From the NCBI RefSeq assembly GCF_000688335.1, contig NZ_JHZX01000001.1:2914001-2978000 (forward strand): a stretch of DNA of 64,000 nt. Direction: 5' to 3'. Positions within the stretch are counted from its first letter, which is position 1. Each line of letters begins with the position of its first letter. Shown piece by piece: positions 1-64,000 of this stretch. Made by a program: the position numbers and the translations under genes. The stretch is from Sediminibacter sp. Hel_I_10 (GTDB lineage Bacteria; Bacteroidota; Bacteroidia; Flavobacteriales; Flavobacteriaceae). The notes under the pieces are model-generated. The model was given only the letters and a program-made list of their open reading frames with translations. It was not told the origin of the DNA and searched no databases.

Positions 1-60
1 GTTTGTAACAAATTAATGAGATATCCGTCGTATAGATGTAATCAACTAAATCAATTAATC

Positions 61-327
61 ATGAATATCGTTCTAACATCTCCGTCTCAAACTATTTCAA
101 AAGCTAGTTTTTCAAACCTTAGTGCTGCGCCTAAAATAAATCGTCCTGAGGGCTTGTTGAATTCTAACTACAAAGCTATCGTAAAGGACAATTACGATAA
201 GATGTCTTCTAAATCCATCTTTGGGATTAGACAAAAAATTAAAAGTAGCCAATATCAAATTGCAACACGCATGGATACTATAATTAAACTATCTGTGTTT
301 GTTATTGTTTTAGCGTTCGCACTTTAA
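61..327 (+). CDS. Small basic protein with C-terminal membrane anchor, unknown
   Basis: This 88-residue protein is not recognised. The N-terminal two thirds is polar and rich in Ser, Asn and Lys. A basic stretch follows, and the last 14 or so residues (ending LSVFVIVLAFAL) form one hydrophobic segment, so the protein looks tail-anchored with a cytosolic N-terminus. The reading frame is also open upstream to an ATG at 16, but the ATG at 61 is preferred because the extra 15 residues look like ordinary intergenic translation. The next gene, at 498, has the same plan: basic body, an IRxKxK-like stretch, then a terminal membrane segment. The two may be diverged duplicates. That it is a gene is inferred from the clear membrane segment and the neighbour's similar design. 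Confidence 0.45.
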   Translation: MNIVLTSPSQTISKASFSNLSAAPKINRPEGLLNSNYKAIVKDNYDKMSSKSIFGIRQKIKSSQYQIATRMDTIIKLSVFVIVLAFAL

Positions 328-497
328 ACAGGTCATCCCATAGGTTATCCTTGATCCTTAACTGATAACATAATGTTTATCTTTTAGTATTCTGGTCTAT
401 TGACAGATAATGCTTCTGTCTATAACTGCTGTTCTTAGACTTTATAATTTCTGAATGATCAGATATAAATTTCTTCGTCATGAGCTCCTTAGGAAGT

Positions 498-755
498 ATG
501 AATACCACATTAAAAAATAATAGGGCTTTATTGCTAAACTCTCGTAAGCGTAAACCTTTCAGTAGCGCTCTTGGTGGTTATTCTAGAGAATATACTTATA
601 GAAGATATGTGCATCCAGAAATCTTTCCCCATGTGTTAAGACGCATTCGGTTAAAGATGAAACGGCAAAACAGAAGGCTCTTTAGATTAAAATTATGTGT
701 AGCGTCCTTCGTTTTGGGAATTGCTTTTTATCTGCTTTATCAGTTACATTTCTAA
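498..755 (+). CDS. Small highly basic protein with C-terminal membrane anchor, unknown
   Basis: This 85-residue protein is not recognised. It is very rich in Arg and Lys (IRLKMKRQNRRLFR before the membrane segment) and ends in one hydrophobic helix of about 20 residues. An ATG at 480 in the same frame would add six residues; the ATG at 498 is chosen because its N-terminus (MNTTLKNN) resembles that of the gene before it. A strong hairpin with a T run follows directly, so this gene closes a short plus-strand unit. The positive region beside the helix would place the body in the cytoplasm, possibly near nucleic acid or lipid head groups; this is inference. Confidence 0.5.
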   Translation: MNTTLKNNRALLLNSRKRKPFSSALGGYSREYTYRRYVHPEIFPHVLRRIRLKMKRQNRRLFRLKLCVASFVLGIAFYLLYQLHF

Positions 756-760
756 AAACA

Positions 761-800
761 AAAAGACCTGTCGGTTATAGGCCAAGACAGGTCTTTTTTT
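761..800. terminator. Bidirectional intrinsic terminator
   Basis: A 12-base stem (aaaagacctgtc paired with gacaggtctttt) is flanked by A and T runs. It lies between the convergent small gene ending at 755 and the aminotransferase ending at 824 and can serve both. Confidence 0.85.
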
Positions 801-823
801 AATATAATAAAGTGAAGTGTTTT

Positions 824-2008
824 TTATCGTAATGCTTCTGTAATGCGCTTCATGGCTTCAATGATTTGCTCCTTAGATGCAGCATAAGACAGTCTTATAC
901 AATTAGGGTTTCCAAAGGCTTCTCCTGTAACGGTAGCAACAAGAGCATGTTCTAATAAGAATAACGAAAAGTCTGTTGCGTTATTAATAGTTTCTCCTTT
1001 CAATGTTTTTCCGAAGTAAAAAGAAATATCTGGAAATACGTAAAAAGCACCTTCTGGCTCGTTGGTTTTAAATCCTTCAATATCATTGAGCAATCCTAAA
1101 ATCAATTGGCGACGTTCTTTAAATTGGTCTACCATATACTGTACTCGAGATGGTGGCTCATTTAAAGCGGTAATGACTGCGCGTTGGGCGATACAGTTGG
1201 CGCCACTAGTAATTTGACCTTGCATTTTATTACAGGCTCTAGCAATTTTTTCAGGAGCACCAATGTAACCAATACGCCAGCCGGTCATTGCGAAAGCTTT
1301 AGATACACCATTCACAGTTACTGTTCGATCATACATGTCATCAAACTGAGCCATGCTTTCATGCCCACCCACAAAGTTAATGTGCTCATAGATTTCATCT
1401 GAAACCACAATTACGTCAGGATATTTTTTAAGTACATCTGCTAAGGCTCTTAATTCCGATTTACTGTAAACGGAGCCACTTGGATTGCATGGAGAACTGT
1501 ACCAAATCATTTTGGTCTTTGGCGTAATAGCGGCCTCTAATTGCGCAGGTGTCAATTTAAAATCACTATCTATTGACGTTTGAACTTCTACGGGTACGCC
1601 TTCATTTAGTTTTACGATGTCACTGTAACTTACCCAATAAGGACAAGGTAAAATGACTTCATCCCCTTTATTAATGAGCACTGCTGCAATATTTGCTAAA
1701 GATTGTTTTGCGCCTGTGGATACCACTATCTGTGGTCTTGTATAGGTAAGATTGTTGTCACGTTTAAACTTTGTGATGATGGCATCTTTCAACTCGGTAT
1801 ACCCATCTACTGGGGTGTAAGCACTGTAATTGTCATCGATGGCCTGCTTTGCAGCATCTTTAATGAAATCGGGTGTGTTGAAATCTGGCTCACCTAAACT
1901 TAAGCCTATGATGTCTTTTCCTTCCTCTCTTAATTCTCTTGCTTTAGCGGCCATAGCTAGGGTAGCAGAGGTCGCCATATTTAAAACGCGTTCTGAAAGT
2001 TGTGTCAT
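824..2008 (-). CDS. aspC: Aspartate aminotransferase (class I, subgroup Ib)
   Basis: This PLP-dependent enzyme would move the amino group between aspartate and 2-oxoglutarate in the cytosol. The 394 residues match the usual length of the bacterial Ib form. The N-terminus carries the LSLGEPDFNTP substrate-loop signature. NPSG at about 175-178 and DEIYEH at about 204-209 contact the cofactor. K237 in SKAFAMTGWRIGY is the Schiff-base lysine. It lies 22 bases downstream of the desaturase gene and has no TAnnTTTG box of its own, so the two are probably cotranscribed. Related enzymes of this subgroup can also use prephenate, so the exact substrate range is open; a second class I aminotransferase lies at 60.5-61.7 kb. 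Confidence 0.9.
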   Translation of the reverse strand: MTQLSERVLNMATSATLAMAAKARELREEGKDIIGLSLGEPDFNTPDFIKDAAKQAIDDNYSAYTPVDGYTELKDAIITKFKRDNNLTYTRPQIVVSTGAKQSLANIAAVLINKGDEVILPCPYWVSYSDIVKLNEGVPVEVQTSIDSDFKLTPAQLEAAITPKTKMIWYSSPCNPSGSVYSKSELRALADVLKKYPDVIVVSDEIYEHINFVGGHESMAQFDDMYDRTVTVNGVSKAFAMTGWRIGYIGAPEKIARACNKMQGQITSGANCIAQRAVITALNEPPSRVQYMVDQFKERRQLILGLLNDIEGFKTNEPEGAFYVFPDISFYFGKTLKGETINNATDFSLFLLEHALVATVTGEAFGNPNCIRLSYAASKEQIIEAMKRITEALR

Positions 2009-2030
2009 TTAATAACTATTGATTGATGGT

Positions 2031-3134
2031 TTATGCTGGCAGAGCTGCAGGCTTCATTCCCATTTCTTTTAAAAACCTGAAATGAGCTGCAATTGCTTTC
2101 CTAGTCGTTTCGTATTCTTTGTAAGGTAAGTTAAACTCATTAGCTGTTTCTCTCACAATCTTAGAGATCTTACCGTAATGAATATGACTAATGTGTGGGA
2201 AAATATGATGTTCTACTTGATGATTAAGACCACCAGTATACCAATTTACAATTTTGTTGTTAGCTCCAAAATTAATCGTTGTTTTCAATTGGTGAATGGC
2301 CCAAGTATTTTTCATGGTACCGTCTTTTTCAGGTAATGGCATTTCAGCATCATCCATAACGTGAGCGAGTTGGAATACAACACTTAAAATTAAACCAGCA
2401 ACATAATGCATAATAAAAAAGCCTAAGAGTATTTTCCACCAAGCAATATCTAAAACAATCATCGGTAATACAATCCAAAGAGATACATAAATCACTTTAG
2501 AAATCACCAACTTGCTCCAATTTGCAACTGGATTTGGCATTTTTCCGTAAGATAATTTACGTTTCATATACCTCGTCATCTGCTTCCAATCAGTCGTAAT
2601 TGCCCAATTAATGGTTAATAAACCGTAAAGCAATACAGAGTAGTAATGTTGAAATTTATGATGTTTATGCCATTCGGCGTGCTTAGAAAAACGTAAAACC
2701 CGACCAGCTTCTAAATCTTCATCGTGGCCATGAATATTGGTGTAGGTATGGTGCAAGACATTGTGTTGTACCTTCCAGTTGTAAACATTTCCTGCTAAAA
2801 TATAGATGCTGCTTCCCATTAATCTATTTACCCATTCTTTATTAGAGAATGAGCCGTGGTTGCCATCATGCATCACGTTCATGCCAACACCAGCCATACC
2901 AATCCCCATAACAATAGTAAGTAACAATTGTGCCCATCCTGGGATTTCAAGCGTCATGATTAGAAAGTACGGTGCGAGAAATATAGAGAACATGATCAAG
3001 GTCTTCACCCATAGCTTCCAGTTCCCCGTTCTTTTAATGTTATTTTCTTTAAAATAATCGTTGACGCGTTTATTAAGCGTTCTAAAAAACTTTGCGGAAT
3101 CTGTTCTTGAAAAGGATAAGGTTTGCTTTGACAT
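2031..3134 (-). CDS. Membrane fatty acid (acyl-CoA type) desaturase
   Basis: This di-iron desaturase of the membrane FADS family would introduce a double bond into acyl chains and so adjust membrane fluidity. Three histidine boxes are visible: HDGNH, HNVLHHTY and HQVEHHIFPH, the last of the QxxHH type seen in front-end and linoleoyl-CoA-like desaturases. Hydrophobic segments flank the boxes. The ORF is open to an ATG at 3188, but a promoter box at 3186-3193 on the same strand overlaps that codon, so the start at 3134 (MSKQTLSF) is used, giving 367 residues. No cytochrome b5 domain is fused, so an external electron donor is needed. Regiospecificity cannot be read from the sequence. Confidence 0.88.
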   Translation of the reverse strand: MSKQTLSFSRTDSAKFFRTLNKRVNDYFKENNIKRTGNWKLWVKTLIMFSIFLAPYFLIMTLEIPGWAQLLLTIVMGIGMAGVGMNVMHDGNHGSFSNKEWVNRLMGSSIYILAGNVYNWKVQHNVLHHTYTNIHGHDEDLEAGRVLRFSKHAEWHKHHKFQHYYSVLLYGLLTINWAITTDWKQMTRYMKRKLSYGKMPNPVANWSKLVISKVIYVSLWIVLPMIVLDIAWWKILLGFFIMHYVAGLILSVVFQLAHVMDDAEMPLPEKDGTMKNTWAIHQLKTTINFGANNKIVNWYTGGLNHQVEHHIFPHISHIHYGKISKIVRETANEFNLPYKEYETTRKAIAAHFRFLKEMGMKPAALPA

Positions 3135-3185
3135 AAAAATATGTTTTAAGACTAACGCTGTAGCGCGAGAAATCATATCGAATAA

Positions 3186-3193
3186 CAAAGATA
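3186..3193 (-). promoter_or_regulatory. Promoter -7 box for the desaturase gene
   Basis: TATCTTTG on the minus strand matches the Bacteroidota sigma-70 box TAnnTTTG. It sits about 52 bases upstream of the chosen desaturase start, and it rules out the longer start at 3188. No clear -33 TTG is seen. Confidence 0.6.
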
Positions 3194-3251
3194 ATTAATA
3201 ATTACTCGGTCTGCGTTAATTATAATGCAAAAATAAACAAAGGGAAATGCC

Positions 3252-3259
3252 TATTTTTG
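3252..3259 (+). promoter_or_regulatory. Promoter -7 box for rsmG
   Basis: TATTTTTG matches TAnnTTTG. It lies downstream of the first in-frame ATG (3247) and 17 bases before the ATG at 3277, which supports the shorter start for rsmG. Confidence 0.55.
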
Positions 3260-3276
3260 CTCAAAATTTAGAGCCA

Positions 3277-3906
3277 ATGCAACGTATTCTCCATTATTTT
3301 CCAGAATTGACCGATACTCAAGTTACCCAATTTGAACAATTAGAAACGCTTTATCAAGATTGGAATTTAAAAATTAATGTGGTTTCTAGAAAGGATATTG
3401 ATGAGTTGTATCTACGTCATGTGTTGCATTCTTTGGGTATAGCCAAGTTTATTTCTTTTAGACCTGGTACACGAATTTTAGATGTTGGTACTGGAGGAGG
3501 ATTTCCGGGAGTGCCATTGGCTATTTTATTTCCCGAATGTCAATTTCACCTTGTAGATAGTATTGCAAAAAAGCTAAAAGTAGTAGATGAGGTTGTGGCA
3601 GGTCTAGGGTTAACAAACGTAAAAACCACCCACAGTAGAGTTGAGGATATTAATGAGCAATTCGATTTCATAGTGAGCAGAGCAGTGGCGACCATGCCTA
3701 CTTTTGTGCATTGGGTTAAAGGGAAGATCTCGAAAGCTCAGAATAATGATTTAAAAAACGGCATTCTTTATTTAAAGGGTGGTGACTTAAAAGAGGAGTT
3801 GGCAACCTACCAAACGGCCACAATTTATGATCTCACTACTGTTTTTGAAGAGCCCTTTTTCGAAACCAAAAAGGTAGTACATCTTCCTATAAAATATAGA
3901 GGATAA
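3277..3906 (+). CDS. rsmG: 16S rRNA (guanine527-N7)-methyltransferase RsmG
   Basis: This SAM-dependent enzyme methylates G527 of 16S rRNA. The family signature NVVSRKD stands near the N-terminus, the SAM-binding glycine loop reads GTGGGFPG, and a VSRAVA segment follows the third strand, all typical of RsmG/GidB. The shorter start (ATG 3277, MQRILHYF) gives 209 residues, the usual length; the in-frame ATG at 3247 would lie upstream of the likely transcription start. It is transcribed divergently from the desaturase and faces the T9SS hydrolase gene. Confidence 0.93.
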   Translation: MQRILHYFPELTDTQVTQFEQLETLYQDWNLKINVVSRKDIDELYLRHVLHSLGIAKFISFRPGTRILDVGTGGGFPGVPLAILFPECQFHLVDSIAKKLKVVDEVVAGLGLTNVKTTHSRVEDINEQFDFIVSRAVATMPTFVHWVKGKISKAQNNDLKNGILYLKGGDLKEELATYQTATIYDLTTVFEEPFFETKKVVHLPIKYRG

Positions 3907-3965
3907 TATCAGGGTTTTAGATTGAAATAGCTATTTTATTTGCCCGCCTATTTTTTCGGAAAGTA

Positions 3966-5753
3966 TTAGCGTTTCAAGATTTTTTGATGATAATTTAAGG
4001 ATTTCCCGTCCCTCATGTTGAAAATATAGACGCCTGATTGTAAATTTAAAGGAATTGATTGTTGCTTTAAAAGGGTGTCATATTTAGTTTTAAAAATGAT
4101 CTTGCCCGTCATGTCTGTAATAATGACAGAGACCGAATTGAACACATTTTTGCTATAAATTATAAGATCGTCCCCGATAGGATTAGGTGCTATTTTAATA
4201 GCATAAGCATTTTCATAATTTGGGGAAGACAAGGCGCCCTCAAATATTTCCTCTAAAGCAAAGAACACATTGTCTTGAGTAAGTTGCAGATGGTTTTCGT
4301 TTTCAATGGGCAGATACCAATTTACAAATGTGGTTGACGTATTTGTGTCCTCAAAATCAATGGAGGTGTACCAATTGACTTCATCATTAGGAAAATCGAT
4401 AGCCATGGCGCTTACCGAAGGAACATAGCTAAATTTATCTATACTAAGGTTATTGGTAAAAGCACCGAAAACCCCTTCTGCACCTGCTGCATCTGTGAAT
4501 GCCGAAATACTAAAAAGACCTCCTGGAGCTGCGTCTATGCCGTCTGTGTATGCTGGTGCTTGTGCCATTACTTCAACATCAATAAGAGACAAGGGTAAAA
4601 TAAAAAAACCATCAACATTAATACTGCTAATTACAGATATTCCCTCTGACGTTGCTGGAGTGAGATTGATGCTAACGTTCGCCGTGACATTGGTTACAGG
4701 CTGCACATCTGGCAAGCTCAAATCTTCAATAGTTAAGGCGGCGAATCCAGGCGTAACGGCAGTGTCATCTATAGCTAGATAAGGATTACCTATTCCGCTA
4801 CCATTGATAATGGCTATGTTTCTTGTGTTTTCAGGAAAACCGGTAGAGGTTAAATTATTAATATCAGCATCAAAAATAGCTTTAAAAGGATGCGCTTCGG
4901 GAAGTAGCTTGGTCGGGTCAAAATTGGCACTGCTACCGGCTAATAAATGAGACTCAAAATGATCGGTCAATAATTGTCTTGCAGCAGGTGATTTAAATAG
5001 GTTGTCTATTATGGGTTGCAACATTTGTACCTCTAAGCCGTTACTCAATCCGTAAGCCAAATAATTAAATTGATGCTGAAATCCCAAAGGGATGTTCGCT
5101 CCTAAATGTGGAGCATCAAACGAAATATAGAGACGGGTCTCATGCGCTAAATCTTCACTTTCCATATAATTAAGAGCGTATTTAGAAACGATACCGCCCA
5201 TACTTGGACCTATAATAACCAATTCTTCATTTCCCACTTTATCAGTGTTTAATTGATTGATAAGATCTACCAGCAGCATGGCATTACGTTCCATGAAATC
5301 AACACCACCATCAATAAGTGTGCTGCCTTCAGGAAAGTCTGCTTCATCAATAATCATGTCTTCATTTGTATCTTCTATAGCGTCAATATGCATTAAGGAT
5401 GCATCACTAAGTCTTAAATACCTTGGGAAATTAAGTAAAACAACGTCGTAGCCTTCCGCTCTTACTAAGTCTGCCAAATTTTGATCACCTTCAGAACCAG
5501 AAAAATTCAAGATATCATAAAGCCCGTCAATAGTTCGAAGATCGCCTGGGTCAAAACCATCTAGTAGAATGATAGGTTTGTCTAAAACGCCGTCGTTAGT
5601 ATCGAGGAAAATTTTATATTCTCCCAGACCAGAAAAATTTTCTGCATCTGTATAAGCGGATAGATCGGCTGTAATTGAAGATTCGAACGTTATGGTTTGT
5701 CCAAAATGAATAAGAGGGCACAAAAGTAGAAGTAAGACGTAATTTTTTCTCAT
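3966..5753 (-). CDS. Secreted alpha/beta hydrolase with T9SS type A sorting domain
   Basis: This 595-residue exported protein starts with a signal peptide (MRKNYVLLLLLCPLIHFGQ) at the ATG at 5753; a longer start at 5795 would bury the signal sequence. Residues about 55-260 look like an alpha/beta hydrolase: LLDGFDPGD is a likely oxyanion-hole strand and GPSMGG carries nucleophile Ser184, with DAPHLG after it. A middle region of beta-rich sequence follows. The last 80 residues begin with the NPIGDDL-type motif and end GVYIFNMRDGK...KILKR, a type A C-terminal domain for type IX secretion, so the enzyme is exported across the outer membrane and attached or released. The substrate is probably an ester or lipid, but this is not established. 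Confidence 0.8.
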   Translation of the reverse strand: MRKNYVLLLLLCPLIHFGQTITFESSITADLSAYTDAENFSGLGEYKIFLDTNDGVLDKPIILLDGFDPGDLRTIDGLYDILNFSGSEGDQNLADLVRAEGYDVVLLNFPRYLRLSDASLMHIDAIEDTNEDMIIDEADFPEGSTLIDGGVDFMERNAMLLVDLINQLNTDKVGNEELVIIGPSMGGIVSKYALNYMESEDLAHETRLYISFDAPHLGANIPLGFQHQFNYLAYGLSNGLEVQMLQPIIDNLFKSPAARQLLTDHFESHLLAGSSANFDPTKLLPEAHPFKAIFDADINNLTSTGFPENTRNIAIINGSGIGNPYLAIDDTAVTPGFAALTIEDLSLPDVQPVTNVTANVSINLTPATSEGISVISSINVDGFFILPLSLIDVEVMAQAPAYTDGIDAAPGGLFSISAFTDAAGAEGVFGAFTNNLSIDKFSYVPSVSAMAIDFPNDEVNWYTSIDFEDTNTSTTFVNWYLPIENENHLQLTQDNVFFALEEIFEGALSSPNYENAYAIKIAPNPIGDDLIIYSKNVFNSVSVIITDMTGKIIFKTKYDTLLKQQSIPLNLQSGVYIFNMRDGKSLNYHQKILKR

Positions 5754-5816
5754 GAGGGAAACTTTAGTGGTTGAAAGTACAAGATAGTATAACACCTTGT
5801 TATTTAAAAGAATGCA

Positions 5817-5853
5817 TAAAAAAATCCTTAAGAAGATTCTTAAGGATTTTTTT
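5817..5853 (-). terminator. Intrinsic terminator of pruA
   Basis: A 13-base stem (aaaatccttaaga with tcttaaggatttt, loop agat) lies 20 bases past the pruA stop, followed on the minus strand by a T run. Confidence 0.85.
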
Positions 5854-5870
5854 ATGATAATAGTTGTCGA

Positions 5871-7499
5871 TTACTCGCCCATGTAAGGGTATCGATAATC
5901 TGTAGGGGTTACAAATGTTTCCTTGATCATACGAGGAGAAATCCAACGTAGCAAGTTCAACACACTACCAGCTTTGTCATTGGTGCCCGATGCTCTTGCA
6001 CCTCCAAAAGGTTGTTGACCTACAACAGCACCAGTTGGCTTATCGTTGATATAAAAGTTTCCTGCACAATTTTGAAGTGCTTTTGTAGCTTCTTGAATGG
6101 CATATCTGTCTTTTGCTAAGATAGCACCTGTTAATGCATAATCGCTAGTTTCATCAACAAGCTTAAGAGTTTCAGAAAATTTGTTTTCGTCGTAAACATA
6201 AATAGTAATTACTGGTCCAAAGAGCTCAGTATGCATTGTGGTGTACTTAGAATTTGTAGTTACAATAATAGTCGGCTCAATAAAATAGCCTTTACTCTTA
6301 TCATAATTACCACCAACGATGATTTCTGCATCAGCGTCTTTTTTGGCAGCGTCAATATACTTGGCCAATTTGTCAAAAGATCCTTCGTGTATTACTGCAG
6401 TAACGAAATTACTTAAATCTTCAGGAGATCCCATTTTAAAAGATTTTACATCTTTTACAACGTGTTTTTTGACTTCTTCCCAAATATTAGAGGAAACGTA
6501 TGCTCTAGATGCTGCACTACATTTCTGACCTTGAAATTCAAAAGCACCTCTCGCAATGGCTGTTGCAACTTGCTTAGCGTCTGCTGTTTTGTGCGCAACA
6601 ATAAAGTCTTTACCACCAGTTTCTCCTACGATTCTTGGATAACTCTTGTAATTATGTATGTTATTGCCAATTTCTTTCCATATGTTTTTAAACACTGTTG
6701 TTGAGCCGGTAAAGTGTAATCCAGAGAAATCTGGACTGGCCAAAACAGTTTCGGTAATCATTTCAGGATCGCCAAAAACAACGTTGATGACTCCTGGTGG
6801 TACACCTGCTTCTTCAAAAACGTCCATAATGACTTTAGCAGAATAAATTTGACTATCACTAGGTTTCCAAACCACAACGTTACCCATAAGTGCCATACAA
6901 GATGGTAAATTTCCAGCAATGGCCGTAAAGTTAAAAGGTGTCACAGCATAAGTAAACCCTTCAAGTGGGCGATATTCTAGTCGGTTCCAAGCATCTGAAG
7001 TACTTTCAGGTTGATCATGATAGATATCGGTCATGTACTGCACGTTGAAACGTAAAAAATCAATAAGCTCGCAAGCGGAGTCAATCTCTGCCTGATGTAC
7101 TGTTTTAGATTGCGCAATCATTGTTGCTGCATTAATTTTTGCACGGTAAGGTCCGGCAATTAATTCTGCAGCTTTCAAGAAAATACCTGCACGTTGTTCC
7201 CATGCTAAATTGGCCCATTCGGTTCTTGCTGCCAAAGCTGTAGAGATTGCTTCTTCTACATGTGTTTTTTCAGCTAAATGATAGGTGCCAACAACATGTT
7301 GATGATCGTGTGGTGCAGATAAGGTTTTAGTGTTACCCGTAGTAACATCTTTACCATTTATATAAAGTGGTACATCAATTTTACTGTTAAACATTTCTTT
7401 ATAAGCAGCTAAAACAGATTCGCGCTCAGGACTACCTGGTGCGTAAGTCTTAACTGGTTCATTGACAGCTATTGGTGTGTTGAAAAATCCTTTTCCCAT
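5871..7499 (-). CDS. pruA: L-glutamate gamma-semialdehyde dehydrogenase (P5C dehydrogenase)
   Basis: This enzyme oxidises glutamate semialdehyde to glutamate with NAD+, the second step of proline catabolism. The 542 residues match the PruA/eukaryotic ALDH4-like form without the proline dehydrogenase half. The catalytic cysteine lies in GQKCSAASRAYV and the general-base glutamate region in VGETGGKDF. The C-terminus holds PFGGARASGTNDKAG, typical of this subfamily. The gene is monocistronic: it is followed by its own terminator, and a near-consensus TACCTTTA box lies at 7542-7549. Proline dehydrogenase is not in the window. Confidence 0.95.
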   Translation of the reverse strand: MGKGFFNTPIAVNEPVKTYAPGSPERESVLAAYKEMFNSKIDVPLYINGKDVTTGNTKTLSAPHDHQHVVGTYHLAEKTHVEEAISTALAARTEWANLAWEQRAGIFLKAAELIAGPYRAKINAATMIAQSKTVHQAEIDSACELIDFLRFNVQYMTDIYHDQPESTSDAWNRLEYRPLEGFTYAVTPFNFTAIAGNLPSCMALMGNVVVWKPSDSQIYSAKVIMDVFEEAGVPPGVINVVFGDPEMITETVLASPDFSGLHFTGSTTVFKNIWKEIGNNIHNYKSYPRIVGETGGKDFIVAHKTADAKQVATAIARGAFEFQGQKCSAASRAYVSSNIWEEVKKHVVKDVKSFKMGSPEDLSNFVTAVIHEGSFDKLAKYIDAAKKDADAEIIVGGNYDKSKGYFIEPTIIVTTNSKYTTMHTELFGPVITIYVYDENKFSETLKLVDETSDYALTGAILAKDRYAIQEATKALQNCAGNFYINDKPTGAVVGQQPFGGARASGTNDKAGSVLNLLRWISPRMIKETFVTPTDYRYPYMGE

Positions 7500-7758
7500 T
7501 TTAAATTATCGGTTTTTGTAATTCATAAATTGTCTTAGCGCTAAAGGTACAATTTTTTAGAGAGTACCTAGGATGAACAGTATTAAAAGCTCGTTAAAAG
7601 ACTGATAAGGTTTTTGTAAGATGTGACTTTTAAAAAAGAAAATGTTGATCTGCGTTTTTGGAATTGGTTTGGAGGAGTGGATTAAAAAATATTAGTACAA
7701 CAAGGACACACGTTCTCTTCTAGTTCTAAATAATTCTTCTTTGTAAATTTAATACTGC

Positions 7759-8145
7759 TTAGTTTAAAGCAAAAGGTGCGCTTAATTTGAAAGATGGGAT
7801 GATGACCTTAAATTTATTGGTGGTTGAAAAGTTGACCATATTGTAATGGCCTTGCATCGCTCCAAAAGGAGATGTAAGCAAACAACCTGAAGAGTACGTA
7901 TGTGATTCGCCAGGTTTAATAACTGGTTTTTTACCGATGACCCCTTCGCCTTCAACAATTTCAACATTATTTAGTGCATCAAGGATAGACCAGTATCGCG
8001 ATTGTAATTGAACAGAATCTTTGCTTTGGTTCTCAATAGTGATTTGGTAACCAAAAGCAAAATGCACCTTGTAATTTTTGTAGAAGGTCCCTTCAAAGGA
8101 AGTTTCTACAGAAATCTTAATGCCACTTGTAACTTGTTGTACCAT
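7759..8145 (-). CDS. apaG: ApaG family protein
   Basis: This 128-residue single-domain protein has the ApaG beta-sandwich signature: YQITIENQS, then LQSRYWSI and EGEGVIGKKPVIKPGE, then SSGCLLTSPFGAMQGHY. The family (DUF525) is linked in enterobacteria to Co2+/Mg2+ resistance and nucleotide polyphosphate metabolism, but the biochemical role is unsettled. The gene stands alone on the minus strand with about 120 bases before it and 259 bases after it. The downstream gap (7500-7758) holds the pruA promoter and no convincing gene. Confidence 0.92.
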   Translation of the reverse strand: MVQQVTSGIKISVETSFEGTFYKNYKVHFAFGYQITIENQSKDSVQLQSRYWSILDALNNVEIVEGEGVIGKKPVIKPGESHTYSSGCLLTSPFGAMQGHYNMVNFSTTNKFKVIIPSFKLSAPFALN

Positions 8146-8268
8146 AATAGAGTTGAGACTGAGTATGTAAAAATAAAGAATTAAATGTAAACTCTATATT
8201 TTTTCCGATGTAAGACTAATTTTTATCGTTTCAATATAATTTATACGCTTTTTTTTGAGATTTGGTTT

Positions 8269-9630
8269 TTAATTTTCCATTTTCGAGGCAAATGTTTCAA
8301 GCGTCTTAAAAAAAGCAATGAGGGCGCTTTTAGAAATCAACGTATTGATAGTTACCAAGCGCACAAATTTCTGGTCTCTAAAATTTCCGAAGCCAACCAT
8401 AAGCTCAGAATGCTCATAAAGCTGGGTGCATAGTTTCTCTGCAGAGATATTTTTATAATTAAAACATACTGAAATTGAATCTTCGAAGCTGTAAAGCGTA
8501 TAATCTGGATGATCTTCGATATAAGTTCTTGCCAAATCTGCCAAATCAAATTGATGATTTACGATTTTTTTGAGTCCGTTACTGCCTATCGATTTCCATA
8601 AGGTCCAAAGTTTTAGGGCATCATTACGTCTTCCGCATTGTAGAGAGGTTTTGCCGAGATTAAATTCGTCATCATGGGTTTGGTATAAATAATCGGCATC
8701 ATTGGAAAACGATTGGTAGAGTTGCTCCTTATCTTTTGTAACAATGATAGAGCAACTTAAGGGTGTACCCAGCATTTTATGGGCATTTACGCTAAAGGAG
8801 TCTGTATGTTCAATCCCTTTCACCAAGTGCTTGTAGGTGTCGCTAAAAATCACTGCCCCGCAATAGGCGCCATCTAGATGTAGCCAGAGGTCATACGTTT
8901 TACACACTTTGCTAATGGCCTCAACATCATCAAAAGCACCTAAAACCGTTGTGCCTGCGGTAGCATTTACAAAAAACGGTTGAAACCCGTTAGCGAGATC
9001 ATTCTTAATTTGAAGTTCTAAATCATCTACCAACATTTGACCTTTGTCGTTGGTTTTAATTGGCCGCACTTGATTTCTACCTACACCAATAAATGAGGCG
9101 TTTTTTGTAATGGAATAGTGTGCACAGTCAGAAGAATAGAGTGTCATTTTATGAGATAATCCCTCGGTTTTGGAAGCGGGATTGTATTTGTCTCTTGCCA
9201 TGAGCACGGCCATATAATTACTCATGGAGCCGCCAGGAGCAAAAGTACCATCGCCGGTTTCGGGATAGCCAATCATTTTGCAAATGGTTTTAAGAATTAT
9301 TTTCTCAACGCCTACTTGTGGACCTGCAACTTTATAGGTGTACATGCTGTTATTGAGCATGACCGATAGCAGATCGCCTAAGGTGGCTCTAGTCATTCTT
9401 CCACCGTATAATTGATTAAAAAAAGAGGTAGAAGCCGTTTTTGGGGTGTGCTTTATAAGTGATTTGAGAACAGAAATAAAGTCTTCATCCAGAGTTGGTG
9501 CTTCAGGAAGACTGAGGTCTATGGTATTATAAAGAGCGGTGGTGTCTATTGGTTTGGCAACCGGAGCTCTTTTTTCTTCGGAAATGAGAAGCTCTGCGAG
9601 CTCTTGAAATAATTTTAAATCTTCGTTCAT
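8269..9630 (-). CDS. PLP-dependent group II amino acid decarboxylase
   Basis: This 453-residue protein belongs to the group II decarboxylases (glutamate, aspartate, cysteine sulfinate and aromatic amino acid types). FAPGGSMSNYMA binds the cofactor phosphate, HLDGAYCG carries the aspartate that pairs with the pyridine nitrogen, and SVNAHKMLG carries the Schiff-base lysine. The start at 9630 (MNEDLKLF) is preferred over 9666. The overall pattern is closest in my memory to glutamate, aspartate and cysteine-sulfinate decarboxylase-like proteins rather than the aromatic type, but the substrate cannot be assigned. It stands alone. Confidence 0.85.
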   Translation of the reverse strand: MNEDLKLFQELAELLISEEKRAPVAKPIDTTALYNTIDLSLPEAPTLDEDFISVLKSLIKHTPKTASTSFFNQLYGGRMTRATLGDLLSVMLNNSMYTYKVAGPQVGVEKIILKTICKMIGYPETGDGTFAPGGSMSNYMAVLMARDKYNPASKTEGLSHKMTLYSSDCAHYSITKNASFIGVGRNQVRPIKTNDKGQMLVDDLELQIKNDLANGFQPFFVNATAGTTVLGAFDDVEAISKVCKTYDLWLHLDGAYCGAVIFSDTYKHLVKGIEHTDSFSVNAHKMLGTPLSCSIIVTKDKEQLYQSFSNDADYLYQTHDDEFNLGKTSLQCGRRNDALKLWTLWKSIGSNGLKKIVNHQFDLADLARTYIEDHPDYTLYSFEDSISVCFNYKNISAEKLCTQLYEHSELMVGFGNFRDQKFVRLVTINTLISKSALIAFFKTLETFASKMEN

Positions 9631-9861
9631 GACAGTAAGTAATTCTAGTCCTGTTGATGATTGCAAATTTATCCCGAATAATTGGAAATCTGAATTTAGG
9701 AATGAGATGGTTTCAATGCATAAAAATTTAACCTTGATAGCGGTTCTATTTACGGGTCTTATTTCAGTTAAAAAAAATGAAGATCGATCTCTTCCAACGA
9801 AATTAAACGTAACGGATGTCGGGTTTTAGATGAAACGGAAATCCTTTTCCTGATGCATCAT

Positions 9862-11115
9862 TTAATTGGAAATGTTGACTGAATTGGCTTCTCCAAAACC
9901 AAGTAATCGATCGTAACGTGCACCAAGGTCGCGGTAATACACTAAGACTTTGTAATTGTTCTCGGTTTGCCAAAAATCACCACTTATTCTGCCCTCATCC
10001 AAATAACCATTAGCATCTACAACAACATACTTGTAATTATAAAATCCTTGTTTCAATTTAAAAGCGGTTTCAAAAAGTCCTTTTTCGCTATTATATTTAA
10101 GTTGGTTTTCTGGTGCTAAAGCGTAATTATTGTAATTTCCATACACGTAGATTTTGCTGCCATCTTTAAATTCGGGGTATTTTAATGAAAAATGAACCAT
10201 GGTGTAATCGGCTTCTATAGCAACGTTATCTGCATCAATGGCGGTTATCAAGAAATTACCATTAATGTCGGGGTTGTACGTGTAAGGCTGATTGTATCTA
10301 GGTAGTTCTGTAAACAAATAGGTTTGGTAAATATCCTGTAAATCTATAAACTGTATGGCCACATTGGCCGCTCTAACTTCTTTGGTTTCAAAAAATCGAA
10401 ATTCATTACTTCCCCAAAACGCGGTTTTATCAACGTAACGGTAGATCAATTCTCCGCCTAAGGTGTACTGCGGTTTTACGTCTTTAATTGCGGTGTTGAG
10501 ATTGTTATTTTGAATAATGACTGTTTTTACGGTTTCGTTTGGATTGTTGAGGTTGATGCTACCAGAATTCACAACAATGTCGACGGTTTGTTTAGAGTCT
10601 ACATATTTTACTTCTCTACTGCGTTTGATATTTACGCCAACGCCCAATTCCTGTGTATAAATCATAAACTTTCTAGTAAAGACGAGCTCATCATCTTCAT
10701 TATAAATTTTCATGAGGTAATTACCAGATTTTTTTAATCCACGAGTCTGTCTATTGGGAATAGATAGTTTGTAATGCGAGTAGAGTTGAAACGCGTTTAA
10801 GGAATTTTTATAATCTGTAATCCGGTAATTATCAAAACCGTCAAGATATTCTAATTTGGCTAGTGACGATTTGGTCCAGTCAAAATTATAATGCTCAATA
10901 GTGTAATAAAAGTCGGGCTCATCAGTAACCAAAGCATCAAATTCTAAATAAAAAGTTTCACCTAATCTTAAGATGGGGAGTTGACCTTGAGCAGTGCTTT
11001 GACTTTTAAAGGTGATCGATTTGATATAATCGGGCGGATTGATTTCTTCTAACTGAGCGTAGCTATGCCCTATAAAACCTGAGAAAAGCAGTAGGGTGAA
11101 AAGGAATTTAGTCAT
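9862..11115 (-). CDS. DUF5103 / type IX secretion system plug-domain protein
   Basis: This 417-residue exported protein has a signal peptide (MTKFLFTLLLFSGFIGHSYA) and the arrangement of the DUF5103 family: an N-terminal beta domain with the FYYTIEHYNFDW motif, and a C-terminal segment with QGFYNYKYVVVD and TENNYKVLVYYRDLGARYDRLLGF. In Flavobacterium a protein of this type plugs the SprA translocon of the type IX secretion system from the periplasmic side, so it should act at the outer membrane. Its presence agrees with the T9SS cargo protein at 4-5.75 kb. It is monocistronic; the 283 bases before it contain only the divergent nqr promoter region. Confidence 0.82.
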   Translation of the reverse strand: MTKFLFTLLLFSGFIGHSYAQLEEINPPDYIKSITFKSQSTAQGQLPILRLGETFYLEFDALVTDEPDFYYTIEHYNFDWTKSSLAKLEYLDGFDNYRITDYKNSLNAFQLYSHYKLSIPNRQTRGLKKSGNYLMKIYNEDDELVFTRKFMIYTQELGVGVNIKRSREVKYVDSKQTVDIVVNSGSINLNNPNETVKTVIIQNNNLNTAIKDVKPQYTLGGELIYRYVDKTAFWGSNEFRFFETKEVRAANVAIQFIDLQDIYQTYLFTELPRYNQPYTYNPDINGNFLITAIDADNVAIEADYTMVHFSLKYPEFKDGSKIYVYGNYNNYALAPENQLKYNSEKGLFETAFKLKQGFYNYKYVVVDANGYLDEGRISGDFWQTENNYKVLVYYRDLGARYDRLLGFGEANSVNISN

Positions 11116-11353
11116 GTTCTTTTTTTTGAATTGTAAATATAGTCAAAATCTATGCCTAAAACATTTTGAACATTTGCTGCTTTTTAACAAAAGCCTGGTC
11201 AATGGGTTGTGATTCTCATTCCGGTATTTAGAGTTTCTGCCTGAAAAATTAAAGAGGGATCCGAAAGAAGAGAATAAGTAGCTTCATCTTATTTAGAACC
11301 AATAAAAATAATAAACTTAAAAACCCATCTTATTATTTTACTCAATTTATTCG

Positions 11354-11361
11354 TAAATTTG
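11354..11361 (+). promoter_or_regulatory. Promoter -7 box of the nqr operon
   Basis: TAAATTTG matches TAnnTTTG, 37 bases before the nqrA ATG. No clear -33 TTG is present. Confidence 0.55.
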
Positions 11362-11398
11362 CACGGATTTTTAGACAACTAATTTCAATCTAAAGCGT

Positions 11399-12748
11399 AT
11401 GTCAAACGACATTAAAATTAAAAAAGGTCTGAATATAAATCTTGTTGGTGAAGCTGAAAAGTCGCTTGAAGAAGCCATTGTCAGTAACTTCTGCACCATA
11501 AGACCTGAAGATTTCCATAGCGTTACCCCTAAACTCGTTGCAAAAGAAAATACAAGCCTTAAAGCAGGTGATGTAGTTTTTTACGATAAAAACCATGAGG
11601 AGGTGAAATTTGTTTCACCAGTTTCGGGTACAGTAGTGGAAATTGTAAGAGGACCAAAACGTCGTATTGACGCTATAAAAATACAAGCAGACAAAGAGCA
11701 AACATTTAAGGATTTTGGTAAGTTCGATATGAACTCAGATGCCGATACTTTAAAAGCACATCTTTTAGCGTCTGGTTGCTGGCCATTCATCATCCAAAGA
11801 CCTTATGATGTTATTGCAGATCCTGCAAGAACACCAAAAGCTATCTTTATTTCGGGTTATGATTCTGCGCCATTAGCAGCAGATTTAGACTTTGTACTTA
11901 AAGGGAAAGAAGCACAATTACAAGCGGCTGTTTCTGCATTGTCAAAATTAACAAAAGGGAAGGTGCATGTTGGTGTCAACGCCAATACGTCTCCATTGTC
12001 TGGTTTAAATGATGTTACTGTGCATAAGGTCTCAGGACCACACCCTTCAGGAAATGTGGGGACGCACATTAACAAAATAAGCCCAATCAACAAAGGAGAA
12101 ACAGTTTGGACCATAAGTGCTGCTGACTTAGTGATTATTGGTGAATTGCTGTTAACAGGGAAATTTAATGCAGAACGTGTTGTGGCCTTGGCAGGATCTT
12201 CAGTTAAAAAGCCAAGATATTTCAAAACCAGAATAGGAAGTGAAGTGTCTACCATGGTTTATGATAATGGGGTTGAAAAAGGTGGTAATGACCGTATCAT
12301 TTCTGGAAACGTGCTTTCTGGTAAACAAGTGAAGCCAGATGGAAGTTTGGGTTACTATGCAACATTGATCTCTGTGATCCCAGAAGGTGACGATTATGAG
12401 TTCTTTGGTTGGAATAAACCAGTATTTGATAAGATTTCATCAACAAGGGCTCTGACCTTTTCTTGGATGAATCCTAATAAAAAATATGATCTAGATACCA
12501 ATACAAACGGAGAACATCGCGCATTTGTGGTGACGGGAAGTTATGAGGAAGTATTTCCTTTGGATATCTTTCCTATGCAGATTCTTAAAGCGTGCATGTA
12601 TGAGGATTTAGATGAAATGGAAGCCTTGGGAATGTACGAGGTAGCTCCAGAAGATTTTGCCTTAACAGAATTTATCTGTGTATCTAAGCAGCCTCATCAA
12701 GAGATTATTAGAAAAGGCTTAGATCTCATGTTAAAGGAAATAGGATAA
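11399..12748 (+). CDS. nqrA: Na+-translocating NADH:quinone reductase subunit A
   Basis: This is the cytoplasmic-side subunit of the sodium-pumping NADH:quinone oxidoreductase. It carries no covalent cofactor and has been linked to quinone binding at the interface with NqrB. The 449 residues have the family start (IKIKKGLNINLVGEAE), a barrel-sandwich hybrid domain near the N-terminus (FVSPVSGTVVEIVRGPKRR), and the HVGVNANTSPLSGL and HPSGNVGTHI segments typical of NqrA. It is the first gene of a six-gene operon, 57 bases ahead of nqrB. Confidence 0.97.
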   Translation: MSNDIKIKKGLNINLVGEAEKSLEEAIVSNFCTIRPEDFHSVTPKLVAKENTSLKAGDVVFYDKNHEEVKFVSPVSGTVVEIVRGPKRRIDAIKIQADKEQTFKDFGKFDMNSDADTLKAHLLASGCWPFIIQRPYDVIADPARTPKAIFISGYDSAPLAADLDFVLKGKEAQLQAAVSALSKLTKGKVHVGVNANTSPLSGLNDVTVHKVSGPHPSGNVGTHINKISPINKGETVWTISAADLVIIGELLLTGKFNAERVVALAGSSVKKPRYFKTRIGSEVSTMVYDNGVEKGGNDRIISGNVLSGKQVKPDGSLGYYATLISVIPEGDDYEFFGWNKPVFDKISSTRALTFSWMNPNKKYDLDTNTNGEHRAFVVTGSYEEVFPLDIFPMQILKACMYEDLDEMEALGMYEVAPEDFALTEFICVSKQPHQEIIRKGLDLMLKEIG

Positions 12749-12805
12749 CATACAACCCATATACTCGGTTTTTCAACAATCCCTAACTGCAAACAGTTAT
12801 AAAAA

Positions 12806-14029
12806 ATGAGCTTAAAAAGTAAATTACACGAAATAAAGAAGAAGTACGAAGGTAAGAAAATGGCACCTGCGTTTAATGCCTTGCATACTTTTTTGTACAC
12901 GCCTAATGAGACTACCCATAACGGGACTCATATTAAGGCTGTAGATGATTTAAAGCGTACCATGAACACGGTGATCATTGCTTTGGTGCCATGTTTGATT
13001 TTTGGTATGTTCAATGCGGGTTACCAACATTATTTAGCACTTGGTGAGATTGAGTCGGCAAATGGTTTTTTAGGATCTAGCTTCTGGACCTTAGATAACT
13101 TGGTTGTTGGTCTTTGGACGGTTCTACCATTGGTCATTGTATCTTATGGTGTAGGTTTAGCTGTAGAATTTGTATTTGCAGTTATCAAAGGCCATGAAGT
13201 TGAAGAAGGATATTTGGTTACAGGTATGTTAGTGCCTTTAATTGTTCCTGTTGACATTCCACTTTGGATGTTAGCTGTTGCTGTTATTTTTGGTGTTGTT
13301 ATTGGTAAAGAGGTTTTTGGTGGTACAGGAATGAATATTCTAAATCCAGCATTAACTATTCGTGCCTTCTTATTCTTTGCATATCCAACTTGGATGTCTG
13401 GTGATAAAGTTTGGGTACACGGTGCCGTAGAACGAGATAATATGATTGCAGCGGGTCAAAACTTAGATGCTATTTCAGGAGAAACCATCTTAGGGACCTA
13501 TGCGCAAAGTCAGGAAGTAGCCTACAGCTATGCCGATATGTTTTTTGGTTTGATACCAGGATCGGTGGGTGAGACCTCTAAATTATTGATCATTATTGGG
13601 GCGTTATTCTTGATCTTTACAAAAATTGCGAGTTGGAGAATTATTGTAAGTGCTTTAGCGGGAGCTTTAGTTATGGGACTTATCTTTAATGGCGTTGTAG
13701 ATGCCGGATGGATTGGTGAAAGCAGTAAATTCTTTGGATTAATGAGCGTTCCATTTTGGCAACACCTAATTATAGGAAGTATTCTATTTGGAGCAGTTTA
13801 CATGGCAACAGATCCTGTAACATCTTCTCAAACCAATAAAGGTAAATACATCTACGGGTTCTTAATTGGTTTCCTATCTATTATGATCCGTGTATTTAAT
13901 CCTGCATATCCAGAAGGTGTATTCTTAGCCATTTTGTTAATGAATGTCTTTGCACCAACAATTGATCATTATGTTGTTCAAGCCAATGTTAAGAAACGTA
14001 GAAAACGTTTAAAAATGGTAAACGCCTAA
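12806..14029 (+). CDS. nqrB: Na+-translocating NADH:quinone reductase subunit B
   Basis: This is the large membrane subunit that binds riboflavin and a covalent FMN and forms the sodium path. The 407 residues contain about ten membrane helices and the conserved FGGTGMNILNPALTIRAFLFFAYP region (residues 171-194). The FMN threonine is expected in an S/T-G-A-T motif after an aspartate. Here the corresponding stretch is DAISGET (221-227), with Glu where Ala is usual, so T227 is the likely attachment site but the motif is atypical. ApbE, encoded at 19.8 kb, would attach the flavin. Confidence 0.96.
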   Translation: MSLKSKLHEIKKKYEGKKMAPAFNALHTFLYTPNETTHNGTHIKAVDDLKRTMNTVIIALVPCLIFGMFNAGYQHYLALGEIESANGFLGSSFWTLDNLVVGLWTVLPLVIVSYGVGLAVEFVFAVIKGHEVEEGYLVTGMLVPLIVPVDIPLWMLAVAVIFGVVIGKEVFGGTGMNILNPALTIRAFLFFAYPTWMSGDKVWVHGAVERDNMIAAGQNLDAISGETILGTYAQSQEVAYSYADMFFGLIPGSVGETSKLLIIIGALFLIFTKIASWRIIVSALAGALVMGLIFNGVVDAGWIGESSKFFGLMSVPFWQHLIIGSILFGAVYMATDPVTSSQTNKGKYIYGFLIGFLSIMIRVFNPAYPEGVFLAILLMNVFAPTIDHYVVQANVKKRRKRLKMVNA

Positions 14030-14068
14030 TCTATTAGCTTGAATTAGTAGTTATATAAAACTCAAATC

Positions 14069-14866
14069 ATGGAAAAGAAAACAGATAAAAATTTATATAC
14101 CGTCATATTTGCCGTTGTTATGGTATTGGTGGTTGGTTCGCTATTAGCATTTACAGCGTCCTCTTTAAAGCCTGCAATTAGCGAGAATGAGCGTATTGAG
14201 AAGCAGCAAAACATTCTTTATGCAATGGGCTATAATCAAAATGAAGAGACCACAATTGAATTTATCTCTACCGATAAAGTAGCAGAAATGTTCAAGACTA
14301 AAGTGAAAGATCAACTGGTTTTAGAATATCAAGACGGTAAGATCATAAGCAAGCAAACCAGACAAGAATATATGGATGCCAATGACGGGCAAGAGCCATA
14401 TTTGATTGATGTTAAAAAACAACAAGCAGAGGCCAAAAAAGGAAATCCTAGAAAGCTGCCCTTGTTTATAGGTGAAAACGAAGGAAAAACTTATTATGTG
14501 GCACCTATTTACGGTAAAGGACTGTGGGACGCTATTTGGGGATTTATAGCCGTTGATGAAGACATGATTGTTAGAGGTACATTCTTTGATCATGCCGGTG
14601 AAACTCCAGGACTTGGTGCAAATATTAAGCAACGTTATTTTATGGACGATTTCTACGGAGAGCATTTATTGACCTCAAATGGCGTATTTAAAGGTATTAA
14701 TGTTGCGAAGGGTAATAATGATCCTAAAAACGAAAGAAAAACAGATTATAAAGTTGATGCCCTTGCAGGTGCTACTATTACTGGTGATGGTGTATCGGCA
14801 ATGATCAAAGCAGATATGGGATTATATGTGCCTTATTTTAAGAACTTAAAAAACGAAACTAACTAA
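14069..14866 (+). CDS. nqrC: Na+-translocating NADH:quinone reductase subunit C
   Basis: This 265-residue subunit has one N-terminal membrane helix (residues about 11-32) and a periplasmic FMN-binding domain. The flavinylation motif DALAGAT is intact at 230-236, making T236 the FMN attachment residue. GKGLWDAIWGFIAVD and HAGETPGLGA are family-typical strands around the flavin site. It passes electrons from the NqrD/E iron-sulfur centre toward NqrB. The gene sits 39 bases after nqrB and one base before nqrD, so translation with nqrD is probably coupled. Confidence 0.97.
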   Translation: MEKKTDKNLYTVIFAVVMVLVVGSLLAFTASSLKPAISENERIEKQQNILYAMGYNQNEETTIEFISTDKVAEMFKTKVKDQLVLEYQDGKIISKQTRQEYMDANDGQEPYLIDVKKQQAEAKKGNPRKLPLFIGENEGKTYYVAPIYGKGLWDAIWGFIAVDEDMIVRGTFFDHAGETPGLGANIKQRYFMDDFYGEHLLTSNGVFKGINVAKGNNDPKNERKTDYKVDALAGATITGDGVSAMIKADMGLYVPYFKNLKNETN

Positions 14867-14867
14867 G

Positions 14868-15512
14868 ATGGGAATACTTTCAAAAAAGGATAGTAAGTTA
14901 ATTACAGATCCATTAGCAGATAATAATCCAATTACCATCCAGGTATTGGGAATTTGTTCCGCATTGGCCATTACAGCAGAGCTAAAAGCATCTTTAGTAA
15001 TGGGTATTGCCGTAATGTTTGTATTAGGTGTAGGTAACGTAGTGATCTCTCTTATGCGAAACATCATACCTTCAAAAATTAGAATTATCGTACAACTTAT
15101 TGTTGTGGCGGCGCTCGTAATTATTGTAGATCAGGTGTTGAAGGCTTATGCTTATGAATTGAGTAAAACACTTTCAGTATTTGTAGGTTTGATTATTACC
15201 AACTGTATCATCATGGGGCGTTTTGAAGCCTTTGCATTAGGTAACGGACCTTGGAGATCGTTTTTGGATGGTATTGGTAATGCTGCAGGTTATGCACTTA
15301 TCTTGGTTGCGGTTGGCTTCTTTAGAGAACTTTTAGGATCTGGAACATTGTTCGGGTATCCTGTTTTGGGAGATGCCATTGAAAAAACGGGAGTGTATTC
15401 TATCGGTTATGAGAATAATGGATTTATGTTGATGCCACCAATGGCATTGATTATTGTTGGACTTATTATTTGGGCACAACGTAGTAGAAATAAGGATTTA
15501 ATTGAAGATTAA
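14868..15512 (+). CDS. nqrD: Na+-translocating NADH:quinone reductase subunit D
   Basis: This 214-residue integral membrane subunit has about six helices. With NqrE it holds the intramembrane 2Fe-2S centre; the two conserved cysteines are visible as C30 (VLGICSALA) and C113 (ITNCIIMGR), matching the ligand positions known in the Vibrio enzyme. The ALGNGPWRSFLDGIGNA loop is a family signature. It starts one base after the nqrC stop. Confidence 0.97.
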   Translation: MGILSKKDSKLITDPLADNNPITIQVLGICSALAITAELKASLVMGIAVMFVLGVGNVVISLMRNIIPSKIRIIVQLIVVAALVIIVDQVLKAYAYELSKTLSVFVGLIITNCIIMGRFEAFALGNGPWRSFLDGIGNAAGYALILVAVGFFRELLGSGTLFGYPVLGDAIEKTGVYSIGYENNGFMLMPPMALIIVGLIIWAQRSRNKDLIED

Positions 15513-15578
15513 TTAAAATAAAATAAACTTTCGGGGTGATGGTAACATATAACTTCGGAAACTTTAAATAATAAAACA

Positions 15579-16313
15579 ATGATAGAACACATTGAACTTT
15601 TTTTCAAGTCCATTTTTATCGATAACATGGTTTTCGCCGTGTTCTTGGGGATGTGCTCGTACTTAGCTGTTTCTAAAAAAGTATCTACAGCAGTAGGACT
15701 TGGAGCAGCCGTTATTTTTGTATTGGCGATTACAGTACCGTTAAACTGGTTATTAGATGTTTATATTCTTCAACCTGGAGCCTTAAAGTGGACAGGTGTT
15801 GAAGGTACGGCCGAACTAGATTTAAGCTTTTTATCTTTCATCATGTTTATTGCGACTATTGCAACCATGGTACAATTGGTAGAAATTGTAGTTGAGAAAT
15901 TTTCACCATCACTTTACAACTCTCTGGGTATCTTTTTACCCCTTATTGCTGTAAACTGTGCAATTCTTGGTGGATCATTATTTATGCAATCTCGTGAGAT
16001 TCCTACATTTGGCTTAGCCTTAAATTATGGTATCTCTTCAGGAATTGGTTGGTTTTTAGCAATTTTAGCCATTGCTGCCATTCGTGAAAAAATTAGATAT
16101 AGTAATGTTCCGGGACCATTAAGAGGCCTAGGGATTACGTTTATCATTACAGGTTTAATGGGAATTGGTTTCTTAAGTTTTGGTGGTATGTTAACCGGTG
16201 GAGATGAAGAAGCTGCAGAAGAAACTCAAGAACAAGTTGAAATTCAAGAACCAATGGAGCAATCAACTGATGAGCATAAAGAATTAGCCGATAATACTAA
16301 AACAATCCAGTGA
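15579..16313 (+). CDS. nqrE: Na+-translocating NADH:quinone reductase subunit E, extended C-terminus
   Basis: This membrane subunit is the inverted-topology partner of NqrD. C26 (FLGMCSYLA) and C127 (AVNCAILGG) are the expected 2Fe-2S ligands. The core of about 206 residues matches the family. It is followed by a hydrophilic tail (about 207-244) rich in Glu, Gln and Thr that the proteobacterial subunit, near 200 residues, does not have. The stop overlaps the GTG start of nqrF by four bases. The tail would face the aqueous side after the last helix; its role is unknown. Confidence 0.95.
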
Positions 16314-17626
16314 TCATGATGTTAGCAATAGAAGGAACATTAGGAACCGTATTAGCAACCGTAGCAGCGTTTTTATTGATTACGTTGATATTGATTAGTT
16401 TGCTATTGTTCGTAAAGCAAAAATTATCACCATCTGGTCCTGTGACCATCAAAATTAATGGTGAGAAAGAAATTGAAGTAGCCTCTGGTGGTACCTTGTT
16501 ATCTACTTTAGGAGGAAACAAAATATTTTTACCATCTGCTTGTGGTGGTGGTGGTACTTGTATTCAATGTGAATGTCACGTTCTTTCTGGCGGAGGTGAA
16601 GCACTTCCAACAGAAACCCCGCATTTCAGCAGAAAAGAATTGAAAGACGGTGCTAGACTTTCTTGTCAGGTAAAAGTGAAGCAGGATATGGAAATCACCA
16701 TTCCTGAAGAAGTATTCGGAATTAAAAAATGGGAAGCAACCGTTGTAAGAAATTATAATGTGGCTTCTTTCATTAAAGAGTTTGTTGTTGAGATCCCTGA
16801 AGATATGGGTTACAGAGCTGGTGGATATATTCAAATCGAAATTCCACCATGTGAAGTGAAGTTTGAAGATATGGATATCACTGCGCACCCAGAGGAGCAT
16901 GAAACACCTGATAAATTTCAAGCAGAGTGGGATAAATTTAAATTATGGCCTTTGGTAATGAAAAACTCAGAGACTGTAGAAAGAGCTTATTCTATGGCTT
17001 CTTACCCAGCAGAAGGACGTGAGATTATGTTGAACGTTCGTATTGCAACTCCTCCATTTGATAGAGCTAAAGGCGATTGGATGTCTGTTAATCCTGGTAT
17101 TGCCTCTTCTTATATTTTCAATCAGAAAAAAGGAGATAAAGTGACTATTTCAGGTCCTTATGGTGAATTTTTTATCAATGAGTCTGAAGCTGAAATGTTA
17201 TATGTTGGTGGTGGAGCAGGAATGGCGCCAATGCGCTCACACTTGTATGAGTTGTTCAGAACTCTTAAAACGGGTCGTAAAGTATCGTATTGGTATGGTG
17301 GACGTTCTAAACGTGAGTTGTTCTATTTAGAGCATTTTAGAGCTTTGGAAAAAGATTTTCCAAACTTTAAATTCTATTTAGCACTATCTGAACCTATGGA
17401 AGAAGATAACTGGAAAGTTAAAGAGGACATCGATGCACCTGGAGACGGTTTTGTTGGGTTTATTCACAACTGTGTTATTGATAATTACTTGAGCAAACAC
17501 GACGCTCCTGAGGATATTGAATTGTATTTCTGTGGACCACCATTGATGAACCAGGCGGTTCAAAAAATGGGTGAAGATTATGGAATCCCAGATGAGAATA
17601 TCAGATTTGATGATTTTGGTGGATAA
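16310..17626 (+). CDS. nqrF: Na+-translocating NADH:quinone reductase subunit F
   Basis: This is the entry subunit that oxidises NADH. It has one N-terminal membrane helix (about 9-35), a 2Fe-2S ferredoxin domain with C78, C84, C87 and C119 as ligands, then an FAD domain (RAYSMASYP) and an NADH domain ([14 protein letters not shown] and the C-terminal YFCGPPLMN). The GTG at 16310 overlaps the nqrE stop in a GTGA arrangement; the ATG at 16316 is an alternative start two codons later. It is the last gene of the operon and is followed by a terminator. Confidence 0.97.
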
Positions 17627-17682
17627 GATTCTACTATGGCTTTACAAGGCTATATGGATGAAGTTCTAAAATCACAGAATAA

Positions 17683-17712
17683 AAAAAACCAACTCGAAAG
17701 AGTTGGTTTTTT
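17683..17712. terminator. Bidirectional terminator after nqrF
   Basis: The stem aaaaccaactc/gagttggtttt with a four-base loop, flanked by A and T runs, lies between nqrF and the convergent Cys-rich gene at 17733. Confidence 0.85.
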
Positions 17713-17732
17713 CATTTGTACTGGCTTAAAGT

Positions 17733-18176
17733 TTAGACTAACTCATATTTAGGCTGGTTATTTTCTACCTCAAAGAGTTTGGTGTAATCCATAACGTTCG
17801 GGATGTGATCTAACTTACATAAGTAAGCTACTACGGCACATAACCCATTAAATAGATTGTCTGTTTGAGTTGGATCTTTAGGCTTTTTACAGTAGCGATC
17901 AATAGGTCCAGAATAGCCGCAACCTTTCAAGAATTCAGCTTCAATCTGCAGCAACTCAAGTGGCGTATAACCGTGAATGCGTTTTCCAAAATTTTGATTA
18001 ACTAAACCCACGTAATTGAGCTTAACAGAGCCATGAACATCTGTAAGGTGCTTCCATGTATCGGTATTATCACAAATATTACCAACAGCACATTTTTTAC
18101 AGCATTCAGGGTGTAATTCGTTATTGTGAAAGGCCTTATACAGTTTAGTTAAGGCGTTGTTCAGGCGCGTTGTCAT
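17733..18176 (-). CDS. Cys-rich cytosolic protein next to nqr, unknown
   Basis: This 147-residue protein has no signal or membrane segment. It has eight cysteines: C25, C26, C29 and C35 form a compact CCxxCx5C cluster, followed by C86, C96, C113 and C120. This suggests a bound metal or iron-sulfur cluster. It lies tail to tail with the nqr operon, and I recall similar proteins at this place in other Flavobacteriaceae, which suggests a link with NQR or its iron-sulfur centres. It has no ferredoxin, FAD or NADH domain, so it is not an NQR catalytic subunit. The function is not known. Confidence 0.8.
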   Translation of the reverse strand: MTTRLNNALTKLYKAFHNNELHPECCKKCAVGNICDNTDTWKHLTDVHGSVKLNYVGLVNQNFGKRIHGYTPLELLQIEAEFLKGCGYSGPIDRYCKKPKDPTQTDNLFNGLCAVVAYLCKLDHIPNVMDYTKLFEVENNQPKYELV

Positions 18177-18457
18177 GCTTTTTTCTTTCTAAGATAATAA
18201 AAAGCCTGATTTTTTCTATTAAATTATTCTTAAAAAGCAAAAGGATCAATCCAATCATAATGTCATTGTAAACCAAAGTTTATCTTAGATTATAAATGGA
18301 TTCTTTTGATGGGGTTTTATTTATAGGATATTTTTAAGGGTTATGATGCGGTTTTATGCTGTAATGTTTCAGAAGAAATCAGGTAAAAGTAGTTTTTAAA
18401 AAAGGTTGAAATTTCAATAAGAGATACCAAAAGAAAGAAAAACCACGTTAGTGTATT

Positions 18458-19327
18458 ATGAAGAAGTTTTGGTTTTTTATGGTTTTTGTTATCGCCATGG
18501 GTATTCTTGCTTATATCTATAAACCGATGCAGCAATCCATTTCCATGATCAGTGCGGTTAGTGTAGAGACTCCTGGATTGATAGATGAGGATAGTTTAAC
18601 AATTGGATCAAGGGTCAATCTTCCTATAGGATATCATAGAGTAGCCGTTAAACAGGGAAGTTTTCAGGCCTATCTTCGCGACTATAAATTGAAGCCTTTC
18701 GGCAGTAAAATTATCAATTATGATACGTCTGAATATTTTTGGCAAGATGGTCATATCGGCATTCTTGAAGTCGCTGTGCCCAAAAACGGATTACAACAAT
18801 GTGCCGATGCGCTGATAAGAATCCGAAGTGAATATCTTTGGAAGCAAAACAGAAAGGCGGAGATTGGTTTTAATTTTACTTCGGGACATTACTGTTCTTG
18901 GCAACATTATGCGGAAGGATATCGACCAAAAATAGAAGGAAACCAGGTCTCTTTTCATAAAGTAGCTCAAGCAAATCATTCTGAAGCTAATTTTTATAAA
19001 TATTTGAATTTAATATACATGTACTCTGGGACGCTCTCCCTCTACAATGAATTACAGCCTATTGCTGATAGTGATTTAAAAATTGGAGACATGCTCATTA
19101 AAGGCGGCTCACCTGGTCATATTGTGATGATTGGAGATAAAGCTGTTAATTCTAAAGGCGATGCTATCTACCTGTTGTTTCAAGGCAATACACCGGCGCA
19201 GAGTGTACATTTGGTTAAAAATTTAGAAGACCAATCTATATCACCTTGGTATCATCTTAAGCAAGATATCGTGATTCCCGTTTCCAACTATACCTTTTAT
19301 GATTCTAAGTTCGTAAGATTTAAGTAA
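18458..19327 (+). CDS. DUF4846 family protein
   Basis: This 289-residue protein has an N-terminal hydrophobic anchor (residues about 3-21, no lipobox), so it is periplasmic, tethered or secreted. The body matches my memory of DUF4846: QGSFQAYLRDYKLKPFG near the N-terminus, the FTSGHYCSW segment in the middle, and KIGDMLIKGGSPGHIVMI near the C-terminus. The conserved Cys, His and Gly-His positions look enzyme-like (the CSW...GHIVMIGD order recalls cysteine peptidase-type folds), but no activity is established. It precedes the 125-residue gene and apbE. Confidence 0.75.
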   Translation: MKKFWFFMVFVIAMGILAYIYKPMQQSISMISAVSVETPGLIDEDSLTIGSRVNLPIGYHRVAVKQGSFQAYLRDYKLKPFGSKIINYDTSEYFWQDGHIGILEVAVPKNGLQQCADALIRIRSEYLWKQNRKAEIGFNFTSGHYCSWQHYAEGYRPKIEGNQVSFHKVAQANHSEANFYKYLNLIYMYSGTLSLYNELQPIADSDLKIGDMLIKGGSPGHIVMIGDKAVNSKGDAIYLLFQGNTPAQSVHLVKNLEDQSISPWYHLKQDIVIPVSNYTFYDSKFVRFK

Positions 19328-19379
19328 GATTTGAGGATTCAGAATGCTGTAGACAAGAAGGTCTGAATAAAACATTTTG

Positions 19380-19387
19380 TACTTTTG
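19380..19387 (+). promoter_or_regulatory. Promoter -7 box upstream of the 125-residue gene and apbE
   Basis: TACTTTTG matches TAnnTTTG. A TTG start at 19385 would lie inside this box, so the ATG at 19424 is the better start for the gene that follows. Confidence 0.6.
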
Positions 19388-19423
19388 TTGAAATTAAAAG
19401 TCTACCGCTCCTGCGGAAATGAA

Positions 19424-19801
19424 ATGAGTAAAGCCCTTTCCAAACAAGAACTTCATAACCTTGCCATGAACCATGTTGGTAAGGACCTAGAATCTCGAGG
19501 TTTTGAATTTATTGCCATTAACAGTAAACTTAAAAGACATCCTCAATTTGTGTGTACCGATAAGAACAATCAATATTTCTTTGTGATTGTGCGGGCAGTG
19601 ATTCTTCCAGAAAACCCAAATAACTATGATATGGTGTGGATGGAAACTTTTAAAAAGCACGCCTTTGAAAAAGATGCTAAAGTACTCTATGCCGGCGTTG
19701 GCCTAGGAAATCCCAATGGCGAAAGTCTTCCTGTTTTTTTAAATGAAGAATACCTTATCGAATATAACGGCATTCAAGTTATTGAGCCCAATTTAAACTA
19801 A
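19424..19801 (+). CDS. Conserved 125-residue protein co-transcribed with apbE, unknown
   Basis: This cytosolic alpha/beta protein has no signal peptide. It begins MSKALSKQELHNLAMN and contains GFEFIAINSKLKRHPQFVC and YFFVIVRAVILPENP. The start at 19424 follows the promoter box at 19380-19387; the frame is open to a TTG at 19385, which overlaps that box. The stop is one base before the apbE start, so the two are probably translated together. I recall this as a conserved flavobacterial family, but its function is unknown. The neighbourhood suggests a role near flavin transfer or NQR. Confidence 0.8.
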   Translation: MSKALSKQELHNLAMNHVGKDLESRGFEFIAINSKLKRHPQFVCTDKNNQYFFVIVRAVILPENPNNYDMVWMETFKKHAFEKDAKVLYAGVGLGNPNGESLPVFLNEEYLIEYNGIQVIEPNLN

Positions 19802-19802
19802 G

Positions 19803-20828
19803 ATGATTATGGCGACCTCTAAATTTCAATGCATACCATTTTGCAATACCATCAGTAAGATTTCGGTTTTGCTTTTACTATTAGTGTTCTTCAGCTCATG
19901 CAGTAAAGAACCTAAGAATACGCAGCTGGCTGGGCCTGTGTTTGGCACTTCTTATTCCATTATTTATGATGCAGAGGCAGATTTTACAAAGCAATTTGAT
20001 AGTCTGTTTACAGTCATTAATCAATCAATGTCCACCTATATTCCAAATTCTGACATTTCCAAAATAAACCGAAATGAGCCGGTCTCCATTGATACGCATT
20101 TTGAAAAGGTCTTCTTAAAATCTAAGGAGATTTACAAAGAAACCAACGCCATATTTGATCCCACTATAGGAGATGTTGTAAATGCTTGGAAGTTTGGAGC
20201 CGAGAATGGAAAGTTTTTAACCGATAGTACCACTATAGATAGTTTAATGCGTTTTGTTGGCTTTGATAAGGTCAGCTTAAAAAATGGAGAAATTGTTAAG
20301 CCTACGGAAACCTATCTTGAGTTTAATGCTATTGCTAAAGGCTATGGGGTTGATGTCATCTCTGAGTTTCTAGAAGCGCATGCCATCCAAAACTATTTGG
20401 TAGAAATAGGCGGCGAAATTCGTGTCAAGGGCTTTAATGTAGAAAAACAAGAAGCTTGGCGTGTTGGTCTAGATGAACCGAGATTTGATGGAGAGCAATC
20501 TATTTTTAAGGCCATTTCATTAAAAAATGAAGCCATGGCAACATCAGGTACGTATCGTAAATTTAAAGTAGATAGCAGTGGTAATCGTTATGCCCATATT
20601 ATTAATACCAAAACAGGTTATCCTACAAAAACCAATATTTTAAGTGTATCTGTTATTGCAAAAGATTGTATGACTGCAGATGGATACGCCACCGCTTTTC
20701 AAGCCATGGGAAATGGAGCGGTTGAGCAATTCTCGGAAATTCACCCGGAATTAAAAATTTATATCATCTATGAGAATGAAGCGCAAGAATTGCAAACCTT
20801 GAATTTGAATAATTTTCCTGAGAACTAA
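19803..20828 (+). CDS. apbE: FAD:protein FMN transferase ApbE, lipoprotein
   Basis: This enzyme moves the FMN part of FAD onto a threonine of target proteins such as NqrB, NqrC and RnfG-type subunits, on the periplasmic side. The N-terminal hydrophobic segment ends in a lipobox (FFSSC, Cys33), so the protein is lipid-anchored. Motifs visible are STYIPNSDISKIN, FDPTIGDVVNAW, FNAIAKGYGVD, VEIGGEIRVKG, MATSGTYRKF and HIINTKTGYP. The Mg-binding region reads DCMTADGYATAFQAMG. An ATG two codons downstream (19809) is also possible. Its place 2.2 kb from nqrF fits its role on NqrB and NqrC. Confidence 0.95.
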   Translation: MIMATSKFQCIPFCNTISKISVLLLLLVFFSSCSKEPKNTQLAGPVFGTSYSIIYDAEADFTKQFDSLFTVINQSMSTYIPNSDISKINRNEPVSIDTHFEKVFLKSKEIYKETNAIFDPTIGDVVNAWKFGAENGKFLTDSTTIDSLMRFVGFDKVSLKNGEIVKPTETYLEFNAIAKGYGVDVISEFLEAHAIQNYLVEIGGEIRVKGFNVEKQEAWRVGLDEPRFDGEQSIFKAISLKNEAMATSGTYRKFKVDSSGNRYAHIINTKTGYPTKTNILSVSVIAKDCMTADGYATAFQAMGNGAVEQFSEIHPELKIYIIYENEAQELQTLNLNNFPEN

Positions 20829-20905
20829 GACTTATAAACCACTGGAATAATCTCTTGTGGTTCGAAATCACTGTCTATATCTGCCCGTGAAAACGTATAG
20901 CTCAT
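20825..20905 (-). pseudogene. 26-codon gene fragment resembling the methyltransferase C-terminus
   Basis: The minus strand encodes a 26-residue peptide that begins at an ATG and ends QEIIPVVYKS before a stop; in-frame stop TGA lies just upstream. Its end resembles the last residues (GEIIPVVYK) of the methyltransferase at 21369-22151. At DNA level 22 of 23 bases are identical between 20832-20854 and 21373-21395. It overlaps the apbE stop. It is probably a leftover of a second copy or of a related gene rather than a functional gene. Confidence 0.4.
20832..20854. repeat. 23-base direct repeat, copy 1
   Basis: Identical to 21373-21395 except one base. The two copies flank the DUF423 gene. Confidence 0.7.
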
Positions 20906-20989
20906 AATGATTCAGCAAATCAAAGCCAATTTAGAGTTTGCAGTTTTTGCACTAAACCATAAATTTCAAAGGCTTACTTATCAATGCTA

Positions 20990-21361
20990 CTATATAATGG
21001 CATTTAAGAGTAATTGCAGCCATCCTGCAATTAATAGTAAGCCCCCGACGGGAGTAATTGGTCCTAGAAACCGAAGTTTTTTGCCTTTCGCATCAGATAA
21101 AACCAAACCATAAATACTAAACGAAAACAGGACGATTCCTAAGGTTAGGCACCAGTAAATAGAAGCTGTTACGTAGTTGGGATTACATCCTAAGACCAAT
21201 AACAGTAGCGCATGGTACATCTGGTATTTTACACCAACTTCAAAACTGCTCAATTGATCACTTGATAAGGTGTTTTTCAAAGCATGGGCTCCAAAAGCTC
21301 CAAAAATAACAGAGAGCATCCCAAATAAAGTGGCTGTGGCAATGATTATAGATTGTAACAT
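20990..21361 (-). CDS. DUF423 small integral membrane protein
   Basis: This 123-residue protein has about four membrane helices and the DUF423 (YgdD) signature: FGAFGAHALK in the first loop, VGVKYQMYHALLLL in the middle and GPITPVGGLLLIAGWLQL at the end. The function of the family is unknown. It lies seven bases after the methyltransferase gene on the same strand and is flanked by a 23-base direct repeat whose copies code for the same peptide end. Confidence 0.9.
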   Translation of the reverse strand: MLQSIIIATATLFGMLSVIFGAFGAHALKNTLSSDQLSSFEVGVKYQMYHALLLLVLGCNPNYVTASIYWCLTLGIVLFSFSIYGLVLSDAKGKKLRFLGPITPVGGLLLIAGWLQLLLNAII

Positions 21362-21368
21362 GATATAT

Positions 21369-22151
21369 TTATTTATAAACTACTGGAATAATCTCACCAG
21401 GAGCTAGACAGTATTTTCTAATCTCTTCTTCGGAAAGTTGAGCCGTATAGTCTACCTCGTCTACTTTAAACCCCACTTGGCGTAGTTTATCAAAGTAATC
21501 AAGACCGTAAACACGCACGTGGTCATACTGCCCAAAGATTTTAGCCCGTTCTGCCCTGTCTGTAATGCTGTTGTCCTCAAAAGTCTTGGCTCGCGATAGA
21601 TCCTGCGGAATTTGAAGAATCCCGTATCCTCCAGGCTTCATCACCCGATACAATTCTTTCATCGCCTTGGCGTCATCAGGGATGTGCTCTAAGACGTGGT
21701 TGCAAAAGATTACGTCATAGCTGTTATTTTCAAAGGGAAGATCGCAAATATCAGCCTTAACATCTGCAATGGGCGATTCTAAATCGGTCGTTGTATAATT
21801 TATATGCTCCAGTTTCTTGAAACGGTTCAAAAAACATTGCTCAGGCGCAAAATGTAAGACGTTTTGTTTCTTTCCATTGTTGATTTCCGAAGAAAAAAAA
21901 TTGGTGTCGTTTTTAAGATACAGCCATAATAACCGATGGCGTTCTAAACTTAATGTGGAAGGCGAGAGTACGTTGTTACGCTGATTTCCGTAGCCATAAG
22001 GCAAAAAGCTTTTAAAATGCTTACCATCTATAGGGTCTGTATAGTTGTCTCCTCTAAGCGCCAAAGCTAACACAGGTCTTGCCACATAACTGAGCCTAAT
22101 AAGAATAGGCCTAGGGATGGTGTTTAGAATTATTTTGAAAAGCTTTTTCAA
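21369..22151 (-). CDS. Class I SAM-dependent methyltransferase
   Basis: This 260-residue protein has a Rossmann methyltransferase core in the second half: VLHFAPEQC, then TTTDLESPIADVKADI, then IFCNHVLEHIPDD, then ELYRVMKPGG. That pattern is typical of the Methyltransf_11 type. The N-terminal 90 residues are basic and hydrophobic at the start, and the segment DPIDGKHFKSFLPYG is seen in a family of flavobacterial methyltransferases with unknown substrate. The C-terminal peptide is repeated upstream of the next gene. No promoter box is clear in the 137 bases before it. Confidence 0.8.
   Translation of the reverse strand: MKKLFKIILNTIPRPILIRLSYVARPVLALALRGDNYTDPIDGKHFKSFLPYGYGNQRNNVLSPSTLSLERHRLLWLYLKNDTNFFSSEINNGKKQNVLHFAPEQCFLNRFKKLEHINYTTTDLESPIADVKADICDLPFENNSYDVIFCNHVLEHIPDDAKAMKELYRVMKPGGYGILQIPQDLSRAKTFEDNSITDRAERAKIFGQYDHVRVYGLDYFDKLRQVGFKVDEVDYTAQLSEEEIRKYCLAPGEIIPVVYK
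21373..21395. repeat. 23-base direct repeat, copy 2
   Basis: This copy is the 3' end of the methyltransferase coding region and matches 20832-20854 at 22 of 23 positions. Confidence 0.7.
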
Positions 22152-22288
22152 ATTCTTAGATGATAAAAAACAGTATATAGACGTAAAAGTGTTACGTGAT
22201 TAAGAAAGTTTTATAGAACAGCATGACAGGATCTAGCTTTTCAGAGTAAACACTTTAAACGCTTTTAATAATGCAATCTTAAGCGTAA

Positions 22289-23107
22289 TTATAAAATAAT
22301 GGCTTCACGTCTAAACGCATCCTCTTCATTAGATGTAATGCCTAAGGCTTCATGAACGTAGGCAAACGTAGACAAAATCTCAGGTTTACCATCTACAATA
22401 GCCACATCGTGTTCAAAATGTACACTAGGCTGACCATCTTGAGTCACAATAGTCCAACCGTCCTTAAGTTGTTTTACTTTATGAGTGCCACCGTTAATCA
22501 TAGGTTCTATGGCTACAACCATGCCTTCAATAAACTTTTTGCCACGGCCGCGTCTTCCGTAGTTTGGCATCTCAGGATCTTCATGCATTTTGCGTCCTAA
22601 GCCGTGACCTACCAATTCTCTTACAACACCATAACCATGATTTTCGCAATAGTCTTGTATAGCAAAACCAACGTCGCCTACGCGATTATTGATTTTAAAC
22701 TCGCTAATTCCCATATATAAAGAGGCTTTGGTGACTTCTATGAGTTTTTTTGTCTCGGCGTTGACATTACCTATTTCGAACGTGTAGGCATGGTCACCGT
22801 AAAAATCATTCATTAAAGCGCCACAATCTATAGATACAATATCTCCATCTTTTAAGGGGATGTCGGTTGGTAATCCATGAACTACGGCATCATTAACACT
22901 ACAAAGAAGCGTTGATGGACAGTCATAAAGCCCTTTAAAACCGGGCAAAGCGCCATGATCTCTAATAAAAGTCTCTGCTATAGTGTCCAGTGTTTTTGTA
23001 GTGACACCCTCTTTAACTTCTTTAGCTAACATCCCTAATGTTTTAGAGACGATGAGCGCACTTTGACGCATCAATTCTATTTCTTCTGGTGTTTTTGCTA
23101 TAATCAT
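22289..23107 (-). CDS. map: Type I methionine aminopeptidase
   Basis: This cytosolic metalloenzyme removes the initiator methionine. All five metal ligands are visible: the two aspartates in SIDCGALMNDFYGDHA, the histidine in GHGLGRKMHEDP, and the glutamates in AIEPMIN and FEHDVAI. The 272 residues are the normal type I length without the N-terminal zinc finger. The start is close to a promoter box at 23125-23132. The gene is not in its common ribosomal-protein context. Confidence 0.96.
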   Translation of the reverse strand: MIIAKTPEEIELMRQSALIVSKTLGMLAKEVKEGVTTKTLDTIAETFIRDHGALPGFKGLYDCPSTLLCSVNDAVVHGLPTDIPLKDGDIVSIDCGALMNDFYGDHAYTFEIGNVNAETKKLIEVTKASLYMGISEFKINNRVGDVGFAIQDYCENHGYGVVRELVGHGLGRKMHEDPEMPNYGRRGRGKKFIEGMVVAIEPMINGGTHKVKQLKDGWTIVTQDGQPSVHFEHDVAIVDGKPEILSTFAYVHEALGITSNEEDAFRREAIIL

Positions 23108-23124
23108 CTTGAGTAAAATATTGG

Positions 23125-23132
23125 CAAAGATA
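23125..23132 (-). promoter_or_regulatory. Promoter -7 box of map
   Basis: TATCTTTG on the minus strand, 18 bases before the map ATG. Confidence 0.55.
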
Positions 23133-23203
23133 GGAATTTTAAGAGGGGCATTAAACTTTTATAAATGCTGATTTAAGTCATTTTCAATAAAAAACAAAGC
23201 CCT

Positions 23204-23211
23204 TATTTTTG
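23204..23211 (+). promoter_or_regulatory. Promoter -7 box of the CoA transferase gene
   Basis: TATTTTTG, ten bases before the ATG at 23222, which implies a very short leader. With the map box it forms a divergent promoter region of under 100 bases. Confidence 0.5.
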
Positions 23212-23221
23212 TAAAAAAAAG

Positions 23222-24496
23222 ATGATGTACTCACCAATATCTGCTGAAGAAGCTGTAAAAAAGATCAGTTCTAACCAACGTGTCTATATTCAAGCCGCGG
23301 CGGCAGCACCTCAAGCGCTTATAAAAGCAATGTCTGCAAGACATGAGGAATTACGAAATGTAGAAATATGCCAATTGCATACCGAAGGAGAGGCGCCTTA
23401 TGCCAATCCTGATTTTAAAAGAAGTTTTCATGTCAATTCATTTTTTATTGGTAAAAATGTTAGACATACCCTAAAATCAGGAAACGGTTCTTACACGCCT
23501 GTTTTTTTAAGCGAGCTACCTACAATTTTCAAAAGAAATATTCTAAAATTAGATGTTGTACTTATTCATGTCTCAGTGCCAGATCGCCATGGCTATTGCT
23601 CACTAGGTGTTTCTGTAGAGGCAACATTGGCGGCTATTGATAATGCGGCTTATGTAATTGCCCAAGTCAATACCTTTATGCCAAGAACGCATGGTGCGGG
23701 AATCATCCACGTATCAGAGATTGATGCCTTTGTAGAAAGTAATGAACCCTTACCAACCCATGTTATGGCCGAGCCTTCTGCTATAGAAAACAAGATTGGT
23801 GATTATGTAGCTCATTTAATTGAGGATCGAAGCACCTTACAAATGGGCATAGGAAGCATTCCCAATGCCGTGTTGACCCGATTGACGAATCATAAGGATT
23901 TGGGTTTGCACACAGAGATGTTTTCTGATGGGGTGATTGATTTGATCCTCAATAACGTGATCAACGGAAATTTTAAAGCTGTGAATCGCGGTCGCGCGCT
24001 GTCTACATTTTTAATTGGTTCTCAGCGTTTGTATGATTATGTTGACGATAATCCTTTTGTAGAAATGCGTGCCTCCAACTACACCAATGATGTATCGGTG
24101 ATTAAACAAAATCCCAGGATGGTGGCTATTAACTCAGCGATTGAAGTAGACGTCACTGGTCAGGTTTGCGCAGATTCTATTGGAGCAAATATGTATTCTG
24201 GTGTTGGTGGTCAAATGGATTTTATACGCGGGGCTGCATTAAGCGAAGGAGGTAAAGCAATTATTGCGTTACCATCAACTACAAAAAATGGCATAAGTAG
24301 AATTGTACCTTCTTTAAATTCTGGTGCGGGAGTTGTAACGACCAGGGCTCACGTACATTATGTTGTTACAGAATATGGGGTTGCTAATCTCTATGGAAAA
24401 ACCATTACTCAGCGTGTGAAATCTCTAGTCGAAATTGCACATCCAGATCACCGTGAAGCTATCGACAAAGCCTATCATACCTTAACGCAATACTAA
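23222..24496 (+). CDS. Acetyl-CoA hydrolase / CoA-transferase family protein
   Basis: This 424-residue protein belongs to the acetyl-CoA hydrolase/transferase family (acetate, succinate or 4-hydroxybutyrate CoA transferases). The catalytic glutamate is in LHTEMFSDG. LQMGIGSIPNAV and GVGGQMDFIRGA are CoA-binding glycine loops, and VVTEYGVANLYGKT is the conserved C-terminal block. A role in acetate or 4-hydroxybutyrate CoA exchange is likely, but the acyl specificity is not readable. A second ATG directly follows the first. It is convergent with the HAD gene, with two bases between them. Confidence 0.88.
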   Translation: MMYSPISAEEAVKKISSNQRVYIQAAAAAPQALIKAMSARHEELRNVEICQLHTEGEAPYANPDFKRSFHVNSFFIGKNVRHTLKSGNGSYTPVFLSELPTIFKRNILKLDVVLIHVSVPDRHGYCSLGVSVEATLAAIDNAAYVIAQVNTFMPRTHGAGIIHVSEIDAFVESNEPLPTHVMAEPSAIENKIGDYVAHLIEDRSTLQMGIGSIPNAVLTRLTNHKDLGLHTEMFSDGVIDLILNNVINGNFKAVNRGRALSTFLIGSQRLYDYVDDNPFVEMRASNYTNDVSVIKQNPRMVAINSAIEVDVTGQVCADSIGANMYSGVGGQMDFIRGAALSEGGKAIIALPSTTKNGISRIVPSLNSGAGVVTTRAHVHYVVTEYGVANLYGKTITQRVKSLVEIAHPDHREAIDKAYHTLTQY

Positions 24497-24498
24497 CA

Positions 24499-24912
24499 CT
24501 ACTTTTTGAAAAATGAAAACAATCCTTTTTTAGGTTTCTTTGCGGGCATTTCTGGCGTTTCCTTGGTGATCATCTGGTAGATTTCTCCCCAGCCTAAAAC
24601 GCCGCCAATGTTGCGATCGTCAATAAATAAATCGGCATGGATCTTACGACTTATGCTGTTTTCAAACTGTTCTTCTGGAAAACTATGGTTTACCGCATAA
24701 AACGTAATGCCATTCTCTTTACAGAACGCTACAGCTTCATCTAATTTAGAGCCACAACGATAGGTCCAAAGAATAAGGCGATGCCCATCTTTTTGGAGGC
24801 GTTTCATAGTTTCAAAGGCAAAGATGCGCGGCTTTCCTATTTTAGGATAAGCGTCCTCTACAATAGTGCCGTCAAAATCGATTGCAATGACCAGTTTTTC
24901 TAAAAAGTTCAT
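24499..24912 (-). CDS. HAD-superfamily hydrolase, BT0820-like
   Basis: This 137-residue cytosolic protein has a minimal HAD core: DFDGTIV near the N-terminus (nucleophile and acid aspartates), LILWTYR as motif II, a lysine in SRKIHADL, and DDRNIGG as motif IV. The absence of a large cap fits the BT0820-like group. The substrate is unknown. The C-terminus is Lys-rich (KKPKKGLFSFFKK). It follows gpmI by 50 bases on the same strand and may be cotranscribed. Confidence 0.82.
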   Translation of the reverse strand: MNFLEKLVIAIDFDGTIVEDAYPKIGKPRIFAFETMKRLQKDGHRLILWTYRCGSKLDEAVAFCKENGITFYAVNHSFPEEQFENSISRKIHADLFIDDRNIGGVLGWGEIYQMITKETPEMPAKKPKKGLFSFFKK

Positions 24913-24962
24913 AATCTCATTTTATGGGTTGTAAAACTACAATAACATCCAATTCCATTTCG

Positions 24963-26480
24963 CTATACTAAGGATTTTTGTGTCATGATTTCTGGCTGCT
25001 CAATTCCCATAAGTTTTAAAATGGTAGGTGCAATGTCTCCTAAAATTCCATCGCTTATAGAGGTTTTGTCATTATCTATAAGTATGATAGGTACGGGATT
25101 GGTGGTGTGGGCGGTATTGGGGCTGCCATCAGGATTAATCATGGTTTCACAATTGCCATGATCTGCAATTAAGATGGTCGTATAATCATTGTCTAATCCA
25201 GTCTCAACAACTTTCTTTACACAGGTGTCAACCGCTTCACAGGCTTTTATGGCTGCTTCCATGACTCCTGTATGACCAACCATATCACCGTTAGCAAAGT
25301 TGAGACAAACAAAGTCAACATCTCCTTTTTTAAGTTCAGGGACCAATGCATCAGTGAGTTCAAAAGCGCTCATTTCTGGCTGTAAATCATAAGTAGCCAC
25401 CTTTGGAGAATTTTTCATAATTCTAGTTTCTCCTTTAAAAGGTGTTTCTTGACCGCCAGAAAAGAAAAAGGTGACGTGTGGATATTTTTCCGTTTCGGCA
25501 ATACGAATTTGCTTTTTATTGTGTTTTTCTAAAACTTCACCTAATGTTTCGGTGAGGTTATCTTTACTGTAAATGACTTTCACGTCTTTAAATGACTCGT
25601 CGTAATTGGTCATTGTAACGTAGTAAAGATCTAGTTTGTGCATGTTTTGCTCATGAAAATCGCTCTGAGAAAGTGCTTCTGTCAATTCTCTTCCACGATC
25701 TGTTCTAAAATTGAAAAAGATAATGACGTCACCATCGGCTATTTTTGTTACAGGCTTATCTGCATCGTCAACCATAACAATAGGCTTGATAAACTCATCA
25801 GTAACATCCTTATCATAATAATCCTCGATAGATTCAGTAGCATTTTTGCTGTGTAGCCCTTCGCCATTCACCATGGCATCGTAAGCTAATTTTATGCGTT
25901 CCCAACGATTGTCTCTATCCATGGCGTAATAACGACCAGTGACGGTAGCCAATTTGGTATTGGTGTTTTTCATGTGGTCTTCAAGAGAGGTCACATAGCC
26001 AAAACCAGATTTAGGATCTACATCACGGCCATCTGTAAATGCATGAACGTATGACTGTTGTACCCCAGCATTATTTGCGGCATCAATCAAACCAAATAAG
26101 TGATCTATGTGAGAGTGAACGCCACCATCACTTAATAAACCTAAAAAGTGAACAGATTTCTGATTGTTTTTAGCATATGCAAAGGCATCTGCCAACGTTT
26201 TTTCATCCTTTAGGGTATTGTCTTTTATGGCTAAATTAATTTTAACCAAATCTTGATAAACAATACGTCCTGCTCCCAGGTTGGTATGACCAACTTCACT
26301 ATTGCCCATTTGTCCTTCTGGTAAACCAACATTTAGACCGTCGGTTCTCAAAGTGGCGTGAGAGTAGTTGTGGTAAAGTGAATCTATAAACGGGGTTTTG
26401 GCATTGTCTATAGCCGAAACTTTAGGGTCTGGAGATAAGCCCCAGCCATCTAATATCATCAAAATTACTTTTTTGTTCAT
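24963..26480 (-). CDS. gpmI: 2,3-bisphosphoglycerate-independent phosphoglycerate mutase
   Basis: This glycolytic enzyme interconverts 3- and 2-phosphoglycerate using two Mn2+ ions. The 505 residues match the iPGM length. LMILDGWGLS supplies a metal-binding aspartate, the phosphorylated serine is in GQMGNSEVGHTNLGAGR, FFNFRTDRGREL lines the substrate pocket, and ADHGNCE holds the second metal site. A promoter box at 26499-26506 lies just upstream. Confidence 0.96.
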   Translation of the reverse strand: MNKKVILMILDGWGLSPDPKVSAIDNAKTPFIDSLYHNYSHATLRTDGLNVGLPEGQMGNSEVGHTNLGAGRIVYQDLVKINLAIKDNTLKDEKTLADAFAYAKNNQKSVHFLGLLSDGGVHSHIDHLFGLIDAANNAGVQQSYVHAFTDGRDVDPKSGFGYVTSLEDHMKNTNTKLATVTGRYYAMDRDNRWERIKLAYDAMVNGEGLHSKNATESIEDYYDKDVTDEFIKPIVMVDDADKPVTKIADGDVIIFFNFRTDRGRELTEALSQSDFHEQNMHKLDLYYVTMTNYDESFKDVKVIYSKDNLTETLGEVLEKHNKKQIRIAETEKYPHVTFFFSGGQETPFKGETRIMKNSPKVATYDLQPEMSAFELTDALVPELKKGDVDFVCLNFANGDMVGHTGVMEAAIKACEAVDTCVKKVVETGLDNDYTTILIADHGNCETMINPDGSPNTAHTTNPVPIILIDNDKTSISDGILGDIAPTILKLMGIEQPEIMTQKSLV

Positions 26481-26498
26481 GCTATCTTGGTTTTAACT

Positions 26499-26506
26499 CA
26501 AAGGTA
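26499..26506 (-). promoter_or_regulatory. Promoter -7 box of gpmI
   Basis: TACCTTTG on the minus strand, 19 bases before the gpmI ATG. The rest of the 260-base gap up to 26740 holds nothing else that I can support. Confidence 0.55.
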
Positions 26507-26740
26507 AAAGATTACAAGGGTATATCTAAATTTTTCATAAAACAAATACTACAAATTATTACTGTAGGCCCATATCGATTAAAACACATCATAAGAATTT
26601 CTGAAATTGAAGCTTACGTAACTTTTTTGCTTACAAATAGTTAAAAAAATGTTATCAAAATTTATTTCTGTAACAATTTTATAAACGAGTCGTCTATTTA
26701 GTGTAATCAAAAAACAATAATCATTTTAAAATCTTTCATC

Positions 26741-27124
26741 ATGAAAAAAACAGCAATCATTATCGCAATCGCATTAGGATTCTCAATCAACTCCTTAAAT
26801 GCTTCAAATGACATTTCTACAACCTCTAAAATTGAAGTTGTAAACAAGAAAAGCGTCAATCCATTTTGCATGGCCATCGTAAAAGGTGACTTTGAGACCG
26901 TTAAAAAATTAATTGAACTTGGCCAAGATGTCAATGAAAAATCAAACGGACTCACCCCAGCCATGTATGCTGCTAAATTTAACCGTTTAGACGTATTGAA
27001 AGTACTGGTAGAACAAGGCGCCAAGTTGAATAAAAAAAGCGACAAAGGGATGACCGCTGAGAAATACGCGAAACTTTCTAACGCCACAGATGTTCTAACC
27101 TATATGGAAGGCTTAGAATCATAA
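26741..27124 (+). CDS. Exported ankyrin-repeat protein
   Basis: This 127-residue protein has a signal peptide (MKKTAIIIAIALGFSINSLNA) and about two to three ankyrin repeats: AIVKGDFETVKKLIELGQDVN, then LTPAMYAAKFNRLDVLKVLVEQGA, then a partial KGMTAEKYAKL. It is short, so it is probably a periplasmic binding partner of another protein. The partner is not evident: both neighbours face other ways. It is followed by a strong terminator. Confidence 0.85.
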   Translation: MKKTAIIIAIALGFSINSLNASNDISTTSKIEVVNKKSVNPFCMAIVKGDFETVKKLIELGQDVNEKSNGLTPAMYAAKFNRLDVLKVLVEQGAKLNKKSDKGMTAEKYAKLSNATDVLTYMEGLES

Positions 27125-27167
27125 GTTATAAATGCCTTGGAGAAGGCAATTATTTGAATTAGTCCAG

Positions 27168-27196
27168 AAACACCTTAATTAATTAAGGTGTTTTTT
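27168..27196. terminator. Bidirectional terminator
   Basis: The stem aaacacctt/aaggtgttt with an AT-rich loop and a T run lies between the ankyrin gene and the convergent peptidase gene. Confidence 0.8.
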
Positions 27197-27206
27197 ATTG
27201 TGGAGG

Positions 27207-27941
27207 CTATAATAACGCAGGGTTAATATCTAAGATATGTTCTTGAACATAGGCATTGATAAAGGTTTTAGAGAAATGTGTGCTTCCCATTAATGCTTCA
27301 CTTTGGATAGTGTTTAAAAGATCAAGGTCGAGGTAAGCTTTGAGGTAAGATTGAGCTAATGGTTTGTAACTGTAATGCCAAGGTTCGTACTTAAATCCTT
27401 TTCTGCTATCTACATCGGTATACACCAAATAGAATCCAAAACTATTGGCGTGCTGATCCATCCATACTTTTAGAGTTCTGTAACAACCGTTTTCTTCAAA
27501 ATGGCGCGGTTGTAAAACCGACGATGGTTGTGCAACATTGGCATCTATGATATCTAAATCGGTACCCCAATGATGTCTCGAGGTGCCTGGGATTGTAGAG
27601 TATTCAATTATTTTTTTGATGTTGTTTTCTGGTGTCATGCCATTATTGGCGTTGCTCTTATATTTTCGCTCCCAAATTCTGTTTTGATGTTCATAACTAC
27701 GGTAGCTAGAAACCACTTGAATATGGATATTGCTTTTTTTTGCTTCGGAAGCCATCCTCATAAAAGCCTCGTGAGCTTCTTCGCGGAGTTTATAATTTTT
27801 ACCAAAAAGATGAGGTTTACCCTTACCAATGAGTTCTTCGTTACTAATACCATTGGAAAAATCAGCAAAGGACAGCTGTGGAAGTATTCCCAATGCCAGA
27901 CCACCTAGTACTGTAGATTTTATAAAATGCGTTCTGTTCAT
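27207..27941 (-). CDS. M15-family D-alanyl-D-alanine carboxypeptidase
   Basis: This exported VanY/DacB-like zinc peptidase trims peptidoglycan stem peptides. The N-terminus (ATG 27941) is a signal with a hydrophobic core and THFIKSTVLGGLALG. The zinc motif is SRHHWGTDLD and the second ligand region is EPWHYSY; VVSSYRSYEHQ is the substrate-side strand. The 244 residues are normal for the family. The N-terminus resembles a Tat-like signal (basic residue, then Ser-Thr) but has no twin arginine, so Sec export is more likely. Confidence 0.87.
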   Translation of the reverse strand: MNRTHFIKSTVLGGLALGILPQLSFADFSNGISNEELIGKGKPHLFGKNYKLREEAHEAFMRMASEAKKSNIHIQVVSSYRSYEHQNRIWERKYKSNANNGMTPENNIKKIIEYSTIPGTSRHHWGTDLDIIDANVAQPSSVLQPRHFEENGCYRTLKVWMDQHANSFGFYLVYTDVDSRKGFKYEPWHYSYKPLAQSYLKAYLDLDLLNTIQSEALMGSTHFSKTFINAYVQEHILDINPALL

Positions 27942-27989
27942 GATGCTCAAGATTTAAAGTTGCAATACATTGGGTTACTACTAGAACAC

Positions 27990-28454
27990 TTAAAGTGTAT
28001 CAGCAGCAATTGGTTTACTCATTACATAATGTGTGCCAACATCGGGAATTTCGAAAGGCTCACCAATACTAGCGTAATCGTGTTTTTTATAAAACCGGCT
28101 AGCCTTCTCTCGCGCATTGCACCAAATGCGTTGTGCCTTTTGTTGTTGTAGTATGTGTTCTCCGTGGCGTAATAGTAGGTCTCCCAGTTTTTGACCTTGA
28201 TAGGGCTCAAGAATGGCCATACCCCTCAATTGATATTGGATACGCTCAGGAAAGAGCTTGCTATTTTGAAGAAGAAACGTAGCCACGCCAATAAGGAGGT
28301 CGCCTTTATATAAGCCAAAATGCAATGTAGATTCGAGATCATCATTTACAAAAGCACAATCTGCCAATGGTCTTCCAGCTCTAAGCACCGGCTGTCTCAC
28401 GCTGTAGGTTTCTTTTGCGGAAATTTCGATAATATGAAAAGCTGTTTTAGTCAA
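27990..28454 (-). CDS. GNAT-family N-acetyltransferase
   Basis: This 154-residue protein has the GNAT fold. The acetyl-CoA loop region reads YQLRGMAILEPYQGQKLGDLLL (the Q/RxxGxG/A equivalent is YQGQKLG), followed by RIWCNAREKASRFYKKHDY, with the FYxxxGF-like end strand. It is likely to acetylate a small molecule or protein amine, but the substrate is unknown. It lies just before the M15 peptidase gene on the same strand. Confidence 0.82.
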   Translation of the reverse strand: MTKTAFHIIEISAKETYSVRQPVLRAGRPLADCAFVNDDLESTLHFGLYKGDLLIGVATFLLQNSKLFPERIQYQLRGMAILEPYQGQKLGDLLLRHGEHILQQQKAQRIWCNAREKASRFYKKHDYASIGEPFEIPDVGTHYVMSKPIAADTL

Positions 28455-28530
28455 AATGGATCACCTTTAGGTGTTGTAAAGCTATATAAAAGTTGACTGA
28501 AATCTTCTATCTTCACCTAAATTTTGAATC

Positions 28531-28956
28531 ATGAATTTTCGTTTTGAGATCCTAAATCCATCAGAGATTAATAGTATTATTCCTATGGTGCAGAAGCTTT
28601 CTGGCTTTAAAGTTTCCGAAGCTGTTTTAAAAGCCCGTTTTGCAGATATGGTTGACCAGCATTACGAATGCGCTGTAGTGTATGACGAGGAAGCCCTTAT
28701 TGGCGTTTCTGGACTTTGGTTTAGCACAAGACATTACTCTGGTAAATCGGTAGAGGTGGATCACGTTTATATTGAAGAGGCGTATCGAAATATAGGTTTA
28801 GGGAAAGAATTTATGGCTTGGATCTATGAGTATGGAAAACTTAAGGGATGTGAAGCGGTTGAACTCAACACTTATGTGCAAAACCATGCCTCTCATAAGT
28901 TTTATCATAATGAAGGGTTTCAAGCGTTGGCGTATCACTTTTTGAAACGATTTTAA
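28531..28956 (+). CDS. GNAT-family N-acetyltransferase
   Basis: This 141-residue protein is a second GNAT, transcribed divergently from the one at 27990-28454. The core HVYIEEAYRNIGLGKEFM is the pyrophosphate-binding arm, and NHASHKFYHNEGFQ is the C-terminal motif. The two GNAT genes do not look like close duplicates. The substrate is unknown. Confidence 0.84.
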   Translation: MNFRFEILNPSEINSIIPMVQKLSGFKVSEAVLKARFADMVDQHYECAVVYDEEALIGVSGLWFSTRHYSGKSVEVDHVYIEEAYRNIGLGKEFMAWIYEYGKLKGCEAVELNTYVQNHASHKFYHNEGFQALAYHFLKRF

Positions 28957-29011
28957 GCCCGTCACTTTCCGAGTTATTGTAAATTCATTAAGCTTAGTTG
29001 GGGATAGCTAT

Positions 29012-29719
29012 TTATTTCAAATCTTTCAAATCGGTTTCGGGAGAGATTTCATAAGGTGCTTTTGCATGCTCAAATACTCGTGCGGGTAAATCGCCTTTTA
29101 ATAAAATAGACTTGTCTTGCACTCTTAGCCAGCTCCCTTCACGCAATCCTACAACAGGTTGGGTGTTGAATTGATGAAATTCTTTGATGCGCGTTTCTCT
29201 GGTTTCGCCTTTATGGGTGCTGTTAAGATCAGGATCTAAATAGTGCGGATTGATATTAAATGGAACAAAACCAAAAGTTTTAAAACTAGGCGGGTACACA
29301 ATGGGCATATCGTTAGTAGTGTTCATGGTTAAACCGCAAATATTACTACCTGCACTAGTGCCCAGATAAGGTGTTCCTGCTTTAACAACTGTGGTTATCG
29401 GCTCTAAAAGTTGATGTTTGTAGAGTTGGCTTACTAATAAAAACGTATTTCCACCACCAACAAAAATAGCCTTGGCATCTTTTACTGCTGCAATGGCATT
29501 TTCAAACTCATGAATGCCCTTAACTGTTTTGTCTATGGTATGAAATGGTTTTGTAACACGCTCAGTATAATCGTCATGAGAAATCCCGCTAGGTCTTGCA
29601 TAGGGAATGAAAAGAATTTCTGAGGTGTCTTTAAAAATTTGGGATAAATCTTCTAATAAATATTCTAAAGTGCCACTGCCGTGTAGCGTCGAGGTGCTTG
29701 CAATTATAATATTTTTCAT
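29012..29719 (-). CDS. pepE: Dipeptidase E (alpha-aspartyl dipeptidase)
   Basis: This cytosolic serine peptidase of family S51 hydrolyses dipeptides with an N-terminal aspartate. The nucleophile serine is in GTSAGSNICG, the nucleophile-elbow strand is preceded by IFVGGGNTFLLV, and the histidine region is NINPHYLDPD. The 235 residues match the family. It stands alone. Confidence 0.92.
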   Translation of the reverse strand: MKNIIIASTSTLHGSGTLEYLLEDLSQIFKDTSEILFIPYARPSGISHDDYTERVTKPFHTIDKTVKGIHEFENAIAAVKDAKAIFVGGGNTFLLVSQLYKHQLLEPITTVVKAGTPYLGTSAGSNICGLTMNTTNDMPIVYPPSFKTFGFVPFNINPHYLDPDLNSTHKGETRETRIKEFHQFNTQPVVGLREGSWLRVQDKSILLKGDLPARVFEHAKAPYEISPETDLKDLK

Positions 29720-29849
29720 TCTTTTAATTTTGTGCTATTTTAGTAAGAGGCTTCGGCTTTATTCTTTTAACAAAAGTTTAAATATGCCAACACCAGCTTT
29801 ACCAGACGAAATCTATTACTTTATAAACAAATTACCAAAACCCTTGACT

Positions 29850-30662
29850 ATGAAACGAGCTTTACTACTATTTGTACTTACAATTTCAACATTAACAGCA
29901 TTCTCCCAAAGTATGGTGCGGACTCAGATTCATGGAAAAATTATTGTCGAAAACAGCGACGTTGAGGGGATTACGATTTTTAATACGTCTTCAGATAAAG
30001 GAGTGGTTACTGATGAGAAAGGAGAATTTGACATTGATGTGAAATTAAATGATCTGATTGAAGTAAGAGCCCTACAATATCAAAATTTCAATGTGCAGGT
30101 TAATGAAGCCATTCTAGAATCTAAACGCTTACGAATATTTCTAATTGAACAGATCAATAAACTCGATGAAATATTGGTAATGACTTCTGGACTTACAGGG
30201 GAGCTTCAAAGCGATGTGGAAATGGTTAAGACATTTAATCCTAAATTAGATGCGCTGTATTTTGGAATTAAAAAGAGTGATGAATATGAATTTTCAGCAG
30301 ATCCCCGTACCGAAGTAGACAATGAAGCCATGCATTCTCAAATGCCGACCATGGTCAATGGACTAAACATTGTAAATGTTGTTGATCAATTATTACTGCC
30401 ATTGTTTAGATCTGGAGCCAAGGACATTAAAGATTCTGGGGTGCCTGAAGTCCCTGAAACACATGTAAGAACCTATATGGGATCTGAGTATTTGGTAGAT
30501 AACTTCGGAATTCCGAAAGGTGAGGTGAATGAATTTATCGCTTATGTTTATGATGATAATTTTAATTATGATTTATTGAACTACGGTAATGAAATGGAGT
30601 TTTTAGAGTTTCTTAATACCAAAAGCAAGCAGTTTTTAAAAGCTAAAGGTGGAAAGAATTAA
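29850..30662 (+). CDS. Secreted carboxypeptidase-regulatory-like protein, tandem copy 1
   Basis: The first of three tandem related proteins has 270 residues. A signal peptide (MKRALLLFVLTISTLTAFSQ) is followed by a CarboxypepD_reg-like beta-sandwich (residues about 25-105: IHGKIIVENSDVEGITIFNT, then VVTDEKGEFDIDVKLND, then KLDEILVM). The C-terminal half is unique and is shared only in outline with the other copies. The frame is open to an ATG at 29784 or 29607, but the signal peptide at 29850 marks the start. The next gene begins at a GTG 14 bases before this stop. The function is unknown; domains of this type often open TonB-dependent receptors, but no barrel is attached. Confidence 0.82.
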   Translation: MKRALLLFVLTISTLTAFSQSMVRTQIHGKIIVENSDVEGITIFNTSSDKGVVTDEKGEFDIDVKLNDLIEVRALQYQNFNVQVNEAILESKRLRIFLIEQINKLDEILVMTSGLTGELQSDVEMVKTFNPKLDALYFGIKKSDEYEFSADPRTEVDNEAMHSQMPTMVNGLNIVNVVDQLLLPLFRSGAKDIKDSGVPEVPETHVRTYMGSEYLVDNFGIPKGEVNEFIAYVYDDNFNYDLLNYGNEMEFLEFLNTKSKQFLKAKGGKN

Positions 30663-31416
30663 ATTTCTATTACTTTTTATTGTTTTATTTGGTGGACTTG
30701 TTTCTCAAGGACAAACCACAGATATCAAGGGGAAAATCATTGCTTCTAATGATGTCGTTGGTATTCATATCATCAATAAAACCTCGAGTAGATTTACAAT
30801 AACTAATGATGAGGGCGTTTTTTTAATTCCTGCCAAACTCAATGATACGGTATTGGTTTCCGGAATTCAATATGAACCTAAGGAGATCATCATCGATCAA
30901 ATTATACTTCAAACCGAGTCGATGACCGTCTATTTAGAGGATAATGTCAATTTGTTGGATGAGGTTGTCGTTGGAAAGATTCTAACTGGAAATCTTATGA
31001 CAGACATTGAAAACAGCGATGCAAAACGGGATATCAATTTTTACGATCTCGGCATTCCTGGTTATACAGGACCTCGTAAAACCCAAAGTGAAAGGCGACT
31101 TTATGAAGCACAATCAGGAGGAGGGATTGTACCTTTGAATCCTATTCTGAACTGGATTTCTGGAAGAACAAAAAAAATAAAAAAGCAAGTTGCTCTTGAG
31201 AGAACAGATATAGCAGTACGTAAAGTTGAATCGCAATTATCAGAAGTCCTCTTTGAAATTGAAGAAATAGATGAACAAAAGCGTGTCGTTTTTTTTAATT
31301 ACGTAGCAGATGATCCTGAGTTTATGGCATTGATGAAAACCGATAATGACCTCGGCATGTTGGAGTTTTTGACCCAAAAATTAAAAGCATTCAAAATTCA
31401 AATTGAAGAGAAGTAA
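30649..31416 (+). CDS. Secreted carboxypeptidase-regulatory-like protein, tandem copy 2
   Basis: This 255-residue protein begins at a GTG that overlaps the previous gene by 14 bases. It has a signal peptide (up to GQT), then the same beta-sandwich (DIKGKIIASNDVVGIHIINK ... FTITNDEGVFLIPAKLNDT ... LLDEVVVGKI). It has a middle block (DAKRDINFYDLGIPGYTG, KTQSERRLYEA) that copy 3 shares closely and copy 1 does not. The C-terminal part is helical. The function is unknown. Confidence 0.82.
   Translation: MERIKFLLLFIVLFGGLVSQGQTTDIKGKIIASNDVVGIHIINKTSSRFTITNDEGVFLIPAKLNDTVLVSGIQYEPKEIIIDQIILQTESMTVYLEDNVNLLDEVVVGKILTGNLMTDIENSDAKRDINFYDLGIPGYTGPRKTQSERRLYEAQSGGGIVPLNPILNWISGRTKKIKKQVALERTDIAVRKVESQLSEVLFEIEEIDEQKRVVFFNYVADDPEFMALMKTDNDLGMLEFLTQKLKAFKIQIEEK
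31016..31111 (+). repeat. Segment duplicated at 31773-31868
   Basis: About 95 bases coding for the SDAKRDINFYD...GYTG...KTQSER...YEA block occur in copies 2 and 3 with roughly 80% identity by eye. This shows that copies 2 and 3 come from a duplication more recent than that which gave copy 1. Confidence 0.7.
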
Positions 31417-32216
31417 GTACATTTTATGTGTTGTTCTTTTATGTATGGTTTGTTGGCAGTCCGTAGCACAGTCTATTGATTTAAAAGGGCAAATTAAAGC
31501 TAACGAAGATTTGGTAGGCATTCATGTGCTTAATATTTCGGCTAAAGAATATACGGTTTCTGATAATTTTGGTCGTTTTGAAGTGCCAGTTCGTATTAAT
31601 GATACCCTTGAGTTTAGAAGTGTTCAATATGAGCCGCTGCAGCTCATTATAGATCCGTTTCGTTTGGAGTTCTAAGAAAATCACCGTCGTCCTTAATGAT
31701 AGAATAAACCAACTCGACGAAGTTGTTGTTGGAAAAATTTTAACGGGAGACTTATTATCAGATGTAGAAAATAGCGATGCCAAACGCGATATTAATTTTT
31801 ACGATGTAGGCATCCCTGGTTATACTGGTAAGCCTAAAACCCAAAGTGAACGCAAATTATATGAAGCAGATAACGGTGATTTTGTAACATTGTATGCAAC
31901 GCCTATTGGTCCAGGTATAGCAATCAACCTTCATAAAATATTAAATCGCATTAACGGACGAACGAAAAAACTGAAAGCAAATGCGCTTTTAGATGCTCAA
32001 AAAACCTGCATGAAGAGGGCGCAATCTGAATTTTCAGCTTTACTCTTCGGAAACGAGCAGGTGGAGGACCATCTCAAAGATGTTTTTTTTCTTTATGCTG
32101 CTGAAGATCCTAGCTTTGACCAAATCTGCAATCAACAAAACAGTATGGCCATGTATCAATTTCTTGTAGGCAAGCTAGTGGCTTTTCATGATGATGATCT
32201 CGCCTTAAAGGATTGA
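31403..32216 (+). pseudogene. Carboxypeptidase-regulatory-like protein, tandem copy 3, frameshifted
   Basis: The third copy begins at a TTG overlapping copy 2 by 14 bases, the same spacing as between copies 1 and 2. Reading runs through the signal peptide (up to SVAQS) and the start of the beta-sandwich, then meets a stop at 31673-31675. The matching sequence resumes in the next frame (WSSKKITVVLNDRINQLDEVVVGKILTGD) and continues to 32216. Dropping one base near 31661 restores a 270-residue protein aligned to copies 1 and 2. The site lies in a tandem cgtttcgttt. It could be a real broken gene, a read error, or a slip-prone site; the conserved downstream half suggests a recent event or an error. 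Confidence 0.7.
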
Positions 32217-32322
32217 TCGTAAACACCTAGCTGTTCATCATTTTTTATTCACAAACACTCTTAACATTTCATTATCTAAAATTTGATATAAATTTCGTTA
32301 TTTTTACCAACTATTGAAATTT

Positions 32323-32820
32323 ATGAAGCTTATTAAAGTCGCTGTTTTCTCAGCCCTCTTCTTATTAATGACGTCTTTTGCGCACAAATATTATGTGAGC
32401 GTTACTCAAATCGATTACATTGAAGAGAAACAAAGCCTACAAATTATAACCAGAATTGATGTTGACGATCTAGAACTTACACTTCAAGAACGTTATGATC
32501 AATCTATAGATTTAACAAGTCTTGATGAAAAAGAATCTGTAGACACCTACATTGAAAGATACCTTAGAACCAAGCTACAGATTAAAGTAAACACTAAAAC
32601 TGTAAGCTATGTTTTTGTAGGTAAGGAATATGACAATGATCAACTGGTTTGTTATCTCGAGGTGTCAAATATCAATCACATAAACACTATTGAAGTTACT
32701 AATACTGTACTTTTTGATAAATTTGAGGATCAAAAAAATGTTCTCAAAGTGAGTATGTATTCAAAACGTTTTAATCTCGTTTGCACAAGGTCAGACGACA
32801 CAGAATATCTCAACTTTTAA
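32323..32820 (+). CDS. DUF6702 family exported protein
   Basis: This 165-residue protein has a signal peptide (MKLIKVAVFSALFLLMTSFA). Its body HKYYVSVTQIDYIEEKQSLQIITRIDVDDLE matches a flavobacterial family (DUF6702) that commonly stands before M1 peptidase genes. The ATG at 32323 is preferred to a TTG at 32314. The mature protein starts with a histidine right after the predicted cleavage site, which recalls copper-binding proteins with an N-terminal His, but no enzyme role is known. It lies 30 bases before the M1 peptidase gene. Confidence 0.75.
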   Translation: MKLIKVAVFSALFLLMTSFAHKYYVSVTQIDYIEEKQSLQIITRIDVDDLELTLQERYDQSIDLTSLDEKESVDTYIERYLRTKLQIKVNTKTVSYVFVGKEYDNDQLVCYLEVSNINHINTIEVTNTVLFDKFEDQKNVLKVSMYSKRFNLVCTRSDDTEYLNF

Positions 32821-32850
32821 TCTAAATTACCAATTAATACTAACGACGCT

Positions 32851-35151
32851 ATGAACCTATTCAAGTATTTCTGTCTATCTCTATTATTTGTTTCCGTAAG
32901 TGCTTTTGCACAGGAAGAGGAGCAGACCAACAAAAAACCAGGACACACTAATCAAAATAAGTTTAAACAACTTTATGATGAGTTCGCAACACCTAACATG
33001 TTTAGAACGGGGTCTGGTGCTCCTGGACCTGCTTACTATCAGCAGCAAGCAGATTATAAAATGGACATCGAAATCAATGATGATACAGCCGTATTGAGCG
33101 GTTACGAAACCATTACTTATACCAATAACTCTCCTGACGAGCTAAAATACCTTTGGGTACAATTAGATCAAAATGTTAGAGAAAAAAATTCTCCTTCAAA
33201 AGCTATTGATGGAAGTAGAATAACGCCTGCGCTTTCAGCATCTAGATATGCATCAACGTATTTAGAAGAAGATTTTAACGGCGGTTTTAATATCGAAAAA
33301 GTGACCACTACAGATGGTAAGGCATTGCCACATACCATCAATCAGACCATGATGCGTGTTGAATTGCCAGAGGTTTTGAAAACTGGAGATGATTTTTCAT
33401 TTGATATCAAATGGTGGTACCAAATTAATGATCACGTTGCAGATGGTGGACGTTCAGGTTATGAATTGTTCGAAGATGGAAACAGAAATTATGTAATTGC
33501 CCAATTTTACCCAAGAATGGCAGTTTATAACGATGTTGAAGGATGGCAAAATTCTCAATTTTGGGGTCGTGATGAATTCGCTTTGCCCTTCGGAAACTTT
33601 GAAGTAAACATCACCGTTCCTGCAGACCATTTATTAGATGGTACTGGTAAATTGACCAATAGAAAAGACCTGTTCTCTTCATATATGATGAAACGCTACG
33701 AAAAGGCTAAAAAATCTTATGATGAGCCTGTTGTGATTGCAACCCAAGACGAAGCTGAAAAGCGTGAAAAAGGACGTTCTAAAAAGAAAAATACATGGAA
33801 GCTTTATGCAGAAAATGTGAGAGATTTTGGTTTCGCCACCTCTAGAAAGTACATCTGGGACATGATGGCTGTAAAAATTGGCGGAAAGGATGTGATGGCG
33901 GTGTCATTATATTCTAAAGAAGGAAATCCTTTGTGGGAGCAATGGTCAACCAAAGCTGTTGCAAGTACCTTGAAATCTTATTCTCGTATGACCTTTGATT
34001 ATCCTTACCATAAAGCCATATCGGTGCACGCTAAGCGTCAAGGGATGGAATATCCAATGATCTGCTGGAATTATGGTCGTCCAGATGAAGACGGTAATTA
34101 TGACGATAGAACAAAATACGGAATGATGAGTGTGATCATCCATGAGGTGGGCCATAACTTTTTTCCAATGATTGTGAATAGTGATGAGCGTCAATGGACT
34201 TGGATGGACGAAGGTTTAAACACATTTACGCAATATGTAGCAGAGCAGGATTTTGGCGAGTGGTATCCAGATGCACTTTCAGAAGGTGATGAGAAATACC
34301 CATCACGTCGTGGTCCAGCTAAAAATATTACTTACTATATGGGTGGTAATCAAGATTACATTTCACCAATAATGACCAAAGGATTAAACGTGTATCAATT
34401 TGGTAATAATGCCTACGGAAAACCCGCTACAGCATTAAATATCCTTAGAGAGACTGTAATGGGTCGTGAATTGTTTGACTATGCTTTTAAAGAATATGCA
34501 CACCGTTGGATGTTTAAGCATCCTACTCCCGAAGATTTTTTCCGTACTATGGAAGATGCCTCCGCATTTGACTTAGACTGGTATTGGAGAGGTTGGTTTT
34601 ATACTACCGATTGGGTAGATATGGGCCTTAAGGAGGTTAAAAAATATTACGTCTCTTCAGAACCAAATCAGTATGCTAAAAATTATGCTGAAAGTAGAAA
34701 CCTAAACTTAGATGATTTAGAGTTGGTATATTTAGCTGAAGAAGGTAGCGAAGATTTTGACGAGAAACTGAAGCAAGGTGATCCTGTTGATAATTCAGCA
34801 ACCTTGAAAGAATATATGATGGATAATTTCACCGAAGAAGAACGTGCCAATATCAAGAAACCAAAGTATTTTTATGATATTACTTTTGAAAAACCAGGCG
34901 GACTCGTAATGCCAATTATTGTTGAGTATACCTATGCTGATGGTACTTCAAAAACGGAAACCTATCCAGCACAAATTTGGAGATATAACGATAGTGAAGT
35001 GAGTAAAGCAATCGCGTCTGAAAAAGAAATAGTATCTATTAAATTAGATCCTAATGAAGAGACGGCAGATATAGATACCTCAAATAACTCTTGGCCAAAA
35101 GAAACTGAACAAAGTGATTTTGATAAGTTTAAAGAAAAGACTAAAGACTAA
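32851..35151 (+). CDS. M1-family zinc metallopeptidase, exported
   Basis: This 766-residue protein has a signal peptide (to SAFAQ). The zinc site is HEVGH at 431-435, and the third ligand Glu454 follows exactly 18 residues later, as the M1 family requires. An N-terminal beta domain (residues about 60-260) and a C-terminal beta domain (after about 640) flank the catalytic part. The exopeptidase GAMEN motif is not obvious, so this may be a member that is not a standard aminopeptidase. It ends the unit that includes the three tandem copies and DUF6702, and a terminator follows. Confidence 0.86.
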   Translation: MNLFKYFCLSLLFVSVSAFAQEEEQTNKKPGHTNQNKFKQLYDEFATPNMFRTGSGAPGPAYYQQQADYKMDIEINDDTAVLSGYETITYTNNSPDELKYLWVQLDQNVREKNSPSKAIDGSRITPALSASRYASTYLEEDFNGGFNIEKVTTTDGKALPHTINQTMMRVELPEVLKTGDDFSFDIKWWYQINDHVADGGRSGYELFEDGNRNYVIAQFYPRMAVYNDVEGWQNSQFWGRDEFALPFGNFEVNITVPADHLLDGTGKLTNRKDLFSSYMMKRYEKAKKSYDEPVVIATQDEAEKREKGRSKKKNTWKLYAENVRDFGFATSRKYIWDMMAVKIGGKDVMAVSLYSKEGNPLWEQWSTKAVASTLKSYSRMTFDYPYHKAISVHAKRQGMEYPMICWNYGRPDEDGNYDDRTKYGMMSVIIHEVGHNFFPMIVNSDERQWTWMDEGLNTFTQYVAEQDFGEWYPDALSEGDEKYPSRRGPAKNITYYMGGNQDYISPIMTKGLNVYQFGNNAYGKPATALNILRETVMGRELFDYAFKEYAHRWMFKHPTPEDFFRTMEDASAFDLDWYWRGWFYTTDWVDMGLKEVKKYYVSSEPNQYAKNYAESRNLNLDDLELVYLAEEGSEDFDEKLKQGDPVDNSATLKEYMMDNFTEEERANIKKPKYFYDITFEKPGGLVMPIIVEYTYADGTSKTETYPAQIWRYNDSEVSKAIASEKEIVSIKLDPNEETADIDTSNNSWPKETEQSDFDKFKEKTKD

Positions 35152-35172
35152 TTATAAAACTTAATCAATAAG

Positions 35173-35203
35173 AAAAAGCCAACTTTCAGAGTTGGCTTTT
35201 TTT
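35173..35203 (+). terminator. Intrinsic terminator after the M1 peptidase gene
   Basis: The stem aaaaagccaact/agttggcttttt is followed by T residues. Confidence 0.85.
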
Positions 35204-35334
35204 ATGGATCAAGTTAAAGCGGATCACATGTGATATAACTAAGATTTTGGAGTAAAAATTTAATGCTTTAGAAAAATTAAAGCCTGCGGTAATTAATTTA
35301 AGAATAGTTTTATTTTATTTCATAAGCAACTCAG

Positions 35335-35342
35335 TATATTTG
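35335..35342 (+). promoter_or_regulatory. Promoter -7 box of tatA
   Basis: TATATTTG ends only four bases before the GTG start at 35347, so the transcript would be leaderless or nearly so. Confidence 0.5.
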
Positions 35343-35346
35343 CAAT

Positions 35347-35646
35347 GTGATACAGTTAACAACATTCTTATTTATCGGCACTACAGAAGTTATATTTATA
35401 CTTCTAATTGTGGTCATGGTCTTTGGTGCAGATAAGCTACCAGAGATTGCACGGGGTATGGGTAAGGGAATGCGAATGCTGAGAGATGCTTCAACAGATA
35501 TTAAATCTGAAATCACAAAAACCGTCGATAAGCAAGGGATCAATACCAACATCACCAAAGATGTTACGGACGAGATCAACAAAGTGAAGGACGATTTAGA
35601 AAAATTTACTGGCTCAGTAAGTAGAGGTCCAAAAAATGGACTTTAG
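35347..35646 (+). CDS. tatA: Twin-arginine translocase subunit TatA
   Basis: This 99-residue Tat translocase protein forms the pore with TatC. It has a short periplasmic start, a membrane helix (IFILLIVVMVFGADKLPEIA; the FG and PE residues of the hinge are present), then an amphipathic helix (RGMGKGMRMLRDASTD) and a polar tail. The start is a GTG; an ATG two bases upstream in another frame runs straight into a stop. TatC is not in the window. Confidence 0.92.
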   Translation: MIQLTTFLFIGTTEVIFILLIVVMVFGADKLPEIARGMGKGMRMLRDASTDIKSEITKTVDKQGINTNITKDVTDEINKVKDDLEKFTGSVSRGPKNGL

Positions 35647-35680
35647 AAGTCAGACAATCTGCAATTAATACAAATTCCTA

Positions 35681-36328
35681 TCAATTTTCCTTTTTCCGAC
35701 TAATGGTTAATCCATCTCTTATGGGTAAAACAACCGTTTCAATTCTACTGTCATTTTTAAGTAGGCTGTTATAGTCTACCACAGCTTTCGTTGAGATGTC
35801 CTTTTCATCTAAAGGTTCAACGACTTTGCCATGCCAAAGCACATTATCTGATAAAATAATTCCTCCTGGATTTAATTTATCGATGATGAGATGAAAATAG
35901 TTGCTGTAATTGGGCTTATCGGCATCAATAAAAATAAGATCAAAGTTTTGTGTGAGTTGCGGAATCACATCTAAGGCACTGCCCAAGTGCTGATGTATTT
36001 GAGCACCATAAGCAGATTTGTCAAAGTATTTCCGTTGAAAATCAAAAAGCTCTTCATTGATGTCAATGGTGTGAATTTCACCATCTGGTTGCAATCCTTC
36101 AGCTAAACATAAGGTGGCGTAACCTGTAAAGGTGCCTATTTCTAAAATGGTCTTAGGCTTTATTAATTTTGAAATCATGCTCAAAACCCTACCTTGATAA
36201 GCACCGCTTAGCATGATGGGTTGAAGAATTTTCAAATGGGTTTCTCTTGTGAGCTGCTGTAATAAGTCTGGCTCATCTTGAGAATGGGAAACAATGTACT
36301 GGTCTAGTTGATCTGGTAAAAAATTCAT
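35681..36328 (-). CDS. Class I SAM-dependent O-methyltransferase
   Basis: This 215-residue protein belongs to the Methyltransf_3 group (catechol/caffeoyl-CoA O-methyltransferase type). LEIGTFTGYATLCLAEGL binds SAM, TIDINEE is the acidic residue after strand two, and IFIDADKPNY and LSDNVLWHGKVV form the metal/catechol site. It starts one base after the ACMSD gene on the same strand, so it is the last gene of the kynurenine operon and could act on a hydroxylated aromatic intermediate, but this is inference. Confidence 0.85.
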   Translation of the reverse strand: MNFLPDQLDQYIVSHSQDEPDLLQQLTRETHLKILQPIMLSGAYQGRVLSMISKLIKPKTILEIGTFTGYATLCLAEGLQPDGEIHTIDINEELFDFQRKYFDKSAYGAQIHQHLGSALDVIPQLTQNFDLIFIDADKPNYSNYFHLIIDKLNPGGIILSDNVLWHGKVVEPLDEKDISTKAVVDYNSLLKNDSRIETVVLPIRDGLTISRKKEN

Positions 36329-36329
36329 C

Positions 36330-37418
36330 TTAGTTTCCCAAAATTCTATTTACTAAAGATGTCTTGGCCTTTTCATCCTTACCGCAAAGCCACCTAATCA
36401 CGTTATCTTCCCAAATGGCATTCTTTTCGTCTTCAGTAATGATGTCACGTTCCATAGCCAAATCTAAAATTTTACCAGGATAAGAAGATTGCTTGATGCT
36501 TTCCATTTCCCCGAGAGGATAAGGATCGTCTAAGCCCATTAAGACTTGTTTAGAGCCTTGGTTTTTAATTAATAGCTGTAGACCTCCAGTATCGTGTACA
36601 AGCGTATCAAAAAAGATGTTAGGATGTCCTACCGCTTTTCTGGGGTGGCTTTTACCTTCAAACAAGTCTGGTCTACCATCAAATCCTTGAATTCGTCTGC
36701 CTAAGTTAATTTGTGCCAACTGTCCGCCGTGGGCAAAGCACGTACGCATGTTAGGATATTTATCTTGATACCCATTTAAAGTTAAGAAGTGATAGGCATC
36801 TGCACATTGTGCCAACATCCAAATTAAATGAAAACGCCAAGCAGTATTTTCTAATTTGATAAATTTCTCACCATCATAAGGATGAACTTCTACGGCAAGG
36901 TTATATTTATCGGCCAATTCAAATATAGGTTCGTTCTCTTCGTCAAAAATACAACGCCACGTTCCTATGGTATCCATATAATGGGTTGGTAAGCACAGCA
37001 ATTGAAGGCCTAATTCTTCAACACAGCGTTCTATTTCCCAACACGCACCTCTCACAAAGCCAGGATGTACCACAAAGCCACAAGTAAACTTACTCGGATT
37101 CTCACGCTGAATTTTAGCGTTAAAATCATTCTGAAATCGAAGCGCTTGTTTCATCTCTTCAACTCTCAGACCATTTCCGTAGAGTTGAGATAAATTTAAA
37201 ACTACGGCATGATCAAGATGAAAACGCTCCATCCAAGCTAATTTTTCATCTAAAAAGAAACTAGAATCGGTAATAGGACGATTCCAGTCTTTCTGTAGCA
37301 TGAATTTTCGGTCTTTATCTACCCAAAAAATGCCTTTGTCTTTCATAAACTGAGGAATTTCCTCAGGATAGGGAAGCAAATGGGAATGGCCGTTTATTCG
37401 TAGTTTTCGTTTTTCCAT
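36330..37418 (-). CDS. 2-amino-3-carboxymuconate-6-semialdehyde decarboxylase-like amidohydrolase
   Basis: This 362-residue enzyme has the ACMSD fold of the amidohydrolase superfamily. The metal ligands are H11 and H13 (GHSH), the histidine in VEVHP, the one in FAHGG, and the aspartate in GLDDPYPLGE. It would convert aminocarboxymuconate semialdehyde to aminomuconate semialdehyde and so divert flux from quinolinate. Its neighbours (dioxygenase before, ALDH further up) fit this exactly. It is 49 bases after the dioxygenase gene. Confidence 0.88.
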   Translation of the reverse strand: MEKRKLRINGHSHLLPYPEEIPQFMKDKGIFWVDKDRKFMLQKDWNRPITDSSFFLDEKLAWMERFHLDHAVVLNLSQLYGNGLRVEEMKQALRFQNDFNAKIQRENPSKFTCGFVVHPGFVRGACWEIERCVEELGLQLLCLPTHYMDTIGTWRCIFDEENEPIFELADKYNLAVEVHPYDGEKFIKLENTAWRFHLIWMLAQCADAYHFLTLNGYQDKYPNMRTCFAHGGQLAQINLGRRIQGFDGRPDLFEGKSHPRKAVGHPNIFFDTLVHDTGGLQLLIKNQGSKQVLMGLDDPYPLGEMESIKQSSYPGKILDLAMERDIITEDEKNAIWEDNVIRWLCGKDEKAKTSLVNRILGN

Positions 37419-37467
37419 GTGTGATGCTGTGTGTTCCTGTATGTTTCAGAAAAGCATTAATAATTTG

Positions 37468-38004
37468 CTATTGTTCTAGTTGTACTTTTTTTGGTGGTTG
37501 CATGACCTCTCCGCAATTAGGGCATTTGCGCTTGTCTTTGTCATTATAGTATTTGTCGAAAATTTTAGGCATATCGGTCTCTATGTTTTCAACAGTAAAA
37601 TCTTCCTCATACAATTTCGTAGTGCAATTTTCACAGAACCAAAGTAACGCGTCACGCATACCGCCTGGTCTCTTGTACTCGATAACTAAACCCACTGTAT
37701 TAGCGCCACGTTGTGGAGAATGTGGCACTTTTGGTGGCAGAAGATAGATGTCACCTTCTTTAATATGCACATCTTTTGGTGTGCCATTATCAATAATTTT
37801 TAGAACCATATCACCTTCAACTTGGTAGAAAAACTCAGGTGTTTCGTTGTAGTGATAGTCTTTTCGACTGTTAGGTCCGCCTACAACCATCACAATAAAG
37901 TCACCATCTTTCCAAACTACTTTATTGCCAACGGGTGGTTTTAAAAGGTGTCGGTTTTCTTCAATCCAAGCTTTAAAATTTATAGGAGATACTAAATTGC
38001 TCAT
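37468..38004 (-). CDS. nbaC: 3-hydroxyanthranilate 3,4-dioxygenase
   Basis: This ring-cleaving enzyme opens 3-hydroxyanthranilate to aminocarboxymuconate semialdehyde using Fe2+ and O2. The iron ligands are visible as H51, E57 and H95 in the cupin, and a rubredoxin-like second metal site follows with C124, C127, C161 and C164. Bacterial enzymes keep both sites. The ATG at 38004 (MSNLVSPINF) gives 178 residues, the normal size; an in-frame upstream ATG at 38052 is not needed. Confidence 0.95.
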   Translation of the reverse strand: MSNLVSPINFKAWIEENRHLLKPPVGNKVVWKDGDFIVMVVGGPNSRKDYHYNETPEFFYQVEGDMVLKIIDNGTPKDVHIKEGDIYLLPPKVPHSPQRGANTVGLVIEYKRPGGMRDALLWFCENCTTKLYEEDFTVENIETDMPKIFDKYYNDKDKRKCPNCGEVMQPPKKVQLEQ

Positions 38005-38111
38005 CGTGATTTGTGTTTTGAGTTTTACAGTAATTGCTGTACTAATATACAAAAAGCATACACTCCCAAAACATTCAGGACTCCTGAAAGCATTAGGGTG
38101 TTGCTTATTAA

Positions 38112-38894
38112 TTAAAGGCTTTTGGTACGGCCACCATCAACCGGTAAATTGATACCGCTAATATAGCCTGCTCTTGCACTTGCCAAAAAGGTAATAGCGT
38201 CTGCCAATTCCTCTGGTTCTGCAAAGCGTTTGGCAGGAACGGCATTCTTCATACCTTCTGCGGCTTCATCTACTGATGTTCCTGTTTTTGCCGATTTATT
38301 CTTTATAATCTCTGTTAAGCGTTCTGTGCCAGTTGCTCCAGGAAGAACGTTGTTTACGGTAATCCCAAATTGACCAAGCTCATTGGCTAAGGTCTTGCTC
38401 CAATTGGCAACTGCACCTCTAATGGTATTGCTTACTCCTAAACCATCTAGTGGTTGTTTTACCGAGGTGGAAATAACGTTTACAATACGTCCATAGTTTT
38501 CCGATTTCATAAAAGGGACAAGCGCCTGAACCAAAACGTGGTTGCATTTTAAATGCTGTGTGAAGGCACTTTCAAATTCGGAAATTTCCGCAGAAAAAAC
38601 TGGTCCGCCTGCTGGTCCGCCAGTATTATTGACCAAGATGTGGAAGCCATGGTTTGTATTGACATAAGCCTCTACTTTGTCCTTTAATTCCATAGGGTTT
38701 GAGAAATCGGCAACAATATAATCATGATCTCTATGTTGAGGTAGTTCTGCAAGTGTTGCCTTTAACTTATCTTCATTTCTGGCAATTAAGGTTATTTGTG
38801 CGCCTTCTGCCGCTAGAGCCATTGCTGTAGCTTTACCAATACCTGCGGTGCTTCCGCAGACGAGAGCGTATCTATTATTGAGTTCTAAATTCAT
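38112..38894 (-). CDS. SDR-fold protein lacking the catalytic Tyr/Lys
   Basis: This 260-residue protein has the SDR nucleotide-binding motif (CGSTAGIGKA, near residues 13-22) and the NNTGG strand. The active-site serine region ISTSVKQP is present, but the usual YxxxK is replaced: S155 and R159 stand in its place within VSNTIRGAV. A known subgroup of SDR proteins has this change. It lies between the ALDH and dioxygenase genes in the kynurenine operon, so it probably acts on a pathway intermediate or has a structural role. No reaction is assigned. Confidence 0.8.
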   Translation of the reverse strand: MNLELNNRYALVCGSTAGIGKATAMALAAEGAQITLIARNEDKLKATLAELPQHRDHDYIVADFSNPMELKDKVEAYVNTNHGFHILVNNTGGPAGGPVFSAEISEFESAFTQHLKCNHVLVQALVPFMKSENYGRIVNVISTSVKQPLDGLGVSNTIRGAVANWSKTLANELGQFGITVNNVLPGATGTERLTEIIKNKSAKTGTSVDEAAEGMKNAVPAKRFAEPEELADAITFLASARAGYISGINLPVDGGRTKSL

Positions 38895-38994
38895 ATTTTT
38901 TTTGCCGAAGCAATTGTATTTAAATTTATAATTAAAGAATGCTGTTTAGTTGCATTAACGTTGTCTTATTCAACATCATTTGACAGAAACTAGA

Positions 38995-40434
38995 CTAATA
39001 TTTTATACAGACATTTTTTGCCTCTGTAAAAAAGCGTAGGGCTTCAAAACCACCTTCACGCCCAACACCTGAAGCTTTTACGCCGCCAAAGGGTGTGCGC
39101 AAATCGCGCATCATCCAGGTGTTTACCCAAACAATGCCGGCTTGTAATTGATTGCTCATTCGCATGGTTCGTTTTAAATCATTGGTCCATAGTGTTGCCG
39201 AAAGCCCGTATTTTACTTTGTTTGCCATATCCAATACCTGGTCTTCAGTTTGAAATGGCATGAGTGTTACTACGGGACCAAAAATTTCCTCTTGGTTTAC
39301 TCTGCACTCATCACTTTTGACTTCAATAACTGTTGGCTCCAAATAATAGCCGTTCTCATAACCTTTTAGTTGCACTTGATGGCCACCACAAAGTATGGAT
39401 CCGCCTTCTTCTTTGGCAATCTCAATGTACTTCTTTACTTTTTTTAAATGCGGTTTTGAAACCAATGCACCTATGTTTGTACTTTGATGTGATGGATGCC
39501 CAACTTTTAGAGCTTTTACTTTATGAACGAAGTCTGTTTTAAACCTTTCATAAATTGAGTTCTCAACAAAAATGCGACTTCCGCAGAGGCAAATTTGACC
39601 TTGATTGGCAAAAGAGGAGCGTACGGTTGTGTCAAGCATATCGTCATAATCACAATCTGCAAAAATGATGTTTGGGTTTTTTCCGCCTAACTCTAAAGAC
39701 AGTTTTTTAAACATTGGGGCGGCTACTCTTGCAATATGTGCACCTGTAGAAGTGCCTCCGGTAAAGCTTATGGCTTTAATGCTTGGGTGTTCAATAATGG
39801 CTTGGCCAGTGGATGTTCCTAAACCATGTACGATATTTAGAACCCCTTTAGGTAAACCAGCATCATTACAAATCTCTCCCAACAAATACGCCGTCATTGG
39901 CGTAATTTCGCTAGGTTTTGCTACTACACAATTTCCTGCTGCTAGTGCTGGAGCGATCTTCCAAGTAAAGAGATAGAGTGGGAGGTTCCACGGTGAAATA
40001 CAACCAACGACGCCAATAGGCTGGCGTAAGGTATAATTTATGGCATCTTGACCAACACTGTCATGGCTTTCACTAGAGAACTGGGTGATGGCATTTCCGA
40101 AGAAACGAAAGTTACTGGCAGCTCTAGGAATATCGACGGTTTTTGCCAATGAAACCGGCTTTCCATTGTCTTTACTTTCAGCTTCTGCAAAACGTTGCAG
40201 ATTGGCTTCTAATGCTTCGGAAATTTTAATAAGAATTCTACTTCTTTCTTCCAATGTTGTTTTTGACCAAGAAGGAAAAGCAGAGGCTGCGGCCTGATAA
40301 GCGCTCTCAACATCAAGCTTTGACGAGTTTGGTATTTGACCATACACCTCACCATTTGAAGGATTAAAATTATCTAACCATTGGTTGTCAATAGGATTTT
40401 GAAAACTTCCGTTTATATAATTTTTGATGTTCAT
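38995..40434 (-). CDS. Aldehyde dehydrogenase, 2-aminomuconate-6-semialdehyde type
   Basis: This 479-residue NAD-dependent aldehyde dehydrogenase has the base Glu in LELGGKNPNI, the catalytic cysteine in NQGQICLCGSRIF, and VGCISPWNLPLYLF in the cofactor fold. By its place in the operon, between the aminomuconate deaminase and the decarboxylase, it is the enzyme that oxidises aminomuconate semialdehyde to aminomuconate. The start at 40434 (MNIKNYING) is preferred; one base separates it from the stop of the unknown gene before it. Confidence 0.88.
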   Translation of the reverse strand: MNIKNYINGSFQNPIDNQWLDNFNPSNGEVYGQIPNSSKLDVESAYQAAASAFPSWSKTTLEERSRILIKISEALEANLQRFAEAESKDNGKPVSLAKTVDIPRAASNFRFFGNAITQFSSESHDSVGQDAINYTLRQPIGVVGCISPWNLPLYLFTWKIAPALAAGNCVVAKPSEITPMTAYLLGEICNDAGLPKGVLNIVHGLGTSTGQAIIEHPSIKAISFTGGTSTGAHIARVAAPMFKKLSLELGGKNPNIIFADCDYDDMLDTTVRSSFANQGQICLCGSRIFVENSIYERFKTDFVHKVKALKVGHPSHQSTNIGALVSKPHLKKVKKYIEIAKEEGGSILCGGHQVQLKGYENGYYLEPTVIEVKSDECRVNQEEIFGPVVTLMPFQTEDQVLDMANKVKYGLSATLWTNDLKRTMRMSNQLQAGIVWVNTWMMRDLRTPFGGVKASGVGREGGFEALRFFTEAKNVCIKY

Positions 40435-40435
40435 A

Positions 40436-41071
40436 TTATAGGCTCTCACACATGTAAATTAATAGAATACCGTCATAAAGCAATCGTTTTTTCTTAGCCT
40501 CTAGGTAGCTATTAAACTCACCTTTATTGTTGTCCATATCTTTGCTGTCGGTCATCAATTTTTCGGTAAACTCTTTTTTGTTTCTATCTAAATCTGCTCT
40601 TTTTTTCCAGCTTAACAACACATATTGGCAATTTGTAGAGACCTTTTGATTACTGATAAACTTACACTCAGGATTGCCTGGTTTGATGATATTAAATGCT
40701 TCTGGTGACAATTCAAGAAGTCGATCACTAGTATTAAACTCTAGAAAGTCAATGATGGTAATCTTTTTAATTTCATCAAGATTCACCGTTTTGATGTATG
40801 CTTTTGAGGTCGCATCTTTAGTGACGTCACCTATTCTTATCGGCATGATGAATTCAAAAATGGTGACTTGGTCTTTTTTTAAAAAGGATTTGAACGCATC
40901 GTCTTGGTGATAGAATTTATTGAAATTATCATAACTATTATGATATAAGTACCCTTGTATGGTGTCACCGGCATTAGAGATGAGCCTCAAATTAAAGCGG
41001 TACGAATTTCCTGCGTCACCAAAGGATAATTTAAAGACGAGTAATAGAATTACTAATGGAAAATATTTCAT
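40436..41071 (-). CDS. Unknown exported protein inside the kynurenine operon
   Basis: This 211-residue protein is not recognised. It has a signal peptide ([18 protein letters not shown]) and a beta-rich body ([39 protein letters not shown]), and its C-terminal third is charged and helical. The start overlaps the stop of the deaminase gene by four bases, and its own stop is one base before the ALDH start, so it is firmly built into the operon. A periplasmic or secreted protein among cytosolic catabolic enzymes is unusual. It may bind or take up an aromatic compound, but there is no motif to support that. Confidence 0.8.
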
Positions 41072-41505
41072 TGCTCTTTTTTATAAGCCATTACTTTGAT
41101 CTCAACCACTAAATCTGGATGGGGCAATTGATGCACAGCAACCGTGGTTCGGGTTGGGCCTGTTTCTTTTTCAAAAAATTCGGCATAAGCTTTATTGTAG
41201 CCTGCAAAATCGTTCATGTTTACTAGAAATGAAGTGACATCAACTACGTCCTTTAGGCTTGCTCCAACAGTATTGAGGTTTTTATCAATATTTTTAAGGA
41301 CTTCACGGGTTTGAACTTCTGCATTTAAGCGCTTTGTACCCATGTCATCAATAATATCTACTCCCGCAATGGAATTATCGGGTAAGCGAGAACTCGTTCC
41401 TGAAACAAAAATAAAGTCACCAATACGCTTTACGTGAGGGTAAGCGCCTCTAGGAGAAACATTAGTTCCCTTTGTTTCAGAATTATGGGTTGTATCTGTA
41501 TTCAT
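41068..41505 (-). CDS. RidA-family protein, probable 2-aminomuconate deaminase
   Basis: This 145-residue protein of the YjgF/RidA family has the typical blocks [36 protein letters not shown] and [22 protein letters not shown] (the arginine in GPTRTTVAV is the conserved one). In kynurenine clusters the RidA-like enzyme deaminates aminomuconate to oxalocrotonate. The start at 41505 is preferred over 41553. The gene lies 120 bases after kmo, with a run of 14 Ts between them. Confidence 0.85.
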
Positions 41506-41625
41506 AACTTTCACCCTATTATTACGCTTCCAGAAGGGAAGCGGTTCTTGCATGGGTTGGCAAGAATTTTATTAAAATGCATTACAATCTTTTTTTTTTT
41601 TTTACAGCCAGTTGCGTATGGTTGA

Positions 41626-43020
41626 TTAGGCTAATCCAGCAATTTTATCATCCTCTAGAATCGCTGTAGTTTCTAATTGTACTTTTTCTAATATGATTTT
41701 CAAATCATCATCAGGTTTGATATCGCCGTCTGATAACATATTTAAAATTGCCTTATCCTGAGCGCGACCTTTAAGCATGGCTTCTCTATACCCAATATCT
41801 TCATTAAAGGTAACTAAGGAATATTTAGAAGAATACGCTTTCGGAAAGGTTTTCTCTAAAGCCATTTCTATTTTTCTTTTTTCTTGAAAGATAGGATTTG
41901 CTACATGATCTTTCATCTCGTAAAAATTATCAATGGCTAAATCTGCAATAGCATCCGTATCTTTTTTACGTCGCTTTTCATAGGTTTCAAAAACAGATTC
42001 CCAACTTTCTAAATTGAGGTCTAATACCTGATCAAATTCTACAACGTCCTCAAAAGAAGCATTCATACCTTGACCATAAAAAGGGACAATGGCATGTGCC
42101 GAATCTCCCATTAGTAAGGTATTGCCTTTATAATGCCAAGGGGAGCATTTTACGGTACCCAAAGGCGCTGTTGGGTTTTCGAAGAAATCTTCAACAAGGT
42201 TAGGCATGAGCGTTAAAGCATCTGGAAATTCTTTTTTAAAGAATGCCGTGACCATTTCTGGTGTGGTGAGGTTATTAAAGTTGTACTCACCTTCATTATA
42301 GCTTAAAAAGAGCGTTACCGTAAAACTTCCATCAAGATTTGGTAAAGCAATGACCATAAAGTCACCTCTAGGCCAAATGTGTAATGCGTTTTTATAGGTT
42401 TTATAGTCTCCATTTTCCGAAGGAAGTATAGAGAGCTCTTTATAACCATGCGTAAGATAATCTTGTGAAAAACTAAAAAGGAATTTTTTAGCGAGGTAGT
42501 AGCTTTTTCTCAAAGCAGAACCCGCACCATCTGTAGCGATGATACAATCAGCATCTTCTACAAATTCTTCTTTACTCGTGTAATCTTGAAAGAGTGCCGT
42601 TGTTTTTTCGAAGTCAACCGATTTGCATTTTTTATTGAAATGAATGGTGACATTTTCATGTTTTTCGGCTTCGTTTAACAATAGAGCATTTAATTCTCCT
42701 CTAGAAATGGAATTAATGTATTCATAATCGCGACCGCTATAGTTAGATAAAAATGTATTTCCTTCTCTATCATGCAGCATTCTCCCGTTCATGGGAATAC
42801 ATAGGGCCTTAACTTGATCTTCTAAGCCTACTAACTTCATGGCTTTATTCCCTCTATCTGAAAAAGAAAGGTTGATAGAGCGCCCGGCAGAAATATCTGT
42901 CTTACGCAAATCTGGTCGCATTTCATAGACGGTAACATGGTAACCACGTTGGCCTAGACGCAATGCAAGAAGGCTTCCGCAGAGACCTGCGCCAATAATG
43001 AGTATGTTTTGTTGTTTCAT
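41626..43020 (-). CDS. kmo: Kynurenine 3-monooxygenase
   Basis: This FAD-dependent hydroxylase turns kynurenine into 3-hydroxykynurenine with NADPH and O2. The N-terminus is the FAD fold (LIIGAGLCGSLLALRLGQRG), DLRKTDISAGRSINLSFSDRG is a KMO signature, and GDSAHAIVPFYGQGMNASFED is the second FAD motif. The 464 residues match the family. It lies 61 bases after kynU. The bacterial form has no obvious C-terminal membrane anchor here. Confidence 0.95.
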   Translation of the reverse strand: MKQQNILIIGAGLCGSLLALRLGQRGYHVTVYEMRPDLRKTDISAGRSINLSFSDRGNKAMKLVGLEDQVKALCIPMNGRMLHDREGNTFLSNYSGRDYEYINSISRGELNALLLNEAEKHENVTIHFNKKCKSVDFEKTTALFQDYTSKEEFVEDADCIIATDGAGSALRKSYYLAKKFLFSFSQDYLTHGYKELSILPSENGDYKTYKNALHIWPRGDFMVIALPNLDGSFTVTLFLSYNEGEYNFNNLTTPEMVTAFFKKEFPDALTLMPNLVEDFFENPTAPLGTVKCSPWHYKGNTLLMGDSAHAIVPFYGQGMNASFEDVVEFDQVLDLNLESWESVFETYEKRRKKDTDAIADLAIDNFYEMKDHVANPIFQEKRKIEMALEKTFPKAYSSKYSLVTFNEDIGYREAMLKGRAQDKAILNMLSDGDIKPDDDLKIILEKVQLETTAILEDDKIAGLA

Positions 43021-43081
43021 ATAATGTTGGTCTAATCAGTCAAAATGAGATTTAAAGCTCTTTCAACTTACTCCAAATATT

Positions 43082-44350
43082 TTAATTTAAAATCGTCTTT
43101 AATCGTGCTACTAATTTATAAACATCCTCAAAAGAGTTGTACAGAGGGATTGGCGCACACCTAATCACGTCTGGTTCTCTCCAATCTGTAATGACACCAG
43201 CATCCATTAATTTTTGATGAAGACTTTTATCGGCATTCTTGACTTGAATGGATAATTGGCATCCACGCTCATCGGGATGAGATGGTGTAATGATGTTAAT
43301 GTCAGGATTGTTGAGGTCTTGTATTAGAAACTCAAAATACCCTGTCAATGCTTTCGATTTTTTACAGAGGTTATCAAAACCAGCCTCTTCAAAAACATCT
43401 AAAGAAGCACGAATAGCAGCCATTGATAAAATGGGAGGGTTGCTCAGCTGCCAGCCTTCTGCACCAGGGAGTTGGTCAAATTCATCTCGCATTCTAAAAC
43501 GGGTTTCTTTGTTGTGAGACCACCATCCTGTAAAGCGGTTAAGATCTTTTTTGTGAGCATGTCGCTCGTGCACGAAAGCACCTGAAAGGCTTCCAGGTCC
43601 TGAGTTTAAATACTTGTAAGTACACCACACTGCAAAATCTGCTCCAGATTCATGAAGGTTGAGTTGTACATTACCCGCACCGTGCGCACAATCGAAACCT
43701 ACCAAGCAGCCATGTTGTCTCCCTAATTCTGTAATGCGTTTGAGGTCAAAAAACTGTCCAGTATAATAATTAACGCCACCAATCATAATGAGAGCAATGG
43801 TATCCCCTTGTTCTTTTAATATGGTCTCTAGATCATCATAATTGGCTAAAACTTCATGCGCTCTAGATTTCCATAAAACGAGTCCATCTTTTTGATCAAA
43901 ACCATGATGACGCAATTGCGACTCCATAGCATATTTATCACTGGGGAAGGCATCGGCTTCTATTAAAATTTTATAGCGTTTGGACGTGGGTTTGTAAAAA
44001 CTCACCATCATGAGGTGTAAGTTGACCGTAAGAGAGTTCATCACTACAACTTCTATAGGTTTTGCACCAACAATATTGGCCATGGTCTCTGTTAGATACT
44101 CATGGTAATGCAACCACGGGTTTTTAGCTTCGGTATGGCCTTCAACGCCTAGTTTTGCCCAATCATCTAGCTCTTGGTTTACATAGGCTTTACTTATTTT
44201 AGGTTGTAGGCCTAAGGAGTTCCCCGTCATGTAAATGAGATCATTTCCTTGGTGATCCTTCGGAATATGAAACTGGCTTCTAAAGCCGGCGAGTTGGTCG
44301 TTTTGGTCTTGCTTTTTAGCAAAATCGAGACCCAGTTGATAGTTGGTCAA
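43082..44350 (-). CDS. kynU: Kynureninase
   Basis: This PLP enzyme cleaves 3-hydroxykynurenine to 3-hydroxyanthranilate and alanine. The 422 residues have NSLGLQPK near the N-terminus, FDCAHGAGNVQL (cofactor aspartate), WCTYKYLNSGPGSLSG with the Schiff-base lysine, and SNPPIL, all kynureninase features. Translation begins at a TTG at 44350, the first start after the promoter box at 44376-44383. It is the first gene of the operon. Confidence 0.95.
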   Translation of the reverse strand: MTNYQLGLDFAKKQDQNDQLAGFRSQFHIPKDHQGNDLIYMTGNSLGLQPKISKAYVNQELDDWAKLGVEGHTEAKNPWLHYHEYLTETMANIVGAKPIEVVVMNSLTVNLHLMMVSFYKPTSKRYKILIEADAFPSDKYAMESQLRHHGFDQKDGLVLWKSRAHEVLANYDDLETILKEQGDTIALIMIGGVNYYTGQFFDLKRITELGRQHGCLVGFDCAHGAGNVQLNLHESGADFAVWCTYKYLNSGPGSLSGAFVHERHAHKKDLNRFTGWWSHNKETRFRMRDEFDQLPGAEGWQLSNPPILSMAAIRASLDVFEEAGFDNLCKKSKALTGYFEFLIQDLNNPDINIITPSHPDERGCQLSIQVKNADKSLHQKLMDAGVITDWREPDVIRCAPIPLYNSFEDVYKLVARLKTILN

Positions 44351-44375
44351 GGTGTTTTTGTTTTTGGTATCCCAA

Positions 44376-44383
44376 CAAAAATA
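44376..44383 (-). promoter_or_regulatory. Promoter -7 box of the kynurenine operon
   Basis: TATTTTTG on the minus strand, 25 bases before the kynU TTG. No other clear box lies within the operon. Confidence 0.55.
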
Positions 44384-44518
44384 GGAATAATTATGCTAGA
44401 ACGGAAGGGTATGATAGGGGTTTATTCCAAAGAAAACGGACGAATCTTGCAATGGTTTTTTTTATATCTTTAAAGCAGTAGCTATGAATTAAAAGAGCCT
44501 AAGCCGGCAAATAGACCT

Positions 44519-44935
44519 ATGGAAAAAACAAAAGAGTATAGCAATGGTGAAATGACGATTATTTGGAAGCCAGAGACCTGCATCCATTCTGGTATTTGCG
44601 TTAAAGGTCTTGGTGAAGTTTTTCAGCCCAAGGAAAAACCTTGGATTAAAATTGAAGCAGCTAGCACAGACCAATTGATAAAGCAGGTCAAAGCTTGTCC
44701 TTCTGGAGCGCTAAGTTATTATATGAATGATGAAAAATCAAACAAACAAACTCCTGTAGAAACTAAAATTGAAGTCCAGAAAAATGGGCCCTTATTAGTT
44801 CACGGAACGGTGCATTTAACTCATGGCAACAAACAAGAAGTCAAAAACCAAACTACGGCTTTTTGTAGGTGCGGTGCGTCTAGCAAAAAGCCCTTTTGCG
44901 ATGGCACGCACGTAAGAAGTGGTTTTGAAGGATAG
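44519..44935 (+). CDS. Fe-S protein: YjdI-like domain fused to CDGSH domain
   Basis: This 138-residue protein combines two iron-sulfur domains. The first (residues about 9-70) is the YjdI/Fer4_19 type with cysteines C21, C27 and C60. The second is a CDGSH-type 2Fe-2S domain with ligands C116, C118, C127 and H131 (FCRCGASSKKPFCDGTH). It is cytosolic. It is divergent from kynU, so it shares the 168-base region between them. Its role is unknown; CDGSH proteins can transfer electrons or clusters. Confidence 0.88.
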   Translation: MEKTKEYSNGEMTIIWKPETCIHSGICVKGLGEVFQPKEKPWIKIEAASTDQLIKQVKACPSGALSYYMNDEKSNKQTPVETKIEVQKNGPLLVHGTVHLTHGNKQEVKNQTTAFCRCGASSKKPFCDGTHVRSGFEG

Positions 44936-44954
44936 TTTAAGAGGAATTAAAGAA

Positions 44955-44986
44955 AAAGCGCAGCAACTATCTAGTTGCTGCGCTTT
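44955..44986. terminator. Strong hairpin, probable terminator
   Basis: The stem aaagcgcagcaacta/tagttgctgcgcttt is about 15 bases. On the minus strand it is followed by a T-rich run and could end the lipoprotein gene at 45119; the plus side has only a weak T run. Confidence 0.55.
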
Positions 44987-45118
44987 GAATATATAGACGC
45001 CGTTGGCGGGATTTTATATCATTATATACGTCCGCACCACGGTTTTAAGATCTTTGATTGATCTCAAAATTGCATTTTTTAGGATTTTTTTATGAATTGA
45101 ATCTTAAGATTTGAATGT

Positions 45119-45811
45119 CTATTTTTTGAAATCAATAGCGATATTGGTAAAATAGAGTTTAAAATCACCATCAGATCGCACATGGTCTTTGGCAATCTTG
45201 ATGCCATTAAAATCCTCGTAATTTTCGAAGGAGGTCACCATAGAAGGCGCTTCGCTATTGCCCTTTCTATAAACCCATTCTTCTATCATATACGCTTCAT
45301 TGAAATAGAAATCATACGCGTCTCCAGGCGTATAGCCACCATCATTGCTATAGGTTGTGGTTATGGTATTAAGCTCGGTCTCACTCATAGGAGCTTTAGC
45401 TGTTTTTACTTCTGAAATGGTAGTGCCAGAATCCCAAACCAGCTGAAATGGTGCCAATAGCCAGAACTTGTCATTTACGAAGGCTTTATCGGCATCCATA
45501 GACAGGCTATCAACAGTTGTACGATTATAGCTAACGGTATCTTTAGGCGTCATCATGACAACATCATTTGATTTTGGCATCCAAACCCATGACCGTTCAT
45601 TATGAGAACCGTTCATATCTACGTTAAAGGTAAATTCAATTTTCTCCACATTTTGCCATTGCTCAATGCCATGGGCATTTGCGATTTTTTCTGCTGTGGT
45701 AAGTTCTATGTGTTCTTCGGAAACGGATTCCGTATCATTCTGTTTTTCTTTTGTTTCAGATTTACAGGCTGTTAATGCTGTAGCTAAGGCCAAAATGTAA
45801 AGTAGTCTCAT
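45119..45811 (-). CDS. Lipoprotein, unknown
   Basis: This 230-residue protein has a lipoprotein signal (MRLLYILALATALTAC, Cys16). The mature part is beta-rich with WMPKSNDVVMMTPKDTVSYN and an ending FNGIKIAKDHVRSDGDFKLYFTNI, which recalls outer-membrane lipoprotein carrier-like folds seen in other flavobacterial lipoproteins. I do not recognise a function. The charged Lys-Glu-Thr-Ser linker after the cysteine suggests it stands away from the membrane. Confidence 0.75.
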   Translation of the reverse strand: MRLLYILALATALTACKSETKEKQNDTESVSEEHIELTTAEKIANAHGIEQWQNVEKIEFTFNVDMNGSHNERSWVWMPKSNDVVMMTPKDTVSYNRTTVDSLSMDADKAFVNDKFWLLAPFQLVWDSGTTISEVKTAKAPMSETELNTITTTYSNDGGYTPGDAYDFYFNEAYMIEEWVYRKGNSEAPSMVTSFENYEDFNGIKIAKDHVRSDGDFKLYFTNIAIDFKK

Positions 45812-45888
45812 GATTGGTTTTTTTTGTAAAGGTAATAAAGTCTTAACATTTCCGCAGTAATTATTATTTTAGAGCTTTAAGATTAATT

Positions 45889-46683
45889 ATGGCAAAACAT
45901 CATTTTGAAACCAATAGAAATACTTGGAATGAGAAGGTCAAGGCGCATTCCCAAAGTAAAATGTATAATTTGGAAGGGTTTAAAAACGGAGCATCTTCGT
46001 TAATGCCCTATGAGCTTAAAGCCTTAGGGGATGTCAAAGGACAATCTTTGTTGCATTTACAATGTCATTTTGGTCAAGATACTTTGAGTTGGAGTAGAAT
46101 GGGCGCAACCTGCGTTGGAGTGGATATTAGTGATGATGGAATATCATTAGCGAGGGCACTCAATGATGAGCTCAACCAAGATGCGTCTTTTGTGCGCTGT
46201 AATGTTTTAGACACCTCTAAGCATGTTGAGGGTGAATTTGACATTGTGTTTACAAGTTACGGTGTGATAGGTTGGTTGCCAGATTTAAAGCCTTGGGGGC
46301 AGATGATTGCAGAAAAGTTGAAACCAGGTGGCCGTTTTTATATGGTAGAATTTCATCCCATTGTTTGGATGTTTGATTATACAAAACCAACAGTAGAAAT
46401 GCGCTATGGTTATATGCAAGATGAGGCAATCTATGAAGAGTATGACGGAACTTACGCTGATGTGAACTCAAAAATGATTTCACAAGAGTACGGCTGGAAT
46501 CACGGATTGAGTGAGATTGTCAATGCCTTAATAGAGGCAGGGTTAACAATAGAATATCTTAATGAACACAATGAAAGTCCCTATGATGTCTTGCCTAATT
46601 TGAGCAAAACAAACCAAGGAATGTTTGTGACCAAAGACGGTTTATACCCATTGATTTTTGAGATAGGAGCTACAAAATTATAG
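45889..46683 (+). CDS. Class I SAM-dependent methyltransferase
   Basis: This 264-residue protein has the Methyltransf_11/25 fold: SLLHLQCHFGQDTLSWSRMGA binds SAM, CVGVDISDDGI is the acidic loop, and EFDIVFTSYGVIGWLPDL and KPGGRFYMVEFHP follow. HFETNRNTWNEKVKAH at the start is a family trait. The substrate is unknown. It stands alone, divergent from the lipoprotein gene. Confidence 0.87.
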   Translation: MAKHHFETNRNTWNEKVKAHSQSKMYNLEGFKNGASSLMPYELKALGDVKGQSLLHLQCHFGQDTLSWSRMGATCVGVDISDDGISLARALNDELNQDASFVRCNVLDTSKHVEGEFDIVFTSYGVIGWLPDLKPWGQMIAEKLKPGGRFYMVEFHPIVWMFDYTKPTVEMRYGYMQDEAIYEEYDGTYADVNSKMISQEYGWNHGLSEIVNALIEAGLTIEYLNEHNESPYDVLPNLSKTNQGMFVTKDGLYPLIFEIGATKL

Positions 46684-46698
46684 TAGGTAAAAAAACAA

Positions 46699-46749
46699 AA
46701 GCCTTTCAGGAAATCTTTGTGTAAGATTCTGAAAGGCTTATTTTTTTTA
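46699..46749. terminator. Bidirectional terminator with long stem
   Basis: A stem of aagcctttcag and its partner ctgaaaggctt, extended by an inner aatctt/aagatt pair, is flanked by A and T runs. It lies between the methyltransferase and msrA genes and overlaps the msrA stop. Confidence 0.75.
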
Positions 46750-47412
46750 GTGATTTGCCTTTAATACTGAAGGCATTTTAGCTTGAAATCGTTTTAATCT
46801 TGGGATGGATATATTTTGAATGTATGGATTACCCGGATTTAAACGCTCATAATTTTGATGATAATCTTCTGCCTTCCAAAATTTTTGAAAAGGATAAACT
46901 TCGGCGGCAATATTGGTATCGAGTTCTTTTGATAAAGCCTCTTTTTTAGTTTCTATAATGTCTTTTTGCATTTCATTTTGATAAAAAATGATAGAACGGT
47001 ACTGAGATCCACGATCAGGACCTTGTCCATTAACTTGCGTTGGGTCTTGAGATGCAAAATAAACGTCAACCAATGTTGAAAAACTCACCACTTCTGGATC
47101 GTAAATGATTTCTACAGACTCGGCATGACCTGTTCTTCCTGTGTTGCTCGCCTCATAAGTTGGGTTTTTAGTATGACCTCCAGCATATCCAGAGATGGAC
47201 TCCTTAACACCTTCTACACTTTCAAAAACGGCCTCTACACACCAAAAGCAGCCACTGGCAAAGTATGCCTTGGCCAAGCCATTTTCCATAGGAACTTCAA
47301 CAGGAGTAGCGTTAACCACTTTTTGCTGGGCTTCGGTCATTTTAGTTTGCTGTGCGGTATTTTGACAGCTCATCAGGATAATCAATAAAAATGTAGTAAT
47401 GCTGGTTTTCAT
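46747..47412 (-). CDS. msrA: Peptide-methionine (S)-S-oxide reductase, lipoprotein
   Basis: This enzyme reduces methionine-S-sulfoxide in proteins. The catalytic cysteine is in SGCFWCVEAVFE; GRTGHAESVEI and YDPEVVSF follow. The N-terminus is a lipoprotein signal (MKTSITTFLLIILMSC, Cys16), so it acts in the envelope and not the cytosol, unlike the E. coli MsrA. No MsrB domain is fused and none lies nearby. The thiol donor is not evident in the window. Confidence 0.92.
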   Translation of the reverse strand: MKTSITTFLLIILMSCQNTAQQTKMTEAQQKVVNATPVEVPMENGLAKAYFASGCFWCVEAVFESVEGVKESISGYAGGHTKNPTYEASNTGRTGHAESVEIIYDPEVVSFSTLVDVYFASQDPTQVNGQGPDRGSQYRSIIFYQNEMQKDIIETKKEALSKELDTNIAAEVYPFQKFWKAEDYHQNYERLNPGNPYIQNISIPRLKRFQAKMPSVLKANH

Positions 47413-47535
47413 AACAAATGCTTTTTTACAGTAGTCGTGTAATTATCAAAAACTTTAAGTTTGAATATGTGAAAGTTTTATTAAAATTTGAAATATGCTA
47501 TGTATGGTTCCCAAAGCATATTAAAATTGAAACAA

Positions 47536-47565
47536 AAAAAGCCTCAATTTACATTGAGGCTTTTT
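47536..47565 (-). terminator. Intrinsic terminator of the coiled-coil gene
   Basis: The stem aaaaagcctcaat/attgaggcttttt ends in a T run on the minus strand, 20 bases after the stop at 47586. Confidence 0.8.
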
Positions 47566-47585
47566 AAATATAAGAGAGTTGCTAA

Positions 47586-48365
47586 TTAAAGTTTAGCAAA
47601 CATTTTGTGCATTTTTTCTTTTTCTTGTTCTGCTAATTCTGCGTCAACTAAGATTCTACCACTATGCTCATCGGTGATTACTTTTTTACGAGAAGCAATT
47701 TCAACCTGTATTTGAGGTGGAATTGTGAAAAACGATCCGCCAGAAGCGCCTCTCTCGATGGCCACAACCGCTAATCCATTTTTAACATTGTTTCTAATAC
47801 GCAAATAGGCATTCGCTAAACGCTCATTTAATTTTTTCTGATATTCTTCAGACTTTTTCAAAAGCGCATCTTCTTCTTTTTGAGTTTCAGCCAAAATAGC
47901 ATCTAACTCGCTACGCTTATGTTTAAGGTGCGCTTTACGATCTTTTAAGCGGTCTTTGGTTTCATCAATGACCTCTTTTTTCTGTTCAATCTGAGCTTTA
48001 AATTCTTTAATATGCTTATCAGCTAATTGAATTTCTAATTCTTGAAATTCAACTTCTTTAGTCAAAGAATTGTATTCTCTATTGTTTCTAACGTTTTTTT
48101 GTTGCTCAGTGTACTTTTTGATAAGTGCGTTGGCCTCTTCAATTAGATTTTTTTTGGATTTGATGTCGTCATCAATTAAATCTAAATTACTACCAAGCTT
48201 TTCCAGTCTTTTGTTAAGGCCTTCTACTTCATCTTCTAAATCTTCTACTTCCAAGGGTAACTCCCCTCGTAGGTTTCTAATTTCGTCTATTCTTGAATCA
48301 ATTAATTGCAGATCGTATAATGCTCTCAATCGATCTTCAACAGAGGCTTCAGCTTTTTTTGCCAT
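47586..48365 (-). CDS. Coiled-coil protein related to C4-type zinc-ribbon family, without the cysteines
   Basis: This 259-residue protein is almost entirely coiled coil (residues about 10-190), then ends in the short beta segment of the C4 zinc-ribbon (zf-RING_7) family. Related proteins in other phyla carry two CxxC pairs there. Here the corresponding sites are GASGGS (206-211) and DEHSGRIL (232-239), and the whole protein has no cysteine, so no zinc ribbon can form. It follows the Nif3 gene by two bases, so the two are cotranscribed. The role is unknown; family members have been connected with RNA or DNA metabolism. Confidence 0.82.
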   Translation of the reverse strand: MAKKAEASVEDRLRALYDLQLIDSRIDEIRNLRGELPLEVEDLEDEVEGLNKRLEKLGSNLDLIDDDIKSKKNLIEEANALIKKYTEQQKNVRNNREYNSLTKEVEFQELEIQLADKHIKEFKAQIEQKKEVIDETKDRLKDRKAHLKHKRSELDAILAETQKEEDALLKKSEEYQKKLNERLANAYLRIRNNVKNGLAVVAIERGASGGSFFTIPPQIQVEIASRKKVITDEHSGRILVDAELAEQEKEKMHKMFAKL

Positions 48366-48367
48366 AA

Positions 48368-49483
48368 TTATAAATACTTTACCGGATTTGTATTTGTAGT
48401 TGATAAAATTACCTGACCTAGCGGAAAGGCAGGTGCAAAATTAGTGATTTTTTTCGAGAGATGGTCTACTAAAAAGTTTTTTGTGTATTGTTCGCTTTCA
48501 TAGTGGCCAATATCTACTAAAATAAGATCACCATCAGCAGAAAAGAAATCGTGATATTTAAGATCTGCTGTGATTAGCATATCTGCTCCAAGGCGTTTGG
48601 CTGCATCAATAGCGAAACTTCCAGATCCACCGAGTACCGCAATTTTTTTAACTTTTGGGTTTAAAATCTGTGAATGTCTAATAGCGGGGACTTTCATTTT
48701 TATTTTTAAATCTTTTAAAAACGTATGAACGTCCTCTGCTTCTTTAAGTTCGCCTAACATCCCAATACCAATATGTTGGTCTAAATTGTTAAGTGTAATG
48801 ATTTCAAAGGCAACCTCTTCGTAAGGATGATGCTCAAACAGGGTTTTCAATACTGTTGATTCAAGATGTTTATTAAAAGTTACGGAGATTTGAGTTTCTG
48901 CTTCTTGATGCAGTTCTCCTTTTTTTCCAATTTTTGGATTGGAGCCTTCATTGCCTTTGAAGGTTCCCCATCCTTGTGAGTTGAAGCTACAGTGATCATA
49001 ATTACCAATGTTGCCTGCGCCTGCTTTAAAGAGAGATGCTCTTAATTGTTCCGCATGGTCATTTGGCACATAGGTGGTTAATTTTTTGATAGTTCCTTGT
49101 TGCGGAATTAAAATGCGGCGGTTAACTAAACCAAGCTGGTCACAAATAATATTGTTGACACCTTTTAAAGCATTATCTAAAGCAGTATGAATGGCATATA
49201 TCGCAATATCGTGTTTGATGGCCTTTAGGACAGTACGTTCAACGTAGGTCTTTCCGGTTAAGCTTTTCAGCCCTTTAAAAATAATAGGATGAAAACTAAC
49301 AATCAGGTTGCAGTTTTTGGAAATGGCCTCGTCAATAACCTCTTCTAGAGTGTCTAAGCTGACTAATATGCCGGAGACCTCGTTTTTTCGGTTACCAACA
49401 AGCAACCCAACATTATCAAAATCTTCGGCATAGTCTAAAGGTGCTAGCGCTTCTAAACAGGTTATAACCTCTTGAACAATCAT
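48368..49483 (-). CDS. Nif3-like dinuclear metal centre protein
   Basis: This 371-residue protein belongs to the Nif3/YqfO family (GTP cyclohydrolase I type 2 fold). Metal-site residues are visible in FDNVGLLVG, SFHPIIFKG, AIHTALDNA and GHYESEQY. The middle part (residues about 130-240) is the extra PII-like domain of the long form. The function of the family is unsettled. A promoter box lies at 49510-49517, and it leads the two-gene unit with the coiled-coil protein. Confidence 0.92.
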   Translation of the reverse strand: MIVQEVITCLEALAPLDYAEDFDNVGLLVGNRKNEVSGILVSLDTLEEVIDEAISKNCNLIVSFHPIIFKGLKSLTGKTYVERTVLKAIKHDIAIYAIHTALDNALKGVNNIICDQLGLVNRRILIPQQGTIKKLTTYVPNDHAEQLRASLFKAGAGNIGNYDHCSFNSQGWGTFKGNEGSNPKIGKKGELHQEAETQISVTFNKHLESTVLKTLFEHHPYEEVAFEIITLNNLDQHIGIGMLGELKEAEDVHTFLKDLKIKMKVPAIRHSQILNPKVKKIAVLGGSGSFAIDAAKRLGADMLITADLKYHDFFSADGDLILVDIGHYESEQYTKNFLVDHLSKKITNFAPAFPLGQVILSTTNTNPVKYL

Positions 49484-49509
49484 AATATTTAATGTATTGA
49501 GTTTAAAAA

Positions 49510-49517
49510 CAAAGATA
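49510..49517 (-). promoter_or_regulatory. Promoter -7 box of the Nif3 gene
   Basis: TATCTTTG on the minus strand, 26 bases before the ATG. The 54-base gap also serves the divergent lpxK. Confidence 0.55.
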
Positions 49518-49537
49518 AAATATTTACATTCGTTAAG

Positions 49538-50554
49538 ATGAAGCTACTGCGCAAAATCCTATTTCCTTTCGTACCCTTTTATTTTCTCGTGACTTGGATA
49601 CGTAATACACTTTATGATCATGGCATAAAGCGCTCAAGATCTTATGACTTTCCTTTAATTTGTGTGGGAAATTTAAGTGTTGGTGGTACAGGGAAAACAC
49701 CGATGATTGAATATTTGATTAGACTCTTAAAGTCTGATCATAAAATAGCGACCTTGAGCCGTGGGTATGGACGTAAGACCAGCGGATTTGTTTTGGCAGA
49801 TGAAAAGGCAACAGCGTTAACCATAGGGGATGAACCGTTTCAGTTCTATAAAAAATTTGAGGACGTTCTGGTTAGCGTAGATGCTAATAGAAGAGCGGGT
49901 ATTTCTATATTGAGGTCTCGTCATCATCCTGAAGTAATTTTATTAGATGACGCTTTTCAGCATAGAAAGGTAAAAGCAGGGCTCAATATTCTATTGACGC
50001 CTCACCATAATTTGTACAGTGAGGATATGCTTTTGCCAACGGGAAATTTGAGAGAAGCAAGATCTGGTGCTAAGCGTGCAGATCTAATTGTTGTGACCAA
50101 ATGCCCAAGTGGTATTTCAGAAGCAGAGAAATTACACATCGTTCATCAATTAAGACCCAATAAAGAACAGCAGGTATACTTTAGTTGGATTACCTACAGT
50201 GATTTTATTTATGGAATGATTGAAACGAAAGCTTTGGAAAGTTTAAAAAAAGAACCAATTACTGTGGTAACAGGTATCGCTAATCCTAAACCTTTTTTAG
50301 ACTATCTAGACGGTAAAGCCATTGTTTTTGACCACCTGAATTATAAGGATCATCATGAATTCTCTGTAGAAGAAATCAACCTTATCAAAAAAAAGCCGTT
50401 TATATTAACTACAGAAAAAGATTTTGGGAGATTGAAACCACACTTCACCTCTAAAGAAGACGCTTCTAAATTGTGGTATTTGCCTATTGAATTTGCTCTT
50501 GATAAAGAGCAAGCATTTAGTTTAGAGGTTAAACGCTATGTAAAATCTTATTGA
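49538..50554 (+). CDS. lpxK: Tetraacyldisaccharide 4'-kinase
   Basis: This inner-membrane kinase adds the 4'-phosphate of lipid A. The N-terminal membrane helix is LLRKILFPFVPFYFLVTWI, the Walker A loop is SVGGTGKTP, and DDAFQHRKV is the conserved catalytic region. The 338 residues match the family. Its stop overlaps the stop of the convergent histidine kinase gene by seven bases. The N-terminus suggests a single membrane anchor. Confidence 0.95.
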   Translation: MKLLRKILFPFVPFYFLVTWIRNTLYDHGIKRSRSYDFPLICVGNLSVGGTGKTPMIEYLIRLLKSDHKIATLSRGYGRKTSGFVLADEKATALTIGDEPFQFYKKFEDVLVSVDANRRAGISILRSRHHPEVILLDDAFQHRKVKAGLNILLTPHHNLYSEDMLLPTGNLREARSGAKRADLIVVTKCPSGISEAEKLHIVHQLRPNKEQQVYFSWITYSDFIYGMIETKALESLKKEPITVVTGIANPKPFLDYLDGKAIVFDHLNYKDHHEFSVEEINLIKKKPFILTTEKDFGRLKPHFTSKEDASKLWYLPIEFALDKEQAFSLEVKRYVKSY

Positions 50555-52779
50555 GTAGAGGCAGTGGTCTTTTTGTTAGAAGAGAGCTCATCAAATAATT
50601 TTTTCTCAAAATCTTCTTGTTTAAAAGGTTTTGAAATAATATCATTAAAACCAGCCTCGTCAAATTCTTGCATTTTATCTTCGAGAGTAACAGCAGTAAG
50701 TGCAAATATGGTAAGATCTTTATTAAAAGCTCTAATCTGCTTCGTGGCTTCAAGACCGCTAATGCCAGGCATGTGTATGTCCATAAGTACCACATCATAA
50801 TTGTGATTTCGTACTTTTTCTACAGCATCTTCTCCGTTATCTACAACTTCACATTGTAAGTTCATTTTAGAGAGGATTTTCTTCGTGATCATTTGGTTGA
50901 TCTTGTTATCCTCAACAATCAGTATTTTAATATTTGAGATGTCCAACGCTTTAATATTTTTAGAATAATCTTCTTTTTCAATTTTAGCAGTCTCAGGAGC
51001 GTAGGTTAGAGGGATTTCAAAAAAGAAAGTTGTCCCTTTGCCCAATTCACTTTTGAGGAAAATTTTACCATTTAATATTTCAATCAAGCCCTTAACAATA
51101 GATAGTCCTAAGCCCGTGCCGCCGTATTTTCTATTGATTTGAATTGAGCCCTGGGAAAAACTCTCGAACATGTGTTCTTGTTTTTCTTTTGAAATACCAA
51201 TCCCGTTATCTTCAATTTCAAACCGAATAATATGGTCGTTATTGTTTTTTGAGATGCTATATACTCTTACCCAGATATCCCCATCTTTTGTGAATTTGAT
51301 GGAGTTACCGATGAGGTTAATTAATATTTGGGATATTTTAAGATTATCACCCACGAAGGTGTGCTCTAGACCTTTTTGATATTCAAAATGTACTTTGACC
51401 TGATTGTCAAGTGCTGAATTATTTAAGGCTGAGCAAACGCTCTCGACCTTCGTTTTAAGGTTGAATAAGACAGGATCTAATTCTACTTTGTTTGCCTCAA
51501 TTTTATTGATTTGAAGAATGTCATTTATGAACTGTAAAAGATAATCTCCTGAAAATTTCAAGGATTTTAAATGCGGAATTTGTTTTTCGCTTGGTTCTTC
51601 ATCAAGTAACATATTTGTTAAACCTGTCACTGCGTAGAGCGGTGTTCTCAGTTCATGCGTTACGGTAGATAAGAAATTTGCCTTTGTTTTAGATGCTTGT
51701 TCTGCACGTTTCATGGCTTCAATAAGATCATCATTTTTTTCATGAAGCATGTTATTGGACTTAAGCCTAATATTATTGTTTTTATAAAGTGCTAAGGTGA
51801 GTAATGAGAGAATACTGATGAGAGCAATACTCAATATGGTGGTGATTTTGGCTAAGCTACTTTCAGATTCTTGTTCCTCTAACTTGGTTTTGAGTTCTTG
51901 GTAGTCTGCTTGATTATAAGCGTCGATATATTCGGTCTTTTGATCTGGAGATAAATTTTCTCTTTCGATATTAAGAATAGAATCAGAGATTTCAACATGC
52001 TTTAAAAGATAATCATGGGCAGATTTGAAATCCTTTTTGTTTTGATAAATAAGACTTAAGGTTAAATAACCCTCGTTCAAATTTTCTATAATATCATTTG
52101 TCTCAGCAATTTCAATCCCTTCAGTTACCTTTTCTAGTGCCAGAGCGTTATCTCCTGTCTCTATCAAGATTTTACCTATATAGATGAGTGCGCTTGATAA
52201 TATTAGAGGTTGGTCGTAAGATTTTGCAAGTTGAATGGTTTCATCTAAGTAGGCCTTTGATTTCTCGTAATCCTTAAGTTCATATTGAATCTTAGCTTCG
52301 TTAAGACTTACTCCAGAGGACATGGGTTCAAGATTGTTTTCTTGAAAAAGGTTTTTAGCAGAGTTATAGTAATCGAGAGCAGCCTGATATTCTTTTAGGG
52401 TCAAATGAAGATTTCCCTTAATACTGTATGTGATGGCTAAGTTGCTATAATCTCCAATCTCACGTTGTATTTGAGATGCTTTTGTGAGCGATGAAAGTGC
52501 TTGATCGTATTCTCTTACTGTGTGGTGTAATCGGCCAATTTTAGAATGGATGATGCCTTGACTCTCGCGGTCTTCAAGTTTTTCTGAAATCGTTAATGCT
52601 TTTTCTAGTTTGGCTCTGGCATTATAGTAGTCTCCACGATCTGCATCAAATTGCGCAAATACAATGGCATTTTCCATGCTGAGGAGAAGGGATTCTGAAT
52701 CATCCGACTCGTTTTGAGCTGAAAGTATAAAGGAAACCCCTAAGAAAATAGCGAATATGTAAAGTTTAGCGTTGGACAT
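50548..52779 (-). CDS. Hybrid sensor histidine kinase with TPR sensor region
   Basis: This 743-residue protein has a signal or first helix at residues 6-21, then about six TPR repeats in the periplasm (40-270), a membrane helix (313-332), a coiled coil, a dimerisation and phosphoacceptor domain with H375 (STVTHELRTP), an ATPase domain (NLIGNSIKFTKDG, EIEDNGIGIS, GGTGLGLS), and a C-terminal receiver with D667 (VLMDIHMPG) and K717. There is no DNA-binding output domain, so it must pass phosphate to another protein. The start at 52779 (MSNAKLYI) is preferred to 52788. The stop overlaps that of lpxK. Confidence 0.92.
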   Translation of the reverse strand: MSNAKLYIFAIFLGVSFILSAQNESDDSESLLLSMENAIVFAQFDADRGDYYNARAKLEKALTISEKLEDRESQGIIHSKIGRLHHTVREYDQALSSLTKASQIQREIGDYSNLAITYSIKGNLHLTLKEYQAALDYYNSAKNLFQENNLEPMSSGVSLNEAKIQYELKDYEKSKAYLDETIQLAKSYDQPLILSSALIYIGKILIETGDNALALEKVTEGIEIAETNDIIENLNEGYLTLSLIYQNKKDFKSAHDYLLKHVEISDSILNIERENLSPDQKTEYIDAYNQADYQELKTKLEEQESESSLAKITTILSIALISILSLLTLALYKNNNIRLKSNNMLHEKNDDLIEAMKRAEQASKTKANFLSTVTHELRTPLYAVTGLTNMLLDEEPSEKQIPHLKSLKFSGDYLLQFINDILQINKIEANKVELDPVLFNLKTKVESVCSALNNSALDNQVKVHFEYQKGLEHTFVGDNLKISQILINLIGNSIKFTKDGDIWVRVYSISKNNNDHIIRFEIEDNGIGISKEKQEHMFESFSQGSIQINRKYGGTGLGLSIVKGLIEILNGKIFLKSELGKGTTFFFEIPLTYAPETAKIEKEDYSKNIKALDISNIKILIVEDNKINQMITKKILSKMNLQCEVVDNGEDAVEKVRNHNYDVVLMDIHMPGISGLEATKQIRAFNKDLTIFALTAVTLEDKMQEFDEAGFNDIISKPFKQEDFEKKLFDELSSNKKTTASTQ

Positions 52780-52819
52780 AAGTACCATTAGGTAATGGTA
52801 AATATAATTATTTATCCGA

Positions 52820-52827
52820 CAAACGTA
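52820..52827 (-). promoter_or_regulatory. Promoter of the hybrid histidine kinase
   Basis: TACGTTTG on the minus strand with an upstream TTG 20 bases away; both Bacteroidota promoter elements are visible. It overlaps the gap stop region by a few bases. Confidence 0.65.
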
Positions 52828-52828
52828 G

Positions 52829-53824
52829 TTATTTTATCGATATATTGCAAATTAAATCCAGTATCCGACTGGAATATCCGGTTTCATTATCATACCATCC
52901 CACAATTTTGACCATATTTCCAATGACCGATGTCATTAAGGCATCAAAAATGCACGAATGTGTGTTTCCTACAATATCAATGGAAACAATGGGATCTTCA
53001 GTGTATTCGAGAATGCCCTTAAGATTTGTTTCTGAAGCTTTTTTGAAAGCCGCATTAATTTCTTCTATAGTTACGGTCTTCTCAACGTTAAGTGTGATAT
53101 CGGTCAAAGATCCATTGGCTACGGGTACTCTAATACCACAACCCCCTATAACATCAGAGAGTTGAGGAAAAATTTTTGTTAAGGCCTTGGCTGCTCCAGT
53201 CGTGGTAGGAACAATAGATTGGCCTGCGGCTCTGGCTCTGCGTAAGTCTGAATGTGGTTGATCATGCAAACTTTGATCAGTTGTATAAGAATGTACGGTG
53301 GTAATATAAGCCTGTTTGACGCCACAAAGCTCGTCTAGTACTTTTATCATGGGTGCCGCATTATTTGTAGTACATGAGGCATTAGATAATATCATTGCAT
53401 TGCTATCAATGTCTTTATCATTGACACCTAGCACTACGGTTTCAATATCATCTTCTAAAGGCGGTACAGATAGAATGACCCTTTTGGCTCCATTTTTAAT
53501 ATGGTGTTTAAGATCTTCGGAAATTTTAAATTTTCCTGTAGCTTCAATAACAAAGTCGGGTTGGTAAGGCGACCAATCAATAGCACTAGGATGTCTCCCG
53601 TGGCTCAGAGGTATAGAAATACTATTGACAATGAGTGTGTCTTCAGAAAAAGAGACTTGATGCCGAGATACACCATGGATACTGTCATATTTTAAAAGAT
53701 GACTTAAGGTTCTAGCATCGGCCAAATCATTGATGGCTACCACTTGCATGTCGCTTCGCTCTTGGATGAGTCTAAAAACTCTTCTTCCAATGCGTCCAAA
53801 GCCATTAATGGCAATAGTAATCAT
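52829..53824 (-). CDS. gap: Glyceraldehyde-3-phosphate dehydrogenase, type I
   Basis: This glycolytic enzyme oxidises glyceraldehyde-3-phosphate with NAD+ and phosphate. NGFGRIGRRVFRLI binds NAD, the catalytic cysteine is in SNASCTTNNAAP, and TVHSYTTDQ and RRARAAGQSIVPTTTGAAKA are typical. The 331 residues are the normal size. The ATG shares one base with the lipA stop, so it is coupled to lipA; this pairing is unusual. Flavobacteria often have a second gap gene elsewhere. Confidence 0.95.
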   Translation of the reverse strand: MITIAINGFGRIGRRVFRLIQERSDMQVVAINDLADARTLSHLLKYDSIHGVSRHQVSFSEDTLIVNSISIPLSHGRHPSAIDWSPYQPDFVIEATGKFKISEDLKHHIKNGAKRVILSVPPLEDDIETVVLGVNDKDIDSNAMILSNASCTTNNAAPMIKVLDELCGVKQAYITTVHSYTTDQSLHDQPHSDLRRARAAGQSIVPTTTGAAKALTKIFPQLSDVIGGCGIRVPVANGSLTDITLNVEKTVTIEEINAAFKKASETNLKGILEYTEDPIVSIDIVGNTHSCIFDALMTSVIGNMVKIVGWYDNETGYSSRILDLICNISIK

Positions 53825-54702
53825 TAGTTGATGTGCTTTTGTGCTTTATAGCTAGATCTTACTAGAGCGCTACTTTCTACATGACGAAATCCTAAATCTA
53901 AACCAATCGCTTTATATTCATCAAATTGATCTGGCTGAATAAAATGCTTCACTGGAAGGTGTTTTTTACTAGGCTGAAGGTATTGTCCAATAGTCACAAC
54001 ATCGACGTCATTGGCCCTTAGATCGTGTAAGGTTTCTATCACTTCTTCTCGAGTTTCACCTAAGCCTAGCATGATTCCAGATTTAGTTCGTCTCTGGCCT
54101 TGCGCTTTTAAGTATTTTAAAACCCCCATGCTGCGATCGTATTTTGCCTGAATTCTTACTTCACGCGTGAGACGTCTTACGGTTTCAATATTATGGGAGA
54201 CAACTTCGGGAGCAACATCAATAATTCTGTCTATATGATCTTCAATACCTTGAAAATCGGGAATAAGTGTTTCCAGTGTTGTTTCGGGATTCATACGTCT
54301 TACCGCTTTAACGGTTTCACTCCACATGATACTGCCCATATCCTTAAGATCATCTCTATCTACACTGGTAAGAACAGCGTGTTTAATCCCCATGATTTTA
54401 ATTGAACGGCCTACTTTTTCAGGTTCATCCCAATCTACAGTTTCTGGACGTCCTGTTTTAACGCCACAGAATCCGCAAGATCTTGTACAAACATTACCTA
54501 AAATCATAAAGGTTGCGGTGCCTTCTCCCCAGCATTCGCCCATATTAGGGCAACTACCTGAGGTGCAAATGGTATTGAGTTTGTATTTGTCAACCAAACT
54601 CCGTAATTCCGTGTATTTTTTTCCGGTAGGAAGTTTTACGCGAAGCCATTTGGGTTTCGGCTGGCGTTCTACAATCGGCTTAGATATCGTTTCTGTATTC
54701 AT
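53824..54702 (-). CDS. lipA: Lipoyl synthase
   Basis: This radical SAM enzyme inserts sulfur at C6 and C8 of octanoyl domains. The auxiliary cluster motif is [12 protein letters not shown] and the radical SAM cluster is CTRSCGFC. The C-terminal RSSYKAQ is conserved. The 292 residues match the family. The promoter box lies at 54722-54729. LipB is not next to it. Confidence 0.96.
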
Positions 54703-54721
54703 GCAATAAATCTATAGATTA

Positions 54722-54729
54722 CAAAGATA
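54722..54729 (-). promoter_or_regulatory. Promoter -7 box of lipA-gap
   Basis: TATCTTTG on the minus strand, 20 bases before the lipA ATG. Confidence 0.55.
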
Positions 54730-54748
54730 CGAAGTATATCACAATTCT

Positions 54749-55963
54749 CTATATAATGGTCATGAGATACCAAAGGCTAAAACCAATGAGAAAAAGGATG
54801 CCAAGCCAACTCCAAATGTGCATTAATTGAGACGGTCTCCACTCTAAAGGTGTATGCTTGCTGCAAATAAGTTTGTAATTGATGATGGCGTAGAATGGTG
54901 CTGTAAGAAAGGATAATATCGTTGCAATTTCTATGAGCAATCCCATTTCCGAAGCAAAAAAGAAATAAATCAAAATCGTGCCCATAATAAGGACCATGAT
55001 CCAAAACACATAAGACGTTTTAATCAGGTTGCTAAAGAGTAAATCTGTGGTTTTGTGCATGGCTCTTGGTGAGGCGTCTAATGTGGTCAAGGTGGTGCTG
55101 AACATTGTTGTAAACGCGGCAATACCAATAATGATGTAGGCCCAATCCCCAAGATTTTTGGTATACATGTTTAAGAGTTGATCAGAAAACTCACTTGCTT
55201 TTGAACTAAAATCTGCGCCTGTTTGAAACATGACGAGTGCCCCAAGTGAAATAAAGCCCAGACCAATAATGACGGTAAAGAGGTAACCAATATTAAAATC
55301 GAAGAGGCTTGATTTTGTAGTAAAATCGTTGTTCCCTTTTTGTTTTTCAATAGCCCAAATAGAGTGCCAGATCGAGATATCAAGAGGCGCTGGCATCCAA
55401 CCCATAAAAGCAATAAGAAAACCAACTTGTGCGACCTCAGGTAAAACTTGAGTAAAAACAATACTTTTAGTTTGATTCTGAAAGGCAACAACTACAGCAA
55501 TAATAGTACTTATGGTAAGTGTAATGATTATGATTTTCATCAACTTATCAAGAAATTGATAGCGGCCTTTTAGAAGAATAATCAGGCAAATGGCCAATAT
55601 GATTACGGTCCAAATTTCTATGGAAATAAAGCCTCCAAAAATAGAGGTCGCTAAGCCTGCAGTAACTATTGTAACGGCTGTTTGAATGGTAAACATCGTG
55701 GCAAAAGTGATAATGAAATAAGCTATTAGGACACCCTTACCTAATTTGCGATAGCCGTCCAAAAGTGTTTCTCCTGTAGCGAGTGCATATCTGGGCCCAA
55801 ATTGAAAAAAAGGATATTTTAAGAGATGCGCTAATGCTAAGGCCCAAAGTAAGCCAAAACCAAAATCGGCACCTGCCCTTGTAGATTGAACCAAATGAGA
55901 AACCCCTATAGCAGCTCCAGCAAATAGGAGTCCTGGTCCCAGTTTCTTTAAGTCGATTTTCAT
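54749..55963 (-). CDS. Nramp-family-like transporter without the canonical metal motifs
   Basis: This 404-residue membrane protein has about eleven helices and the Nramp fold. The first helix begins GPGLLFAG as in Nramp proteins. In true Nramp proteins DPGN follows in helix 1 and MPH in helix 6. Here the positions read GVSH (20-23) and MPAP (190-193), so the known Mn2+/Fe2+ ligands are absent. Other Nramp-related groups move Mg2+ or Al3+ or have unknown substrates. It is the last gene of the unit 57.8-54.7 kb and overlaps the sigma factor stop by four bases. Confidence 0.82.
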   Translation of the reverse strand: MKIDLKKLGPGLLFAGAAIGVSHLVQSTRAGADFGFGLLWALALAHLLKYPFFQFGPRYALATGETLLDGYRKLGKGVLIAYFIITFATMFTIQTAVTIVTAGLATSIFGGFISIEIWTVIILAICLIILLKGRYQFLDKLMKIIIITLTISTIIAVVVAFQNQTKSIVFTQVLPEVAQVGFLIAFMGWMPAPLDISIWHSIWAIEKQKGNNDFTTKSSLFDFNIGYLFTVIIGLGFISLGALVMFQTGADFSSKASEFSDQLLNMYTKNLGDWAYIIIGIAAFTTMFSTTLTTLDASPRAMHKTTDLLFSNLIKTSYVFWIMVLIMGTILIYFFFASEMGLLIEIATILSFLTAPFYAIINYKLICSKHTPLEWRPSQLMHIWSWLGILFLIGFSLWYLMTII

Positions 55964-56511
55964 CGGGAAGCGTCAATAATATGGGCCAATAATTTTTTGG
56001 CTCTCAGTAACTTTACTTTAACATTATTGACCGGTTCATTAATTTGATCTGCAATTTCACTATAGCTCAACTCATGAAAATACCGCAGGTTGATGACGTC
56101 TTGGTAATGTGGTTTTAGCTTTTTAATATCTCGCTTAAGTTTTGCAAGATTTTGTTCTGTAATAATCTTATCTTCAGGAGACGGAGAGTCATCTATAATG
56201 CCATGATAATCGTCATCATCATTGGCAGCCGAAGTGCTTACAATTATAGATTTCTTCTTTCGTATTAAATCTATATGTAAGTTTTTTGAAATGGTGATGA
56301 GCCAGGTCTTGAACTCATATTTTGAATTATAGGTATGAATCTTATCAAATGCTTTGGCAAAAGTTTGGATGGTAATATCTTCAGCATCATTTTCATTTTG
56401 GGTTCGCTTTAATTGAAACCCGTAAACATCGTTCCAAAAATGATCGAGCAAAAATTTAAAGGCAATTTGTTCTTTGTTTTTGGCGAGTTCAATAGCTTCG
56501 TTTACTTCCAA
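55960..56511 (-). CDS. ECF-family RNA polymerase sigma factor
   Basis: This 183-residue sigma factor has region 2 (FKFLLDHFWNDVYGFQLK, EDITIQTFAKAFDKIHTYNSKYEFKTWL) and region 4 (INLRYFHELSYSEIADQINEPVNNVKVKLLRAKK). The start is a TTG at 56511, overlapping the glycosyltransferase stop by ten bases; the frame is open further upstream only because it runs through that gene. No anti-sigma gene follows. Its neighbours are a transporter and a glycosyltransferase, so it may control envelope functions. Confidence 0.85.
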   Translation of the reverse strand: MEVNEAIELAKNKEQIAFKFLLDHFWNDVYGFQLKRTQNENDAEDITIQTFAKAFDKIHTYNSKYEFKTWLITISKNLHIDLIRKKKSIIVSTSAANDDDDYHGIIDDSPSPEDKIITEQNLAKLKRDIKKLKPHYQDVINLRYFHELSYSEIADQINEPVNNVKVKLLRAKKLLAHIIDASR

Positions 56512-57617
56512 TGCTGAGGTTTTGAAATAAGATTCTGTATAAAGATAGAAAATTGAAACACAATGAGAAAGAATTCTACTATTGGAAGATACCATAAGAG
56601 GTCTTTTTCCTCTAATGTTTTTGTCGCCGGATATAGAACGCTGTATTGAACAATGAACCTTAACAGGCATAGGGTTAAAACAATTTCCCATTTAAAAGCC
56701 AGTGCGAGTAACGAAATAGCCAAGAGCCAAAACAAAAATTGGGAGATATAAAATAAGACCAGCATTACTTTATGTTTGGTTTTGTAAAAAGCGGCGGTAC
56801 TAATATGTCTTCTTTTTTGGATGCGCCATGATTTAAAGCTTTTTTTTGGAGAAGAGTAAATGAAACTCTCTTTCTCTATGCAAATCGCGGTGTTGGTTTT
56901 TGTGGCCATTTGATTCACAAACAGGTCATCATCTCCAGACTTAATTTTAATATGGTTTATAAACCCATTAGCCTCAAAAAACAAGGATTTCTTATAGGCA
57001 AGATTTCTTCCTACGGCCATATAGGGTTGGCCTATTTTTGCATATGAAAAATACTGCATAGCCGTCATGAAGGTTTCAAACCTTATCAGGATATTTAGAA
57101 AAGAACCTTTTATTTTGTCATAAGGACTATATCCAATAACTAATGTTTTGTCCTGCTCAAATTTGGAGCAGATACTACTTATCCAATGATTTGAACTAGG
57201 TTTACAGTCGGCATCTGTGAATAATAGATGGTCATGGGTTGCTGCTTTAATCCCCAAGGTTAAGGCATATTTTTTATTACCCCAAAAAGCCTCAACGGCT
57301 TTAACATCAACAATCTTGATGTTGTCATGCATTTTTTGAAATGCTTTCATCACCTTAAGTGTGCGGTCTGAGGAGCTGTCATTTATAAGAACAACTTCAA
57401 AATTGCTGTAAGATTGAGATAATATTGCAGGAAGATTTTTGGTTAGATTATCTGCTTCATTTTTTGCACAGATAATTATTGAAACGGGCTGGTTTGATGG
57501 CCGCTGTGATTTTGGTTTAAACCAGGCGAATCTTCCGAAGATAAATATATAATAAGTAAGCTGAATGACTAGAATAGACGTAAAAACGTAAAATAATACG
57601 TCAAGAAAAGTGGACAA
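56502..57617 (-). CDS. Glycosyltransferase family 2 protein, membrane-bound
   Basis: This 371-residue protein has one N-terminal helix (residues about 5-28), a GT2 catalytic domain (VSIIICAKNEADNLTKNLPAIL, VVLINDSSSDRTL, LLFTDADCKPSS with the DxD-like DAD, and later KSGDDDLFVNQ and QKRRH, a QxxRW-like site), then two to three C-terminal helices. This layout is typical of processive or polyprenyl-linked sugar transferases. The donor and product are unknown. It lies three bases after the 67-residue gene. Confidence 0.88.
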   Translation of the reverse strand: MSTFLDVLFYVFTSILVIQLTYYIFIFGRFAWFKPKSQRPSNQPVSIIICAKNEADNLTKNLPAILSQSYSNFEVVLINDSSSDRTLKVMKAFQKMHDNIKIVDVKAVEAFWGNKKYALTLGIKAATHDHLLFTDADCKPSSNHWISSICSKFEQDKTLVIGYSPYDKIKGSFLNILIRFETFMTAMQYFSYAKIGQPYMAVGRNLAYKKSLFFEANGFINHIKIKSGDDDLFVNQMATKTNTAICIEKESFIYSSPKKSFKSWRIQKRRHISTAAFYKTKHKVMLVLFYISQFLFWLLAISLLALAFKWEIVLTLCLLRFIVQYSVLYPATKTLEEKDLLWYLPIVEFFLIVFQFSIFIQNLISKPQHWK

Positions 57618-57620
57618 CGC

Positions 57621-57824
57621 CTATGAGTGTTGAGGTTCGTTACAGTTTTCGAATTGTTCAGGACTTTTGCCGCAGAAGCCACAAGCATCACCATTTTTAT
57701 TGAGCATTGGGTTCTGGCTTGCACAAGTACCGGCAAATTTGCCATCTTTTTTTGCCCAAATTTTTATAGCAATTCCGGCAACTCCTAAACCTAAAAGGAT
57801 TAAGGTGATTAAAACGAGTTTCAT
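57621..57824 (-). CDS. Small membrane protein with four Cys, NqrM-like
   Basis: This 67-residue protein has one N-terminal membrane helix (residues 2-22) and a short tail with C34, C48, C51 and C61 (FAGTCAS, ACGFCGKSPEQFENC). The plan and the GTC/CxxC pattern match NqrM (DUF539), a small membrane protein needed for the iron-sulfur centre of NQR in Vibrio. Flavobacterial copies are commonly called membrane or secreted protein. The ATG at 57824 is chosen because it begins the helix. It leads the unit with the glycosyltransferase and is preceded by a promoter box. The NqrM assignment is my inference. Confidence 0.72.
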   Translation of the reverse strand: MKLVLITLILLGLGVAGIAIKIWAKKDGKFAGTCASQNPMLNKNGDACGFCGKSPEQFENCNEPQHS

Positions 57825-57840
57825 AGTAGCTAATTTTGTA

Positions 57841-57848
57841 CAAAGATA
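57841..57848 (-). promoter_or_regulatory. Promoter -7 box of the NqrM-like gene
   Basis: TATCTTTG on the minus strand, 17 bases before the ATG at 57824. Confidence 0.55.
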
Positions 57849-57864
57849 AAGGTTTTGAACAAAA

Positions 57865-57898
57865 AAAAGCCATTTTTGAATTTTCAAAAATGGCTTTT
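57865..57898 (-). terminator. Intrinsic terminator of the anti-sigma gene
   Basis: The stem aaaagccatttttga/tcaaaaatggctttt with a four-base loop is followed by a T run on the minus strand. Confidence 0.8.
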
Positions 57899-57917
57899 AA
57901 TGTGATACAAAAAACGA

Positions 57918-58721
57918 TTAGTTGTTTTTGCTTTTCAATTCTATTTCTGCTACCGCACTATCACCACTGCTGTTTTTAGCATTTTTTGGTTCTATAGTGA
58001 TACTCAATCCCAGAGCATCTTCCATATAAGGAAGGGATTGCATCTTTTTTTCTGAGGGATCTAAAATTCCCAAGCTCACAAAATGATCTTCCATTTCTGC
58101 CCAAATGTGATAATCTTCATTATCTGAAATTTGAGGTAAGGTCACCACATCAATCATAGAAGTTCTTTCTACTGGATTAATGTAAGCAACCGTTTTAAGA
58201 TCTTTAGCACGGCCATTACCTCTCATGACATATTTCTCAGTTTCTGGATCGTTAAGATCGTCAAACTGACGCATCACTTCATTCAATATTTTATTGTTTT
58301 GATCAATGTCATTTCTTAAATCAAAAATCTCATCAACCACAACTTGGTTTTCTTCAAGTAAGCTCTTATTTCTTTCATATAACATATAAGATGATCCAGC
58401 AAATAACATTGCTACTAAGCTAGCAGCAATAGCAAACCAAGGTGTTCTTCTGTTGCTTGTCTTTTCAGCAAGGTTAATCACAGGAGTTTCTTCACTATTA
58501 ATCGCAGCTTTTATATTGTCTAGAATAAAAAGAGGCGCTTCAGCAGCGTTAGATTTTGCAATAATCTCCAAGTTATTTTGTAAGTCTTGGTAAGCCGAGT
58601 CAACCTCAGTATAAAGTTCAATGTAGGATTCGATTTTCAAATCCTCAACACTAGAAGTGTCTCCCTTAACGTAGCGCTCTAAGAGATCTGTTTCTAAAAA
58701 TTTACGTACTTTTTCTTCCAT
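57918..58721 (-). CDS. Anti-sigma factor, RskA-like
   Basis: This 267-residue membrane protein has a cytosolic N-terminus with the anti-sigma zinc-free motif (LLERYVKGDTSSVEDLKIE), one membrane helix (residues about 93-112, WFAIAASLVAMLFAGSSYML), a coiled coil (115-150) and a periplasmic RskA-type domain (YHIWAEMEDHFVSLGILDP). It binds the sigma factor encoded just upstream (six bases apart) and releases it under a periplasmic signal. The trigger is unknown. Confidence 0.88.
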   Translation of the reverse strand: MEEKVRKFLETDLLERYVKGDTSSVEDLKIESYIELYTEVDSAYQDLQNNLEIIAKSNAAEAPLFILDNIKAAINSEETPVINLAEKTSNRRTPWFAIAASLVAMLFAGSSYMLYERNKSLLEENQVVVDEIFDLRNDIDQNNKILNEVMRQFDDLNDPETEKYVMRGNGRAKDLKTVAYINPVERTSMIDVVTLPQISDNEDYHIWAEMEDHFVSLGILDPSEKKMQSLPYMEDALGLSITIEPKNAKNSSGDSAVAEIELKSKNN

Positions 58722-58727
58722 TTTATT

Positions 58728-59264
58728 TCAATGTTTTGGGACATAGACCTTCTTCAGTTCTCTAAGTCCAATTTTCAATCTTGATTTGATTGTTCCCAAA
58801 GGTATATCCAATTCATCACTCGCTTCCTGCTGGGTCATGCCTTCAAAAAATAAGGCTTTCAAGACGATTTGGTATTTCTGATCCAATCTTGCAACATGCT
58901 CTTTTAAATCCATGACATCTTGGTTTAAACTTGCTGTTGGTAGGATATATACGTCTGATTTGTCGATTTGGACTTCTTTTTCAAATCTATTATTAAAACT
59001 TCTTAATTTATCGATAGCGGTATTCTTGGCAATACGGTAAAGCCAAGTGAATAATTTTGCTTTTTTGGAGTCGTACTTTTTAGCGTTTTTCCAGACTTTA
59101 ACAAAGGTTTCCTGCAAGGCGTCTTGAGCCAATGCTTCATTAGAAGTGACTTGAAGAATTACACCGTATAAACTGTCTCCATAATATTCATAGAGCAGGT
59201 CTAAGGCTTTTTGATCACCGTTCTCCAGTAATCCGACTATTTTTTTTTCGATTGGGGTGCTCAA
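58728..59264 (-). CDS. ECF-family RNA polymerase sigma factor (SigK-like)
   Basis: This 178-residue sigma factor has region 2 (ALDLLYEYYGDSLYGVILQ, DALQETFVKVWKNAKKYDSKKAKLFTWLYRIAKNTAIDKLR) and region 4 (QKYQIVLKALFFEGMTQQEASDELDIPLGTIKSRLKIGL). It is paired with the RskA-like anti-sigma gene behind it. The upstream 239 bases hold a GTGTCGT pair 11 bases apart on the coding strand, which may be a binding site. No target genes are evident. Confidence 0.92.
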   Translation of the reverse strand: MSTPIEKKIVGLLENGDQKALDLLYEYYGDSLYGVILQVTSNEALAQDALQETFVKVWKNAKKYDSKKAKLFTWLYRIAKNTAIDKLRSFNNRFEKEVQIDKSDVYILPTASLNQDVMDLKEHVARLDQKYQIVLKALFFEGMTQQEASDELDIPLGTIKSRLKIGLRELKKVYVPKH

Positions 59265-59362
59265 GACACTAGAATTTATTTTTTAAAAAAATTAAGGGAC
59301 AAAACGTCCAAAACTATTTTTTGCTCGTATCTATATAAAGTTGGTAAAATTAGTAAATAAAT

Positions 59363-59380
59363 ACGACACTAAAACGACAC
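59363..59380. repeat. Short direct repeat ACGACAC upstream of the ECF sigma gene
   Basis: ACGACAC occurs twice, at 59363-59369 and 59374-59380, 11 bases apart, about one helix turn, and about 100 bases before the sigma gene start. It could be an operator or part of a sigma-dependent promoter. The rest of the 59265-59467 gap is AT-rich and shows nothing else clear. Confidence 0.4.
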
Positions 59381-59467
59381 CGATTTTTATAAAATTTTTT
59401 GTAAAATATAAGTGATTCCGTCCCTCAGGAAGATTGATTAATAGCTTATTCGAATTATATTTTGCAT

Positions 59468-59500
59468 AACAAAAGCCTCAAACTAATGAGGCTTTTTGTT
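59468..59500 (-). terminator. Intrinsic terminator of murB
   Basis: The stem aacaaaagcctc/gaggctttttgtt with an eight-base loop lies just after the murB stop. Confidence 0.8.
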
Positions 59501-59503
59501 ATT

Positions 59504-60517
59504 TTAAATGATATTGACTTCTGCTTCAATATCAATATCAAAAAGTCTTGAAACTGAGAGTTGTATAAGCTTAGATAAATTTAAGATCTCTTCTCCTGTT
59601 GCTCCACCGTAATTTACTAAAACTAAAGCTTGATGTTTATGAACGCCATAATTGCCAAAGGTTTTACCTTTAAAACCGGCCTTTTCTATAAGCCATCCCG
59701 CTGGAACTTTAACTTTATCTTGTGATATTGGGAAGCTAGGCACATCATCAAAACTAAGTTTTAGGCGTTCAAATTGTTTAATATTCACAATAGGGTTCTT
59801 GAAAAAACTACCGCTATTACCAATTTTTTTAGGATCGGGCAATTTGCTCTGTCTTATCGCAATTACAGCATTTGAAATATCTTTTATAGAAGGGGCACTG
59901 ATGTTTTTCTTTTCAAGTTCTGTTGCAATGGCACCGTAACCTGTTTTTAGCTGGTGATTGGTTTTAGAGAGTTCAAAAACAACACTGGTGATAATGTATG
60001 CTCCTTTTAATTTTGATTTAAATATGGAGTCGCGATACTCAAAATCGCACTCGTCTTTATTGAACGTTCTTAATGCGCCTGTTTTGATGCTTACCGCATC
60101 GCAAGACTTAAATGTGTCTTTAAGTTCTATCCCGTAAGCCCCAATATTTTGTATTGGAGCCGTACCTACATTCCCTGGGATTAATGAAAGATTTTCGAGT
60201 CCTCCAAGGTTATTTTCAATACAGAATAGAACAAATTCGTGCCAGTTTTCTCCTGCATTAGACTTGATTAGACATTTGTCTTCTGAAACCTCTATAATTT
60301 CAATTCCCTTTATATCGACGTGGATTACCAGTGCATCTATATCTTTTGTGAGTAGCATATTACTGCCTCCTCCAAGGATAAACTTTTGTGGATAGCCTTT
60401 CTGTTCCAAAACAGATTTTAACTCCGCTACGGATGACACAGCAACAAAATAAGATGCTTTAGCATCTATGCCAAAGGTATTGTAAGGTTTTAGAGAAACG
60501 TCTTTTCTTATATCCAT
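59504..60517 (-). CDS. murB: UDP-N-acetylenolpyruvoylglucosamine reductase
   Basis: This FAD enzyme makes UDP-N-acetylmuramic acid for peptidoglycan. The 337 residues match the E. coli-type I enzyme. KPYNTFGID starts the FAD domain, KFILGGGSNML and LIPGNVGTAPIQNIGAYG bind FAD, and DSIFK and GNSGSFFKNPIV carry the active-site serine region. The C-terminal GNYGVHKHQALVLVN is typical. Its ATG shares one base with the stop of the aminotransferase gene. Confidence 0.96.
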   Translation of the reverse strand: MDIRKDVSLKPYNTFGIDAKASYFVAVSSVAELKSVLEQKGYPQKFILGGGSNMLLTKDIDALVIHVDIKGIEIIEVSEDKCLIKSNAGENWHEFVLFCIENNLGGLENLSLIPGNVGTAPIQNIGAYGIELKDTFKSCDAVSIKTGALRTFNKDECDFEYRDSIFKSKLKGAYIITSVVFELSKTNHQLKTGYGAIATELEKKNISAPSIKDISNAVIAIRQSKLPDPKKIGNSGSFFKNPIVNIKQFERLKLSFDDVPSFPISQDKVKVPAGWLIEKAGFKGKTFGNYGVHKHQALVLVNYGGATGEEILNLSKLIQLSVSRLFDIDIEAEVNII

Positions 60518-61707
60518 TAGTCTTTATAAACCTTCAAGGCCTCTTTTAAAATCCCTACCGCTTTTATTAAGCTTTCTTTTTTAAGAACATAGGCGATTCT
60601 AATTTGATTGTTGCCAACTCCCTTTGTAGAGTAAAAACCACCAGCTGGAGCTACCATGACTGTTTCATCATTAATATCAAATGATTCTAGGAGCCATTGC
60701 GCAAAAGCATCGGCATTTTTTATAGGAAGCTCTGCAATACAGTAAAAAGCACCTTTGGGCTTAGCTACTTTAACGCCTTCAATTTTTTCAAGTTCTTGTA
60801 TAAGTAGATTACGTCGTTCGGTATATTCTGCAATCACATCATCAAAGTAAGATTGAGGTGTATCAAGAGCTGCTTCGCTAGCAATCTGTGCAAGCGTAGG
60901 AGGGCTCAATCTTGCTTGGGCAAATTTCATGGCTGTTTTAATCACCTCTTTATTTCTTGACACCATATATCCAATTCTTGCACCACACATACTGTAACGC
61001 TTAGATACAGAATCAATCATGATAGCATGATTCTTTAAACTCTCTTCTTGCATTATGGAGTAAAAGGCATTTCCATCGTAGACAAATTCTCTATACACTT
61101 CATCAGCAATCAAGAAAAGATCATGTTTGATTACGATTTTGGCCAGTTTTTGAATTTCTTCTTTTGAATATAAATAACCTGTAGGATTCCCTGGGTTACA
61201 AATAAGAATTGCTTTTGTTTTTGGCGTGATCAGTTTTTCGAACTCTTCTATTGCCGGTAAAGCAAAATTATCTTCAATCTTAGAAATTACAGGAACAACG
61301 TTTATGTTAGAAGCCGTTGAAAACCCATTGTAATTTGCGTAAAAAGGTTCAGGAATTATGATTTCATCGTCAGTGTCCATGATGCTTCCAAACGTAAAAA
61401 GCAAGGCCTCGCTTCCTCCAGTAGTTACAATAATGTCATCATGATCAACATGGATGTCATTTTTCGCATAATAGGCTGCTATTTTTTTTCTATATCCCTC
61501 AGATCCTTCAGATCGTGTATAGGCTAAGATGTCTAGGGAGTGCACACGTATGGCATCTAATGCCAATTCTGGAGTTTTAATATCTGGTTGACCAATATTT
61601 AAATGGTAAACGGTTTTACCATTTTTATATGCCTGCTCGGCAAAGGGCACTAATTTACGAATTGGTGATTCGGGCATTAATTGCCCTTTTTGAGAAATTT
61701 TTGGCAT
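60517..61707 (-). CDS. PLP-dependent aminotransferase, class I
   Basis: This 396-residue enzyme has the fold-type I layout: HLNIGQPDIKTPELA near the start, TTGGSEALLF, CNPGNPTGYLYSKEEI, and SVSKRYSMCGARIGY with the Schiff-base lysine. The pattern fits the AspC/alanine transaminase-like group, but it is not close to the enzyme at 0.8-2 kb. The substrate is not readable. It precedes murB with a one-base overlap, so they are cotranscribed. Confidence 0.9.
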   Translation of the reverse strand: MPKISQKGQLMPESPIRKLVPFAEQAYKNGKTVYHLNIGQPDIKTPELALDAIRVHSLDILAYTRSEGSEGYRKKIAAYYAKNDIHVDHDDIIVTTGGSEALLFTFGSIMDTDDEIIIPEPFYANYNGFSTASNINVVPVISKIEDNFALPAIEEFEKLITPKTKAILICNPGNPTGYLYSKEEIQKLAKIVIKHDLFLIADEVYREFVYDGNAFYSIMQEESLKNHAIMIDSVSKRYSMCGARIGYMVSRNKEVIKTAMKFAQARLSPPTLAQIASEAALDTPQSYFDDVIAEYTERRNLLIQELEKIEGVKVAKPKGAFYCIAELPIKNADAFAQWLLESFDINDETVMVAPAGGFYSTKGVGNNQIRIAYVLKKESLIKAVGILKEALKVYKD

Positions 61708-61804
61708 AACGTCATTTTAGACTGTAAAGTTCAGAAATTTATATCAAACGCCTAAATAATAACGTATATTTTAAGATCAATTTCGTATCTTGTTAGAGAC
61801 GCTT

Positions 61805-63157
61805 TTGAAACTCACTACAACATACTGTATTTCCTTTTTCTTGCTCATTTTTGGGATGACACATTGTTTCTCTCAAAAGGACTTTAATCTTCCAAGAAAA
61901 GATTCCGATAAGATAAGGTTTGAGCTTATCAATAACTTGATTGTTTTGCCAGTCTCACTCAATGGCGTAGAGTTATCTTTTATCTTAGATTCTGGTGTGA
62001 GTAAACCTATTCTTTTTAACATTACCAATACCGACTCTCTTCAAATAAATGAAGTAGAGACAATGTTCTTACGAGGTCTCGGGGGAGGTGAGTCAGTAAG
62101 AGCATTAAAATCTAGGAACAATTTCTTTAAAATTGGAGATGCTGTTAATGTCAACCAAGATATTTTTGTGATTTTTGATCAAGGTATCAATTTTACACCC
62201 AGATTGGGAGTCCCTGTTCACGGTATTATTGGTTTTGATCTTTTTAAAAATTTTATTGTAGAGATTAACTACAAATCAAAATTTTTAAAACTGCACAAGC
62301 CAGAGTTGTATACGTATCGTAACTGCAGAAGATGTGAAACCTTTAATTTGACCTTTTATAACGATAAGCCTTATATTGATGGTCAAGTTGAAATTGAAGG
62401 AAAAACACAATCGGTAAAGTTGCTAATAGATTCTGGCAGTACAGATGCTCTGTGGTTATTTGAAAACGACAGCTTAGGGTTAATGCCTGTTAAAACACTA
62501 CAGTTTGATGATTTTCTGGGAAGAGGCCTTAGTGGTAATGTCTACGGTAAGCGCTCAAAGGTTGATGCGTTTAGCTTGGGTGGCTTTCGACTAGAGAATG
62601 TAAACGCTGCTTTTCCAGATTCGACGTCAATTAGTTTTGCTAGAAAATTTGAGGAACGTAGTGGCAGTCTTTCTGCAGAAATTTTAAAACGATTCCATGT
62701 CGTTATGGATTATCCCAATGCTAAAATTACATTAAGGAAAAATGGCAATTTTAAGTCTGAGTTCCGGTATGATCGTAGTGGGATTGTTTTGGAGCAAAGA
62801 GGAATGCGCGTTGTGAGAGAGAAGTATGAAAAGCAGACTTTTGACAGTTACGGAAGGAAAAATGATGATAATCTTACGGTGTCAACTTCAGAATCATATC
62901 GTTTTAAGTTAGAGCCAGCTTATAAAATTGTTGAGTTACGATCAGGATCACCTGCAGAACGAGCGGGTTTAATTGTCAATGATATCGTCTTGGCTATTAA
63001 TGGAAAGTCTACGCACACCATGTCTTTGCAAGAAGCCATGGAATATTTTCAAAGAGACATTGGAAAGACCATTAATTTGAACATCGAAAGAGAGCAGACG
63101 TTCTTGAAAATTCAATTCAAATTAGAAGACCCTTTTAAACAAAAAAAACTCCCATAA
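61805..63157 (+). CDS. Exported retropepsin-like aspartyl protease with PDZ domain
   Basis: This exported protein of about 450 residues has a signal peptide (KLTTTYCISFFLLIFGMTHCFSQ). Two DSG motifs (ILDSGVSKP and LIDSGSTDALW) form a paired aspartyl protease domain of the retropepsin type, with GLGGGESV between them. A PDZ domain with GSPAERAGLIVNDIVLAINGKST ends the protein. The start is uncertain: TTG at 61790 or 61805 both keep the signal. It stands alone between the aminotransferase and DUF1573 genes. Confidence 0.85.
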   Translation: MKLTTTYCISFFLLIFGMTHCFSQKDFNLPRKDSDKIRFELINNLIVLPVSLNGVELSFILDSGVSKPILFNITNTDSLQINEVETMFLRGLGGGESVRALKSRNNFFKIGDAVNVNQDIFVIFDQGINFTPRLGVPVHGIIGFDLFKNFIVEINYKSKFLKLHKPELYTYRNCRRCETFNLTFYNDKPYIDGQVEIEGKTQSVKLLIDSGSTDALWLFENDSLGLMPVKTLQFDDFLGRGLSGNVYGKRSKVDAFSLGGFRLENVNAAFPDSTSISFARKFEERSGSLSAEILKRFHVVMDYPNAKITLRKNGNFKSEFRYDRSGIVLEQRGMRVVREKYEKQTFDSYGRKNDDNLTVSTSESYRFKLEPAYKIVELRSGSPAERAGLIVNDIVLAINGKSTHTMSLQEAMEYFQRDIGKTINLNIEREQTFLKIQFKLEDPFKQKKLP

Positions 63158-63168
63158 TAGGGAGTTTT
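63145..63168. terminator. Bidirectional terminator
   Basis: The stem aaaactccc/gggagtttt spans the protease stop and serves the convergent DUF1573 gene as well. Confidence 0.7.
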
Positions 63169-63190
63169 ATATAGATGTGCTTTAGAACGA

Positions 63191-63619
63191 CTATTGTTCC
63201 ATAACACTTTTATCCTTTTTTTCAAGAACGCTGGTTTTGTTTGAATCTACTACCAAACCTTTAATTTTTAAAGCAACGGTTGGAGTTTCAGCATTTGATG
63301 TTACCGTAATTGTCTTTCTTATAGGATTAACACGATTTGTGTCATACTTTACAGAAATCTCGCCAGTTTTTCCAGGCATAATCGGATCTTTTGGCTTTTG
63401 AGGCACGGTACATCCGCAAGTTGATTTCACATTAGATATAATTAAAGGCGCATTGCCAGTATTTGTAAATTCGAAAACTCGAACGCCATCTGCTCCTTTT
63501 TCAATTGTTCCGTAGTCAATGACATCGGTTTTAAATTCAATTTTTGCAACTTTTTCTTGTGCGTAAGTACTTAAACTAAAGAGCGCTACACATAAAATTA
63601 GGGCTAATTTTTTCATCAT
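63191..63619 (-). CDS. DUF1573 family exported protein
   Basis: This 142-residue protein has a signal peptide (to STYAQ) and an Ig-like beta domain of the DUF1573 type: IDYGTIEKGADGVRVFEFTNTGNAPLIISNV, then the conserved STCGCTVPQKPKDPI, then GEISVKYDTN. It is probably periplasmic or at the outer membrane. The function is unknown. The promoter has a visible -33 TTG and -7 box at 63640-63647. Confidence 0.9.
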   Translation of the reverse strand: MMKKLALILCVALFSLSTYAQEKVAKIEFKTDVIDYGTIEKGADGVRVFEFTNTGNAPLIISNVKSTCGCTVPQKPKDPIMPGKTGEISVKYDTNRVNPIRKTITVTSNAETPTVALKIKGLVVDSNKTSVLEKKDKSVMEQ

Positions 63620-63639
63620 TCTAGATTTAAATTGATTAT

Positions 63640-63647
63640 CAAAATTA
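63640..63647 (-). promoter_or_regulatory. Promoter of the DUF1573 gene
   Basis: TAATTTTG on the minus strand, with TTG 19 bases upstream, so both Bacteroidota promoter elements are present. It lies 20 bases before the ATG. Confidence 0.7.
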
Positions 63648-63760
63648 CTTACTTTTTGCGATTTTCCAAAATTATTTAGATATATGGGTTAACATTAACA
63701 TCAATAATGATATCTGCGATATAATGTTAGTCTATAATTTCAGTAAAAAAGAATTATAAG

Positions 63761-63768
63761 TACTTTTG
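63761..63768 (+). promoter_or_regulatory. Promoter -7 box of valS
   Basis: TACTTTTG matches TAnnTTTG, 28 bases before the valS ATG. Confidence 0.6.
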
Positions 63769-63796
63769 TACAATATAGCAATAACCTTACCAAAGC

Positions 63797-64000
63797 ATGG
63801 AAATTCCTTCAAAATATTCAGCATCAACAGTAGAAAACAAATGGTATGACTACTGGATGGAGCATAATTTCTTTCATTCTGAACCAGATGAAAGAGAGCC
63901 TTATACCATTGTAATCCCACCGCCAAATGTCACAGGTGTTCTGCATATGGGGCATATGCTCAATAATACCATACAAGATGTGTTAATACGTCGGGCGCGT
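63797..64000 (+). CDS. valS: Valyl-tRNA synthetase, N-terminal part, cut by the window end
   Basis: Translation from the ATG at 63797 gives 68 codons with no stop to the window end. The sequence starts [20 protein letters not shown] and continues through [20 protein letters not shown], in which HMGH is the class I synthetase ATP signature (HIGH); the PPPNVTG block before it is typical of ValRS. The rest of the gene lies beyond the window. This enzyme charges tRNA-Val and has an editing domain not yet reached here. Confidence 0.93.

Follow-up and report, generated by a model that had tools for sequence, protein, structure and literature searches.

The window, a stretch of 64,000 nucleotides from the genome of Sediminibacter sp. 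Hel_I_10, contains a complete nqrABCDEF operon (11399..17626, plus strand), the presumed client of the protein considered here. The ligands of the [2Fe-2S] cluster of NqrD and NqrE (as in PMC10739449) are present in this genome as NqrD Cys30 and Cys113 and NqrE Cys26 and Cys127. Insertion of this intramembranous cluster seems to depend on NqrM, which is predicted to deliver Fe to NqrD/E (PMC12174285, PMC6209661). The gene for the other NQR maturation factor, the FMN transferase ApbE (PF02424), lies at 19803..20828 on the plus strand, immediately preceded by a gene for a 138-amino-acid protein without a Pfam family (19385-19801, plus strand). Next to nqrF is the convergent gene of a Cys-rich protein of 147 amino acids with no Pfam match (17733..18176, minus strand). 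As the preliminary description had claimed, no NqrM-like gene follows nqrF in the window, and a search of the organism's own genome with PF04400 (NqrM) gave no match.

The candidate for a Bacteroidota-type NqrM is encoded at 57621..57824 on the minus strand, precisely where the preliminary description had placed it. Its translation, MKLVLITLILLGLGVAGIAIKIWAKKDGKFAGTCASQNPMLNKNGDACGFCGKSPEQFENCNEPQHS, has 67 residues and the features first described for it, a helix followed by a Cys tail with GTC and CGFC. A single N-terminal transmembrane helix (residues 2-24) leads into a basic patch around K21-K29 and then into a tail of the form GTC-x13-CxxC-x9-C, in which the cysteines are Cys34 (GTC), Cys48 and Cys51 (the CxxC, read CGFC), and Cys61. 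AlphaFold models the helix at high pLDDT and the tail as loosely defined (pLDDT of about 60), and the tail model is uninformative as to metal geometry. The gene heads a co-directional unit on the minus strand: 3 bp separate its stop codon from a GT2 glycosyltransferase gene directly downstream (56502..57617), which is followed by an ECF sigma factor gene (55960..56691) and by a gene for an Nramp-family divalent-metal transporter (PF01566; 54749..55963). GT2 is the neighbor in 43 of the 53 Flavobacteriaceae loci read, the sigma factor occurs in matching order at L104, L111, and L112, and the transporter does so in L104. Bacteroidota promoters have the -7 consensus TAnnTTTG, and reading of the sequence gives a weak candidate -7 element matching it, TATCTTTG (57841..57848, minus strand), 16 nt before the ATG, with no convincing -33 box at the standard distance. 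A terminator-like inverted repeat, likewise read from the sequence (57866..57898, minus strand), parts this unit from a second ECF sigma/anti-sigma pair upstream (57918-59264). The earlier account of a unit led by this gene and holding a glycosyltransferase and a sigma factor stands for the genes downstream and is amended by the second pair beyond the repeat.

The open reading frame is a genuine and strongly conserved gene. It was found in 59 of 60 Flavobacteriaceae genomes, at 58 to 91% identity and with no stops, and in all 52 of those of good quality; the sole genome without it (G058) is 80% complete. One flavobacterial genome (G440) has two family copies (C4:344867 and C2:499278) and one nqrD. 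Cys34, Cys48, Cys51, and Cys61 are invariant in an alignment of 18 flavobacterial members, and across the phylum the pattern G[TS]C-x12,13-C-x1,2-C-x2,13-C is kept in 87/87 family sequences, of which the independent evidence is the last two cysteines, as the sequences were chosen by the first part of the pattern. The window protein has the N-terminal transmembrane helix and the short tail with four conserved cysteines, the first in G-x-C, that are expected of an NqrM. A Pfam and NCBIfam scan of the 67-residue protein returned nothing better than chance, and a tblastn search of plasmids gave no match.

The question of whether this family is related to NqrM (DUF539, PF04400) of Vibrio and Klebsiella has different answers for single sequences and for profiles. 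Comparison of single sequences with NqrM was suggestive only. PF04400 matched neither the protein nor 28 family members and found nothing over its cut-off in 29 further Bacteroidota genomes; when every family member was scanned with NCBIfam and Pfam, the matches were weak and none was to NqrM. Because PF04400 misses the protein outright, these databases leave it unnamed. The PF04400 match by which the preliminary description had proposed to judge its claim thus fails for single sequences, whereas profile-profile comparison and the retrieval of NqrM succeed. When a diverse Bacteroidota alignment of 28 sequences (A2) was compared by hhalign with eight proteobacterial NqrM sequences (A3), the probability was 94.9% (E 4.4e-8), and against 88 NqrM sequences it was 95.3%. 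Shuffling of all columns, of both blocks, or of the helix block (100 shuffles each) never reached the real score (0/300; best, 33.4 versus 43.5), whereas with shuffling of the tail only, the mean score dropped to 36.6 and 3/100 shuffles reached it. The profile match is therefore specific but is carried mainly by the helix and basic patch, to which the tail adds a modest part; given this small share of the score, the case does not rest on the cysteine alignment alone. An HMM built from A2, and hence free of proteobacterial sequences, was run against 9,649 stop-to-stop open reading frames from proteobacterial nqr loci and ranked 88/88 NqrM sequences above the first of the 9,561 others (best decoy E, 1); these decoys, being open reading frames around nqr and not all small Cys-rich membrane proteins, make a fair but not exhaustive set.

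The two families have in common a single N-terminal helix, a basic patch, G[S/T]C, a Cys pair, and one more cysteine. The window protein reads GTCASxxP where NqrM reads GSCGGL, and it is without a PF04400 match. Its Cys pair is CxxC as in Ruegeria NqrM (P0003), which has the same cysteine plan as the window family, whereas the pair is CxC in the Gammaproteobacteria. A contig titled Chryseobacterium sp. 18061 (L184) carries an enterobacterial-type nqrM that scores like that of Citrobacter sp. 18056 (L185), and this assembly is probably mislabeled or contaminated.

The distribution of the family was assessed across the phylum, since NQR is saturated in the Flavobacteriaceae (60/60) and offers no contrast there. 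The sample consisted of 392 Bacteroidota genomes with a completeness of at least 95%, searched with the family profile (A1) and, for nqrD, with TIGR01939 above its cut-off. A1 matched 58 genomes and nqrD was found in 75; 57 genomes had both, 18 had nqrD only, 316 had neither, and a single one (G206) had a family match without nqrD. That match is spurious (E 9.6e-4, partial, two stops, and missed by the broader profile A2) and was set aside, so that the 317 genomes lacking nqrD hold no credible family member. At an E value of 0.01, A2 adds four weak partial matches in nqr-negative genomes, of which three (G413, G318, and G425) have E values of 0.003 to 0.008, are partial, and in one case contain a stop, and the fourth (G419) is a cut relative, described below. 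The association with nqr genes that had been proposed as a check is therefore near perfect in one direction, the family being confined to Na+-NQR genomes. Fisher's test gave a p value of 2e-51, uncorrected for the kinship of the genomes; because the genomes are related, contrasts within groups weigh more. Genus g60 has three genomes with both nqrD and the family gene and at least 20 listed with neither, and families f24, f10, and f30 also hold both states, with the gene and nqrD always in step. No Cys-bearing member was found in the 16 genomes with RNF only (rnfE present, nqrD absent), which ties the association to NQR and not to the RNF/NQR fold in general; a role in RNF assembly was rejected on these grounds.

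The position of the gene differs among lineages. In all 14 loci of distant lineages that span both the operon and the gene (L085-L098), it is next to apbE and closes the nqrABCDEF-apbE cluster, on the same strand as apbE in G103 (the proteobacterial order) and convergent with it, tail to tail, in the other 13. The preliminary description held that nqrM usually follows nqrF; annotated nqrM does so directly in Klebsiella, but in Proteobacteria it is often found after apbE, as in Providencia and Ruegeria. In the window the gene is instead about 40 kb from nqr and does not close the nqr-apbE cluster. Among Flavobacteriaceae pairs on one contig, 25/28 lie within 60 kb of nqrD, a fraction biased upward because draft and short contigs favor near pairs, although several single-contig genomes show the proximity too. 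These one-contig distances are mostly 35 to 54 kb, so the gap in the window is typical of its family: the Flavobacteriaceae have the gene apart from nqr-apbE, at a conserved locus that is generally about 40 kb distant. It is likewise found apart from nqr in families f5, f8, and f19.

The 18 nqr-positive genomes without a typical family member comprised 12 with a third, Cys-rich type, 5 with a Cys-poor relative, and 1 in which nothing was found. The third type belongs to family f17 and was exposed by an A3 search of its loci. It has a CCGGGxC motif and a His-rich Cys tail and is encoded directly after apbE (L121-L123, L214-L225, and L229-L231). Within the sample, its own profile (A4) matched precisely the 12 nqr-positive f17 genomes and none of the nqr-negative ones; one further match, which contains stops, is spurious. 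With the window type it has in common the helix, the basic patch, the Cys tail, and an apbE neighbor in nqrABCDEF-apbE; it differs in the CCGGGxC motif and the His-rich tail. By hhalign, A4 reached 93.7% to NqrM and 70.5% to the window type, and the f17 type may be closer to NqrM proper than the window type is. PF12669 (FeoB_associated) did not match the f17 type above its cut-off (best E, 0.017). In the remaining nqr-positive genome (G300; L120, family f18), nqrF is followed neither by apbE nor by an NqrM-like gene, and an NqrM-like protein was not found elsewhere.

The restriction of both NqrM and the window family to nqr-positive genomes, the adjacency to apbE/nqrF in many deeper Bacteroidota with a slot after apbE in relatives, and the profile homology support the reading originally proposed: the 67-residue protein is very likely a divergent form of NqrM that serves in the maturation of Na+-NQR, with a predicted role in iron delivery. 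Pfam's definition leaves it outside PF04400; its homology, plan, distribution, and position make it the counterpart of NqrM in Bacteroidota. In many genomes the family gene differs from nqrM in facing apbE tail to tail or in lying at a distance from nqr. ApbE is the other dedicated NQR maturation factor and often a neighbor, but it is a flavin transferase and unrelated in sequence. For the iron-delivery role we extrapolate from work on Vibrio and Klebsiella. The helix would be an inner-membrane anchor and the tail would be cytoplasmic, as the basic patch after the helix suggests. The four tail cysteines would be ligands of iron or of an Fe-S precursor and would help to place or stabilize the [2Fe-2S] cluster between NqrD (Cys30 and Cys113) and NqrE (Cys26 and Cys127).

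The Cys-poor relative bears on whether the protein might be a partner of NQR without a role in Fe-S maturation, either a seventh small subunit or an iron-free scaffold stabilizing NqrD/E. It occurs in all five nqr-positive genomes of f11/f12 (G387, G384, G286, G294, and G443; L125-L129), where it keeps the helix and basic patch and one tail cysteine; the GTC and CxxC cysteines are gone, three of the four having been lost (for example, NTHVSGN..GIGCVQSQD). All four NqrD/NqrE cluster ligands are nevertheless conserved in these genomes, and the helix may therefore do work of its own. Against such a partner stand the invariance of the four cysteines in the 87 sequences elsewhere and one cysteine of V. 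harveyi NqrM that was reportedly essential in the 2016 work of Kostyrko, and we consider it unlikely as an account of the window protein. The f11/f12 operon is without apbE behind nqrF, like the Parabacteroides record L062, and a conserved larger open reading frame adjoins the Cys-poor gene at L125-L129. In G419 (L226), an nqr-negative, rnf-positive member of the genus to which G443 belongs, all that is left is a copy cut after ..VKDGRFSC, which looks like a remnant in decay since NQR was lost.

The plan of one helix plus a Cys tail is also that of small proteins of other metal pathways, such as FixS/CcoS-type oxidase factors and the FeoB-associated Cys-rich protein (PF12669), the latter also in an iron context, and the family could in principle be one of these and merely correlate with an aerobic marine lifestyle. 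Some members do match FeoB_associated (best E, 0.099) and FixS (PF03597; best E, 0.014), but weakly, below the cut-offs, and with no such family matched consistently, and the tracking of nqrD inside single genera and families, together with the place beside apbE-nqr in L085-L098, makes this explanation improbable. It is less probable still that the protein serves a cell envelope unit of its locus (the glycosyltransferase and ECF sigma factor, with murB nearby): the GT2 neighbor is conserved in the Flavobacteriaceae, but distant lineages have the gene beside apbE and not GT2, and at least 20 nqr-negative genomes of g60 are without the protein. That the Fe-S factor is instead the 147-amino-acid protein, which is adjacent and convergent to nqrF and has several cysteines, is scarcely credible, as it occurs in 8/16 Flavobacteriaceae nqr-positive genomes and 0/26 others tested and has no apparent transmembrane helix.

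An origin of NQR within Bacteroidota has been proposed (PMC4014512, PMC12174285). We found no link between NqrM and Bacteroidota in the literature consulted, where descriptions of the Fe-S assembly factor come from Proteobacteria. If the Bacteroidota protein is, as seems very probable, a version of NqrM, the machinery of this assembly extends beyond Proteobacteria, and the factor would have been overlooked because the Pfam model ends at the proteobacterial form. We suggest, tentatively and as a possibility that may well prove wrong, that NqrM was born with NQR inside Bacteroidota and has since diverged into four or more forms: a canonical one in Proteobacteria, GTC-CxxC-C, CCGGG, and a Cys-poor one in Bacteroidales-like bacteria. 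In the Cys-poor form, if this is true, the helix alone would be a scaffold, and iron loading by NqrM would be dispensable in some hosts, perhaps those living without oxygen. The variants with and without cysteines are natural test cases for the role of the cysteines. With the window family read as NqrM, the missing Fe-S factor of NQR would have a gene in most nqr-positive Bacteroidota, and heterologous production of their NQR would become testable.
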